Shown: positions 1-50,496 of the stretch, one piece after another
Position numbering within the stretch: position 1 is the first letter of the stretch
How the letters are laid out: every line of letters begins with the position of its first letter
Assembly (NCBI GenBank): GCA_913047675.1
Contig: CAJWTO010000006.1
Coordinates: forward strand, 1-50,496
From: an uncultured Pseudomonadota bacterium
GTDB taxonomy: Bacteria; Pseudomonadota; Gammaproteobacteria; Ga0077536
Length of the DNA: 50,496 bases
Direction of reading: 5' to 3'
The notes under the pieces: model-generated
The model's input: only the letters and a program-made list of their open reading frames with translations
Database searches by the model: none
What the model was told of the DNA's origin: nothing
Position numbers and translations under genes: made by a program

Positions 1-53
1 CTTATAGCATTAGCCAGTTCGACGTGTGTCACTTGAGCCGATCCTTGGTTCAT
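1..53 (-). CDS. 5' end of an unidentified gene running off the left edge
   Basis: On the minus strand an ATG at 53-51 is preceded by a good ribosome binding site (AGAGGGG, six bases of spacing) and stays open for 17 codons to the window edge, beginning MNQGSAQVTHVELANAI. That is too short to name a family. It would be divergent from metF, with about 356 bp between them. The ribosome binding site is the main support, because 17 open codons can easily occur by chance. Confidence 0.45.
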   Translation of the reverse strand, partial: MNQGSAQVTHVELANAI

Positions 54-409
54 CACTTACCCCTCTCATGTAAATTAAATAAACGTTCAATTGAATGCAG
101 TTAGTAGGTTGTCACATCGATTCACTACTATTTTTAACAATTCAAATATTAAGTCTTATATGTGCCGATCTAAAAGTATTTAAGCCGTTTAATTAATTAG
201 CAACGGCATAATAGACTAATCGTAGTAAATTATATCCTCTAATTCTATACTGATATTCCGTCTGAAAAAACTTCAATTATTGAGTGGTTTTCCCGCTACG
301 AGACCATGATTCGCACGAATGGGTCAATTAAGGGATAATCGTCATCGTTATTTAATAGAATGAATGTCTAAGAGGCTTTATTCATCAGTTTATGTAATTT
401 AGGCATAAT
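54..409. other. Intergenic region upstream of metF, no gene seen
   Basis: This 356-bp AT-rich stretch separates the off-edge minus-strand gene from metF and should hold promoters for both. I see no convincing ORF, RNA gene or terminator. A short inverted repeat ATTCG-CA-CGAAT lies near 309-320 and an AT-rich GGATAAT element near 332-338, but I cannot pair either with a good -35 box. Confidence 0.4.
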
Positions 410-1234
410 ATGACCGTACCAATTAGTTTTGAATTTTTCCCTGCGCGAGGTCCCGAGTCTCAAGAAAGACTCTGGAAGACAGCTAGAGCTTTGGCGACTG
501 TTAATCCTGAATTTTTTTCAGTTACCTTTGGTGCTGGTGGCGGCACTCGAGATTTAACGTTTGATACGACCATTAATCTCAGTGAAGAAGCAGACGTTCG
601 AACTGTCCCTCACATTTCGTGTAATGCACTTACAGCAGAGGAGATAGCGGAAATGTTGAATAAATATAAATCTGTAGGTGTGTCGGAGATAGTGGCGTTG
701 AGGGGAGATAATCCATCAGGTTTAGGTGCATCTGGCGAGTTTAAATATGCGAATGAACTAGTTACATTTGTCAAAGATAGGTATGGTGACGACATTAAGA
801 TTAATGTGGCAGCTTACCCTGAAGTGCATCCTCAAGCGGTATCGTCGAGGGACGACCTTCAGCGTTTCAGACATAAGGTTGCATCTGGCGCTGATGCTGC
901 AATTACTCAGTATTTCTATAATGCAGATTCTTATTTTTACTTCGTAGATAGATGTGCAGCAGTTGGGATAGATATCCCGATTATTCCTGGAATTATGCCA
1001 ATTACGAATTATACTAATTTAGAGCGATTTTCAAAGATATGCGGCGCGGAGATTCCCAGGTGGTTAGCTAGGGAGTGTGAAGGCTTGCGAGATGACAAAG
1101 AGGCGCTGGAAGATTTAGGTGTCGAGGTAGTGTCTAAGTTATGTCGTCGGCTAATTTCAGGCGGTGCCCCCAAATTACATTTCTACTCTATGAACCAGGC
1201 CCCGGTGCTTCTGAGGATATGTTCTAATTTGTAA
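410..1234 (+). CDS. metF: Methylenetetrahydrofolate reductase (MetF)
   Basis: MetF reduces 5,10-methylene-THF to 5-methyl-THF with FAD and NAD(P)H, supplying methyl groups for methionine synthesis, in the cytoplasm. The 274-aa protein has the MetF (beta/alpha)8 hallmarks: N-terminal SFEFFPARG with the catalytic Glu, FSVTFGAGG, the ALRGDNP loop, AAYPEVHP, the ITQYFYNADSYFYFVDRC segment and the PIIPGIMPI strand. Length is normal for bacterial MetF. The start is preceded by a weak TTTAGG seven bases upstream. It stands alone on the plus strand, facing the minus-strand thioesterase, so it is probably monocistronic. In this window it could link one-carbon units from the sarcosine/dimethylglycine dehydrogenase-like protein to methionine synthesis; that link is inference. 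Confidence 0.95.
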   Translation: MTVPISFEFFPARGPESQERLWKTARALATVNPEFFSVTFGAGGGTRDLTFDTTINLSEEADVRTVPHISCNALTAEEIAEMLNKYKSVGVSEIVALRGDNPSGLGASGEFKYANELVTFVKDRYGDDIKINVAAYPEVHPQAVSSRDDLQRFRHKVASGADAAITQYFYNADSYFYFVDRCAAVGIDIPIIPGIMPITNYTNLERFSKICGAEIPRWLARECEGLRDDKEALEDLGVEVVSKLCRRLISGGAPKLHFYSMNQAPVLLRICSNL

Positions 1235-1278
1235 TATGAGTTTCAGCTAAATTTGCAAAAACTAAAAGACAAAAAAAA

Positions 1279-1764
1279 TCACCCTGATTTTTTTATCGAT
1301 AGTTTTACAGATTTGCCCAACTCTCCCTTGATTGGCGTCAATACCTGAGTCTCGCATAGAAATTTATAATGTCTAATGAATCTTGGATCGAAATCACAAG
1401 TTTTTCTTTTTTTAATATCAAAGCTTATGGATAGTGTTTCTTGCGTAGCAAGTAAGCGGTCGTCATGATACATCTCTTGGTAGACATGCGCTCGTTTTGA
1501 GTCAAAATCGACAATACGAGTTTCAACTCTCAGTTCATCTCCAAGCATTGCTTCTGAGTGATAGCAAATGTGTGCTTCAAGTGAAACGGTAGAACGTTGT
1601 TCGGTTCTTATGTAGTTAATATCCATACCGATTAAGTCCTTGTATTTGTCGAATCCTTTTTCAAACACAATTAAATAATAGGCAACATTCATGTGTTCGT
1701 TCGAATCAATCCATTTTTTTAAAACTTGGGCCTTAGTGGTGATAATCCCGCTCGCAGGTAGCAT
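1279..1764 (-). CDS. Hotdog-fold acyl-CoA thioesterase family protein
   Basis: A 161-aa protein of the 4-hydroxybenzoyl-CoA thioesterase-like hotdog superfamily, predicted to hydrolyse an acyl-CoA thioester in the cytoplasm. Support: the N-terminal D-S-N-E-H-M-N-V-A-Y-Y segment matches the family's acidic/HMN active-site helix, followed by the TVSLEAHICYHSEAMLGDELRVETRIVDF strands typical of the fold. Basic lysine-rich patches occur near 117-120. The ATG at 1764 has GGA about seven bases upstream. It converges with metF with 44 bp between and no clear terminator. The substrate cannot be read from sequence; the close form in carnitine catabolism (fused to L-carnitine dehydrogenase in some bacteria) is one candidate. 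Confidence 0.75.
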   Translation of the reverse strand: MLPASGIITTKAQVLKKWIDSNEHMNVAYYLIVFEKGFDKYKDLIGMDINYIRTEQRSTVSLEAHICYHSEAMLGDELRVETRIVDFDSKRAHVYQEMYHDDRLLATQETLSISFDIKKRKTCDFDPRFIRHYKFLCETQVLTPIKGELGKSVKLSIKKSG

Positions 1765-1824
1765 GATATTTTCCTATTGTTTCTAGTTTTCACAATAATA
1801 CGTTGGCTTAATTTAACGTTGATC

Positions 1825-1861
1825 TTGACAGGCTCTGCATGAACCCCGATGATCTCGGGGT
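1825..1861 (+). promoter_or_regulatory. Candidate sigma70 promoter for tRNA-Met
   Basis: TTGACA (1825-1830), a 17-bp spacer and GATGAT (1848-1853), followed by a GC-rich discriminator CTCGGGG, as is common for stringently controlled stable-RNA promoters. Transcription would start near 1860, giving a leader of about 65 nt before the tRNA. The same stretch forms a 7-bp inverted repeat (ACCCCGA / TCGGGGT, 1843-1861), which could instead be a hairpin from an upstream unit. Confidence 0.45.
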
Positions 1862-1925
1862 AATTTCCCCTTGCTGTTTAGAAAAAATTATCCGACAAAA
1901 ATCGGGGAAACATTTCTCAGAATTC

Positions 1926-2002
1926 GGCTATGTAGCTCAGCTGGTTAGAGCGCGGCATTCATAATGCTGAGGTCGGTGGTTCAAGTCCACCCATAGCCAC
2001 CA
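1926..2002 (+). tRNA. tRNA-Met (CAT), elongator
   Basis: A full cloverleaf can be drawn. Acceptor GGCTATG pairs with CATAGCC, the D-arm is GCTC...GAGC, the anticodon stem is CGGCA/TGCTG with loop TTCATAA (anticodon CAT), and the T-arm is GGTGGTTCAAGTCCACC, followed by an encoded CCA. The fully paired first base pair (G1-C72) and the overall similarity to bacterial elongator Met tRNAs argue against the initiator. A tRNA-Ile2 with a lysidine-modified CAT anticodon is the other CAT isoacceptor, but the body resembles elongator Met. Confidence 0.95.
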
Positions 2003-2248
2003 AATTATTTACTCATAAATAGCGAAGATCTTCCATTATTATCTCGACATCAGGTACTCTGACCGAAAACGAGGATCCTGTAGCTTTTATACAGCGCTAT
2101 CAAGTATGTTAATAGAGTACAGTGGCATCTAGCGATGACGTGCGAATATTAATTTCACTTCAGACGTTGTAGTGACCTAATATACTATTAAATGATATAC
2201 TCATCATTAATTAAAAAAACCTGTAAAAAGTTATCATAGGAGAGGCAA

Positions 2249-3856
2249 ATGTCGGATAGGGAGATCATTGACGCAGTCATTATAGGTGCGGGAATATCTG
2301 GCATGTACCAGCTTCATAAGTTACGTGATGAACTGGGTTTGGATGTGAAGGTATTTGAAGCGGGCAGTGGAGTAGGTGGGACTTGGTATTGGAATCGTTA
2401 CCCAGGGGCTCGTTTTGATTCCGAAAGTTATAGCTACGGTTACTCGTTTTCGGATGAGTTATTGGAAGAGTGGAATTGGAATGAGCATTTTTCACCCCAA
2501 CCTGACAACTTGAAATATTTAGAATTTGTTGCAGACAAGTTTAATCTGCGTCCTAATATTGAATTCAATACTCGAGTGCTTGCGGCTCACTATGATAATG
2601 ACCGTAATTTGTGGCGGATTACAACAGACGGCGGTCAATCCACTAGTTGTAAATTCCTTATCTCCGCAGTTGGTGTTTTATCTACACCCTTCGTGCCTGA
2701 AATTCCTGGTCTGGAGAATTTTAAAAAGCCCTCCTGGCATACAGCTGAGTGGCCAAGAGAAAATGTTTCTTTAGAAGGTAAACGAGTCGGAGTCATAGGG
2801 ACAGGCGCTACCGCAGTGCAAATGATTACTGAGATCGCGAAAAATGTTGGGCAATTAACTGTTTTTCAAAGGACGGCTAATTTCTGTAAGCCTATAGGTA
2901 ACAGACCGATAACAGAAGAAGAGCAGGTTCAGATAAAGAAAGATTATCCGAAGATCTTCCAACGCTGCAGGGAAACCTTTGGTTCCTTCCTAGCTGACTT
3001 TGAAAAAAAATCGGCTTTTGATGTGACTCCTGAAGAAAGAGAGGCTCGATATGAAGAATTGTGGAACGAGCCTGGTTTTGGCTTCTGGTTAGGTACTTAT
3101 GAAGATATTCTTACAGATCCTAAAGCAAATGAGACTCAAGCGGAATTTGTTAGAAACAAGATCAGGTCTCGAGTCAACGATCCAAAAGTGGCTGAGATGT
3201 TGTGTCCGAAAGGCCACCCATTTGGTACCAAGCGCGTGCCGTTAGAAAATGGCTATTATGAAGTCTACAATCAAGCAAACGTAGAGCTTGTCGATATTAA
3301 AAATACTCCGATAGAAATAGTTACAGAGGGTGGCCTCAGGACCACCGAGCAAGAGTTTGAGTTTGATATATTAATATTAGCTACGGGATTTGATACTGTC
3401 ACCGGGAGTTTGGATCGAATTGATATTCGCGGTCGCGATGGATTAGTGCTTAAGGATAAGTGGTCAGATGGACCTAAAACTTATTTAGGGATGGGTTCCG
3501 TCGGGTTCCCGAATTTATTTACTGTCGTAGGCCCGCACAATGGCGCTACGTTTTGTAATATTCCTCGATGTATTGAGCAGAATGTCGAGTGGGTGAGTGA
3601 TTGTATAAAATACCTGACTGAAAATGACATAAGTCGTATTGAGGTCAACCAAGATGCTGAAGACGAATGGACGGAGCATGTGCAAGAGGTAGTTAAAGGG
3701 ACTCTTTTCCCTGAGGCGGATTCGTGGTTTATGGGGGCAAATATCCCTGGGAAAAAGAGACAGATGTATCTTTATGCTGGGGGCTCTCCACTATATCGAG
3801 AAACATGTGATAGTGTGGCTTCTAACAACTACGAGGGATACACTCTAGAGAAGTAG
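2249..3856 (+). CDS. Baeyer-Villiger-type flavin monooxygenase
   Basis: A 535-aa class B flavoprotein monooxygenase predicted to insert one O atom into a ketone, using FAD and NADPH. An N-terminal Rossmann motif GAGISG (13-18) binds FAD, GGTWYWNRYPGARFD (43-57) matches the BVMO active-site signature, and a second Rossmann motif GVIGTGATA (181-189) binds NADPH. The fingerprint at 158-169 is FKKPSWHTAEWP: Phe, His and Trp are kept but the canonical Gly at position 3 is Lys. The C-terminal DILILATGFD is typical. The start has a strong AGGAGAGG site. The P450 follows 43 bp downstream, so the two probably form an oxidative operon for a cyclic, terpenoid or steroid-like substrate; the substrate is inferred only from the pairing. 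Confidence 0.9.
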   Translation: MSDREIIDAVIIGAGISGMYQLHKLRDELGLDVKVFEAGSGVGGTWYWNRYPGARFDSESYSYGYSFSDELLEEWNWNEHFSPQPDNLKYLEFVADKFNLRPNIEFNTRVLAAHYDNDRNLWRITTDGGQSTSCKFLISAVGVLSTPFVPEIPGLENFKKPSWHTAEWPRENVSLEGKRVGVIGTGATAVQMITEIAKNVGQLTVFQRTANFCKPIGNRPITEEEQVQIKKDYPKIFQRCRETFGSFLADFEKKSAFDVTPEEREARYEELWNEPGFGFWLGTYEDILTDPKANETQAEFVRNKIRSRVNDPKVAEMLCPKGHPFGTKRVPLENGYYEVYNQANVELVDIKNTPIEIVTEGGLRTTEQEFEFDILILATGFDTVTGSLDRIDIRGRDGLVLKDKWSDGPKTYLGMGSVGFPNLFTVVGPHNGATFCNIPRCIEQNVEWVSDCIKYLTENDISRIEVNQDAEDEWTEHVQEVVKGTLFPEADSWFMGANIPGKKRQMYLYAGGSPLYRETCDSVASNNYEGYTLEK

Positions 3857-3899
3857 GTGATCGTAAAATTAGGTTGTTGAGTTAATATCAGGAAGGGAA

Positions 3900-5105
3900 A
3901 TGGAGTCTATTGATCTTTCAGACGATCTGTCTTTTCGAAAAGGCTTTCCTCATGACTACTTCAGTTGGCTAAGGAAAAACAATCCAATCTATTGGCACGA
4001 GCCTACGCATGTTACACCTGACAAGGAAGGCTTCTGGGTAGTCTGTTGCTACGAAGATGTTAACTATGTGCTCCGTAATCCGACAATTTTTTCGTCTGAT
4101 AAAGCGGGAGAACGAGTCGGTGGTGGAACTGGTATTAAGGACGAAAAAACTGCTGGGAAAATATTAAATCAAAGTGATGGAGCGCAACATCGTAGGTTGC
4201 GAGCGCTTGTTCAGAAAGGGTTTACGCTAAAGGCAGTGCAAGAACTAGAAGATGTACTTAGGAACAAGGCGCGAACTATTTTTCGTAAGCTTAAAGTAGG
4301 CGATAAACTAGATTTCGCAGTAAGTATTTCTCCCGAGATTCCGACGCAAGCTATTTGTACCGTGTTGGGTGTCCCAGAAAAAGATAGGAAAGATCTATGT
4401 GAATGGATTGACTTGGGCATAGAAGCCGCCTCGACCTCTGTCATTGCATCTGAATATCTTGCGAAAATCCGTAACTACTCCAAGTCTCTGATTGAAACTA
4501 AGAGAGATCGGCCCACACTAGATATTTTCTCAAGAATCGTGCATGCAGAATTTGAGGAGGATGGCTCTATACTAACTGATTATGAGCTGGGCTCATTTTT
4601 TTCTCTACTGTTTCCTGCGGGTGCCGAAACAACGACTCGTTCAATAAGTGGTGCGATACAGGCTTTCATAGAGAATCCACGCGAGCTAGATAAGCTTAGA
4701 GCAGATAAAACGCTCGTAAAAAGTGCTATTGAAGAAGTGGTCAGATGGACAACGCCTTCCGTTTACAAACGGAGAACTGCTAAGTCGGAGACAGTGATAC
4801 AAGACTGTAGAATCGCAATCGGAGACAAGGTTACTGTTTGGGAAATGTCCGCCAACCGAGATGAACAAGTATTTGATGATCCGTTTTTGTTTAATATTGA
4901 GCGGGATCCGAACAAACATCTTGGATTCGGTGCTGGTGCGCATTTCTGTCTAGGTGCTTCGTTGGCCCGCTTGGAACTAAAGATCGTCTTAGAAGAGTTC
5001 CTGGCGTCAGATGTTTTGTTGAGTATTGACGGTCCTATAGAATGGACGCCGAATAATAGATTGGTTGGGATAAAGCGCCTTCCCGTGAAAGTTGTCAGCC
5101 GATGA
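3900..5105 (+). CDS. Cytochrome P450
   Basis: A soluble bacterial P450 of 401 aa, normal class I length, expected to hydroxylate an unactivated carbon with electrons from a ferredoxin and reductase not encoded next to it. The I-helix oxygen-binding motif is FPAGAETTTRS, the K-helix ExxR is EEVVRWTTP, and the haem loop is GFGAGAHFCLG with the thiolate Cys at 350. The region WEMSANRDEQVFDDP is typical of CYP125/142/124-like and related acyl or sterol hydroxylases, though the subfamily is uncertain. An AGGAAGGGA site precedes the ATG. It lies 43 bp after the BVMO gene and probably shares its transcript. Confidence 0.93.
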   Translation: MESIDLSDDLSFRKGFPHDYFSWLRKNNPIYWHEPTHVTPDKEGFWVVCCYEDVNYVLRNPTIFSSDKAGERVGGGTGIKDEKTAGKILNQSDGAQHRRLRALVQKGFTLKAVQELEDVLRNKARTIFRKLKVGDKLDFAVSISPEIPTQAICTVLGVPEKDRKDLCEWIDLGIEAASTSVIASEYLAKIRNYSKSLIETKRDRPTLDIFSRIVHAEFEEDGSILTDYELGSFFSLLFPAGAETTTRSISGAIQAFIENPRELDKLRADKTLVKSAIEEVVRWTTPSVYKRRTAKSETVIQDCRIAIGDKVTVWEMSANRDEQVFDDPFLFNIERDPNKHLGFGAGAHFCLGASLARLELKIVLEEFLASDVLLSIDGPIEWTPNNRLVGIKRLPVKVVSR

Positions 5106-5113
5106 GCATAAAT

Positions 5114-5575
5114 TTATAGCGGTCCGTAAAAGATATACGCGACGATGAGGGATAGAAGAACGATTGCAGTTAGAGGAATACGCAACGCATTGTACCAATG
5201 AGGGAAATATCCATTTTTAGTCGCAATTGCGTCTACTATGAGTTGCGAAAGAAAACCTACCGATAAAAGTATAGTAGCTACCGTAAGGTTTTTAATAAGA
5301 ATAGTCCCCCAGGCTACTAGGGCGGGAGTCACGCTAATACTCAGATTGGTTTTCAGGCTGGCTGTAAACTCATTTTGGGATAGGTTGTTCATGGCAGCGC
5401 CCCAGTATATTCCGCCTAAAAATGAGAGTATAACTGCCGCGTATAGCATTAATGCTTCTATAAAAAAGCGTTCCTCAAAAAGAATACTAAGAACTGCAAG
5501 AGCCACAAATGGAGACGCACCACCATATCCCAATAGGATTACAATTTGGGGTATCGCGTCTTTTTTATCAGCCAT
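5114..5575 (-). CDS. DUF3429-family integral membrane protein
   Basis: A 153-aa hydrophobic protein with about five predicted membrane segments and the GASPFVALAVL and AAVILSFLGGIYWGAAM stretches that I associate with the DUF3429 family. No biochemical role is known to me. The N-terminal MADKKD is charged and likely cytoplasmic. It begins six bases after the LLM gene's stop codon and converges with the P450 with an 8-bp gap, so it is the last gene of the 8478-to-5114 minus-strand unit. Confidence 0.75.
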   Translation of the reverse strand: MADKKDAIPQIVILLGYGGASPFVALAVLSILFEERFFIEALMLYAAVILSFLGGIYWGAAMNNLSQNEFTASLKTNLSISVTPALVAWGTILIKNLTVATILLSVGFLSQLIVDAIATKNGYFPHWYNALRIPLTAIVLLSLIVAYIFYGPL

Positions 5576-5581
5576 GCTTTA

Positions 5582-6382
5582 TTATCGGAGCCTATCAATT
5601 AGTTTAGATATGTCATCTAGTTTATGGAGTACTTGCTCCTTCCTATCTTCTGAGACGAAATATACAAAATTTTGATAACCATCGTTGATAGCTTTTTTGC
5701 TCTCTGTTAGGGAGGTCGGAGCATCCATTAGCGACAGAGTGATTTCATTCATATTTCTTCCTTGTTTCTCGCATGCCTGTTTTAGATCTAAGGATGGGAA
5801 ACCTTTATACACATCTCCTCTTGCTAACCAACCATCCGCATACTCTGCTACTCTTTCGGGAACCTTGTTGGAGTTAGAACCTATCCAAATGAGAGGATCA
5901 ATTTTAGGCTTGTCAGGATAGTTGAGTTCATTTTTTTTCTGCCAAATATCTCTCATCTTCAGCACCCGTTGTCTTACAATTTCCCACCGCCTACTAAAAT
6001 TAGACCCGTGATTTTCCATAGCCTCGCGAACAAAACCGCCTGCCACACCTAGTATTAGTCTGTTATTACTAATAGCTTGAAGCGATTCGACCGTTCGAGC
6101 GGTATTTTCCGGATCTCTTTGGGTCAGTAAACAAACGCTAGTACCTAATTTTATTTTACTAGTTACGGCGGCGCAGGCAGCTAAAGTTATAAAAGGGTCG
6201 TAAAACTTGGATAGGCGTTTTATGTCATCAAATTTTTTTATCGTTTTATCTCGATTGATTGGGACATGACTATTCTCTGGCAGAAAAATACAATGAAAAC
6301 CTCTATTCTCAGCTTCCTTAGCAATGAGATGCGGAGGAAAACTCATCGTATGCTTCGTCAAACAAATGGAGAAATTTGTCAT
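5582..6382 (-). CDS. LLM-class flavin/F420-dependent oxidoreductase (paralog 1)
   Basis: A 266-aa (beta/alpha)8 protein of the bacterial luciferase-like superfamily, related to the F420-dependent group by the N-terminal AKEAENRGFHCIFLPENSHVP segment, the middle LGTSVCLLTQRDPENTARTVESLQAIS block and LILGVAGGF (the usual GxGxG-type loop). Such enzymes transfer hydride or oxygenate substrates with FMNH2 or F420H2. The C-terminal WIGSNSNKVPERVAEYADGW strand-loop is typical. It is slightly short for the family (about 280 aa). It lies 21 bp after the alcohol dehydrogenase and 6 bp before the DUF3429 gene. The cofactor cannot be decided from sequence. Confidence 0.8.
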   Translation of the reverse strand: MTNFSICLTKHTMSFPPHLIAKEAENRGFHCIFLPENSHVPINRDKTIKKFDDIKRLSKFYDPFITLAACAAVTSKIKLGTSVCLLTQRDPENTARTVESLQAISNNRLILGVAGGFVREAMENHGSNFSRRWEIVRQRVLKMRDIWQKKNELNYPDKPKIDPLIWIGSNSNKVPERVAEYADGWLARGDVYKGFPSLDLKQACEKQGRNMNEITLSLMDAPTSLTESKKAINDGYQNFVYFVSEDRKEQVLHKLDDISKLIDRLR

Positions 6383-6403
6383 ATATTCTTGCCGACCAAT
6401 TAA

Positions 6404-7531
6404 TTAGTCAAAGGTGATAAGTTGCCTTACTGTTTCACCACTCGCGAGTTTGTCAAATCCCTCATTGACCTGATCAAGTGATAGTTTTTCACTCATTAAA
6501 GAATCAATAGGTAGCGAACCGGCTTCAAATAGTTCGATGTAGCGCGGTATGTCGCGTTTCGGTACGCAGCTTCCTAGATAACTTCCTTTTATAGTTTTTT
6601 CTTCCGCCACTAGACTTAGATGTGATATCGAGAACTGACTGTTTGGATGAGAGAGACCGCTGGAGCATGTCATACCGCCCCGTTTAGTTAGTGAATACGC
6701 TAATTGTAAAGCGTGCTCGGAACCGACACATTCGAATGCGTAATCGCCACCACCATTTGTGACACTTTTTACTTTGTCTATGATTTCAGGATCATCTGCT
6801 TTAAAGACTAAGTCGCAACCTAGCCCACTAGCTAGCTCGAGCTTACTATCCAATAGATCTACTCCGATTGTTTTTGCAGCGCCGGCCGCTTTTGCACCTA
6901 AAAGAGCAGCTAACCCTGTGCCTCCTAGCCCTACGATCACCGCAACTGAGCCCATTTTCATTTCGGCTGTATTTACAACTGCACCTACTCCGGTGATTAC
7001 AGCGCACCCAAAAAGTGCTGCCTGATCTAGTGGGAGATTTTTACTGACCTTGACCAGAGAACATTGCGAAACGACAGCGTATTCGGCAAAACAAGAGACG
7101 CCCACATGATGCGTGACTGGCTTTCCATTTAATGAGATGCGTTGACCTCCACCAAGCAGCGTACCCGCAACATTTGCTTTTGCACCAGGTTCGCATAGCG
7201 CCGGTCTTCCTTCTCCGCATGGAATACAATCCCCGCAACTAGGCACAAAAACAAATACGACATGGTCCTCTACATCTAAATTAGTCACGCCAGGACCAAC
7301 AGATGTCACAACACCCGCGGCTTCGTGGCCAATCACCATAGGCACTGGGCGCGGTCTAGAACCATTTAGCACTGATAAATCTGAGTGACAGAGACCCGCC
7401 GCTGCCACTTTCACTAGTACCTCTCCATCGCCTGGAGCATCTAGCTCTATTTCTTCGATCTTAATTGGTTTCGAGTCTCCATAGGGGGCTGGTGCTCCTA
7501 TAGTATGTAAGACCGCCGCACGACATTTCAT
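6404..7531 (-). CDS. Zinc-dependent alcohol dehydrogenase (MDR family)
   Basis: A 375-aa medium-chain dehydrogenase that oxidises an alcohol with NAD, or reduces the aldehyde. Catalytic zinc ligands sit in AAGLCHSDL and GHEAAG, and the structural-zinc Cys set in CGDCIPCGEGRPALC. The Rossmann motif is VIVGLGGTGLAALLGAKAAGA, followed by GVDLLDSKLELA with an acidic residue that favours NAD(H). Length and domain order match class III / AdhC-like enzymes, including mycothiol- or NDMA-dependent relatives. It sits between the aldolase and LLM genes in a minus-strand unit. Specificity is unknown. Confidence 0.9.
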   Translation of the reverse strand: MKCRAAVLHTIGAPAPYGDSKPIKIEEIELDAPGDGEVLVKVAAAGLCHSDLSVLNGSRPRPVPMVIGHEAAGVVTSVGPGVTNLDVEDHVVFVFVPSCGDCIPCGEGRPALCEPGAKANVAGTLLGGGQRISLNGKPVTHHVGVSCFAEYAVVSQCSLVKVSKNLPLDQAALFGCAVITGVGAVVNTAEMKMGSVAVIVGLGGTGLAALLGAKAAGAAKTIGVDLLDSKLELASGLGCDLVFKADDPEIIDKVKSVTNGGGDYAFECVGSEHALQLAYSLTKRGGMTCSSGLSHPNSQFSISHLSLVAEEKTIKGSYLGSCVPKRDIPRYIELFEAGSLPIDSLMSEKLSLDQVNEGFDKLASGETVRQLITFD

Positions 7532-7584
7532 TTATAATTCTCCATTTTTAAGGCAGTTTCAAACATTGATAGGATTGCCGCAGA

Positions 7585-8478
7585 TCAAGTAATAGACGCG
7601 GAATAAATATTTTCGACCGATGCTTGTAACAATGTATTAAATTCGTCGTCGGAGTGATTTACTGTGAGCCCTTCCGTCAGCGCTCTATTGAAGCTTGCAA
7701 TTACGCCATTATTTCGACTGAGTCGTCCGTTAGCCTCTTCGCGAGGATATCCACCAGATAGAGCAACTACTCGTAACACCCTTGGATGACTGGTAAAGTC
7801 TTGGTAGAAATTATCTGTCTCCGGAAGGGTAAGTTTGAGCATGACCTTCTCATTTTCATTTAGTTTATCCAATTCAATTTGAATTTCCTTTTTAAGAATC
7901 GCCTCTATCGCAAGTTTCTCTTGGCTGTGGATGTCGATTTCTGGCTCGACAATCGGTACAAGCCCTGCGGCACTAATTTTTTTAGCTAGCTCGAATTGTT
8001 GTTTTACTACGCCAACAATAGCGGTTTGATTTGGCTTTTTAATTACGGAGCGCATTTTTGTTCCGAAGATCCCTTTTGATTTTGCTTTGAGTAATAAGCT
8101 ATCTAGATCTGGTATTGACTTCATCTGTTGGCAGCCATTTTCTACATCAGCAAGACCCTTATCTACTTTAAGGATTGGCACCACATTCTTTTTACTCCAG
8201 AGATATTCCGCGGTAGATATACCGTCAATATTTTTATCCATAGTATTTTCAAATAGGATAGCAGCTAAAATATGTTCTCCAGAAAAAGCAGGACTTTTCA
8301 TAATTCTAGTTCTCATCTTGTGGACAACCGTAAACATTTCTTCTTCAGTGGACCATGCGTCGTTCCCCACACCATAGATCTCCAATGTTTTTGGTGTACT
8401 TCCACCACTTTGATCAAGTGCTGCAATAAATCCGTTTTCGTTACTTAGTTTTTCTAGTTGTTGGTCAAAATTAGTCAC
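7585..8478 (-). CDS. Class I fructose-bisphosphate aldolase
   Basis: A 297-aa class I (Schiff-base) aldolase that splits fructose 1,6-bisphosphate into DHAP and glyceraldehyde 3-phosphate. The N-terminal GFIAALDQSGGSTPKTLE, AAILFENTMD, VPILKVDKGL and PIVEPEIDIHS blocks match this short bacterial class I family. The Lys in VMLKLTLPE is the expected Schiff-base residue. RVVALSGGYPREEAN is the phosphate-binding segment. The alcohol dehydrogenase lies 53 bp downstream on the same strand. The 190-bp upstream gap holds a 12-bp palindrome, TTTTGATCAAAA (8589-8600), of unknown role. Confidence 0.92.
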   Translation of the reverse strand: MTNFDQQLEKLSNENGFIAALDQSGGSTPKTLEIYGVGNDAWSTEEEMFTVVHKMRTRIMKSPAFSGEHILAAILFENTMDKNIDGISTAEYLWSKKNVVPILKVDKGLADVENGCQQMKSIPDLDSLLLKAKSKGIFGTKMRSVIKKPNQTAIVGVVKQQFELAKKISAAGLVPIVEPEIDIHSQEKLAIEAILKKEIQIELDKLNENEKVMLKLTLPETDNFYQDFTSHPRVLRVVALSGGYPREEANGRLSRNNGVIASFNRALTEGLTVNHSDDEFNTLLQASVENIYSASIT

Positions 8479-8668
8479 TATGGCTCTCTTTGTAAGTTAT
8501 GATATTGAAAATATTCTAACGCAAATCCGAATAAAAATGTGCCAAGAATGTATATATCCTTGGGTTGACGCTGCCTTCATTGCTACTGTTTTGATCAAAA
8601 TTGTCTTTAAGGCGTTAGAATAAGAAACATATTTTGTAGCCGTCTCCCTTAGGATGAGATATGAGACT

Positions 8669-11122
8669 CTAACTTCGCGTTCTTATACTTTTTGGGTCAT
8701 ACATTGGTAACAGTGATGCGGTCGCCTTGTACAGTCTATTAGCTTGCTCTATCTCGAAGCTTCGTGTCGATAAGAATTCGGGAGTAATTCCTTCGATATT
8801 TTTTAAGTAGCCCATAGAAGCGCATGCTCCTAGAGTGTGGGCGTATCCCGATGACGTGGTATATCCAATACGTTCTCCATCACATAAAATTGACTCATTG
8901 TGCGAGAGTATCGGGCCACTATCTTCCAGTAAAAACTGTACTAGCCGAGTGTTAATCGATCCTTTCTCTTTTTGTGCGACTAACGCCTCTTTACCAACGA
9001 AACCTTCGGGTTTATCCCAATCACATGTAAATGAAAGGCCAGCTTCAAGTAGGGTTTCTCTGGGTCCCATATCATGCGCCCATTCGCGATAAGCTTTCTC
9101 AATCCGCAGAGAATTAAGGGTATGATACCCACAGTGTTTTAGACCGTGCACTTTGCCCTCTTCAATGATTTTGTCATACACCGAAACTGCCATCTCGGTC
9201 GGAATGTAGAGTTCCCAGCCTAACTCACCTGTATATGATATACGTACAGCTAGCGCGTTCTGATATCCGATTTCTATTGGTTGCATTGTCCCAAATGGGA
9301 AGTATTCGTTTGAGAAATTAGAGGAAGAGATGGTTGTAAGCAGAGATCTCGAATTGGGTCCTTGGATGTTGAGCATGGCATATGAACCACTGATGTCGGT
9401 AAGTACACAATTAGCGTTATCGCTTATATGCTCATCGATCCATGCTTTCACATGAGTGGCGGTAAATGCTGCAGTTACAACCATGTATTCATTAGCTTGC
9501 AATCGAGTGATGGTTAGATCAGCTTCTACTCCTCCGATTTGATTCAAAAACTGAGTGTATACAACGGTTCCATTTGCAACTGACATATTCGCTGTTGCAA
9601 CTCGGTTTAATACGCTTTCCGCGTCTTTACCCTGCACTAAGATCTTCTGGAAAGATGACTGATCGAAAATCCCTACTGCGTTTCTTACAGCTTGATGCTC
9701 TGATGCATTATTGTGAAACCAATTTTGTCTGCCAAAATCATAGTTATATTCAGCAACTTCTCCTGGCAATGCATACCAGTTCGGGCGTTCCCAGCCGGCA
9801 GATTCTCCAAAACAAGCTCCTACTTTTTCCAGGCGTTCATGTAGAACTGACTTTTTAATACCTCTCCCAGTCTCCCACTGTCGGTTAGGCCAGTGCATTT
9901 TATAGGCGATACCGAGGGATTCGATGGTGCGATCAACAATAAACGATTTATTGTTTTGACACGGCTGCATTCTTCTTATGTCGACATCCCAAATATCCAT
10001 TGGTTGAACGCCGTCATTTATCCATTGGGCCATTACATTACCAGCGCCACCACCAGACAAGATCCCGAGAGAGTTAAAGCCACACGCAATGAACAACTGT
10101 TTTGTATAAGGGACTTTTCCCATCAAATAGTTGTGATCGGGAGTAAATGATTCGGGACCACAAAAAAATTGTCGAATACCGGTATCATTGAGGATTGGAA
10201 GACGCTGCATGCCTTTCTCTATATGAGGTAGCATACGATCCCAATCAGGATCAATTTCGTCAAAGCAAAAATCTTTTGGAATACCGTCGGTGGCCCAAGG
10301 CGCTGCGACAGGCTCGAAAAATCCCAGCAGTATCTTGCCAGCTTCTTCTCTTGCATAGACTCCTCTTCCTGGGTCTCGGAGTATAGGCAGCTGGTTATGC
10401 ACTTCATCGATTGGTTCGGATATTAGGTAATAATGTTCGGCTGCCTGTAGCGGGATGTCGATTCCATTTGCCAAGCCGAACTCTCTTCCCCACATGCCAG
10501 GGCATAGCACGACTACTTCTGACCGTATCTCTCCTTGATCCGTAGTGACTCCGACTGCTCGGCCATTTTCTATGATTAATTCTGTTACAGGCGTATCTTC
10601 AAAAATTTTTACTCCTCGTTGTCTGGCCCCTTTTGCTAATGCTTGCGCGACATCTGCGGGATTTACCCTTCCATCATCTGGAAAGTAGAAGCCAGCCAAC
10701 AAATCATCTACGTGAGTTAGCGGGAATAACTCTCGAACTCTCTGGGGAGAAATTTCTTCGGTTTCAACACCAAATGTCCGAGCCAGAGCACAGCCACGGC
10801 GCATTTCCTCTACCTTATCTTCAGTCATAGCGAGTTGTATTGACCCGCATTTAATGAATCCAGTTGCCTGTCCCGTCTCGATTTCCAAGTCCTCATATAG
10901 TTTCAGAGAATATTGAGCAAGACGAGTTTGGCTTTCGGTATCTCTGAGAGTTGTGACAAGGCCTGCTGCGTGCCATGTCGTACCCGAAGTTATTTTTTTT
11001 CTCTCAAGAACAACCACATCCTCCCAACCGAGCTTGGCAAGATGGTAGGCGGTTGAACATCCAATAATACCGCCTCCTATCACAATAGCACGAGCATTTG
11101 TAGGTAGGGATTTTTTGTTCAT
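8669..11122 (-). CDS. Dimethylglycine/sarcosine dehydrogenase-like FAD-GcvT fusion
   Basis: An 817-aa protein with two parts. Residues 1 to about 390 form a D-amino-acid-oxidase-type FAD domain: GGGIIGCSTAYHLAK, then SGTTWHAAGLV with His51, the position that binds FAD covalently in dimethylglycine and sarcosine dehydrogenases. The remainder is a GcvT-like aminomethyltransferase fold (for example LNRVATANMSV, AMLNIQGPNSRSLL, SYTGELGWELYIP, HTLNSLRIEKAYREW). Relatives N-demethylate dimethylglycine or sarcosine, passing the methyl carbon to THF. The ATG at 11122 faces a divergent region shared with the 38-aa ORF and GFA gene. The nearby hyu genes and GFA support C1/N-methyl amine catabolism; the exact amine is not determined. 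Confidence 0.88.
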   Translation of the reverse strand: MNKKSLPTNARAIVIGGGIIGCSTAYHLAKLGWEDVVVLERKKITSGTTWHAAGLVTTLRDTESQTRLAQYSLKLYEDLEIETGQATGFIKCGSIQLAMTEDKVEEMRRGCALARTFGVETEEISPQRVRELFPLTHVDDLLAGFYFPDDGRVNPADVAQALAKGARQRGVKIFEDTPVTELIIENGRAVGVTTDQGEIRSEVVVLCPGMWGREFGLANGIDIPLQAAEHYYLISEPIDEVHNQLPILRDPGRGVYAREEAGKILLGFFEPVAAPWATDGIPKDFCFDEIDPDWDRMLPHIEKGMQRLPILNDTGIRQFFCGPESFTPDHNYLMGKVPYTKQLFIACGFNSLGILSGGGAGNVMAQWINDGVQPMDIWDVDIRRMQPCQNNKSFIVDRTIESLGIAYKMHWPNRQWETGRGIKKSVLHERLEKVGACFGESAGWERPNWYALPGEVAEYNYDFGRQNWFHNNASEHQAVRNAVGIFDQSSFQKILVQGKDAESVLNRVATANMSVANGTVVYTQFLNQIGGVEADLTITRLQANEYMVVTAAFTATHVKAWIDEHISDNANCVLTDISGSYAMLNIQGPNSRSLLTTISSSNFSNEYFPFGTMQPIEIGYQNALAVRISYTGELGWELYIPTEMAVSVYDKIIEEGKVHGLKHCGYHTLNSLRIEKAYREWAHDMGPRETLLEAGLSFTCDWDKPEGFVGKEALVAQKEKGSINTRLVQFLLEDSGPILSHNESILCDGERIGYTTSSGYAHTLGACASMGYLKNIEGITPEFLSTRSFEIEQANRLYKATASLLPMYDPKSIRTRS

Positions 11123-11309
11123 GATTAGTATGTCTCCGGCAATTTATCTTACGTTTAAAAATCAGCTTTGCGAGAAGGAAAATTTAGCATTTTTGTGACT
11201 TCTAAGACAGAGGTAAGTGTCTAGATACCTGACTACTTCGATATAAACACGGTGCCGCAACTAATACCTGATAGACTAGATTATCTCGCAGCATAATTGG
11301 GGAGTAACT

Positions 11310-11426
11310 ATGCGTGAAAGGGATCAAGATTTCCAGAGTATCCGCGAAACTGCCGAATCGATGTTAGATATCATAAGATCGCTCGCGGCTGCAGGCGAAT
11401 TCAATGGTACTAGGGTGGAGAAATGA
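11310..11426 (+). CDS. 38-aa ORF translationally coupled to the GFA gene
   Basis: Too short for the ORF track. The ATG at 11310 has a strong GGGGAG site with five to six bases of spacing. The frame encodes MRERDQDFQSIRETAESML followed by DIIRSLAAAGEFNGTRVEK, a predicted mostly helical, charged peptide. Its TGA (11424-11426) overlaps the ATG of the GFA gene (11423-11425) as ATGA, the classic coupling arrangement, and the GFA gene has no comparably good site of its own except inside this ORF. It may be a leader peptide or a small partner protein. No family is recognised. Confidence 0.55.
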   Translation: MRERDQDFQSIRETAESMLDIIRSLAAAGEFNGTRVEK

Positions 11427-11839
11427 CTGATCAAATAGCGACAGGATCCTGTCAGTGCGGAAAGATTCGTTATTCGCTTCTTGCGCCAAGTCGAGAGTTA
11501 CATCATTGTCATTGCTCGATGTGTCGTAAGTGTCATGCATCAATGTTTGGTACTTATGCGACTATACAAAGGGAATATTTTCTATTAGAGGAAGGGAAAG
11601 AGCACCTCACAACTCATTTAACGACCTCCGACGTCCATCGACATTTTTGTTCAGGATGTGGTGCGCATATTTATATAGATGTCGATTGGGAACCTGATTT
11701 AGTGTGGTTTACTCCAGGGACTATAGATACGGGTCACCCGCAGCATCCAGTTGAAACGGAGCGACATATTTGGGTAGGTTCGAAGAATCCTCTTTATTCG
11801 ATTACAGGAGATTTACCTAAACATGAGGAGTTCGATTAA
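11423..11839 (+). CDS. GFA family protein (glutathione-dependent formaldehyde-activating enzyme-like, CENP-V fold)
   Basis: A 138-aa member of the Gfa/CENP-V family, small zinc proteins named after an enzyme reported to accelerate S-hydroxymethylglutathione formation; many members have unknown function. The zinc and substrate Cys sets are visible: CQCGKIRY at the N-terminus, HCHCSMCRKCHASMF (about 29-43), and FCSGCGAHIYID. Length is typical. It overlaps the 38-aa ORF by four bases and converges with hyuB with a 31-bp gap. The place next to a demethylating dehydrogenase makes handling of released formaldehyde plausible, but that is inference. Confidence 0.85.
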   Translation: MTDQIATGSCQCGKIRYSLLAPSRELHHCHCSMCRKCHASMFGTYATIQREYFLLEEGKEHLTTHLTTSDVHRHFCSGCGAHIYIDVDWEPDLVWFTPGTIDTGHPQHPVETERHIWVGSKNPLYSITGDLPKHEEFD

Positions 11840-11870
11840 AACCTGCTATTCGGTTGGGCCACATTTTGCG

Positions 11871-13559
11871 TCACCCTCGGAAGTCGTAGATCTTTCTGGC
11901 CTGGTCTTCAGAGATATATCCTTCACGCACATCCTCCGTTACTGCCTCCTGTGATCTATCCGCTGGCGCTCCGAAACCTCCGCCGCCGGGCGCAAGAACC
12001 CTCACACGATCTCCAGGGTTCATCGGGATGTTTGAGTATTTACTGGGACTAACTTTTCCGTAAGCTTCGACGGTAGTTTCCCATTTATTACCACCCGCTT
12101 TTTTATACAACGTCGCGCCAAGAGCGCCCCCCCCGCCATTTTTTAATCCCCATGCACAAATTTTGTGCTTATTTGTCATCTGACTGACGAGCATTTCACC
12201 TGTGCACATCATTTGCTTCACATTACTTAGTCCACCTCGAAATTGTCCTGCTCCTCCAGAGTTAGGTCTTAAGGCGTATTCTTCGACGATCCACGGGAAG
12301 CGAGTCTCGAAAACCTCCATCGGAGTATTTGCACAGTTTCCGTTGATAGAATCGGTCGCGTCGTTCCCATCGGCAAACGATCTACCCCCATAACCGACAT
12401 AGCTAAAGTCAAAGCCTCCGTAAGGCTCATCATTTAACTCGTCGTGTCCGCCAAAGACAAAACAACCATGAGTAGTACCTTCTGATGCCATGACTCGGTC
12501 TGGGACGCAATCCACCATCGCCCCAAATATAGCGGAAACAATTAAAGGATGCGTCTCGGTATTTCCTCCTACTTCTGAGCCTGGATAATCCACATTCATT
12601 ACAGTTCCGGCGGGTGCTATTACTCGTATAGGCCGGAAGCATCCAGAATTTAGCGGGATAGTCTCGTCAGTCATATGTAAGATTGCATTGAATGCAGCTG
12701 ACCAAGCGACACCTAATGTAGCATTAATAGGCCCCTTTGCTTGCTTGGAAGAGCCGGTATAGTCCACGACTACTTCTCCTCCCTGAACATAGACAGCAAT
12801 ATGAATTTCATACTCTTTATCTTCAATTCCGTCATCTTCAACCTTATCAACAAACGTGTACTTACCATCCTTAAATGTTTCCAACTCAGCGCGCATGCGT
12901 TTTTCAGAGTAATCCATTAGATCTTGTACTGTACTTTCGAAGGTTTGCGCGCCGTATTTTTCAATGAGGCTTTTAAGTCTTTTTTCGCCTAGGTCCACAG
13001 CACTAATTAGTGCCCGCATGTCACCATAGTTACCTCGTGGAGTTCGTACGTTAGCCAGCATCATTTTCCAAACTTCTGGAACATCCTTACCTTCTTTAAT
13101 GATTTTTATGGGCGGAACACGCAAGCCCTCGTGGAATATCTCTGTAGCTTCACCCGGAAAGCCACCTGGGACCATTCCCCCAACTTCAACGAAATGCCCC
13201 ACGCACACCGAAAAAGCGACAATTTTATCCTCTACAAAAATAGGCTTAAAGACAGTATGTTCTGGCGTATGCAGTCCTCCCCGATATGGATCGTTATGGA
13301 TTACCACATCTCCCTCACTCATTTCCGAGAGAGGTATTTCTTTTATCATTGAACGCACCAACAACGGCACGCCGCCGATTTGAGAAGGGCAAAAGTCGGC
13401 GACCGCTATTAGCTCTCCGTCACGATTTGCCAGGGCGCATGTAAAGTCTTCTCCCTCACTAAAGATGGTCGAATAGGCCGTCTTCTGAACGTTTATTCCC
13501 ATCTCGCGTGCTATAGCGATCATTGCTGATTCGACTATGTTCATGTTGATCATGTCCAT
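11871..13559 (-). CDS. hyuB: Hydantoinase B / oxoprolinase B-type subunit
   Basis: The 562-aa HyuB-type subunit of an ATP-dependent lactam/hydantoin amidohydrolase or related carboxylase complex. The start MNIVESAMIAIAREMG is the family's N-terminus. Family blocks include EGEDFTCALANRDGELIA, GDVVIHNDPYRGGLHTPEHT, the VDYTGSSKQAKGPINATLGV segment, YPGSEVGGNTETHPLIV and the Gly-rich C-terminal VLAPGGGGFGAPADR. A good AGGAG site precedes the ATG at 13559. It is the third gene of a hyuA / small Cys4 protein / hyuB unit. Whether the complex acts on N-methylhydantoin, 5-oxoproline, another lactam or a ketone cannot be told from sequence. Confidence 0.9.
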   Translation of the reverse strand: MDMINMNIVESAMIAIAREMGINVQKTAYSTIFSEGEDFTCALANRDGELIAVADFCPSQIGGVPLLVRSMIKEIPLSEMSEGDVVIHNDPYRGGLHTPEHTVFKPIFVEDKIVAFSVCVGHFVEVGGMVPGGFPGEATEIFHEGLRVPPIKIIKEGKDVPEVWKMMLANVRTPRGNYGDMRALISAVDLGEKRLKSLIEKYGAQTFESTVQDLMDYSEKRMRAELETFKDGKYTFVDKVEDDGIEDKEYEIHIAVYVQGGEVVVDYTGSSKQAKGPINATLGVAWSAAFNAILHMTDETIPLNSGCFRPIRVIAPAGTVMNVDYPGSEVGGNTETHPLIVSAIFGAMVDCVPDRVMASEGTTHGCFVFGGHDELNDEPYGGFDFSYVGYGGRSFADGNDATDSINGNCANTPMEVFETRFPWIVEEYALRPNSGGAGQFRGGLSNVKQMMCTGEMLVSQMTNKHKICAWGLKNGGGGALGATLYKKAGGNKWETTVEAYGKVSPSKYSNIPMNPGDRVRVLAPGGGGFGAPADRSQEAVTEDVREGYISEDQARKIYDFRG

Positions 13560-13604
13560 TTACTATATCTCCTAGATTGACTTGCCAATTACGCTGAGAG
13601 TTGA

Positions 13605-13817
13605 TTAGCCAATTTCATGTATTTTTTCGTGCCCGAAAGGCAATTTTGGTTGGTCTACACCTTGAGCTTTGGCAGATGCCCAGTCCACGCACCATTGTGA
13701 ACAAAATATTTCTTTTGGAGAAGATTTTGATTGTATCCCTCCTGAATAAAGCAGCATTCCACAATTTGAGCATTTAATATATTTTTCAATATAGTAGCCA
13801 TTATTTGAAAATTTCAT
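13605..13817 (-). CDS. Small Cys4 (putative zinc-ribbon) protein between hyuA and hyuB
   Basis: A 70-aa protein with Cys16-x2-Cys19 (CSNCG) and Cys39-x3-Cys43 (FCSQWC), a spacing suited to one structural zinc. ATG at 13817 has AAGGA six bases upstream, giving strong start support. It follows hyuA by 17 bp and precedes hyuB by 45 bp on the same strand. I recognise no named family. Related acetone and acetophenone carboxylases carry extra small subunits beside their HyuA/HyuB-like subunits, so a third subunit is a reasonable inference. Its basic, aromatic N-terminus (GYYIEKYIK) and Pro-rich tail fit a docking protein. Confidence 0.7.
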   Translation of the reverse strand: MKFSNNGYYIEKYIKCSNCGMLLYSGGIQSKSSPKEIFCSQWCVDWASAKAQGVDQPKLPFGHEKIHEIG

Positions 13818-13834
13818 TTTCTATCCTTAGCAAA

Positions 13835-15868
13835 TTATTTGGTGGCAATTTCGCCGATTAAAATATTTCCATAGAGATCTATCTTCACGTTGTACTCCGG
13901 CCTAATTATTGTTACAGAAGCTCCTTCTTCAATGATTGCTGGTCCGTTAAAGCTATCTCCTGCTTTGAGGTGTTCCCGAGAGTATATTGGAGTTTCAATG
14001 TGGCCAGAGTCATATCTGACAAGTCGAGTGCCTTCGCTTATGACGGGACCCGAAGATCTTTCAATCTCGAGTAGGTTGGGCTTTGGCGTTAGAGATACTG
14101 CGGTCACTTTAATGCTGATAAGCTCGATGGTTTCTCCAGGTATATCAAAGTTGTAGCGAGTTTTGTGGACTGAATGAAATTGTTGCCACACGTCTAGAAT
14201 TGTTTGTTCATCAAAAGAGTCGAATTCTACCGCAACTTCCAATTCATGGTTTTGCCCAAAATATCTCATTTCTAGTGAACGATAGATTTCAAGATTTGCC
14301 TGATAACCCTGAGTAGATAATGATTGTTTAGCTTCAGTGACGAGATCAGATAAAACGCGACTGGCATGTTCTGCATTAAATGCTTTTGAGGTCATCGGGG
14401 CTGTTCGTTCCAGATCAACTCGTGCATCAGTCATGATGAAACCGAAGGCAGAAAATTGTCCTGGAAAATTTGGTACGATTCCACTGGGAATGCTGGCCGA
14501 ATGCATTACATCAGTTATGTGGACAGGCCCCGCGCCACCAAAAGCAAGCAACGTGAAATCTCTAGGGTCTAACCCTCTCTCGGTTAGAACCATTCTTAGA
14601 GCCCCCACCATATTATTGTTGGCAATCTGTACGATTCCGATAGCTGCTTCATCTATAGAAACTTCAATTTGATCGGCTACGTTTTTGATAGCTTGTTTAG
14701 CCGCATCAACGTCTAAACTCATCTCACCGCCGAGGAAATTGGACGGATTAATTCGTCCTAATACCACGTTTGCATCAGTCACTGTGGGATCTTCACCACC
14801 GCGCCCATAGCACGCGGGCCCGGGTTGTGCGCCCGCACTCTGAGGACCTACTCGTAGCATCCCTCCTTTATCAATCCACGCTATCGAGCCTCCACCAGCT
14901 CCCATTGTTCTGATATCTAGCATGGGAATTTGGATAGGTACTCCAAACTCTATTTCGTAGCTCGTTGTGAAACTTTCGCGTGCGCTAACTATTGTCGAAA
15001 CATCAGTTGATGTACCTCCCATATCTAAAGTCACTAAATTACTCACTCCAGATAAGCCTGCGATATATTTTGCTCCTATTACGCCACCAGTTGGGCCAGA
15101 GAGACTTAAGTGGATAGGATATTGCCGCGCTCCTTCAAGTGTGGTTTCGCCTCCGTTCGACTTGATGACAGCAACTTTTTTAATATCACCTGCTTCGTTT
15201 AGTCGGTCTTGGAGTCGCAAAAGATTTTGCGAGACGATGGGCTTGATGTAAGCATCAGCAATCGTGGTTGACGATCTCTCATGTTCCTTCCACTTTGGTA
15301 AAAGCTCGTAGGAGATTGATACGGGCTTATTCGGGCACTCTTCTTCAAAAATTGTTTTAAGCCGACGCTCATGCTCTGGAAAAACATATGAACACAGTAA
15401 GCATATAGCGATTGCTTCGATATTCGGATCAGAGTTAATTGACTTTGCGACAGTTCGTGCTTGCGACTCGTTTAACGGTTTATACACTCCTTCTCTGGGA
15501 GTTATTCGCTCGTCGATTTCGTAGCAATCTCTTCTTTTAACAAGCGGCTTAGATTTAATCCAAGTAATATCGTAGTGACTTTTCCGTTTTCCGCGTTGAA
15601 TAAATGGGACATCTTTGAAACCTTGAGTAGTGACGAATGCAACTGTTGAGCCCTTTCTTTCCAGTATCGCATTTGTTGCAACTGTAGTGCCGAAGCGCAT
15701 ATATTCCACTTGTTCGGAGGATTTTTGTGCCATTCCATTTAGGATACCGTCGCTTGGATCATCAGGAGTGGATGAGGTTTTCCAAACTTCTAATTTTTGT
15801 GTTTTTGAATCGTAAGAAACAAAGTCTGTGAATGTCCCCCCAACATCTATTCCTAGAATACGGGTCAT
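13835..15868 (-). CDS. hyuA: Hydantoinase A / oxoprolinase A-type ATPase subunit
   Basis: The 677-aa HyuA-type subunit that provides ATP-dependent activation for lactam or hydantoin hydrolysis, or for ketone carboxylation in relatives. The ASKHA fold is evident from ILGIDVGGTFTDFVSYD (phosphate-1), FGTTVATNAILERKG, KSNGGE, SLSGPTGGVIGAKY, NLVTLDMGGTSTDVS (phosphate-2) and LAFGGAGPVHI. Length is that of bacterial HyuA. The ATG at 15868 has a GGGGAG site that can pair with an upstream CTCCCC. It is the first gene of the hyuA / Cys4 / hyuB unit and is divergent from the ZIP transporter. Confidence 0.92.
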   Translation of the reverse strand: MTRILGIDVGGTFTDFVSYDSKTQKLEVWKTSSTPDDPSDGILNGMAQKSSEQVEYMRFGTTVATNAILERKGSTVAFVTTQGFKDVPFIQRGKRKSHYDITWIKSKPLVKRRDCYEIDERITPREGVYKPLNESQARTVAKSINSDPNIEAIAICLLCSYVFPEHERRLKTIFEEECPNKPVSISYELLPKWKEHERSSTTIADAYIKPIVSQNLLRLQDRLNEAGDIKKVAVIKSNGGETTLEGARQYPIHLSLSGPTGGVIGAKYIAGLSGVSNLVTLDMGGTSTDVSTIVSARESFTTSYEIEFGVPIQIPMLDIRTMGAGGGSIAWIDKGGMLRVGPQSAGAQPGPACYGRGGEDPTVTDANVVLGRINPSNFLGGEMSLDVDAAKQAIKNVADQIEVSIDEAAIGIVQIANNNMVGALRMVLTERGLDPRDFTLLAFGGAGPVHITDVMHSASIPSGIVPNFPGQFSAFGFIMTDARVDLERTAPMTSKAFNAEHASRVLSDLVTEAKQSLSTQGYQANLEIYRSLEMRYFGQNHELEVAVEFDSFDEQTILDVWQQFHSVHKTRYNFDIPGETIELISIKVTAVSLTPKPNLLEIERSSGPVISEGTRLVRYDSGHIETPIYSREHLKAGDSFNGPAIIEEGASVTIIRPEYNVKIDLYGNILIGEIATK

Positions 15869-15876
15869 AAAAAATT

Positions 15877-15900
15877 CTCCCCAAAATTATTTACGGGGAG
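15877..15900 (-). promoter_or_regulatory. Possible Shine-Dalgarno-sequestering hairpin before hyuA
   Basis: In the hyuA transcript, CTCCCC (15900-15895) can pair with GGGGAG (15882-15877), which is the ribosome binding site lying eight bases before the ATG, across a 12-nt AT-rich loop. The six-pair stem has five G-C pairs and one A-U pair (T-A in the DNA). It may limit hyuA translation or simply be a chance pairing with a G-rich site. Confidence 0.3.
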
Positions 15901-16034
15901 TGAATTTTGACAAGCTCCCTTTGTAGTTCAATTCAGACTATATCTAATTTGTGAATTTCTCAAGATGATCGGTGGCGCTACCTTGTTGTGGCTCTCAAGT
16001 TTAACTTATGTGCTAACATGGTGTTTTATTTTAG

Positions 16035-16826
16035 ATGGATGTTGTTGTGACTAGTTCATTGGCTTGGGTACTATCTGTGTGCCTGTTGGGGAGCCTGATT
16101 AGTATAGGGACGGCTGGCGCCTACTTGTTGCTGCCTAAGCTGCTGAGAGATAAGACTCTAGACTATTTAATTTGTTTTGCAATTGGGATGCTTCTTGGTG
16201 CGAGCTTTTTGCATTTGTTGCCCGAGGCGATAGAGCAGGCGGGAGATAGTGTGAATGGGATAATGCGAGTGGCAGTATCGGCGATTCTTGCATTTTTTAT
16301 TTTAGAAAAGGGTTTGATATGGCGACATCACCATCATAATGAGTCACATCCAGAGTCTCTACAAGCGGACGAAATAGAGTCAGGAGAGCATGCTGGATCC
16401 CTTATACTAATTGGTGATTCCGTTCATAATTTCTTAGATGGGATCCTGATTGCATCAGCTTTTCTGGCAGATTTTTCACTTGGTATCGTCACAGCCTTAG
16501 CAGTTATTGCCCATGAAATCCCTCAAGAATTAGGTGATTTTGCCATTTTAATAAAAAGTGGTTACTCTCGTAGCCGCGCCCTTTTTTACAACTTACTGAC
16601 CTCGGTTGCTATGATTATTGGAGCGACACTGGCGTGGTTTTGGTTAAGTGAATTTTCGAATTTTATCCCCTACTTGTTGACTTTTACTGCCGCTAGTTTT
16701 ATCTATGTTGCAGTTTCGGATCTCATGCCAACTTTGAACTCAAAAATAGGGCTTTCGGCAACTACTATTCAGCTAACTTTGATCGGACTGGGTCTCGCTT
16801 TGAACGGGCTGGTTCACACGCACTAG
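16035..16826 (+). CDS. ZIP-family divalent metal transporter
   Basis: A 263-aa inner-membrane protein with about eight membrane spans and the ZIP hallmarks: HLLPEAIEQAG near the end of helix 3, a His-rich cytoplasmic loop (WRHHHHNESH), SVHNFLDGILIASAF in helix 4 and AHEIPQELGDFAIL in helix 5, which carry the metal-binding His and Asp/Glu residues. It probably imports zinc or another divalent metal. Its start has only a weak site. It is divergent from hyuA and overlaps the AmpG-like gene tail to tail by four bases. Zinc supply for the nearby Cys-rich proteins is possible but unproven. Confidence 0.88.
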   Translation: MDVVVTSSLAWVLSVCLLGSLISIGTAGAYLLLPKLLRDKTLDYLICFAIGMLLGASFLHLLPEAIEQAGDSVNGIMRVAVSAILAFFILEKGLIWRHHHHNESHPESLQADEIESGEHAGSLILIGDSVHNFLDGILIASAFLADFSLGIVTALAVIAHEIPQELGDFAILIKSGYSRSRALFYNLLTSVAMIIGATLAWFWLSEFSNFIPYLLTFTAASFIYVAVSDLMPTLNSKIGLSATTIQLTLIGLGLALNGLVHTH

Positions 16827-18106
16827 GACAATATTGAACTTTTTTCTTGTTTCCAAAAATATAGGCTGACAAATATCGCGGGTATACCCATTGCGGCAGC
16901 GTAGACGAAAAAGTTGAAATAGCCAACAGCGTCGACTACGAAGCCAGAGCTACTCGCTATAAATCTCGCTGGAAGTGTCGCTAACAGGAATAGTAACGCG
17001 TACTGTGTCGCCGTGAATTTCTCTGTGGTCAGGGAAGATAGGTAAGCGATTAAAGCGGCTGTCGCTACTCCTTGGGCTAAATTATCGCAGATAATCACTA
17101 AAGTCAGAGCTGATATGTCATTTCCTATAAGAGCGAGCGCTGCGAATGTTAAGTTTGTGAGTGCGACCAATATAGCGCCAATTGATAACGCTACTATTGT
17201 GGAATAACGGTAAACTAAAAGTCCGCCTATAAATGCCCCAGCTAGACTGACACTGATGCCAAACGCATTAGTAATTAAAGCGATTTGATCTTTTGTGAAT
17301 CCCGCCTCTTGATAAAAAGGCATAGCCATAGGCCCGAGGATGAAGTCACTGAATCTGTATGACATGACCAGTAGCAGAATCAGGAAGATACGATCGGTGT
17401 AACGATTAGCGATATCCATAAAAGGAGTCAGATAAGAGGTTTGAAACCAGCTTTTCGGATTATTTAAAATCGAAATATGGTCTCGTTCGACCTCAAGCGG
17501 CTCAGGTACTAATAACATCGTGATAACGGCTATAACAGCCATGGTCATAGCCGCCACGCCATAGGCGGTTGACCAGTCGAAGCGGGACGCTATCAGGAAA
17601 GTGATCACTTGAGTGCATAAGAAAGCTAATCGCCATCCTCCCTGGTACATTGCAGCACCCTGGCCTAGCTGTTTTTCTGTTAGCAGCTCGATTCTCATAG
17701 CGTCTACGCATATGTCTTGCGTGGCAGACGAGAAAGCCACTGCAAGTGCTAACGCAATCAGAATTAATATAGATTGGTTTGGATCACAGGTAGCCAGTCC
17801 CAATAAGGTCAAAGTGACAGTTATTTGACTAAGTAATAACCAGCTTTTTCTAGTCCCAAGACTGTTAGATAAAACTGGTATTTTGAGTCGATCGATGAAA
17901 GGTGTCCAGACGGCTTTTAGAGAATAGGTAAGAACTATAAGTGACATAAGCCCTATTGCAGACCTACTGACACCAGATTCAGACAACCAAAAGTTAAATG
18001 GATCCATCAGCATCCCGTAAGGCAAGCCTGACGAGAATCCTAAAAATAAAACTACAAATAGTCTCGGGTGTAAATAGCCTGAGAGTAGGGTATTCCAGTT
18101 ATGCAC
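16823..18106 (-). CDS. AmpG-like MFS transporter
   Basis: A 427-aa, 12-span major facilitator of the AmpG/PAT type. GFSSGLPYGMLMDPFNFWLSESGVS near the N-terminus, LKAVWTPFIDRL and ATQDICVDAMRIELL match this family, whose best-known member imports anhydro-muropeptides during wall recycling; others carry acetyl-CoA or unknown solutes. The start is GTG at 18106, directly after the amidase TAA with no spacer, so translation is coupled to the amidase. Its amidase partner might cleave the imported solute, but a peptidoglycan link is not shown. Confidence 0.82.
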   Translation of the reverse strand: MHNWNTLLSGYLHPRLFVVLFLGFSSGLPYGMLMDPFNFWLSESGVSRSAIGLMSLIVLTYSLKAVWTPFIDRLKIPVLSNSLGTRKSWLLLSQITVTLTLLGLATCDPNQSILILIALALAVAFSSATQDICVDAMRIELLTEKQLGQGAAMYQGGWRLAFLCTQVITFLIASRFDWSTAYGVAAMTMAVIAVITMLLVPEPLEVERDHISILNNPKSWFQTSYLTPFMDIANRYTDRIFLILLLVMSYRFSDFILGPMAMPFYQEAGFTKDQIALITNAFGISVSLAGAFIGGLLVYRYSTIVALSIGAILVALTNLTFAALALIGNDISALTLVIICDNLAQGVATAALIAYLSSLTTEKFTATQYALLFLLATLPARFIASSSGFVVDAVGYFNFFVYAAAMGIPAIFVSLYFWKQEKSSILS

Positions 18107-19636
18107 TTACGTGGAAACAATTTTTTCGAATGCATGCCCAGTGCGCAATACGACGTCATCTTCTCCTGTTCGACCTGTTAACATCATTCCTATAGGGAGT
18201 CCGTCAGATTTACCCACTGGTACGCTCATTGAAGGATGCCCGGTTACATCAAAAGGGGCAGTATTAGTCAACATATCTAGAGAGCACCCTAATATTTCGG
18301 ACAGCGACGCATCAGGCGGTGGTATTTTGTGCGCTTTCATTGGGGTTGTGGGCATGACCAAAATATCAATTTCAGAAAAGGCATCGTCATAGGCTTTACG
18401 CAAGATACGCGCAATATTCTGCGCTTTCGTAGAATAGTAATTGCCGAAGCGCATTCTCATTACCTGCGCAAAAAGTAGAGTTGTCTTAACTGTGACAGGC
18501 ATTTTGTCCGCACGTTGTTTACGCACATTTTGGTAAAATCGAGTTGCTTCTGTTGATGAGTATCCGCCGTAACAAGGACCCAGTGGGCCATTATGGGTAA
18601 AAGTTGAAAGCGTCCCATCTAGGATACTCGTCATCATTATTGGCCCCCCATGTAAATGCATCGGGATTGAGACATTTTCAACTGAACATCCCATCTGTTC
18701 AAAGCTCAGTGCGGCAGCTCTCACTGCATCATCCACATCTTTTTCACTTCCTGGCGTGTCGAACCCCTCTGCGACGATAGCAATTTTTAGACCTTCTATC
18801 CCTTTAAGAATTTCTTCACTGTAAGATTTAACAACCATGTCACTCTTTTGGCGGGGATCACACCCATTGTCGTATCCCGAGATTACTTCGAGTAATAAAG
18901 CCAAATCAGAAACATTTCTGGCCATAGGCCCCAAATGATCAACTGAATATTCGATGCCGCCTGCGCCAGTATACGGGACGAGACCATAGGTGGGTTTAAT
19001 TCCATAACAACCAGAAAATGAGGCTGGCATTCGAACCGAGCCCCCTTGGTCACTGCCAATTCCCATATCACAATGACCGCCTACAATCAGTGCGGCACAG
19101 CCACTTGACGATCCTCCCGCCATGAAATCTTCGTTATGCGGATTTCTCACCGGTCCAGTGGCTGATGTGTGACTGCCTCCAGAAAAACAAAAGTTTTCAC
19201 AAACTGCTTTACCTAAAATTTCTCCACCTGCCTCAAGTACTCGCTTTACTACGCTGGCATCCTCATTGGGAACGAAGCCTTCGTAAACATCTGATCCATT
19301 CATCATAGGCACATCAGCAACGCTTATATTGTCCTTTATTGCTAATGTTTTGCCCGCCAGTTTTCCTCGCTCTGCTCCTTTTATATTACATTTGTAAAAC
19401 CAAGCGTTATAAGGATTGTCATCATCGTTAGGTCGGTGGACATTAGTTCTAGGGAAGTCAGCAGTTACTATTTGTTCATCAAGCTCATCCACGAATCGAA
19501 CATTATCTGTAAGGCCGCCCATAAACCCTTCATAGGTATCAAGCTCATTTTTATCCATATTGAAATTTAGTTCTTTAGCGGCTTCTCGGATTTCATCTGC
19601 CGTAGGGTTAGATATAGATTTTCTCTCATCAGCCAT
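18107..19636 (-). CDS. Amidase-signature family amidohydrolase
   Basis: A 509-aa cytoplasmic amidase. The Ser-cisSer-Lys triad can be seen: Lys in LAIKDNIS, the Gly/Ser-rich AGGSSSGCAALIVGG with the cis-Ser, and the nucleophile region GSDQGGSVRMPASFSGCYG. The C-terminal FDVTGHPSMSVPVG is typical. Family members hydrolyse small amides, carbamoyl compounds or aminoacyl-tRNA. It lies 50 bp after the HtrA-like gene and abuts the AmpG-like transporter gene. It could supply the N-carbamoyl hydrolysis step missing from the hyu branch, but that is speculative because it sits in a different transcription unit. Confidence 0.9.
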   Translation of the reverse strand: MADERKSISNPTADEIREAAKELNFNMDKNELDTYEGFMGGLTDNVRFVDELDEQIVTADFPRTNVHRPNDDDNPYNAWFYKCNIKGAERGKLAGKTLAIKDNISVADVPMMNGSDVYEGFVPNEDASVVKRVLEAGGEILGKAVCENFCFSGGSHTSATGPVRNPHNEDFMAGGSSSGCAALIVGGHCDMGIGSDQGGSVRMPASFSGCYGIKPTYGLVPYTGAGGIEYSVDHLGPMARNVSDLALLLEVISGYDNGCDPRQKSDMVVKSYSEEILKGIEGLKIAIVAEGFDTPGSEKDVDDAVRAAALSFEQMGCSVENVSIPMHLHGGPIMMTSILDGTLSTFTHNGPLGPCYGGYSSTEATRFYQNVRKQRADKMPVTVKTTLLFAQVMRMRFGNYYSTKAQNIARILRKAYDDAFSEIDILVMPTTPMKAHKIPPPDASLSEILGCSLDMLTNTAPFDVTGHPSMSVPVGKSDGLPIGMMLTGRTGEDDVVLRTGHAFEKIVST

Positions 19637-19686
19637 AATTATAATCCTCTATCTCGACAAAGAACGGATACATCTTTGCCTATCAT

Positions 19687-20664
19687 TTAATGAAATTGGG
19701 GTTTTTTCCAAAGATCACGTCGGTCTACAGATAGTATGGTAGTTTCTGAAACAGAACCATTCCGCATTATTTTCATCGGCACTTCACATCCTGCCGGACC
19801 TATATTCCATATATTACGGAAAAAATTTGCTAAACTATGTGACTTGATATTATTGATTTCTAATATGACGTCACCAGTCTCTAGTCCACCGAGTGCTGCA
19901 GGGCCATTGTTATATAAGCCTACTATTTCAAAGTCTTGATCAATTTGGGAGGCGAACATTCCGAGCCAAGGTCTGGGTGATGAAAGTGTTTGCCCATAAA
20001 GCTTTAACTCTTGCAGACGGTCATCTAATAGTTCAACCGGCACAATCATATTTCCTTCGCGTTGCATAGCGTCAGATTCAATTTTGTTTACAAACAGTGA
20101 GCCGATACCACAAACCTCGCCAGCGTTATTTAGCAGAGCGGCACCTCCCCAGTTAGGGTGAGAAGGTGCGGAAAATATAGCGTTTTCAATTACATATTCC
20201 CAGTATCCTGCGAACTCAGCACGAGCTATAATTTTTGCAGTAATTGCTGTTGCTTTACCTCCGGCACCAGCAACAACGACATCATCATTTGCTTTTATCA
20301 GGTTTGAGTTTCCAAGAGGGATAGTCGGTGCATCCAGCTCTCCCAAACATTGCACCAATCCAAATCCAGTTTCATAATCATAAGCCAATGCGTGTCCCTC
20401 TATCACTTGGCCAGAATTGGTGGTGATCCAAATTTGCTCTGCTTCAGCCACTAGGTAACCGATGGTAAGAATTAAGCCCGAGTCTATGATGTGTACGCCG
20501 TAGCCTTGTCGCTCGGTTCCAAGGACAGAAGCGGTGAATGCCTGTTCTGAAGTAGAGGCTTTTAGAGTGACAACGCCATTCAGGGTTGATTCGAGATCAA
20601 AAGCTATTTTCTCAAAATTAGGTTGAATTTTTGAATCAATTTTAGGGCTCAGCTTTTCAGTCAT
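19687..20664 (-). CDS. HtrA-like protein with PDZ domain, predicted inactive protease
   Basis: A 325-aa protein with the trypsin-like HtrA architecture plus a C-terminal PDZ domain (about residues 220-310, including LYNNGPAALGGLETGDVILEIN). The catalytic triad appears lost: the His motif (normally TNNHVV) reads TIGYLV near 67-72, the Asp motif (DxxTDLAVL) reads DYETGFGLV near 96-104 with Gly100 for Asp, and GNSGGPL reads PNWGGAA with Trp172 for Ser. There is no signal peptide, so it probably stays in the cytoplasm, unusual for HtrA. It precedes the amidase by 50 bp and follows the carboxylase beta gene by 116 bp. A scaffold or sensor role is inferred. Confidence 0.8.
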   Translation of the reverse strand: MTEKLSPKIDSKIQPNFEKIAFDLESTLNGVVTLKASTSEQAFTASVLGTERQGYGVHIIDSGLILTIGYLVAEAEQIWITTNSGQVIEGHALAYDYETGFGLVQCLGELDAPTIPLGNSNLIKANDDVVVAGAGGKATAITAKIIARAEFAGYWEYVIENAIFSAPSHPNWGGAALLNNAGEVCGIGSLFVNKIESDAMQREGNMIVPVELLDDRLQELKLYGQTLSSPRPWLGMFASQIDQDFEIVGLYNNGPAALGGLETGDVILEINNIKSHSLANFFRNIWNIGPAGCEVPMKIMRNGSVSETTILSVDRRDLWKKPQFH

Positions 20665-20780
20665 ATGCTATGATCTTCTCTGCTTATTAGTGACTTGAAT
20701 ATTTATCTTACATCATTACTATACGCCAGTGGGATCAATTGCTGCGTTTTTTATTAAGAGTGATTTTTAGTATTCCTAGT

Positions 20781-22346
20781 TCAAGGTCTCACCGAAAAAA
20801 ATTCCTCGCCCACCATATTTTTTAGTTTAGTTTGTATATTGTCGACCCATTGGCATAAAAGAGGCCTAGTTTCCTTTGGATCTATAATGTCATGTACTGC
20901 GAACGACTCTGCTGCACGAAACGGAGATTTAGTCGCGGCGAATTTCTTTTCGAGTTCGTCACGCTTTGATTCGGGGTTTTTCGCAGCTTCGATTTCACGA
21001 TGGAAAGCAACTGCAACACCGCCCTCTAGTGGTAAGGGACCATTTTCAGACGAAGGCCAGTCTAAAATATAGTTACTTCCATTATAGTGCGCAGCAGCAG
21101 CCACCCCGTAAGACTTTCTTACTCGAATAGAAGCCCACGGCATTTTTGCTGTCGAAGCTGCTGCTACTGCGGCCATTCCATAGCGGATTGTCGCAGCACT
21201 TTCTGCGTTTGGACCTATCATGAAGCCAGGCTCGTCAACGAAGTTGACCAATGGCAGATGGAACGTCTCGCATGTTTCAATCATACGTCGCATTTTTTGA
21301 GCAGCATCAGCGGTCATTGCGCCAGCGTTATATCGGCAGTCGTTTGCAGTGATGCCAACAGATTGTCCATTAAGCCGTGCGTACCCAGTGATGAGTTCTG
21401 GTCCATAAAGAGGGGATGTCCTAAAAAATGAATTTTTATCTACAATGAGCTCAATGATGTCTAACATATTAAATGTTTGTCGTTTATCTTCAGGCACAAT
21501 GTTAGTTAGGCTACTTTCCGTCCGATCAGCGATATCATTTTGGCACTTCACTCGTGGCGCAGGCTCCCAGACATTCTGCGGGAAATAGGACAAAAATTTC
21601 CGTATTTGCTCTAGAGCTTCTTGCTCATTATTAGCCACATTATCCACGACACCTGATTGCGCATGGATCTGGTATCCACCGAGTTCCTCCTTTGTGAGCG
21701 AGCGTCCTAGTGCGCGTTTTACCAACGCGGGGCCACCTGTCATTATTTGTGAGGTACTTTTAACCATTACTGAGAAGTGAGAGGCTACTAATCGGCCTGC
21801 AGGAAAACCTGCTACTGGGCCTAATGCAGCCGAAGCGACCGGTATTTGACCTAAAGAATCGCTTATGACCTTAAACCTAGGCTCAGAATGCACTGGTTCT
21901 CCGACGGTTTGCGGTTTTTTAGGATCAACGTCTCCGGAGCCAATATTACCGCCGCCACCTTCAAGCAAGCGAACCAACGGTATTTTGTATTCTAAAGCCA
22001 AGTGTTCGGCATAAACACTTTTTCGAAGTCCGGCAGCATTTGGTGAGCCGCCCTTTAGAGTGAAGTCCTCACCACCAACCACTACCGAGCGCTTATTTAT
22101 ACTTCCGAATCCAAGGATATAGTTAGATGGTATGAATTTAATTATATCTCCAGCGTCGTTTAAGTGAGCCCCTCCCGCAATTTTTCCTTGCTCTTGGAAA
22201 GTGTCCTTATCCAAGAGTAGATTTATCCTTTCTCGTATAGTTAATTTTCCTCGCTCATGGTGTTTCGCTATAGATGCTTTCCCGCCTAGCTCTTTTGCGA
22301 GTCTTCGGCGTTGTACAATACCTTTTATTTGTTTTATCCAACTCAT
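20781..22346 (-). CDS. Acyl-CoA carboxylase beta (carboxyltransferase) subunit
   Basis: The 521-aa carboxyltransferase subunit of a biotin-dependent acyl-CoA carboxylase (propionyl/methylcrotonyl type), which moves CO2 from carboxybiotin to the alpha or gamma carbon of an acyl-CoA. Crotonase-fold blocks visible: GKLTIRERINLLLDKDTFQE, LVRLLEGGGGNIGSGD, ALGPVAGFPAGRLVASHFSVM, the second-domain LVNFVDEPGFMIGPNAE and YNGSNYILDWPSSENGPLP. Length is normal. No alpha subunit is adjacent; the only biotin carboxylase and BCCP in the window are about 22 kb away on the other strand. The substrate is unknown. Confidence 0.9.
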   Translation of the reverse strand: MSWIKQIKGIVQRRRLAKELGGKASIAKHHERGKLTIRERINLLLDKDTFQEQGKIAGGAHLNDAGDIIKFIPSNYILGFGSINKRSVVVGGEDFTLKGGSPNAAGLRKSVYAEHLALEYKIPLVRLLEGGGGNIGSGDVDPKKPQTVGEPVHSEPRFKVISDSLGQIPVASAALGPVAGFPAGRLVASHFSVMVKSTSQIMTGGPALVKRALGRSLTKEELGGYQIHAQSGVVDNVANNEQEALEQIRKFLSYFPQNVWEPAPRVKCQNDIADRTESSLTNIVPEDKRQTFNMLDIIELIVDKNSFFRTSPLYGPELITGYARLNGQSVGITANDCRYNAGAMTADAAQKMRRMIETCETFHLPLVNFVDEPGFMIGPNAESAATIRYGMAAVAAASTAKMPWASIRVRKSYGVAAAAHYNGSNYILDWPSSENGPLPLEGGVAVAFHREIEAAKNPESKRDELEKKFAATKSPFRAAESFAVHDIIDPKETRPLLCQWVDNIQTKLKNMVGEEFFSVRP

Positions 22347-22405
22347 TTTTTATTTCTCATCATTACGCGCACTAAATATACTATTTTTTAGTGATACTGA
22401 CTTTA

Positions 22406-23461
22406 CTAGTAGCGGGCTATGATGTTGGTTGCGAAATCTTTAATTTCTTGTTCGGGAGAGTCAGTTATTTGAAAGGCAAAATGTGTTAATCCCTTTTCTT
22501 CTAACGCCTTAATCCTTTCGATGATTGATGCAGGAGTACCAATCATAGCGGCAATATTAGCAATTTCTGAAACAAGGTATTTTAGTTCGTCATCGCGCGT
22601 GAAGATGAGATGACCCTCATGTAGCATCAGGTGCCGCCGCTGAGGATCGAGAGACGCAACATATTTTTTGTATTGTTTTACGTGCTCTGAAATTGTCTTG
22701 TCAGCGGGAAGGAGCTTTTCATCCCACTCGCAAAGGACATGTAGAAGATTGGTTATAAATGGACCGACACTGCGCAGAACTCGATCGCTTTCTATCGTCT
22801 CGCCAGGTTTTAAAATGGCGAGAGGGACGATCGCCTTGGTTGGAATATTGCCAGGATCACGGTTACTTGAGATTGCTGATTCACTAATGATTTTCCTATT
22901 AGCGACAAGCGTATCTGGAGTTATATTCCAAGAGAGATGCGCGTCGCATTCAGCCCCACAGAAAGCTAGGGTTTTTTCGCCGAATGCCGAAAGAGTCAGT
23001 GGGATCTTTTGTTTAAGATTAATGAAGCCGTGGTCAGGGTGAAGCAGTTTAATTAATTTTTTATTTCCGCCAAAATCATGGAGGCATTCCTCGCCTTTTA
23101 GCAGGGTCTGAATCGTTCGTATTTCACGCTTCATTTTTTTGAGTGGTAGCGGTTTTAGTCCCATAGTCAGTCGTGCAGTGTTTCCATTGCCCACACCCAA
23201 TTCCACTCGCCCAGGAGCTATTTGCGCAACAGTAGCTATAGAGTGAGCTATCACAGGAGCCATTCTTGTACTCGGCACCGCTACTCCAGTCGCCAGTTTA
23301 ATTTTTTTTGTTGTATGGGCGGCTAGTGCCATCGTGGCGTATACGTCAGAGTAGATCATTTGAGAATCAAAAAACCACGCCTGTTGAAATCCAACTTCTT
23401 CTGCAAGCATAACCAAATTGTAGTCGGTTATTTTTGACGGGAATGTAACACCAAAATCCAT
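22406..23461 (-). CDS. LLM-class flavin/F420-dependent oxidoreductase (paralog 2)
   Basis: A 351-aa member of the luciferase-like family, close to the 5,10-methylene-H4MPT reductase / F420-type group: N-terminal GVTFPSKITDYNLVMLAEEVGFQQAWFFDS, IKLATGVAVPSTRMAPVIAHSIATVAQIAPGRVELGVGNGN, and C-terminal EKGLTHFAFQITDSPEQEIKDF. It is probably a cytoplasmic hydride-transfer or monooxygenase flavoprotein. It follows the alpha/beta hydrolase by 92 bp and precedes the carboxylase beta gene by 59 bp on the same strand. Cofactor and substrate are undetermined. Confidence 0.82.
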   Translation of the reverse strand: MDFGVTFPSKITDYNLVMLAEEVGFQQAWFFDSQMIYSDVYATMALAAHTTKKIKLATGVAVPSTRMAPVIAHSIATVAQIAPGRVELGVGNGNTARLTMGLKPLPLKKMKREIRTIQTLLKGEECLHDFGGNKKLIKLLHPDHGFINLKQKIPLTLSAFGEKTLAFCGAECDAHLSWNITPDTLVANRKIISESAISSNRDPGNIPTKAIVPLAILKPGETIESDRVLRSVGPFITNLLHVLCEWDEKLLPADKTISEHVKQYKKYVASLDPQRRHLMLHEGHLIFTRDDELKYLVSEIANIAAMIGTPASIIERIKALEEKGLTHFAFQITDSPEQEIKDFATNIIARY

Positions 23462-23553
23462 CGGGTTGCCTTTATCTGTTTACTTGTAAGAAAAATTAAG
23501 ACGCAAAATTAGTCAAAGAAACACCAGTGATACCGCCCGATATAATGAAATAT

Positions 23554-24360
23554 TTAAGCGGCTAGAAACTCAGAGACTTTGGCATACAATTTTTCTGTTT
23601 GCTCTATAGGAGGTTCGTGGCTGCACTCGCTTAGTGTGAAAACTTCAGATTTAGCGATTCCTTGCTTGAAGTCATTCGCGTACGTCGGAGGGATAAGCTT
23701 GTCATTTTCACCCCACACGATAAGTGAATCCGCAGTTACCCTGTGTATACGTTTTTTTAGTCCTTTATCAGGGATAGGCCAAACAAGTTTAGCTGTGCAA
23801 CCAATTGTCCAAATAAAATCGCGATCCCAAAGCGCGGCTTCTTCTGAGTCAGCTTCAGGGCGCATCATTCTTTTCAACGCTCTAGGCTTGTTTTTATCGT
23901 AAAAAAGAACATCAAGAATCGCGTCATAACTTAATGCACACCAGTCGGCTACGGTATAAGGATCACTTTCCTTCCACAGGCCAATTGGAGCAATTAGTAT
24001 CAGTTTATCTATTTTTTCTCGTCTTTGCGCGGCAATTTCACACGCCAACAACCCGCCGAATGAATGTCCTATAACAGTTGCCTCATCAAGACCTAGTCCG
24101 TCCATCAAATCGTCATAAGCGAGTACAGCATCCCAAAGGTTGTCTAATTGCTCCAACTCGTCAGGCTTACCGGGGACGGTTCCTGGAAAAAATGGCGCAT
24201 ATACAGTGTAGTGGTCGGCTAAACTATCTAAAAAATCGTCCCAATAAAATCCACCTGCAGAGTGAAAGAATACAATCGGCTTGCCGCTTCCCGCTACATT
24301 TACTGTTATTTCGAGCTTATCTCCTAGCACAGGCACGATTTGTTGTTTCAATGTATGCAT
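23554..24360 (-). CDS. Alpha/beta hydrolase
   Basis: A 268-aa alpha/beta-hydrolase-fold enzyme. The oxyanion region is VFFHSAGGFYW, the nucleophile elbow is VIGHSFGGLLA with Ser100, the acid is likely Asp in VWGENDKLIPP, and the His is in ECSHEPPIEQ. Length fits an esterase, lactonase or C-C hydrolase. It lies 19 bp after LLM paralog 3 and 92 bp before LLM paralog 2. Opening of an ester or lactone made by an LLM-type Baeyer-Villiger oxidation would fit that neighbourhood; this is inference. Confidence 0.85.
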   Translation of the reverse strand: MHTLKQQIVPVLGDKLEITVNVAGSGKPIVFFHSAGGFYWDDFLDSLADHYTVYAPFFPGTVPGKPDELEQLDNLWDAVLAYDDLMDGLGLDEATVIGHSFGGLLACEIAAQRREKIDKLILIAPIGLWKESDPYTVADWCALSYDAILDVLFYDKNKPRALKRMMRPEADSEEAALWDRDFIWTIGCTAKLVWPIPDKGLKKRIHRVTADSLIVWGENDKLIPPTYANDFKQGIAKSEVFTLSECSHEPPIEQTEKLYAKVSEFLAA

Positions 24361-24379
24361 TTTCTATCCTTTTTTACTC

Positions 24380-25615
24380 TCAAGCGGCTTTTTTCTTTTT
24401 CTCAGAGGCGCTGCTACCAGCCGGCCACCACTTGTCTTCCCAGCCTTCGTCGTCCCAGATCCCTCGCAAGTGTGGCAACACGCCTTTAGAGATACGCTCA
24501 ATATTTTCCATTGCTTTGTTATGGGGCATCGAGCCAAATTGAGGGAGAAGCAAAAGGTGGCCTACACGCAATTCCTTTACAATCTCGGTGAGTCTCTGAG
24601 TGACTGTCTCAGCACTTCCTGTCACTAAATAGTCTCGATCATTAAATTCCTTATAATGGAGATTATTTAATTCATCGTATGCTGGGAATGGCTTTTTAGT
24701 TAAAACATGTGTGAGGCTACTGTGAGTCATGTGGCCAGGAGGTAGTAATAACTCTTGTGGCATATGCAATAATTTATGGTAAAAATATTCAATATGTTCT
24801 CCATAGTCGGCTTCTGCTTGTTCATCAGTTTCAGACACTCCAACGGGGATCAGGTAAGTCATTCGATAAGGGTTTTTATCTCGCCCTGCCTCTTCTACTT
24901 TATCCCAATACCCTTGGACCATATGCTTCGCTCCTTGGGCTCCGAAGTATGTTAGGTAACAGTAGGAATAATCGTGTTCAATCACAAAATCCCATGTACT
25001 AGGACTAGCGTTACCGGGGACCCAGATCGGAGGGTTTTCTTTTTGTGAGGGTTTGGGCCAGATATTGACCATGGGCAATTGGTAGTATTTTCCGTTCCAA
25101 GCAAATGGTTTCTTTGAATTCCACGCTTTGACAATAAGATCATGAGCTTCTCTATATCGTCCCCTCTGTTCTACCGGAGCCATACCATAACTGTATGCGT
25201 AATCTCCCCCTAAGCCGACAGGGAAGCCGGCTACTAATCGACCTTCAGAGATGCTATCTAGCATAGCGTATTCCTCGGCGACCCTGATTGGAGGATTTAA
25301 AAATACAGCAGTTTCACCCATTTGGATGATAGCGGTATTAGTTCCACGCGTAGCTCGCGCTAACACAGAGCCCATCATGTTAGGGTTAACCATGAAGCCA
25401 TATGCATTTTGATGGTGTTCATTGGTACACACACCATCAAAACCTGATTCAGCGGCGAATATTAGCTCGTCTAAAGTCCAGTTAAAATATTTAGAGACCA
25501 TCTCCCTATCGGCAACATCTTCAAATGGTAGTGTGAACCAGGCAGAATTATATTTTTTGTCAAAATCGGAATCGAGATCTCGATACGGCATTAGGTGAAA
25601 ACACGCGATTTTCAT
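24380..25615 (-). CDS. LLM-class flavin-dependent monooxygenase (paralog 3)
   Basis: A 411-aa luciferase-like protein resembling the alkanal-monooxygenase alpha-chain-type group: FHLMPYRDLDSDF at the start, AESGFDGVCTNEHHQNAYG, the family block VAEEYAMLDSISEGRLVAGFPVGLGGDYA, and WVPGNASPSTWDF. The C-terminus is a Lys-rich tail (SEKKKKAA). Members of this subgroup use reduced FMN and oxygen. It begins 70 bp after the PQQ dehydrogenase gene and precedes the alpha/beta hydrolase by 19 bp, suggesting shared regulation. Substrate unknown; it is most like the 423-aa LLM paralog at 36012. Confidence 0.85.
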   Translation of the reverse strand: MKIACFHLMPYRDLDSDFDKKYNSAWFTLPFEDVADREMVSKYFNWTLDELIFAAESGFDGVCTNEHHQNAYGFMVNPNMMGSVLARATRGTNTAIIQMGETAVFLNPPIRVAEEYAMLDSISEGRLVAGFPVGLGGDYAYSYGMAPVEQRGRYREAHDLIVKAWNSKKPFAWNGKYYQLPMVNIWPKPSQKENPPIWVPGNASPSTWDFVIEHDYSYCYLTYFGAQGAKHMVQGYWDKVEEAGRDKNPYRMTYLIPVGVSETDEQAEADYGEHIEYFYHKLLHMPQELLLPPGHMTHSSLTHVLTKKPFPAYDELNNLHYKEFNDRDYLVTGSAETVTQRLTEIVKELRVGHLLLLPQFGSMPHNKAMENIERISKGVLPHLRGIWDDEGWEDKWWPAGSSASEKKKKAA

Positions 25616-25685
25616 GTTGATGTCCCCTTAAATCAACTTACGTAACAAAATATCCTACATTACAATAATGTAGACGTGAAGTATT

Positions 25686-27776
25686 TTACAGGCCTCCCTC
25701 ATTGCAAGCCTTACATGGTGCTGGAGTGTTGGCTTGTCTCCTTACATAATGTTGCAATGCAATTAAGTCGTTTTCTTGGTATTTAGCAAAGTTAGGCATA
25801 CCATTTGAGCGCAGACTTCCTTTTACTACCACCGAGTGCATAGCATCAGCAGAGAGCATTATTGGCGAAGCTCTAAGATCTGGCGCATTGCCCGCTGCTC
25901 CCGCACCTGGTCCATGGCACATCATGCATTCTTCGGTATAGAGTTTAGATCCCTGGCTTGCTAAAGCTTCATCTACTAAGAAATCTTCAGCAATAATAGG
26001 CTTAGCATATATGGGGCCTTTTGACGGCGGAAGCTCTTCTTTTTCATTTAAGGCAAAGGTCACTAAGCGCCTCATATGAGCTCCATAAGCCCATCCGTGC
26101 TGAGCACCCATAAATCCTGGAGTAGCTGCGCCGACTCCACCCCACCCTGTTAGAAGGCTAATATACTGGACACCATCGACATTGTAGGTGATTGGTGGGG
26201 CAGAAATACCTACTCCTAGGTCGCTTCTCCAAAGAGCTTCACCTGTGTCGGCTGCGTATGCATGGAAAGTGCCATCGGCTCTACCTTGAAAAACTAGGTT
26301 GCCAGCTGTAGTAAGTGTCCCTGGATTCCATACCCCGGGAAGTGGAACTTCCCAAATTAGCTTTTGACGAAGGGGATCCCATGCTCGTAGCGCCCCAGTG
26401 CCTATGCCATCAGGAACATAGTCAGGTCCGAATTCAATGGCCGCGTCAAACTTAAAGTAGGGGGATTCCCAGTGCATGATATCGACATTTTTATCTGAAA
26501 ACATACCAGGCATTTCGATAATAGGTATGTAAGCTAGGCCAGTGTTAGGATTGTAAGACATCGCATGCCAGTTATGACCACCAAAAGCACTAGGCCAAAC
26601 AACCTCTTCTCCGTCCTCGTAACGCGCCCCTGCGCGTTCGATTGGTCTACCGGTTTTCATATCTACCTCTGTCGCCCAATCGACTTTAACATAAGGTTCG
26701 GCGGACAATAATTTCCCGTTCGCCCTATTAATAATGTAAAAAAAACCGTTTTTAGGCGCGTGGATAATCGCTTTTGCTGTTCGATCTTTGACTTTAAGGT
26801 CGACCAGTATCATATCCATATTCGAATTGTAGTCCCAGGCCTCTCCGGGAGTGGTTTGATAATGCCACTTATACTTTCCAGTATCGGCATCAAGTGCGAC
26901 TATTGAGCAGAGGAACAGATTATCTCCCCCTTCGGGACTGCGGATTTTAGGGTTCCAGGGTGAGCCATTACCTGTTCCCAGGTATACCTGATCAAACTCA
27001 GGGTCGTAAGTAATCCCGTGCCAAACAGTTCCTCCACCTCCGTGTTTCCACCACTCGCCAGTCCAGGTCTTAGCAGCCATCTTCATTGCGTTATTTTCGA
27101 AGCCATCTTCGGGATTGCCGGGGACGGTATAAAATTTCCAAGCTTCTTTTCCGGTTTCCGTGTCATATGCAGTGACAAAACCTCTGGCTGGTCCCCATTC
27201 AGTTCCACCATTGCCTATTATGACTTTGTCTTTGAAAACCTTAGGGGCACCTGTAATTATAAGTGGTTTTTGGGGATCGAAGGTTTGCACAGTCCATACT
27301 GGCTTCCCCGTTTTAGCGTCTAATGCTATTAACCTGCCATCAATAGTGGCGTTGAACACTTTTCCTTTCCAGAAAGCGATTCCCCTGTTCCAGTCCCACA
27401 TCATTCGCAGCCTATCGCCGGAATGTTCGGTGACCTTGGGATCAAATTCCCATAGTAGTTTTCCTGTTTTAGCTTCTACTGCTCTGACCACATTGTAGCT
27501 GCCATTGAAGTAAAGGATGCCATCTATTGCAAGAGGTGTTCCCGTAAGCGACCGATCCTTAGGAAGATCTAAATACCATTTTATTCCTAGTTCCGAGACT
27601 GTCTTATCGTTTATCTGAGTTTGTGGACTGAATCGTTGCTCAGAGTATGTTCGACCATAACCAGCCCAGTTATTTGCCTCGCCTTCGTTGGCTAGAAATT
27701 TATCATCGACTGTTGAACCGGCAATCAGATTCGCATGGACAGCCAACAAGAAGATGATCAACTTAATATCGCGCAT
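25686..27776 (-). CDS. PQQ-dependent quinohaemoprotein alcohol dehydrogenase
   Basis: A 696-aa periplasmic alcohol dehydrogenase of the PQQ methanol/ethanol family with a C-terminal cytochrome c domain. The N-terminal hydrophobic run IKLIIFLLAVHANLIAG is a signal peptide. Propeller repeats such as IALDAKTGKPVW and the active-site GEAWDYNSN follow; Asn at the second position after the catalytic Asp suggests a calcium rather than lanthanide type. Haem binds at CMMCH (617-621), with a likely Met660 axial ligand. The vicinal Cys-Cys normally found before DVVNRG reads MM (125-126). The start has a GGGGAAGGA site. No PQQ synthesis genes are in the window. Confidence 0.93.
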   Translation of the reverse strand: MRDIKLIIFLLAVHANLIAGSTVDDKFLANEGEANNWAGYGRTYSEQRFSPQTQINDKTVSELGIKWYLDLPKDRSLTGTPLAIDGILYFNGSYNVVRAVEAKTGKLLWEFDPKVTEHSGDRLRMMWDWNRGIAFWKGKVFNATIDGRLIALDAKTGKPVWTVQTFDPQKPLIITGAPKVFKDKVIIGNGGTEWGPARGFVTAYDTETGKEAWKFYTVPGNPEDGFENNAMKMAAKTWTGEWWKHGGGGTVWHGITYDPEFDQVYLGTGNGSPWNPKIRSPEGGDNLFLCSIVALDADTGKYKWHYQTTPGEAWDYNSNMDMILVDLKVKDRTAKAIIHAPKNGFFYIINRANGKLLSAEPYVKVDWATEVDMKTGRPIERAGARYEDGEEVVWPSAFGGHNWHAMSYNPNTGLAYIPIIEMPGMFSDKNVDIMHWESPYFKFDAAIEFGPDYVPDGIGTGALRAWDPLRQKLIWEVPLPGVWNPGTLTTAGNLVFQGRADGTFHAYAADTGEALWRSDLGVGISAPPITYNVDGVQYISLLTGWGGVGAATPGFMGAQHGWAYGAHMRRLVTFALNEKEELPPSKGPIYAKPIIAEDFLVDEALASQGSKLYTEECMMCHGPGAGAAGNAPDLRASPIMLSADAMHSVVVKGSLRSNGMPNFAKYQENDLIALQHYVRRQANTPAPCKACNEGGL

Positions 27777-27792
27777 TCCTTCCCCTTTTTTG

Positions 27793-27806
27793 ATTGTAGT
27801 TACAAT
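27793..27806. promoter_or_regulatory. 14-bp inverted repeat upstream of the PQQ dehydrogenase
   Basis: ATTGTA-GT-TACAAT is a perfect 6-2-6 inverted repeat, 16 bases upstream of the start codon and immediately before its ribosome binding site. The size and position fit an operator for a dimeric repressor, or a weak mRNA hairpin. It is AT-rich, so chance cannot be excluded. Confidence 0.3.
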
Positions 27807-27885
27807 TACGACAGTATCTGATGGCGAGGAAACACTATCCTAAAACCATTAGTATTTGTCCAGTTGTCAAATTTTTTTTACTCTT

Positions 27886-28338
27886 CTAATCCATCCTGCT
27901 TGAGTAGTCCCACGAGGTCATCCATTCGGGGACTATTTTAATAGTGCTTTCTGACTGAGGGTGCGAGAGAAGCCATTTAGCTAGCGAGCTATCAGTACTG
28001 ATTAAGTATTTCTCTATCAACTTTTCTAAAACGGGTTCGCTCACAGCGTTTATCAAGGTTGCTGTACCTCTACCCCTTACGCCGGAGTAGGGTGGGTTCT
28101 CTCCTGCTATTTCGAAGCCAACTTTATTATTTCTTTTTAGCCTCGCGCATATTAGTGATTTAGAGCGAGCGCTTAGGTAAATAAATTTGTTCTTCTGGAG
28201 AAACCACATAGATGTAACTTGGGGAAAGCCATTTTGATCTATTGAGGCTAATCTACAGGGCAAAACTGTTGTATCCAGATAATCCCTAACTTGGTCTTCG
28301 GACCATGCGCTAGAGGTACTCAATTTATATCCCATCAT
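27886..28338 (-). CDS. Pyridoxamine 5'-phosphate oxidase-fold flavoprotein
   Basis: The PNPOx-like split barrel is visible in the segment VLPCRLASIDQNGFPQVTSMWFL and in FIYLSARSKSLICARLKRNNKVGFEI, then VRGRGTATLIN. These small proteins bind FMN or F420 and often act as reductases or haem-binding proteins. The ORF track starts at 28392, but an AGGAGAG site lies five bases before the ATG at 28338, giving a 150-aa protein that starts MMGYKLS. That start also removes the overlap with the SDR gene, leaving a 31-bp gap. Its position after the SDR suggests co-expression; the cofactor is undetermined. Confidence 0.8.
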   Translation of the reverse strand: MMGYKLSTSSAWSEDQVRDYLDTTVLPCRLASIDQNGFPQVTSMWFLQKNKFIYLSARSKSLICARLKRNNKVGFEIAGENPPYSGVRGRGTATLINAVSEPVLEKLIEKYLISTDSSLAKWLLSHPQSESTIKIVPEWMTSWDYSSRMD

Positions 28339-28369
28339 CACTTCTCTCCTATGGAAATTGTAAGCGCTT

Positions 28370-29122
28370 CTACCAAGGTATATTACTGCCATCCCATGCT
28401 AGGAAGGAACCATTATCAGTAGTTGTAAGATTATCTATAACGGCTACCATTTTAGTCGCCGCGTAGTCTGGCGCAAACAATTTTTCTTTAGGAATTGCTT
28501 TTTGAAACGGTTTTGACAATCTAGTGTTTACTGAACCTGGATGGAACGCGATACAGATGCTTTTAGGTAATTGACGAGCAAATTCGATCGCGATGGTCTT
28601 AGTGATTTGGTTGAGGCTTGCTTTTGAGGAGCGGTAGCTGTACCAGCCTCCTAGACTATTATCTTCAATGCTCGCGACTCGGGCCGACATATTTACGATA
28701 ACCGATTTTTTTTCCCTTTGAATTAGCGATCTAAAGTACTTAAGCACTAGGATTGGTCCGATAGCATTTATCTCATAGGAACGTGCTAAATTAGAGGCGG
28801 AGACATCCGCTAATCTTTTTTCGGGGTATATAGAATCGTCATGTAAAATCCCGCTAGAGTTCACTAATAATGATACATGTTCTATTTGCAGTGATAATTT
28901 TGTTGAAGCCAACGCAATAGACTTTTCGTCAGAAACATCCAACTTTTGAGTTATTAGTCTCGAGGTATACTTTTGTTTGAGTTTTCTTAATCCGCTGCTT
29001 TTTTCTGGCTCTCGGCAAGTAGCCACCACCACAGAATCATCCTGGTGCTTAAGAATATGAGTCGCCAACGCCAAACCTAGACCTTGCCCAGCTCCTTGGA
29101 TTATGGTGGCATCGTTTTCCAT
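28370..29122 (-). CDS. Short-chain dehydrogenase/reductase (C-factor-like)
   Basis: A 250-aa classical-fold SDR. The cofactor motif is IIQGAGQGLGLAL near the N-terminus, LDVSDEKS marks the adenine-ring contact, LLVNSSGILHDD replaces NNAG with NSSG, VNMSARVAS carries the Ser, and YRSSKASLN is YxxxK. The FHPGSVNTRLSKPF segment resembles CsgA/C-factor-like SDRs. Such enzymes interconvert alcohols and ketones with NAD(P). It lies downstream of the strong bidirectional terminator at 29162-29191 and so probably has its own promoter in the 39-bp gap. The PNPOx-fold gene follows. Confidence 0.88.
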   Translation of the reverse strand: MENDATIIQGAGQGLGLALATHILKHQDDSVVVATCREPEKSSGLRKLKQKYTSRLITQKLDVSDEKSIALASTKLSLQIEHVSLLVNSSGILHDDSIYPEKRLADVSASNLARSYEINAIGPILVLKYFRSLIQREKKSVIVNMSARVASIEDNSLGGWYSYRSSKASLNQITKTIAIEFARQLPKSICIAFHPGSVNTRLSKPFQKAIPKEKLFAPDYAATKMVAVIDNLTTTDNGSFLAWDGSNIPW

Positions 29123-29161
29123 CTCAGCTGGCCGAAAATTCCACGGAACCTATGGAAAAAG

Positions 29162-29191
29162 ATCCGCCACCTTTCTTTAACTGTGGCGGAT
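29162..29191. terminator. Bidirectional rho-independent terminator
   Basis: A perfect 9-bp stem, ATCCGCCAC / GTGGCGGAT, with a 12-nt loop. On the plus strand it runs into TTTTTTT; on the minus strand it is followed by CTTTTTCC. It lies nine bases after the thiolase stop codon and terminates that minus-strand transcript before the SDR gene. Confidence 0.9.
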
Positions 29192-29199
29192 TTTTTTGT

Positions 29200-30351
29200 T
29201 TACAGGCGTTCAATAATAGTCACGTTGGCTTGACCGCCCCCCTCACACATTGTTTGCAGGCCATATTTGCCTCCGGTTCTTTCTAGCTCATGTAACAATG
29301 TCGTCATCAGCTTGGTACCGGTCGCACCGATTGGATGTCCTAGTGCGATAGCCCCCCCATTGACGTTGGTTTTTTCTGGGTCATAGTCCATGTCCTTGAT
29401 CCATGCCATGGGAACAGGCGCGAAGGCCTCATTGATCTCTACTAAATCAATATCCTCAATTTTCATACCCGCGCGTTTCAATGCATATTGAGTAGTCATA
29501 ATAGGAGCCGTTAACATAATCATGGGGTCTTCAGCTCTCACACTCATATGATGAATACGTGCTCTAGGTTTGAGATTATATCTTTTAACAGCATTTTCTG
29601 AAGCGATGAGCATAGCGGACGAACCGTCACAGGTTTGACTAGATACGGCGGCTGTGATTTTTTCGAGTCCAAAAATGGGTTCTAGGGTCGCCATTTGCTC
29701 TAAAGTAGTCTCCCGTGGTGTTTCATCATGGTCGAGCCCGTTCAGAGGCACGATTTCTCGTTCGAACCTACCTTTCTCGATCGCGCTGATAGCTCTCCTG
29801 TGGGATTCGAGAGAATATATCTCCATCTCTTCACGTGATATCCCCCATTTATCTGCCATCATTTGGGCACCTTTGAATTGGGTAGGAGGGTCTTCACCGT
29901 AGCGTGCAACCCAACCAGGTGAGTCACTAAAAGGATCGCTAAAACCAAATCCACCTGCCGCCAGTGCAGATGAACCTATTGGAATTTTTGACATTACTTG
30001 CACACCGCCGGCGATGACAAGATCGTTTACCCCAGACATTACCGCCTGAGCTGCAAAATGCACCGACTGCTGTGAGGAGCCACATTGCCTATCTATGGTA
30101 ACGCCTGGAACCGCTTCGCTAAAACCGGCAGTTAGCCAACATGTGCGTGCTACATCACCAGCTAGCGGTCCAATTGCATCTATTGTTCCGAAAATGACAT
30201 CATCATATTCCTCATCCGGAATCTGATTTCGTTCAACAATCGACTTAATAACATGGGCCCCAAGATCAGCGGCGTGCACGTCTTGCAGACTTCCCCTACG
30301 TTTTCCGGTAGGACTTCGTACCGCATCAACAATGAAAGCTTCAGCCATCAT
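29200..30351 (-). CDS. Acetyl-CoA acetyltransferase / thiolase (paralog A)
   Basis: A 383-aa thiolase that cleaves 3-ketoacyl-CoA or condenses acyl-CoAs. The nucleophilic Cys is in TIDRQCGSSQQSVHFAAQ, the catalytic His in IALGHPIGATG and the second Cys in MCEGGGQANVTI, so the enzyme should be active. Within the window it is most like the thiolase at 47518, sharing the DR(Q/K)CGS-QQ and DPEK-GGAIALGHP blocks. The second Met (MAEAFIVDAVR) may be the true start. The terminator at 29162-29191 follows directly; the MFS gene is upstream by 86 bp. Confidence 0.93.
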   Translation of the reverse strand: MMAEAFIVDAVRSPTGKRRGSLQDVHAADLGAHVIKSIVERNQIPDEEYDDVIFGTIDAIGPLAGDVARTCWLTAGFSEAVPGVTIDRQCGSSQQSVHFAAQAVMSGVNDLVIAGGVQVMSKIPIGSSALAAGGFGFSDPFSDSPGWVARYGEDPPTQFKGAQMMADKWGISREEMEIYSLESHRRAISAIEKGRFEREIVPLNGLDHDETPRETTLEQMATLEPIFGLEKITAAVSSQTCDGSSAMLIASENAVKRYNLKPRARIHHMSVRAEDPMIMLTAPIMTTQYALKRAGMKIEDIDLVEINEAFAPVPMAWIKDMDYDPEKTNVNGGAIALGHPIGATGTKLMTTLLHELERTGGKYGLQTMCEGGGQANVTIIERL

Positions 30352-30437
30352 TTAATCTCCTTGCTTAATTTACTAGGTAACGGTCTATATTATGCTAAAT
30401 TCATATGCTGATTAAAACAATTGCCGAATTTCAATAG

Positions 30438-31727
30438 TCAGTCAATTATTCTTTCGGCGGTAGAAAATAATATCCAGACTATGGCGCCAATAACATTGAT
30501 TATGGCACAAAGTATGAAAGCCGACGAAAAACTCCCTGTTGTTTCCACCAGCCAACCGGTTACGGTAACACCAATAATACCTGGCAGTGTTCCAGCGGTA
30601 TTCGTAATCCCCATAAGGACGTCCGCATACCTAGGTGCGATATCGAGGTGGTTTGGTACAAATCCGGACCACATTAGGGCGGAGAACCCTAGTGCGCCGC
30701 ACATAAGTCCCATAGCTATTGACGCATTATTCACATCTTTCACCAAAATTAGGAAAATAGCGGATCCTATCAGGCCACTGACTTGCATAGCTTTACGAAT
30801 AAACGTTAGGCTAACTTTTTTATGAAGTAAATAGTCCGCGAAATAGCCGCCTAAATTTCCAAATATGAGCATTGATAAGTAGGGCGCCGCTGAATAAAGA
30901 CCTGCATTCATAATACTAAGACCGTGCTGAGTCCTGAAGTAACTAGGAAGCCATGCGAGTAACATATAGAGTATCCAGTTGCTGCAAAAATGATTAATAA
31001 AAAGTGCCCAAATGGCCTTACTTTTTAGGAAGAATTTCCATGGGATGTCTTTTTCAGAGTTTGGTACATAGGTACTGGAAATAAGCATTTTTTTCTCGGG
31101 TTCAGGGCATTTTGGGTCTGTAGCTGGGTCATTTTTAGCGATGCGAAACCATATAATTGTCCAAAAGGCGCCGCCTATTCCAAATGCGTAAAATGCCATA
31201 GGCCATCCGTACGTATCTACTATCCAGCCGGTAGTGAGAAGAGCGAATAAGGTCCCTAGTGGAATACCACCCACTAGGAGAGAGACCGCTCTCGAGCGCT
31301 CTTCTTGAGGCACCCATCTTCCATAGAGATTATATGCTGAGGGGAACATAGCGGCTTCGCCCAGACCCATTGCAATTCTAGCGATGATTAGCGCGCCAAA
31401 ACCAAAGGCAGCCGCTAAAGGCGTTAAAAAAGTGAAAATCGACCACCATAAAACTGCAATACCGAGGATAATTTTTCCACCAAGCCTATTTGCAAGCCAG
31501 CCGCTGGGAGCCATAAAAAGCATATACCCGATAAAAAAAGAAGAAAGAACATATCCTTTGGTCGTGTCTGACCAGCCAAATTCTTCTTGCATAGCTATTG
31601 CGGCAACCGAGATGTTGACTCTATCTGCGTAGCAAATAATAGCTGCGAGGACACACAGCCCTACAATGGTATACCGACGTGGCCAGTGGGATAGTTTTAT
31701 TTTTAAACCATTAAAGAGACCGCTCAT
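30438..31727 (-). CDS. MFS transporter, anion:cation symporter (ACS) type
   Basis: A 429-aa, 12-span major facilitator. The region CYADRVNISVAAIAMQEEFGWSDTTKGYVLSSFFIGYM and the loop-2 motif GWLANRLGGKIIL match the ACS family, which carries organic anions such as tartrate, glucarate, 4-hydroxyphenylacetate or nicotinate. IARIAMGLGEAAMFPSAYN and the cytoplasmic WVPQEERSRAVSLLVGG are typical. It sits alone upstream of the thiolase on the minus strand and divergent from the FmdB-like gene. A carboxylate or aromatic acid substrate fits the catabolic surroundings. Confidence 0.9.
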   Translation of the reverse strand: MSGLFNGLKIKLSHWPRRYTIVGLCVLAAIICYADRVNISVAAIAMQEEFGWSDTTKGYVLSSFFIGYMLFMAPSGWLANRLGGKIILGIAVLWWSIFTFLTPLAAAFGFGALIIARIAMGLGEAAMFPSAYNLYGRWVPQEERSRAVSLLVGGIPLGTLFALLTTGWIVDTYGWPMAFYAFGIGGAFWTIIWFRIAKNDPATDPKCPEPEKKMLISSTYVPNSEKDIPWKFFLKSKAIWALFINHFCSNWILYMLLAWLPSYFRTQHGLSIMNAGLYSAAPYLSMLIFGNLGGYFADYLLHKKVSLTFIRKAMQVSGLIGSAIFLILVKDVNNASIAMGLMCGALGFSALMWSGFVPNHLDIAPRYADVLMGITNTAGTLPGIIGVTVTGWLVETTGSFSSAFILCAIINVIGAIVWILFSTAERIID

Positions 31728-31791
31728 TCTCTAGTATCCTCTTGCTACTGCAACTTTTACTATAAGCGATATTGCGAAATAACTAGTATTT

Positions 31792-31820
31792 TTAACTTGT
31801 TTTTTTATTTTGGTTATAAT
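31792..31820 (+). promoter_or_regulatory. Candidate sigma70 promoter for the FmdB-like gene
   Basis: TTAACT (31792-31797), a 17-bp spacer and a perfect TATAAT (31815-31820). The predicted start is about 30 bp before the ATG at 31858. It is in the divergent region with the MFS gene. Confidence 0.55.
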
Positions 31821-31857
31821 GACGCTGACATTTACACATTACTTTTTTGGAGAATCT

Positions 31858-32139
31858 ATGCCTATCTACGAATATCACTGCGAAGAGAACGGTCAGACCG
31901 TAGAAGTAGTGCATCCCATGGCGGACCGTTTTTCTACCTGGGGAGAACTCTGTGAGTATTCTAGAAGAGACTTGGGGGATACTGATGGTAGCGCCGAGGT
32001 GAAACGATTAGTGGGCGGTGGTAATGCCACTATGGACCCGGTGACCGCTTCGAAACAGTTGAAAGCGGCAGGAGCCGCGTCTACTAGTCTCTCCGGGACC
32101 AAAGGAATGGCTGCGCCGCCGAGAACAAATAAGTTCTAG
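31858..32139 (+). CDS. Degenerate FmdB-family small protein
   Basis: The N-terminus MPIYEYHCEENGQ is that of FmdB zinc-ribbon proteins (usually MPIYEYRCxxCG), and the body VKRLVGGGN with an alanine-rich tail keeps the family shape. The zinc knuckles are broken: only Cys8 and Cys32 remain, without CxxC pairs. The ORF track starts at 31810, but the GGAG before the ATG at 31858 and the FmdB homology point to a 93-aa protein. Its stop codon overlaps the rhodanese stop in a shared CTAG. Family roles are mostly unknown; some members regulate amide or formate genes. Confidence 0.75.
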   Translation: MPIYEYHCEENGQTVEVVHPMADRFSTWGELCEYSRRDLGDTDGSAEVKRLVGGGNATMDPVTASKQLKAAGAASTSLSGTKGMAAPPRTNKF

Positions 32140-32567
32140 CTTTTGCTGGGTTTTGCTCTTCGCGCTGGCGTTAAAAGAGATACGTAACTAACACCGGGTC
32201 TGTTATCTCCGGTAACAGGAAGTGCTTGCTTACGCCAACCAGACAACCCTTCTTTCATCACACTTATATTTGAGAAACCTGCTTCACTTAAACTTTTAGC
32301 CGCGACGGTTGCCCGGTCACTGTCGTCTGCTCCTACAATAATAGCATCTTCGTGCGATAGCCCGTGATTGGCGACCAAAGTAAACGCATCGTTAGGGTGG
32401 GTATTTCCAGTTTTTGGGTGAAAAAAAACGATCGGTATATTGATGACTTTTCCTTTTGGGTGGCCTTCAACGAACTCAGCTACTGTTCTAACGTCGATGT
32501 ATGTTGTGTTCTCCGATTGATTTATTTGTTCAAAGGTTTCTTGTGCACTAACAACAGAGTTTTTCAT
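32136..32567 (-). CDS. Rhodanese-like domain protein lacking the active-site Cys
   Basis: A 143-aa single rhodanese domain: TTYIDVRTVAEFVEGHPKGKVINIP, then NISVMKEGLSGWRKQALPV. In active rhodaneses the loop reads CxxGxR; here it is GADDSDR with Ala80 where the persulfide Cys should be, so sulfur transfer is not expected. The track starts at a TTG (32582); I prefer the ATG at 32567 because no site precedes the TTG. A small 80-aa gene lies just upstream. It is near the AOR/MoaD operon, where sulfur handling matters, but on the other strand. Confidence 0.78.
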   Translation of the reverse strand: MKNSVVSAQETFEQINQSENTTYIDVRTVAEFVEGHPKGKVINIPIVFFHPKTGNTHPNDAFTLVANHGLSHEDAIIVGADDSDRATVAAKSLSEAGFSNISVMKEGLSGWRKQALPVTGDNRPGVSYVSLLTPARRAKPSKS

Positions 32568-32585
32568 ATTTGTTTCGTCCAAGTT

Positions 32586-32828
32586 TTATTGTTTGAATGC
32601 GTTGACGAATGGCGGGATTACTTGGCAGCGCGATCGGTGCTCCAGAGGGGGGGTATCGGTGAAATTAAAATAAAGCTTAGTTTCTTCTTCGATTACCTCC
32701 ATCTGCTCGATGTGAAAGTGGGCGATCCGTCCATTTTTCATTAGACCAAAGATACAGTCTATAATGCGTATTGCGGGAATTTGACCCATCTCGGGATGGA
32801 CTAGGTAGTGCGACTTTTTCTTTGCCAT
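32586..32828 (-). CDS. Unrecognised 80-aa protein
   Basis: Starts MAKKKSHYLVHPEMGQIPAI and continues with a mixed beta-rich sequence and a Pro-rich tail (TDTPPLEHRSRCQVIPPF). There is no signal peptide or membrane segment, and one Cys at about 24 and another near 68. The ATG at 32828 has AGGA four bases upstream. It is followed directly by the Cys-less rhodanese, so the two probably share a transcript, divergent from the aldehyde oxidoreductase operon. I recognise no family. Confidence 0.6.
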   Translation of the reverse strand: MAKKKSHYLVHPEMGQIPAIRIIDCIFGLMKNGRIAHFHIEQMEVIEEETKLYFNFTDTPPLEHRSRCQVIPPFVNAFKQ

Positions 32829-32965
32829 TATCCTACTCTCTAATAGATACTGGGATACTATTTTGAGCGATTTTTAATAATTTCGCACTAGTTGATTACA
32901 GTTTGGCGCTTAATTTGCTAGAGTAAGGATAAAATGGTGCGTTAAAATAAGGGGGCTTTTAGCTT

Positions 32966-33619
32966 ATGTCGTCGGTACCTCAGAAAGAATTAGTTACTGG
33001 AGTTGAACGCTATCCATTGGATGCAGAAGTTCCCAATGTCGTTGAGAAGTTGTTTTCTTTGCGTAATCAATGTACCGAATGTAACGTTTGTGAGGTGGCG
33101 TGTTCTTTGGTCCACTCGCCCGACGGTACTGTTAATCCGCAATACGCTCGATTAAAAATTAATCATGCGCCCGCAAAGCCTTCTAAAGTGAGTCCTGGTG
33201 GTCTCGGGTTCGTTGCGGATATCTGTCATCACTGTGGTAACCCCCCACCTTGCGCTGAAGTATGTCCTACCGAGGCATTTTATTATGATCCAAAGACAAA
33301 GGCCGCCGTAATAGAGCAGGATAATTGTATTCAATGCATGGAGTGCGTGCCGGGCTGTCCTTTTGATACCGTATTTGTAGCTCCGAGCGGTGAATTATTA
33401 AAATGTGATCTTTGTGGGGGCGACCCGGTTTGCGTGAAAGCGTGTGCGGCGAGACCAGAAATGCTGAATGAAGGAAAGCAATATGTTCGTTTGCCAGTTT
33501 TGTTTTATGCCGAGCAGGCAGACTTCAATAAAGAGCACAAACAAGTCCCAGAAATGGGCGATGAAGTAGGTATGATGCAAGCGATGCTAGAGGCCGGGAA
33601 AATTTCGAGTCCTGCCTAG
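32966..33619 (+). CDS. Polyferredoxin-type electron-transfer subunit of the aldehyde oxidoreductase
   Basis: A 217-aa protein with four [4Fe-4S]-type Cys clusters: CTECNVCEVAC (36-46), CHHCGNPPPCAEVC, CIQCMECVPGC and CDLCGGDPVCVKAC. It matches the HycB/DmsB/CooF-like family and AorA-type partners of aldehyde ferredoxin oxidoreductase, carrying electrons between the tungsten enzyme and an acceptor. No signal or Tat peptide, so cytoplasmic. A GGGGG site lies about 11 bases before the ATG. It is first in the AOR operon, 29 bp before the catalytic gene. Confidence 0.88.
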   Translation: MSSVPQKELVTGVERYPLDAEVPNVVEKLFSLRNQCTECNVCEVACSLVHSPDGTVNPQYARLKINHAPAKPSKVSPGGLGFVADICHHCGNPPPCAEVCPTEAFYYDPKTKAAVIEQDNCIQCMECVPGCPFDTVFVAPSGELLKCDLCGGDPVCVKACAARPEMLNEGKQYVRLPVLFYAEQADFNKEHKQVPEMGDEVGMMQAMLEAGKISSPA

Positions 33620-33648
33620 GTTTTTTCGAGGAGAAGGGAGCAAATATT

Positions 33649-35610
33649 ATGGAGAGTCGTTTACTAAGAGTTGACTTAACTACCGGAAAGATGCGGAGTG
33701 AAGTCATCCCTCATAGTGTTTTCGAGCGTTGGATCGGTGGTTCAGGTATTAATAATTGGATTATGTGGGAGCACTTTCTAACCCATGACATTAATTGTGA
33801 TCCGAGGGGGCCGGATAATATTTTTGTTTTTGGCGTAGGTCCGCTCGCTGGAACGGGAGCAGGTAGCGGTATTAAAGGAAGAATAACTTTTAAAAGTCCC
33901 TGCTATAACATGTTTGGTGATTCGGCAGGGGGAGGCAAATTCCCCTACATGTTGAGGTTTACCGCATTTGAATATATTGCCATCACTGGTAAGTCCCCAA
34001 AGCCGGTTTATCTTCACATATGTAATGACGAAGTTTCTTTGGTGGATGCTAGTCACCTGTGGGGTCGCGATACGTTAGAAACACATACGATGTTGAGGGA
34101 AGAGCTGGGTACTTACCCTTCCCACGCACATACACTTTCTATTAGCCAAGCGGGTGAAAATCAAGTTGGGATAGCGAGTGTGGTTTCTGATGCACTAAGG
34201 ATTCATGCTCGATGTGGTGGCGGGGCTGTTATGGGCTCTAAAAATTTAAAGGCTATTGCCGTTCAAGGAAATGGCGGCTTAAAGATCCAAATGCCTGAGG
34301 AAATGCTGGCATGGTCAGATGATTTCCGCCAAAAGATAGACGAGAATGAGGCTGTCTATGGATTTAAAAGACGCGGCACTCTTGGCGCTGTCGAAATGTA
34401 TCAACATATCGGAAGTCATTTCTGGCGGAATAATCAGGGTAATATGTTTCGAGGTGGAGAAATCACCTCCGATAACTGGGTTAAAAAATATCATAAGTAT
34501 TCCGAAGTGTGCTCTTCCGACTGCTTCATAGCATGCGACGCGAAATATAAAATAGATGGTACAGAATCGGAAGCTTCTAAAAAGTATATTGGCGAAACGT
34601 TTAGACGACCGGAGTACTTGACTACAGGAAGTGCCGCCGGAGCGCTTGACGTTCGCGACTGGTCTGAAGTGGCCCATTGGGGGAAAATTACAAACGACTA
34701 TGGGATAGATAATCAGGATCTCTCGTGCGCAATTTCGTTTTTAATGGAATTGAAGCAGCGCGATTTAATTTCGGATCGTGATGTTGCCGAGTTGTTCGAC
34801 CGCGAGCAAAGTTTGCGATGGGGGAACATGGACGATATCGAGTTCTGTGTCGAGAGTATCGTCTTTCAAAAAAATCTTTTTGGGAAAATTTTTGGTGATG
34901 GGCCTTACTTAGGGGCGATTAAATATTCTGAACTGAAAGGTCAGAATTTCATGAAGTATGCGACTTACGGTAAAGGGGGGGCTAGCTTCACGGAAGAAAT
35001 GCGACCCTTTCCTACGTGGATGAATAACATGGCGGTTGCGTCCCGAGGTGCTGATCATCTCAAAGGTATCGGCCTAATCGAGAAATTCCAAAGGAAAGAT
35101 TTGTCTAAGATTTACTTCGATGGTCGGACCGAAGCAGCTGATCTGTCGGTACCTACTTTGAAAGGCGCGTCAACCGCACTTATTGAAAATCAGGTTGCAT
35201 TGCTTAACTCATATGGAGTTTGTTTGTTTCATTGGATGTTGGATCCTGCGGGATATACACCTCAAGATTATTATGGGAAAGCCTATGCTGCTGCCACTGG
35301 GATAGATCGAACTCCAGATGAATTGATGCTGGATGGTGCGCGTATCTGTAATTTGGAAAAGGCGTTTAATTCGAGAATCGGTATGAGACGAGAACATGAT
35401 ACGGTTTGTGAGCGATGGATGTGGGAGCCTACCGACGAGGGTATGTATCCAGGATCAGTTGCGGCCGAAATGTTTAATCCTGTTTTAGATGAGTACTATG
35501 AGTGGAGGGGCTGGGACAAAGATTCTGGTTTACAGACTAGGAAGAGTCTTGAAGATGTTGGTTTAGAAGATGTTGCTGATGTTTTAGAAAACGAAGGCTC
35601 ATTAGCTTAG
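33649..35610 (+). CDS. aor: Aldehyde ferredoxin oxidoreductase (tungsten-pterin type)
   Basis: A 653-aa enzyme of the AOR family, which oxidises aldehydes to acids, or the reverse, with a tungsten bis-pterin cofactor and one [4Fe-4S] cluster. The N-terminus RLLRVDLTTGKMRSEVIP and RWIGGSGINNW are family features, as is the FGVGPLAGTGAGSGIKGRI pterin region. Cluster ligands look to be Cys288, Cys292, Cys296 and Cys525; the first spacing is C-x3-C rather than the usual C-x2-C. A ferredoxin gene precedes and a MoaD-like gene follows. No FAD/NAD reductase subunit (AorC) is seen nearby. The substrate aldehyde is not known. Confidence 0.92.
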   Translation: MESRLLRVDLTTGKMRSEVIPHSVFERWIGGSGINNWIMWEHFLTHDINCDPRGPDNIFVFGVGPLAGTGAGSGIKGRITFKSPCYNMFGDSAGGGKFPYMLRFTAFEYIAITGKSPKPVYLHICNDEVSLVDASHLWGRDTLETHTMLREELGTYPSHAHTLSISQAGENQVGIASVVSDALRIHARCGGGAVMGSKNLKAIAVQGNGGLKIQMPEEMLAWSDDFRQKIDENEAVYGFKRRGTLGAVEMYQHIGSHFWRNNQGNMFRGGEITSDNWVKKYHKYSEVCSSDCFIACDAKYKIDGTESEASKKYIGETFRRPEYLTTGSAAGALDVRDWSEVAHWGKITNDYGIDNQDLSCAISFLMELKQRDLISDRDVAELFDREQSLRWGNMDDIEFCVESIVFQKNLFGKIFGDGPYLGAIKYSELKGQNFMKYATYGKGGASFTEEMRPFPTWMNNMAVASRGADHLKGIGLIEKFQRKDLSKIYFDGRTEAADLSVPTLKGASTALIENQVALLNSYGVCLFHWMLDPAGYTPQDYYGKAYAAATGIDRTPDELMLDGARICNLEKAFNSRIGMRREHDTVCERWMWEPTDEGMYPGSVAAEMFNPVLDEYYEWRGWDKDSGLQTRKSLEDVGLEDVADVLENEGSLA

Positions 35611-35630
35611 CCGTGACATTGGACTAGATA

Positions 35631-35912
35631 ATGATTACGGTGCATGCAAATTTCCACAGCCATTTTAAAGAGCTTGCCTCTACTGGAGAGGCCTCTTTTC
35701 AAATCGAGAATCCTACTGTCGAGGCCCTAGCTCAGTGTATTTGTGACACATACGGACCTAAAATGGAGGCGATGTTAATCGATCCAGATACGCGCGAGCT
35801 TAATGAAAGAGGTACGATGTTTGTTGACGCGAGAGGAATGAGGGTCTCGATGAGTGACGCCCTTAATGATGGCGATACTATAACTTTTCTGGTGGGTATC
35901 GCGGGCGGGTAG
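35631..35912 (+). CDS. MoaD/ThiS-like sulfur carrier protein
   Basis: A 93-aa ubiquitin-fold protein ending in the Gly-Gly tail (FLVGIAGG) that is adenylated and thiocarboxylated in MoaD and ThiS. The beta-grasp pattern and the GDTITFLV strand fit MoaD. Placement 20 bp after the AOR gene suggests a dedicated carrier for the dithiolene sulfur of the tungsten cofactor. No MoaE, MoeB or other cofactor genes are in the window, so they must be elsewhere. Confidence 0.88.
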   Translation: MITVHANFHSHFKELASTGEASFQIENPTVEALAQCICDTYGPKMEAMLIDPDTRELNERGTMFVDARGMRVSMSDALNDGDTITFLVGIAGG

Positions 35913-36011
35913 TCGGCCATAGTTTTTTTACTTGTTCTGATTTTTCGCCGCATTTACGGGTAAAGGTGTTTCTTGCATTTTGCAAAATAGACTCTAGGGG
36001 AGGAGATTTAC

Positions 36012-37283
36012 ATGAGAATGAGAATGGGTGGATTTCTGTTGCCTAGTGCGGGGGCTACGCCACAAGAATTTGAACGCGGATTAGCAGGTCAAAATTCCAA
36101 TTATTATCAACAAAGTTTAGCAGATTGTGCTAGGTTGGTAACGCAAATGGAGGACTTAGGTTTTGACTTTGTTGCGTTCACAGAGCATCACTTTCATTTA
36201 GAAGGATTGGAGGTCTCTAACAACCCTGTCATGCTGGGTACTTGGGCTGCGATGCAGACAAAAAAAATCCGCATAAGTCAGATGGGGAATGTGTTGCCTG
36301 CGAGAAATCCTATTCTCCTCGCCGAAGATTTAGCAATGTTGGATCATTTTTCTCAGGGTCGAATGAGTGCTGGTTTTGCTCGAGGCTATCAGGCTAGACA
36401 CGTTATGACTGTCGGCCAAAAAATGAATGCGGTTTCTACTGCTGCGAACGACGAGGCCTATATGGAACACGATAGGGTGAATCGGGAGCTCTTTAACGAA
36501 CATTTTTCTATAATAAAAAAGGCTTGGCATAATTCGATGTTTAGGCACGAGGGCAAACATTGGAGTATCCCACCCAGCGGTATTAAATGGGATCATCCGG
36601 CGACTATACATATGGCACCTGGTATGGTTTCGGATGAAGGAAACCTTGAGCAAGTAGGTATAGCGCCGTTGACATTACAGGACCCTTCCAGTATTGAATT
36701 ATTTATTCCATTTACGATGAGCGCTGAGACAATTGAGTGGTCGGCGCGGGAGAGGGCTGTGCCGATTATTTTCTCTCCTATCGAGGAGCAGGCTAAGGGA
36801 GCTATAGATCTTTATCACTCAGCTGCGACAGATGGGGGACGCACCCTTGATTGGGGTCAGGGTGTCGGACACTTTAGGGAGATCGTCGTAGCTGACACGG
36901 ACGAGGAGGCATATCGTATTATGGAGGACGGATTGGGCTATATTTGGACCCGATGGCACGATTGGTTTGGCTTTAATGAGGCTCTTCGTTATGTGGGAGA
37001 GAAAGGTCCAGTTCCAAATACTCCAGAGGCTATGCGAGAGCGTGGATTTTCTATAGCGGGATCAGTAGATACTGTCGCACGAGGGTTACAGCAGATGATT
37101 GACAGACTTAATCCTGAATTAATTGTTCCCTGGATTGCAGCAGGCCCAGTAAAAGTTGATAAGTTGCTAAGATCAAATGAGCTCCTCGTGGAGAAAGTAT
37201 TACCGAAACTTGGTATAGAGTTAGATCAATTTGCGCCATCATTTAGGAAAGATTTCGATGGTAATGGATGGCAGGCTCGATGA
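36012..37283 (+). CDS. LLM-class flavin-dependent monooxygenase (paralog 4)
   Basis: A 423-aa luciferase-like flavoprotein: MRMGGFLLPSAG at the N-terminus, EDLGFDFVAFTEHHFH, ISQMGNVLPARNPILLAEDLAMLDHFSQGRMSAGFARGYQ (family core), and the C-terminal GSVDTVARGLQQMI. Members oxidise diverse substrates with FMNH2 and oxygen. A strong AGGAG site precedes the ATG. It opens the operon with the HpaB-type hydroxylase, C-C hydrolase and extradiol dioxygenase, so a role in preparing or oxidising an aromatic or precursor substrate is likely; the reaction is unknown. Confidence 0.85.
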   Translation: MRMRMGGFLLPSAGATPQEFERGLAGQNSNYYQQSLADCARLVTQMEDLGFDFVAFTEHHFHLEGLEVSNNPVMLGTWAAMQTKKIRISQMGNVLPARNPILLAEDLAMLDHFSQGRMSAGFARGYQARHVMTVGQKMNAVSTAANDEAYMEHDRVNRELFNEHFSIIKKAWHNSMFRHEGKHWSIPPSGIKWDHPATIHMAPGMVSDEGNLEQVGIAPLTLQDPSSIELFIPFTMSAETIEWSARERAVPIIFSPIEEQAKGAIDLYHSAATDGGRTLDWGQGVGHFREIVVADTDEEAYRIMEDGLGYIWTRWHDWFGFNEALRYVGEKGPVPNTPEAMRERGFSIAGSVDTVARGLQQMIDRLNPELIVPWIAAGPVKVDKLLRSNELLVEKVLPKLGIELDQFAPSFRKDFDGNGWQAR

Positions 37284-37295
37284 GAGGAGTGAGAC

Positions 37296-38747
37296 ATGGC
37301 AATTAGGAACGGAGAAACTTACATATCAGGTTTGTGTGACGGTCGAGAGGTTTGGTATGGAGGTGAAAGGGTTTCTGATGTTTCTAAATTTAGTCAATTT
37401 CAAGCTGCAGTACGTTCGATTGCTGAGCTTTACGATATGCAGCATTTGGAAGAACATAGGGCTCTGTTATCCTGCTATTCTGAAGAAGTTGAGGAGGAAG
37501 TGGGTCGTTCTTTTCAAATCCCGAGAAATCCTGAGGATCTTCGTTTAAAACGAGAGGCTTATTTTCTTTGGGCACGAGCAAACTGTGGGATGATTGGTCG
37601 AAGTCCGGATTTTTTAAATGTCATGCTGGCAGCGTTGGCTGCAAAAAAAAGTTTTTTTGCAGAGGGCGGAAAAGATCGCGCCAGTAACGTTTTAGATTAT
37701 TATCGTTTTGTCGCGAAGAATGATTTGTTTATGACCCATGCCCTCTTAGATCCGCAGCTTGATAAAGGGAAGCTGAGAAACGAACAGTCGGATCCTGATA
37801 TATGCTTGCGCGTAGTGGATGAAAACCAAGATGGTATTATTTTATCTGGCATAAAACGAATAGCGACAGCTGCACCGTATGCCGATGAACTGTTAGTTTG
37901 GCCTTTCCCACCTACTTTTCAGGAGGGCGAGGAGTCTTATGCAAATGTTTTTGCGATACCTATGAACTCCAAAGGATTAAAGACGCTGTGTAGGCCATCT
38001 TTTTCAAATAGCGGAACTACGAGAGATTTCCCTCTTTCATCTCGTTTTGACGAGATGGATGCGACGGTAGTTTTTGATGAAGTGCACGTTCCATGGGAGA
38101 GAGTTTTTGTTTATAAAAACATAGTACTTCTTAATCGTATGTACAGAGACAGTCGAATGAGAGAACTGACTGCGCACCAGACAAATACGAGGTTGGAGGC
38201 TAAGCTCGGCTTTGTATATTCGGTAATTCAGCGATTGGCAGAAGCGCAGGGAATAGAAAATAGGCCCGAGGTTATGGAAATGCTTGGTGAAGCGGCGGTC
38301 AAGATAGAGGTCATACGTTCAACCACTAGATCGGCGGAGTATCAGGCAACTTTGGACCATGAGAATGGAGTCTTGTATCCAGATTTAGCTTCTCTGCAGG
38401 CAGGTAGGGCTCTTGGGCCCATTTACTACCCTGAAATGATCGATATGATACGCAAGATGGGAGGTGGTGCATTGGTACAAGTGCCAGTGACCATGGCTGA
38501 ATTTGATTCACCAGTTGGACAAGATATCGAAAAAGCGCTGAGAGGGGCCGCGATAAGTGGTCAGGAAAAAACTCAACTTTTAAAGGTTGCGTGGGATCTG
38601 TGCGGAAGTGAATTTGGGTCTAGGCACGAGCTTTATGAGAAGAATTACGCAGGCGAACGGGGCGCTCTCTTGATGGGTGTTCAGCGGGAATATTATAGAA
38701 AAGACGATCATCTAGGCCATTTTAATGAGTTTTTGGAGGCTTTATGA
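37296..38747 (+). CDS. 4-hydroxyphenylacetate 3-hydroxylase (HpaB)-family monooxygenase
   Basis: A 483-aa FADH2-dependent phenol ortho-hydroxylase of the HpaB family, with an acyl-CoA-dehydrogenase-like fold. The N-terminal NGETYISGLCDGREVWYGGERVSDV matches HpaB, and VHVPWERVFVYKN and GGGALVQVPVTMAEF are later conserved blocks. Such enzymes convert a monophenol to a catechol, preparing it for ring cleavage, and need a separate flavin reductase (HpaC), which is not in this window. Some relatives (4-hydroxybutyryl-CoA dehydratase) have other activities. It overlaps the hydrolase by four bases (ATGA) and follows the LLM gene by 12 bp. Confidence 0.88.
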   Translation: MAIRNGETYISGLCDGREVWYGGERVSDVSKFSQFQAAVRSIAELYDMQHLEEHRALLSCYSEEVEEEVGRSFQIPRNPEDLRLKREAYFLWARANCGMIGRSPDFLNVMLAALAAKKSFFAEGGKDRASNVLDYYRFVAKNDLFMTHALLDPQLDKGKLRNEQSDPDICLRVVDENQDGIILSGIKRIATAAPYADELLVWPFPPTFQEGEESYANVFAIPMNSKGLKTLCRPSFSNSGTTRDFPLSSRFDEMDATVVFDEVHVPWERVFVYKNIVLLNRMYRDSRMRELTAHQTNTRLEAKLGFVYSVIQRLAEAQGIENRPEVMEMLGEAAVKIEVIRSTTRSAEYQATLDHENGVLYPDLASLQAGRALGPIYYPEMIDMIRKMGGGALVQVPVTMAEFDSPVGQDIEKALRGAAISGQEKTQLLKVAWDLCGSEFGSRHELYEKNYAGERGALLMGVQREYYRKDDHLGHFNEFLEAL

Positions 38748-39622
38748 GTAGACATAGTGAAGTACCCACCACTTTCTGGTCGGATTTAAATCACGCTTCA
38801 TTTGAGCAAGGTTATTTAGAAGCCGGATCTATTAGGACTAGGTACTTACATTCTGGAGAGAGAGAGCTTCCTCCCCTATTATTACTCCATGGTACCGGTG
38901 GTCACGCTGAATGTTATATGCGAAATTTATCGAGTCATGGGCGATATTTTGATACTTGGGCCATTGACTTTGTTGGACACGGATGGTCGGGTAAGCCTGA
39001 TGTTGACTATGAAATTGATTACTATGTCGAACATGTCGCTAGTGTTATGGATGCGCTCGGTATTAGTAAAGCTCACATATCGGGAGAATCTCTTGGTGGT
39101 TGGGTAGGGGCCCGGTTTGCGCTGAAATATCCCGAAAGGATAATGCGTCTAGTCCTGAATACGACTGGCGGCGCGACCATGAATCCGTCAGTGATGGAAA
39201 AAATCAAGGTATTGACTCGTGCCGCAGTTAATGACCCAGAGTGGGATACTGTAAGAGCGCGCTTAGAGTGGCTGATGGCCGATCCCGCTACCGTTACTGA
39301 TGAACTAGTGAGGTGTCGACGAGAAATTTATATGCAGGACGGCTTTAAGGAGGCTCTTGAGCATATATTGGTCCTACAAGATCCCGAGATACGGCTTAGA
39401 AATAATTTGTCCGATGACGAGTGGTCTAATATCTTGGCTGAAACATTAGTTATTTGGACTTCAGATGATCCTACCGCAGATGATTCGGTAGGACGGCGAA
39501 TAGCGAGTTTAATTCCAAATGCTAAGTATGAATTAATGCTGAATTGTGGACACTGGCCGCAGTATGAAGATCCCAAAGTATTTAATGAGATTCATCTTTC
39601 TTTTCTTCGAGGTTGCGGTTAG
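38744..39622 (+). CDS. Meta-cleavage product C-C hydrolase-like alpha/beta hydrolase
   Basis: A 292-aa alpha/beta hydrolase close to MhpC, BphD and HsaD-type enzymes that cleave vinylogous 1,5-diketones after extradiol ring fission. Ser116 lies in HISGESLGGWVGA, the oxyanion segment is LLLLHGTGGHAE, and the acid/His pair is in TSDDPTAD and NCGHWPQYEDP. The ATG overlaps the HpaB-type stop, giving strict coupling, and the dioxygenase starts six bases later. The order hydroxylase-hydrolase-dioxygenase supports ring meta-cleavage. Confidence 0.85.
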   Translation: MSRHSEVPTTFWSDLNHASFEQGYLEAGSIRTRYLHSGERELPPLLLLHGTGGHAECYMRNLSSHGRYFDTWAIDFVGHGWSGKPDVDYEIDYYVEHVASVMDALGISKAHISGESLGGWVGARFALKYPERIMRLVLNTTGGATMNPSVMEKIKVLTRAAVNDPEWDTVRARLEWLMADPATVTDELVRCRREIYMQDGFKEALEHILVLQDPEIRLRNNLSDDEWSNILAETLVIWTSDDPTADDSVGRRIASLIPNAKYELMLNCGHWPQYEDPKVFNEIHLSFLRGCG

Positions 39623-39628
39623 CTAGCG

Positions 39629-40573
39629 ATGTCGGTAAGGTTCGCTTTCGCCTCGCACACACCATTAAAAGACTATTGTGAGGTCGCGCCCGCCGTTTCG
39701 GAATCTGTAGAATCAGCACATATTGACTTGAGAAACTGGGTTGATGAATATCAGCCCGAGCTTGTAATTGCGATAGGTCCTGATCATTTTAATGGCTTCT
39801 TTTACGGACTGATGCCTTCTTTCTGCGTGGGTATGTCGACCGAGGCAGTCGGAGACTGGAATACGCCTCAGGGTGAACTTCCATCGAGCGAGGAGTTGGC
39901 TACTAAATTATTAGCTTATAGTCATAGGTCGGGCGTTGACCTAGCTTATTCTCACAATATGCGAGTAGATCACGGGATTAGTCAGTTTCTTCATGAACTT
40001 TTTGAGTGGCGGATGTTGCCTCCAATCATACCCATATTTGTAAATTGTGCTGCTGCTCCGAGGCCTCCTCTGGCGAGGGTACTTGAGTTGGGACGTATAA
40101 TCGGACAATTTGCTAGAGCTCAAAGTCTTAGAGTGTTAGTAACTGCTTCGGGTGGTTTATCTCATGATCCGCCGATTCCTTCGATAACGACTGCGAGTGG
40201 TAAGCTAAGAGAACGATTGATTAAAGGCGGTGACTTGAGCGCAGAAGCAAGACAAGCAAGACAAGAAATTGTCGTTCAGGAGGCTATGAAGCAGAGACAG
40301 GGAGAAAGTTTGCGACTTCCACTTAACCCGGAATGGGATCGGACTTTTATCAATAATCTGCAGCGTTTTGACTTTGACTCTCTCTTGTCACTGAGTGACG
40401 AAGATATCACCAGTGCCGCAGGATGCGGAGCACATGAAATTAGGGCATGGCTGACGGGAGCGTCCGCCGCGAAAGAATGTGGAATAACCAAGCTAGACTT
40501 ATTGCTTTATTTGCCTATTCCAGAGTGGGTCGCGGGCTACGGGATCATGCGCGGACAGATTATGAAGGATTAA
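39629..40573 (+). CDS. Class III extradiol dioxygenase (MhpB-like)
   Basis: A 314-aa LigB-superfamily non-haem Fe(II) enzyme similar in length to 2,3-dihydroxyphenylpropionate 1,2-dioxygenase. Iron/catalytic residues are recognisable: PDHFNGF near 51-57, DHGIS with His115 and LSHD with His179; His115 and His179 fall at the positions I recall as catalytic in E. coli MhpB. It opens a catechol ring beside the diol. It ends the aromatic operon, 12 bp tail-to-tail from the selenoprotein gene. The substrate is a substituted catechol not determined by sequence. Confidence 0.9.
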   Translation: MSVRFAFASHTPLKDYCEVAPAVSESVESAHIDLRNWVDEYQPELVIAIGPDHFNGFFYGLMPSFCVGMSTEAVGDWNTPQGELPSSEELATKLLAYSHRSGVDLAYSHNMRVDHGISQFLHELFEWRMLPPIIPIFVNCAAAPRPPLARVLELGRIIGQFARAQSLRVLVTASGGLSHDPPIPSITTASGKLRERLIKGGDLSAEARQARQEIVVQEAMKQRQGESLRLPLNPEWDRTFINNLQRFDFDSLLSLSDEDITSAAGCGAHEIRAWLTGASAAKECGITKLDLLLYLPIPEWVAGYGIMRGQIMKD

Positions 40574-40585
40574 GCGGAAGTTCTC

Positions 40586-40936
40586 TCAAAACTGGCTTAA
40601 AAGTACTTTACTATAACAATCCTCATTATACCCCACTAGTATTTGGTCTTTGAAGACAAGTGTTGGCGCTCTTAGGTTACCGGTAGGTCCAAGCATATTA
40701 TCAATTGCTTCGTCTGAAACGTTTTTTCCGCCGGTGAACGCCATGATCTTTTTACCTTTAGCAACAGTGATTTTTTTGGCAGTCGAAGCCAGTTTTTTTG
40801 CAGCATCTTTTCCCAATTTGCGAGAAGCAGGCACTATTTCTTGCGCTGTTAATTTTTTTGCCTCCATAAACTTGGAAGCTTTCTCGCAGGTAGTTCATCC
40901 CTTCCTATAGTAATACCAGTTAATTAAATTGCTCAT
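40586..40936 (-). CDS. ArsC-family selenoprotein (UGA read as Sec14)
   Basis: The track calls only 40586-40867, but the frame continues upstream through one TGA (40897-40895) to an ATG at 40936. The 116-residue product begins MSNLINWYYYRKGUTTCEK, giving a U14-x-x-C17 redox pair right after a thioredoxin-like strand; the C-terminal GPTGNLRAPTLVF with the cis-Pro is a fold hallmark. I recall a family annotated as ArsC-like (seleno)proteins with a similar (C/U)xxC start and the same NLRAPT block. A SECIS-type hairpin follows the TGA. Only a weak ribosome binding site is visible. Without Sec the caller's start would lack the active site. A redox role is inferred; selA/B/C/D are not in the window. 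Confidence 0.85.
40860..40879 (-). promoter_or_regulatory. Bacterial SECIS element for the selenoprotein
   Basis: In the transcript, GCTTCCA pairs with TGGAGGC (seven pairs, one of them G-U) around the loop AGTTTA. The loop starts 22 nt after the UGA and has G as its second base, both inside the published bacterial SECIS consensus (loop 16-37 nt after UGA, G among the first two loop bases). The hairpin contains the false ATG used by the ORF track. Confidence 0.75.
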
Positions 40937-41117
40937 AGTTTAATTTTAGCCTGTTACTGAAATTTATCTGCCATATTCTACTTAGAGTTAATATAATGTA
41001 AATTAAATTCGACGCTGAGGATTCGATTAGGGGCTATATTTATGGCGTCACCGAATCCCAATAATTTAATTAATGTTAGATTTTCATATTTAGAGCGCGT
41101 GAAAGGGGATGTTAAAA

Positions 41118-42356
41118 ATGAGACAGGTGCATATAGCCGGCGTTGGGATGACTAATTTTGGTAAATTCTTAGATAGAAGTTTAAAGGATTTGACCGGAGA
41201 TGCTTTAAAGGATGTTTTGTCTGACGCGGGCTGCGATGCCACAGATATCGAGGCTGCTTTTTTTGGAAATTGTGTCCAAGGCCACATGGAAGGTCAAGAT
41301 ATGGTGCGAGGCGAAATAGCGCTTCGACCTTTTGGTGTTTCTGGTGTTCCAATCGTCAACGTCGAAAATGCTTGCGCTACATCGAGTACTGCTTTTCATA
41401 TGGCCGTAAATTATGTGAAATCTGGCGCAGCTGACATTGTGTTAGCAATAGGTGTTGAAAAGATGTTCTCTGAAGATAAGGCGAGAATGTTTAGCGCCTT
41501 TGATGGCGCGTGGGATGTGCACGAAGTGGAACAGAGCGTCGAACGGTTCGATGGGATGGCCGAAGGAGTAGAGATACCTGAAGGCACCACCTCGCCGAGA
41601 CCGTACAGTGTGTTTATGGACATATACGCTGGATTTTGTCGGATGCACATGAAAGAGTTTGGCACCACTCAAGAGCAGCTAGCGATCATCGCGTCGAAAA
41701 ATCATTTACATTCTGTACATAACACTCGGTCGCAATATAACAAGGCCTTTACTGTAGAAGAAGTTTTGGCGGCGGCGCCAATAACTTACCCGTTGACACT
41801 GCCTATGTGCTCCCCTGTGAGTGATGGAGCTGCTGCTGCAATAGTTTGTAGTCACGAAGGTCTGAAAAAATTAAAAGGTCGTACCGATCGGAATGTGAAA
41901 GTTCTTAGTAGCGTACTGCGAGCGGGTAGCGATAGAGAGTTGCGTGATTTTGAGCAGCATGCAAGTAAGTTAGCTGCTATGACCGCTTACGATCAAGCAG
42001 GTGTTGGCCCGGAGGATGTTGATGTCGCTGAGGTGCATGATGCGACAGCGATGGGCGAGGTGATGGAAGTAGAGGCTTTAGGCTTGTGCGAGCTAGGCGG
42101 GGGAGGACCGATGGCACAAGCGGGTGATAGCACCCTCGGGGGACGAGTTCCTGTTAATCCGTCTGGTGGTCTTGAGTCGAAAGGTCATCCGATAGGAGCC
42201 ACCGGATTAGGACAGATTTTTGAGCTGGTTTGTCAGCTTCGGGGTGAGTCTGACGCACGACAGGTCGAAGGTGCGCGAGTAGGTATCGCGCAAAATGGCG
42301 GTGGTATTGTCGGGATCGAAGAGGCAGTGACCTGTATTACGTTATTAGGCACATAG
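41118..42356 (+). CDS. SCP-x-like thiolase (lipid-transfer/acetyltransferase type)
   Basis: A thiolase-superfamily protein of the SCP-x type, predicted to cleave or form a 3-ketoacyl-CoA bond. The Cys nucleophile is in VENACATSSTAFHMA, AEVHDATAMGEVMEVEALG carries the His-Asp block typical of this subgroup, and KGHPIGATGLGQ the catalytic His. The usual second Cys near the C-terminus is absent (QNGGGIVG), also usual here. The track starts at 41109, but AAAGGGGA lies eight bases before the ATG at 41118, so I choose that (412 aa). It opens the seven-gene operon with the kinase and biotin genes. Confidence 0.88.
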   Translation: MRQVHIAGVGMTNFGKFLDRSLKDLTGDALKDVLSDAGCDATDIEAAFFGNCVQGHMEGQDMVRGEIALRPFGVSGVPIVNVENACATSSTAFHMAVNYVKSGAADIVLAIGVEKMFSEDKARMFSAFDGAWDVHEVEQSVERFDGMAEGVEIPEGTTSPRPYSVFMDIYAGFCRMHMKEFGTTQEQLAIIASKNHLHSVHNTRSQYNKAFTVEEVLAAAPITYPLTLPMCSPVSDGAAAAIVCSHEGLKKLKGRTDRNVKVLSSVLRAGSDRELRDFEQHASKLAAMTAYDQAGVGPEDVDVAEVHDATAMGEVMEVEALGLCELGGGGPMAQAGDSTLGGRVPVNPSGGLESKGHPIGATGLGQIFELVCQLRGESDARQVEGARVGIAQNGGGIVGIEEAVTCITLLGT

Positions 42357-42392
42357 GCTTCTGTTTTTAACTGATTGACGGAATTTGACGAT

Positions 42393-44129
42393 ATGGCTGA
42401 GCGACGGAACGCGAAGGTTTTAGAGCTGACAGGAGACTACCTGCCTGATCGGGCGCTTATCGGTGGGAAAGCTTGGTCTATATGCCGAATGAAAAGTCTA
42501 GGTCTGCCGGTGCCGCCTGCTTTTGTAGTTACTACAAACGTGTGTCAGGATTATTTGAATGCTCGAGAGCTTTCTGATGCCTTGAAAGATGAGGTTCTAG
42601 TTGCTGTAAGAGGATTAGAAGGTACCACTGGAAGATATTTGGGCGGCGAGGAACGGCCGCTCTTACTTTCTGTGCGTTCAGGGGCACCAATATCTATGCC
42701 AGGAATGATGGATACAGTGCTCAATCTAGGGATGAGCTTAGAGGTTCAGAAAGCGCTAGCAGTTGAGTCTGGTAGCGAAAAATTTGCGAAAGACACTCAT
42801 CTCAGATTTTTGACACTTTACTCCAATATAGTTTTGAAGCAGTCGATCACTGATGATGTCGAACCGGAAATCATTCTTCAGTCGTTAAATAGTGATGGAA
42901 AATTTGAGAGTCCTACGGAGCAATTATTCAAAGCAATAGAAGCCGTATTTTCATCGTGGAATTCTCGGAGGGCAAAAAGATATCGTAAACACAATGGCAT
43001 TTCTGATGAGCTAGGAACAGCTGTCGTTGTGCAGGCGATGGTTTTTGGAAACCTTGATCGCGCCTCGGGAACAGGAGTGTTATTCAGTCGCAATCCTTTA
43101 ACGGGTAGTAAGGAACCTTTTGGAGAATATTTAGCCAGCGCTCAGGGGGAAGATGTAGTCTCAGGCACCCATACACCTGACCCTCTCAGTTGTTTAGAGA
43201 AAGATATGCCAGAAATCTACGATGAACTATTAAGATCTTCTGAGGTTTTAGAGAATGAAAACGGTGATGTCCAGGACATCGAATTTACAGTGCAGAATGG
43301 CGAACTCTTTTTACTCCAGTCTCGCTCTGCGAAGAGATCGCCCGATGCTGCGGTCTCTTTTGCAGTGGATATGGTGGAAGAGGGTCGGATTTCTTCTGAC
43401 GTAGCGCTATCGCGAGTAACGTGTGAGCAGGTACGCACATTGCTTCGACCTAAGCTAGAAGAGGGCTGTACAATCGACCGAGTAACTCTCGCACAGGGCG
43501 AATCGGCATGTCATGGGGTAAGTCACGGTGTTGTTGCTCTAACTTCTGAGCAAGCTGAACTACTATCCTCTCAAGGAATAGATGTTGTGCTCGCTAGGGA
43601 AACGACCAGCCCAGATGACCTCCATGGAATGATTGCTAGTACTGCGGTTTTGACCGAGACTGGTGGTTTAACTTCACATGCGGCTGTTGTGGGTAGGGCG
43701 TTAGGAGTTCCGTGTATAGTAGGGTGCGGTTCTGGAAGTCTGCTGAGGCTGGAAGGGAAGAAAGTCACGGTTGACGCCACTTCGGGTAAGGTTTTCGAAG
43801 GCTATCTACCTATGGTACGGCCAAAAGAAAGAGATGATCCTCGTTTAGTTCGTATCAAAGGATGGGCAAGTGACCAATGTCCAATTAAAGTGGTGGAGCG
43901 GTCGAGCGCCGTAACACAAGAGGTCTTCGATTTAGATGATTTAGATGATTGCGACAGTCCGGAAAAGATTCCATTGTATTTGAAAGGACAAAAAGTTGTA
44001 TCTGGTAGTGTATTAGACTCCGGAGTTGGTGTTCTAGCGGCGATACAGTGTGGTATCGAGACTATTGTCACGGATAATCCGCTAGCGGTAACTTTGGCGG
44101 CGGTCGAAGCGAAAAACTGTAATGACTAA
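42393..44129 (+). CDS. PPDK-like phosphohistidine kinase lacking the PEP/pyruvate domain
   Basis: A 578-aa protein with the N-terminal ATP-grasp region of pyruvate phosphate dikinase (GGKAWSICRMKSLGLPVPP, then LLSVRSGAPISMPGMMDTV) and the swivelling phosphohistidine domain (TGGLTSHAAVVGRALGVP, His about 429). The C-terminal TIM barrel that binds PEP/pyruvate (about 350 aa in PPDK) is missing and replaced by a short tail. It should make phosphohistidine from ATP and pass the phosphate to an unknown acceptor, as in phenylphosphate synthase or rifampin phosphotransferase. The ATG at 42393 is preferred over the TTG at 42375. Followed by BCCP 41 bp later. Confidence 0.85.
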   Translation: MAERRNAKVLELTGDYLPDRALIGGKAWSICRMKSLGLPVPPAFVVTTNVCQDYLNARELSDALKDEVLVAVRGLEGTTGRYLGGEERPLLLSVRSGAPISMPGMMDTVLNLGMSLEVQKALAVESGSEKFAKDTHLRFLTLYSNIVLKQSITDDVEPEIILQSLNSDGKFESPTEQLFKAIEAVFSSWNSRRAKRYRKHNGISDELGTAVVVQAMVFGNLDRASGTGVLFSRNPLTGSKEPFGEYLASAQGEDVVSGTHTPDPLSCLEKDMPEIYDELLRSSEVLENENGDVQDIEFTVQNGELFLLQSRSAKRSPDAAVSFAVDMVEEGRISSDVALSRVTCEQVRTLLRPKLEEGCTIDRVTLAQGESACHGVSHGVVALTSEQAELLSSQGIDVVLARETTSPDDLHGMIASTAVLTETGGLTSHAAVVGRALGVPCIVGCGSGSLLRLEGKKVTVDATSGKVFEGYLPMVRPKERDDPRLVRIKGWASDQCPIKVVERSSAVTQEVFDLDDLDDCDSPEKIPLYLKGQKVVSGSVLDSGVGVLAAIQCGIETIVTDNPLAVTLAAVEAKNCND

Positions 44130-44170
44130 AACTATTTTCACAAAGAAAAAAATATCTGAGGACAAATTTA

Positions 44171-44662
44171 ATGGCTAAGCCTACTTCGGACGATATAAAA
44201 ACGTTGATTGAACAGTTTGAGCAATCTGACTGGAAGGAAGTGCATGTAAAAACTGATGGTTTCGAATTGTATTTGTCTGAAAACCCAAAAAGTTCGGGTC
44301 CTCCTTCGGCTGTTACACCCCAGTTGACCACAGCAACTTCTCAAACTGTTGAGAACGCTGATACGAGTCCGGTCGTTGCGGAACCGGCACTTGAAGCGGG
44401 TAAAGCCATTCTACCAGAAGGCATGACTGCCGTAACAGCTCCCAATCTTGGCACATTTTATAGTGCTCCAAAACCTGGTGCGCCGCCTTATGTTGAAGTC
44501 GGTCAAAATGTTTCTGCGGAGACAGAGGTCTGTTTGATTGAAGTAATGAAATTATTTACGCCAGTAAAAGCGGGCGTATCAGGCGTCATCAGGGAAATCT
44601 GTGTATCTGATGGACAGATGGTCGAGTATGAGCAGCTCCTTGTTGTCATCGAACCAAGCTGA
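44171..44662 (+). CDS. Biotin carboxyl carrier protein
   Basis: A 163-aa BCCP like AccB: an N-terminal helical segment (DDIKTLIEQFEQSDWKEV), a Pro/Ala/Thr-rich linker (about 40-85), and a C-terminal lipoyl/biotinyl domain with APNLGTFYSAPKPG (including the AccB thumb region) and the biotinylation site CLIEVMKLF, Lys127; Val replaces the usual Ala in EAMK. It lies 9 bp before the biotin carboxylase gene, so both are likely made together and would serve the DRE-TIM enzyme downstream and/or the orphan beta subunit at 20781. Confidence 0.9.
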   Translation: MAKPTSDDIKTLIEQFEQSDWKEVHVKTDGFELYLSENPKSSGPPSAVTPQLTTATSQTVENADTSPVVAEPALEAGKAILPEGMTAVTAPNLGTFYSAPKPGAPPYVEVGQNVSAETEVCLIEVMKLFTPVKAGVSGVIREICVSDGQMVEYEQLLVVIEPS

Positions 44663-44671
44663 TTTTTACTT

Positions 44672-46042
44672 ATGACAATTAAGCGAGTTTTTGTTGCAAA
44701 TCGTGGAGAAATCGCGGTACGAATCATACGAGCTGCGCACGCGCTGGGAATAGAGGTTGTGCAAGGTGTTTCTCTCGCTGATAGAGATAGTATGGCACCG
44801 AAGATGGCCGATCGTACTGTAGTTATTGGGCCGGCTCAGTCTAAGGATAGCTACCTAGATGTTCAGACTGTGGTGCATGCGGCGAAGTCGACAGGTTGTG
44901 ACGCGCTGCACCCTGGCTATGGGTTTCTTTCAGAGAGAGCTGAACTGGCGCGTGTTTGCGTGGAAGAAGGCATTATTTTTATCGGTCCTCAAGCTCAAGT
45001 TATTGAGGATTTAGGAGATAAACTTCGAGCCAGAGAAATAGCGGAAAGATCTGGGATTGCTTCAGTACCTGGAAGTGGTCATGTTGAGTCTCCTGCTGCC
45101 GCTTTAGTGGCAGCTAATAAAATTGGATTTCCTGTAGTTATGAAAGCCTCGGCTGGGGGAGGTGGACGGGGAATGTTTGTTGCCCGAAACAGTAACGCCA
45201 TTAAAGAGTCTTTTGAACGAGCAAGTGGCGAGGCCTTGGAAGCTTTTGGCGATGGGACCCTTTATCTAGAGAGATATATTGAAAATGCGCGACATGTCGA
45301 GGTACAGATAGCGGGAGATGGTCAAGGGAATGCTGTACATTTTGGCGAGAGGGATTGCTCAGTCCAGCGGAGATATCAAAAAGTAGTAGAAGAGGCTCCT
45401 TGTGTTTTAATGTCCGATCCTCTCAGAAAAAAACTTCACAAAGCAGCCGTTAAGTTAGTTGCCTCACTTAACTACTCTAATGTTGGCACAGTAGAATTTC
45501 TTTTTGATGTTGAGCGAGATGAGTTCTATTTCATTGAAGTAAACACGCGTATTCAAGTCGAACATCCGGTTACAGAGCAGGTTACGGGATATGATTTGGT
45601 ACAGATGCAGTTTCGTCTCGCGGCGGGCGAGGAAAATGCTCTACCGTCACAAAAAGCAATAGGTATTTCAAGACATGCCATCGAGTGTAGGTTGAATGCC
45701 GAGGATGCGTATAATAATTTTGCTCCAAGTCCAGGTCGCATCAAGGAATGGAGCCCCGCGCAAGGTGCTGGTATCAGAGTTGATAGTCATTGTTATAGCG
45801 ATTATTTGGTGCCACCATTTTACGACTCTATGATTGGTAAAATAGTAGTGACTGGACCAGATCGGTTGTCGACTGTTCGTCGTCTCCAAGCAGCACTTGA
45901 GGATTTTCGGATCGAAGGGTTAGTATGTAATTTACAATTACTTCGCGAAATCGTTGCGCATCCAGATTTTGAGGATAATAGTTTTCACACGCGGTGGTTG
46001 GAACAAGATATGCTTCCAGTGTTTGAGTTGGCAAAAAAATAA
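44672..46042 (+). CDS. Biotin carboxylase subunit (AccC-like)
   Basis: A 456-aa ATP-grasp biotin carboxylase that charges BCCP with bicarbonate and ATP. The N-terminal RVFVANRGEIAVRIIRAAHALGIE, the Gly-rich KASAGGGGRGMFV loop, the HFGERDCSVQRRYQKVVEEAP block and the EVNTRIQVEHPVTEQVTG catalytic segment are intact. The length is that of free-standing subunits rather than fused pyruvate carboxylase. It sits 15 bp before the carboxyltransferase-like gene. Confidence 0.93.
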   Translation: MTIKRVFVANRGEIAVRIIRAAHALGIEVVQGVSLADRDSMAPKMADRTVVIGPAQSKDSYLDVQTVVHAAKSTGCDALHPGYGFLSERAELARVCVEEGIIFIGPQAQVIEDLGDKLRAREIAERSGIASVPGSGHVESPAAALVAANKIGFPVVMKASAGGGGRGMFVARNSNAIKESFERASGEALEAFGDGTLYLERYIENARHVEVQIAGDGQGNAVHFGERDCSVQRRYQKVVEEAPCVLMSDPLRKKLHKAAVKLVASLNYSNVGTVEFLFDVERDEFYFIEVNTRIQVEHPVTEQVTGYDLVQMQFRLAAGEENALPSQKAIGISRHAIECRLNAEDAYNNFAPSPGRIKEWSPAQGAGIRVDSHCYSDYLVPPFYDSMIGKIVVTGPDRLSTVRRLQAALEDFRIEGLVCNLQLLREIVAHPDFEDNSFHTRWLEQDMLPVFELAKK

Positions 46043-46057
46043 AGGATGTAGTGAAGA

Positions 46058-47512
46058 ATGGCGCACATAGAATTTCTTGATGAAACAATGCGTGATGGTC
46101 AGCAAAGTTTATGGGGAATGCGTATGCAAGCGGGCATGGCGCTTCCAGTGTCTCCAATCGTTGACCGTACCGGGTACCGAGTGATCGATCTCACTGGCTC
46201 GTCAATGTTTGAATGTTTAATTAAGTATTGTTATGAGAATCCGTGGGAAGGTTTAGACCTGCTTGTTAAGTCTATGCCGAATACTCCTATTAGGGGTGGT
46301 ATGCGGTCGAATGCTTCGGTTACTTTTGGCGTGACTCCCGATTCTTTGATGGACGCTTGGATGCGTCAGTTGAATGTCCATGGTGTGCGTAGCTTCTGGA
46401 TCTACGACGTACTCTTTAATATTGATAAAACATTGCGGTTGGCAAAAGTTGCTAAGGAGTTTGGTAGCGAAGTAGCGGGCGCCATTATGTTTACTTTGAG
46501 CCCAGTTCATACGGATGAGTATTATGCTGATAAAGCAGATAAATTGTCTGAGTCTGACGACATTGATACTATTTTGCTATATGACACGGCAGGGGTGCTA
46601 GAAAAAGAGAGATTGGTCACTTTGTTGCCAGCAATTAAATCTAAATCCCACGGAAAGCCGATCGAATTTCACTCGAATAATTTACTTGGGCAATCTGCCA
46701 AGGCTTATTTGGACGCTATAGATTTGGGTGTAAGTATACTGCACACCGCTGTGCGACCTATGGCAAATGGACCTTCGGTACCGTCTGTTGAAATAATGGC
46801 TAGGAACGTTGAGCTGTTAGGACACACGCATAATTTGGATAGCACTTTATTTCCTCCTGTTGCAGAGCATTTCGAAAAGGTTGGAAAAGCAGCGGGATTT
46901 TTAGTCAATCAATCTGCGGAATATGATGTACTTTCTATCCGTCATCAGGTACCCGGCGGAATGGTTGGAACTTTGAAAGCGCAACTAGTTCAAAATGGGA
47001 TGAGCGATAGGTTGGATGAGGTTCTCCAAGAAACTGCTGCTGTTAGAAAAGAGCTGGGCTACCCGGGGATGGCGACCCCATTTAGCCAGTTAGTGGGCAC
47101 TCAAGCGGTTCTCAATATTGTTACAGGTAAAAGGTACGCGTCTATTCCTGATGAAGTAATTCAGTATGCGGCAGGATTTTATGGTGATACAGCGGGTCCT
47201 ATCGATCAAAATATTATGGACGTTATTATGTCGTCACCACGCGCGAAAACAGTTGTGGCGAATCCTCCCGCACAGCCAAGTATTGAAGAATTGCGGAAAG
47301 AGTATGGCACTGACGACGATGACGAGCTGATTTTAAGGGCACTAGTTCCAGGAGAAGGTTTAGAAAAAATGAGGAGTAGTGGGCCTGTAAAAACTACCTA
47401 TTCGTACCTCTCGTCTCCTGAGTTACAGGAAGTATCAAAACTTATGAAACTCTCGCAGTCACCAGTCACGCAGATTAGTACCGAAGATCTTCATATATCG
47501 TTGAAGCGCTAA
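46058..47512 (+). CDS. Divergent pyruvate-carboxylase/OadA-type DRE-TIM enzyme
   Basis: A 484-aa protein with the DRE-TIM fold of HMG-CoA lyase and oxaloacetate decarboxylase alpha. The catalytic start LDETMRDGQQSLWGMRM matches the DxTxRDxxQSL motif, but His of HQS is Gln15. The expected KDMAGL carbamyl-Lys segment reads YDTAGVL (175-181, Tyr in place of Lys), and the H-x-H metal pair reads HSN (205-207). The C-terminal half (GGMVGTLKAQL, PGMATPFSQLVGTQA) is PYC/OadA-like. Next to BCCP and BC it is probably a carboxyltransferase, though a lyase or condensing activity is possible. No fused biotinyl domain is present. The product may differ from oxaloacetate. Confidence 0.82.
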   Translation: MAHIEFLDETMRDGQQSLWGMRMQAGMALPVSPIVDRTGYRVIDLTGSSMFECLIKYCYENPWEGLDLLVKSMPNTPIRGGMRSNASVTFGVTPDSLMDAWMRQLNVHGVRSFWIYDVLFNIDKTLRLAKVAKEFGSEVAGAIMFTLSPVHTDEYYADKADKLSESDDIDTILLYDTAGVLEKERLVTLLPAIKSKSHGKPIEFHSNNLLGQSAKAYLDAIDLGVSILHTAVRPMANGPSVPSVEIMARNVELLGHTHNLDSTLFPPVAEHFEKVGKAAGFLVNQSAEYDVLSIRHQVPGGMVGTLKAQLVQNGMSDRLDEVLQETAAVRKELGYPGMATPFSQLVGTQAVLNIVTGKRYASIPDEVIQYAAGFYGDTAGPIDQNIMDVIMSSPRAKTVVANPPAQPSIEELRKEYGTDDDDELILRALVPGEGLEKMRSSGPVKTTYSYLSSPELQEVSKLMKLSQSPVTQISTEDLHISLKR

Positions 47513-47517
47513 CGCTT

Positions 47518-48714
47518 GTGTCCAGCCGTCGCGCAGTCATAATCGATGCAGTTAGAACACCATTTTGCCGTGGTCGAGAAGGGGGAGCCTTGTCGGGGAT
47601 CCATCCAGTAGATTTGTACGCCCAAACTTTGTCGGAATTAATCAGCCGGACTCAAGTAGATCCAGCAATTATTGAAGACGTTATTACTGGCTGTGTTATA
47701 CAGGTTGCCGAGCAATCAGGAAATATCGGTAGGCAAGCCGCCCTTGCGGCGGGTTTCCCCGAAAGTGTGCCCGCTATCACGCTAGACCGTAAATGTGGTT
47801 CTGCTCAGCAGGCGATGGATTTTGCAGCGCAAGGGGTTATATCTGGGGCTTATGATACGGTTATCGCAGGTGGCGTTGAAATGATGAGTACGGTGCCGAT
47901 GAGGATTAACCGCATGGGTAAGGATAATGAAGGCGAATTATTTCGGAGCCGTTATCCAGATGGAATGATCCGCCAGGGGGTTTCTGCTGAACTTATTGCG
48001 AGCCGTTGGAATATTGCTCGTGAGGAGTTAGATCAGTTTTCGATGAGGTCTCACATCAGAGCCGCAGATGATGTTAGCGGAAGAGTTAAAGATATTGTAT
48101 CTATTAACAAGGGGTTGGCGGAGGATGGTGTTGCATTGGTTTGCGATGATGAAGGTGTTCGTCCTAATACCAACCTAGAAACGCTGTCAAATTTAGATAC
48201 TGTTTTTAAAACCGACGAAATGAGTGCTAGGTACCCGGAGATAAACTGGAGTCTGACTGCAGCGAGTTCGAGTCCAGTTAGCGATGGCGCAAGCGCCTTG
48301 CTGATTATGGAAGAACAGCTGGCGATGAGGCTGAACCTAGCACCGCGGGCTGCAATAACACATTTCTCTGTAGTGGGGGATGATCCGATAATGATGTTGA
48401 CTGCGATAATGCCCGCCACTAAGAAGTTATTGAGACGGTCTGCATTACGCTTATCTGATATTGACGCATACGAAGTTAACGAGGCATTTGCTTCAATTCC
48501 GTTGGCCTGGCTCAAGGAGTTAGATGGGGATCCTGAAAAACTCAATCAGTATGGAGGTGCAATTGCATTAGGGCATCCTGTAGGCGCCTCCGGGGGACGT
48601 TTGATCGCTAATATAATGAGAGTTCTTGAAGATACGAACGGCAGATATGGTTTAGTAACAATGTGTGAGAGTGGGGGAATGGCAAACGCGACCCTTATCG
48701 AGAACTTGACCTAG
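47518..48714 (+). CDS. Acetyl-CoA acetyltransferase / thiolase (paralog B)
   Basis: A 398-aa thiolase with GTG start, five bases after the DRE-TIM stop, so translation is likely coupled. LDRKCGSAQQAMDFAAQ holds the nucleophile, IALGHPVGASGGRL the His and MCESGGMANATL the second Cys; all three are present. It resembles paralog A at 29200 in these blocks and in DPxMMLTA and DPEK-YGGAIALG. In this operon it could release an acetyl- or acyl-CoA from the carboxylated/condensed product. Confidence 0.93.
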   Translation: MSSRRAVIIDAVRTPFCRGREGGALSGIHPVDLYAQTLSELISRTQVDPAIIEDVITGCVIQVAEQSGNIGRQAALAAGFPESVPAITLDRKCGSAQQAMDFAAQGVISGAYDTVIAGGVEMMSTVPMRINRMGKDNEGELFRSRYPDGMIRQGVSAELIASRWNIAREELDQFSMRSHIRAADDVSGRVKDIVSINKGLAEDGVALVCDDEGVRPNTNLETLSNLDTVFKTDEMSARYPEINWSLTAASSSPVSDGASALLIMEEQLAMRLNLAPRAAITHFSVVGDDPIMMLTAIMPATKKLLRRSALRLSDIDAYEVNEAFASIPLAWLKELDGDPEKLNQYGGAIALGHPVGASGGRLIANIMRVLEDTNGRYGLVTMCESGGMANATLIENLT

Positions 48715-48765
48715 GCTTGAGCCTTTTTGTTCATTGATAGCTTTTTTAAATAAAGGAATTAGATT

Positions 48766-49551
48766 ATGCCTGATAGAATGACAGATAAGGTTACTATCAT
48801 TACCGGAGCTGGAACGGGGATTGGTCGAGCCTGTATGGAACTCTTTGCGGCGGAAGGTGCGAAGGTAATTGGTTGTGGTCGCCGCGAAAACATGTTGCAG
48901 GAAAGTTTAGATTTAGTTTCTGAAAATCACGGTGAGGGGCACATTGTTGCTGCAGATTTATCTAATCTAGAAGATGCGCAGAACGTAATTAGTAAAACAA
49001 TGTCTATTTACGGAAGGATTGATTGTTTAGTGCACGCTGCGAGTGTCGGGTGGAGTTGGAGCCACACCAGCGAAGATTCGATGAATGATATAGCAAATAC
49101 TCCGCCAGAAAAATGGCACGAAGTTATCGGGATAAATTTAAATGCTTGTTATTACATGTGTCACGGGGTTTTACAGCATATGCTAGAAGCGGGTCAAGGA
49201 TCGATTGTTAACGTAGCAAGTATTTCAGGAATGGTCGGTATGCAATCGGCTCACACTTATTGTTCTGCTAAAGGGGGCGTAATAAACTTGACGCGCGCTA
49301 TGGCGAACTCGTATGGGAAGCTCGGGGTCAGAGCCAACTGCGTATGTCCTGGCTACACTGATACACCTATGATTGCTGACGTGATGAATATATTTGACGA
49401 TGAGACGTTAGCAGATAATCTCACACCAATGAGCCGTGCGGGGACTCCTTTAGAAATGGCCTATGGCTGCCTGTACTTAGCATCTGACGAAGCAAGCTAT
49501 TGCAATGGCGTGATTCTGCCTATAGATGGCGGAACTGTCGCGCGGCAATAG
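48766..49551 (+). CDS. Short-chain dehydrogenase/reductase
   Basis: A 261-aa classical SDR: cofactor motif ITGAGTGIGRACMELF, LVHAASVGW (in place of NNAG), IVNVASISG with the catalytic Ser, and YCSAKGGVIN as YxxxK; PGYTDTPM and the C-terminal LPIDGG are typical. CGRRENML after strand 2 suggests NADP preference. It ends the kinase-biotin operon, 51 bp after thiolase B, and probably reduces or oxidises a hydroxy/keto intermediate, perhaps as a CoA ester. Confidence 0.92.
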   Translation: MPDRMTDKVTIITGAGTGIGRACMELFAAEGAKVIGCGRRENMLQESLDLVSENHGEGHIVAADLSNLEDAQNVISKTMSIYGRIDCLVHAASVGWSWSHTSEDSMNDIANTPPEKWHEVIGINLNACYYMCHGVLQHMLEAGQGSIVNVASISGMVGMQSAHTYCSAKGGVINLTRAMANSYGKLGVRANCVCPGYTDTPMIADVMNIFDDETLADNLTPMSRAGTPLEMAYGCLYLASDEASYCNGVILPIDGGTVARQ

Positions 49552-49610
49552 TTTGGGGGACATAATTTGATTCGTATGAGCATAAGCCCTATGAATCTCT
49601 GTAACAGTTT

Positions 49611-50258
49611 TCAGTCGATTGGCTCAAAAACCTCGCCGTTGTAAAAGAGCAGATTTCCTTCGCTGATATCATGCCATAGTCCGTGGATGGATAATTCTGC
49701 AGTCCTTACGGCATCCTGTACAAACGGAAAGGTCATCAAATTTTCCATCGACATAATGATCCCTTCGTGCTCCAGCGCGCGCAGTTGGTCTTCTTTACTT
49801 TTTGTATGATCAACGCGTTCATAGGCCGGACGCAGTAGATCTACCCATCGCCCCACAAAGCTCGTTTCTTTCTCGAGTTCAGGAGCCTTGCCAGAACACA
49901 TTTGATCACATCCTTTTACACCTCCACAATTAGAGTGTCCTAATATTATGATATGAGAAACATTTAAAGCAGTGACCGCATATTCAATTGCAGCTGATGT
50001 GCCAAGGTTATCACCAGATAGACTGAAAGGTGGGACTAGGTTAGCTATATTTCGATGAATGAAAAACTCACCTATATCTGACTCGAATATCGATGTGGCT
50101 TGTACTCGACTATCACAACAGGAAATGACCATCGCTAAAGGAGCTTGGCCCTGTTCGACGAGGTATCTGTATGTGGGTTGTTTCCCAGGAAAAGTATTTT
50201 TTTTCCAATCTAAATAGCGGAGTTTTAGGTCAGGGGGAAGCGGCGAGGCAATATTCAT
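49611..50258 (-). CDS. Beta-type carbonic anhydrase
   Basis: A 215-aa beta-carbonic anhydrase, interconverting CO2 and bicarbonate with zinc. Ligands and catalytic dyad are in ISCCDSRVQ (Cys47, Asp49, Arg51) and ILGHSNCGGVKGC (His and Cys). FFIHRNIANLVPP is the family strand, and SIHGLWHDISEGNLLFY closes the fold. It converges with the SDR at 59 bp. Bicarbonate supply for the nearby biotin carboxylase is plausible but it is on the opposite strand. Confidence 0.95.
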   Translation of the reverse strand: MNIASPLPPDLKLRYLDWKKNTFPGKQPTYRYLVEQGQAPLAMVISCCDSRVQATSIFESDIGEFFIHRNIANLVPPFSLSGDNLGTSAAIEYAVTALNVSHIIILGHSNCGGVKGCDQMCSGKAPELEKETSFVGRWVDLLRPAYERVDHTKSKEDQLRALEHEGIIMSMENLMTFPFVQDAVRTAELSIHGLWHDISEGNLLFYNGEVFEPID

Positions 50259-50496
50259 GTGTTCCTCGAATTGTTATTACTGTGAAGATCTTAGTCTGGT
50301 CTTAGGTAAAAATCCAGACCGACATCAATGTCCACCATATTCTTATTTGCCTAAAGCGCAGATCGCATCACATTTTCTCTTATTCACATGGCAACCTCCG
50401 AATGACGAAGTATAAAGTATTAGACTTCATAGTAGGTATTCTATGTAGGAGAGTTACTATTAAAGATATCCCAGTACATTTTCCAAGTCTTTCCTT
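50259..50496. other. Right-edge intergenic region
   Basis: Upstream region of the carbonic anhydrase. It has a GTCTGG/CCAGAC inverted repeat (50294-50319) without a T-run. One frame stays open from an ATG at 50402 to the edge (MTKYKVLDFIVGILC...), but it has no ribosome binding site and is too short to trust. No RNA gene is seen. Confidence 0.35.

Follow-up and report, generated by a model that had tools for sequence, protein, structure and literature searches.

We found in the window, by which we mean the whole 50,496-nucleotide stretch of DNA analysed here, a gene of the NCBIfam family NF041106 (ArsC_rel_Se_1), the start and active site of which are missed by mechanical gene calling. Its product is, very probably, a small thioredoxin-fold selenoprotein of the ArsC/Spx superfamily, probably cytoplasmic, in which the UGA at codon 14 would be decoded as selenocysteine (Sec) via SelB and a UxxC motif would most likely form the redox centre. 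The sequence comparisons confirm the apparently truncated gene as one predicted to encode a small redox protein, its UGA being read through as selenocysteine. The gene, its parts and its two flanking neighbours are:

40586..40936, minus strand: ArsC/Spx-related selenoprotein gene (NF041106), ATG at 40936..40934 and terminal TGA at 40588..40586 (from translation, family profile and aligned homologs)
40895..40897, minus strand: in-frame UGA, codon 14, predicted selenocysteine at position 1 of the U-T-T-C (UxxC) active site (from the sequence, and from a TGA at the same place in 15 of 15 members above the cut-off)
40860..40879, minus strand: predicted bacterial SECIS hairpin, 7 bp with the 6-nt loop AGUUUA (from the fold, the constraints of PMC13188914 and pairing across 12 sequences)
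40586..40867, minus strand: mechanical ORF call of 93 aa from an internal ATG, an artefact without the active site (homologs have a longer N-terminus)
39629..40573, strand opposite to the selenoprotein gene: LigB-type dioxygenase, flanking neighbour
41109..42356, strand opposite to the selenoprotein gene: thiolase-like gene, flanking neighbour

Translated with TGA as U, positions 40936..40586 of the minus strand give a frame of 117 codons (116 residues and the stop) with a single in-frame UGA, reading MSNLINWYYYRKG-U-TTC...SQF-stop; the protein with Sec is MSNLINWYYYRKGUTTCEKASKFMEAKKLTAQEIVPASRKLGKDAAKKLASTAKKITVAKGKKIMAFTGGKNVSDEAIDNMLGPTGNLRAPTLVFKDQILVGYNEDCYSKVLLSQF. The plus strand of 40586..40936 contains several stops. 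The original prediction, which gave no strand, described a frame running upstream of the ORF call through one TGA to an ATG, and the minus strand has exactly this arrangement (TGA 40897..40895, ATG 40936..40934); it was also right that the ORF call begins inside a hairpin and loses the active site, the internal ATG being at 40867 and the hairpin at 40879..40860. In a motif screen of the whole window, 40586..40936 is the only one among the frames listed that combines UxxC with likeness to a known protein family.

The protein (given to the programs with Cys for Sec) scores 104.5 bits against NF041106, described as 'ArsC family (seleno)protein', for which the curated cut-off is 85; the original prediction had proposed an ArsC-family protein. 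The match extends over residues 5–108 of the protein and positions 1–107 of the 107 in the profile; starting at residue 5, it begins upstream of the UGA and thus includes nine residues before it. Members of this family are expected to open the xxC active site with Sec or Cys, and here that place is taken by the UGA at codon 14 (UTTC). We collected 15 genes above the NF041106 cut-off from 14 of the 36 genomes of the taxonomic family (the order-level sample consists of the same 36 genomes), one genome having two. All 15, which span six genera, have exactly one internal TGA, found by inspection to lie in RKG-U-(T/A)xC, and all 13 members that were aligned match NF041106. The original prediction had been staked on homologs that begin upstream of the internal Met, and they do: an N-terminal WYYFRKG-U-TSC is held in common, with the TGA at the same place in 15 out of 15. 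The alignment shows little or no variation in the N-terminal WYY(F/Y)RKG and in the MLGPTGNLRAPT stretch; the window protein is 45–61% identical to the 12 aligned homologs, and one near-identical relative (97%) was found in a scan of genome contigs. The same-genus genome G002 carries two NF041106 copies (L022 and L038), both with the TGA and in different contexts.

Against the main reading, no Cys-containing ortholog above the NF041106 cut-off was retrieved, and a search of 399 genomes of the phylum for such orthologs gave no further member at E <= 1e-12. Weaker matches in other families (22–30 bits) have no internal stop and were rejected as general proteins of the ArsC/Spx type. Nothing in phage records matched the region, and no relative of the protein turned up among viral contigs.

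Selenocysteine machinery was the other point on which the prediction had been staked, and the genome of the window, searched family by family, has selA, selB, selC and selD. Three of these genes are in a row on contig C58, namely selA (565 bits), selB (419 bits) and the tRNA-Sec gene (70 bits; typed by ARAGORN as Sec, anticodon UCA), and selD is on contig C17 (291 bits). A second tRNA-Sec match (L008) was rejected, being a tRNA-Ser(UGA) according to ARAGORN. Of the 14 genomes carrying the ArsC-type gene 13 have tRNA-Sec or selB over the cut-off: tRNA-Sec was found in 12 of the 13 scanned for it (the exception is G002, 87% complete), and the fourteenth genome, G025, lay outside the tRNA-Sec scan but its selB exceeds the cut-off. 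Within the taxonomic family, the scan found no tRNA-Sec in two genomes, G006 (62% complete) and G013, neither of which carries the NF041106 gene. By this distribution of tRNA-Sec and selB, NF041106 above the cut-off is never found in a genome shown to be both Sec-negative and near-complete. Many Sec-decoding relatives have no NF041106 gene.

Contig C17 has two further features around selD. The adjoining region L015:863–1390 (plus strand) contains a Prx/Trx-like frame (...FRGHWUPYCNAEL...) with UxxC and one internal TGA, and its ORF call, too, begins past the active site; the frame has a thioredoxin/peroxiredoxin-type match and is likely a second selenoprotein, which speaks in favour of the main reading. 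In a 744-aa frame (L015:1396–3630, minus strand), selD makes up the C-terminal half, and the N-terminal half looks like an FAD/NAD-dependent NADH dehydrogenase.

The hairpin agrees with the bacterial SECIS consensus, as predicted. Counted from the UGA, the first 50 nt fold at minimum energy into one hairpin, GCUUCCA-AGUUUA-UGGAGGC (7 bp, 6-nt loop); its second loop base is G, the UGA and the loop are 22 nt apart, and the energy is -10.3 kcal/mol (z = -2.3 versus shuffles). Loop, stem, G, spacing and MFE are all within the limits listed in PMC13188914 (loop of 3–9 nt, stem of 4–16 bp, G at loop position 1 or 2, spacing of 16–37 nt, MFE <= -7.5). By itself the hairpin is weak evidence, because a comparable one follows 24 of the 1776 TGA triplets counted in all frames and on both strands of the window. 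Across 12 distinct sequences 90.5% of the cells of the seven-pair stem are paired, versus 32–38% with slid partners; since four of the pairs are invariant, a single pair shows changes in both partners and an inner pair is lost in five of the 12 sequences, covariation gives weak support. The predicted fold of the SECIS region differs in one relative (L020), and an Rfam scan of the region returned chance-level matches only, none of them to a SECIS family. Synonymous codon usage varies unusually little across the SECIS region: the loop G is the third base of the Lys codon at +8, and all 10 sequences that encode Lys at this site use AAG (against 23 AAG and 20 AAA for four further conserved Lys positions), and the Ser at +2 is AGC in nine out of nine. 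This adds some support, as a raw count in which kinship is ignored. What carries the case is the match of the protein to its family, together with the conserved TGA and the Sec genes, rather than the hairpin.

AlphaFold, run on the 13-sequence alignment, gave a confident model with a pLDDT of 91.5 and a pTM of 0.83. Its top PDB match by Foldseek is Spx (6gho, E 7e-4; a moderate match, TM about 0.5), followed by other Spx and ArsC-related proteins and glutaredoxins, and a sequence search against structures agrees with this fold (2m46, a putative arsenate reductase, E 3.7e-5, and Spx). From the sequence evidence we infer that selenocysteine would be inserted at UGA 14 by SelB and Sec-tRNA(Sec), with the hairpin directly 3' of the UGA as guide, and that the UxxC at the start of helix 1 would most likely be the redox centre: the selenolate would attack a disulfide or an oxidised substrate, the resulting adduct would be resolved as a selenenylsulfide by the Cys three positions further along, and this selenenylsulfide would then be reduced by a cellular thiol or thioredoxin system. 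The original prediction described the function of the family as not established, and our literature searches agree with it in having found no published function. A thiol/disulfide oxidoreductase with a UxxC centre seems to us likelier than an arsenate reductase, because UxxC with a resolving Cys suits thiol/disulfide exchange better than single-thiol arsenate reduction, and because a conventional ArsC-like gene is present separately in the genome.

It is unlikely that the protein is an Spx-like redox sensor binding RNA polymerase. Outside its own family, its closest relatives by structure and by HMM are Spx and MgsR (TIGR01617, E 4e-8; 6gho and 3gfk), with the same fold and a CxxC at the equivalent position; the protein, however, is far under the cut-offs of the Spx models (33.5 bits vs 75.05 for TIGR01617, and 21 vs 152), identity is about 20%, and Spx/MgsR have Cys where the window protein has Sec. 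Strict arsenate reduction, with Sec as the arsenate nucleophile, is quite improbable. Surveys call the family 'arsenate reductase-like', the similarity to 2m46 points the same way, and there is a weak similarity to Pfam ArsC (PF03960, 18.1 bits, cut-off 24); but ArsC proteins (TIGR00014, PF03960), which belong to the same superfamily, have CxxS where the window protein has UxxC, ArsC form 1 has UxxS, and the protein is below the ArsC cut-off, TIGR00014 being absent among its matches at E <= 1. Further against this reading, a separate ArsC-like gene with C-S-K-S is found on contig C37 (its protein scores 86.5 bits with TIGR00014, below the cut-off of 106), and there are no ars genes among the neighbours examined.

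The genes around the thiol/disulfide oxidoreductase that we favour could suggest a more specialised role. Beyond the two flanking genes are an alpha/beta hydrolase and an HpaB-like monooxygenase. The segment 33649–46042 of the window looks, by gene content, like an aromatic-compound degradation cluster: it has genes for an AFOR-type aldehyde ferredoxin oxidoreductase, a luciferase-like monooxygenase, the HpaB-like monooxygenase, the alpha/beta hydrolase and the 3-carboxyethylcatechol-dioxygenase-like LigB, as well as thiolase-like, PEP-utilising and biotin carboxylase genes. That the selenoprotein is specialised for this cluster, where it could keep oxygen-dependent enzymes (the LigB-type extradiol dioxygenase, the HpaB-like monooxygenase) reduced, is very doubtful. 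Thiolase or LigB genes are near eight of the 15 homologs (in regions of 5–17 kb), half or more of the eight being from the same genus, and the remaining homologs have different neighbours; the placement between thiolase-like and LigB-type genes is thus found in part of the taxonomic family. The link is weak, as the gene is on the strand opposite to its neighbours and is located elsewhere in other genera. The reading of the UGA as an ordinary stop or a sequencing error, in a pseudogene or a gene starting at the internal Met, gains something from the comparable hairpins at other TGAs of the window but can practically be set aside, given the same TGA in 15 genes of six genera, the conserved residues upstream of the UGA and the full Sec machinery of the genome.

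NF041106, with its UxxC, is catalogued as a selenoprotein family in a 2026 review (PMC13188914), and the window protein differs from it in nothing of substance: the full-length match, UxxC, length and ArsC/Spx relationship are the same. The 2008 Global Ocean Sampling selenoproteome described 'Arsenate reductase 2' (cd03032, UxxC), of which it reported 42 sequences with Sec and 238 with Cys (PMC2398784), and an 'Arsenate reductase-like protein' with UxxC is also listed in PMC9312934. 'Arsenate reductase 2' has the same ArsC/Spx-type domain and UxxC; it is probably the same family as NF041106, judging by motif, by domain and by citation, as PMC13188914 cites its reference 61 for the NF041106 row, and that reference appears to be PMC2398784. 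Of the claim of a 'hidden selenoprotein', the part that stands is that naive ORF calling misses the gene; since the family is already in databases and published surveys, it is hidden in that sense only, and the result is a sound correction of a gene call, not a discovery. Among the genomes of the class and phylum sampled, NF041106 above the cut-off is found in only one taxonomic family, in Sec-decoding bacteria, and the gene described here adds a well-supported member to this catalogued, functionally uncharacterised selenoprotein family.
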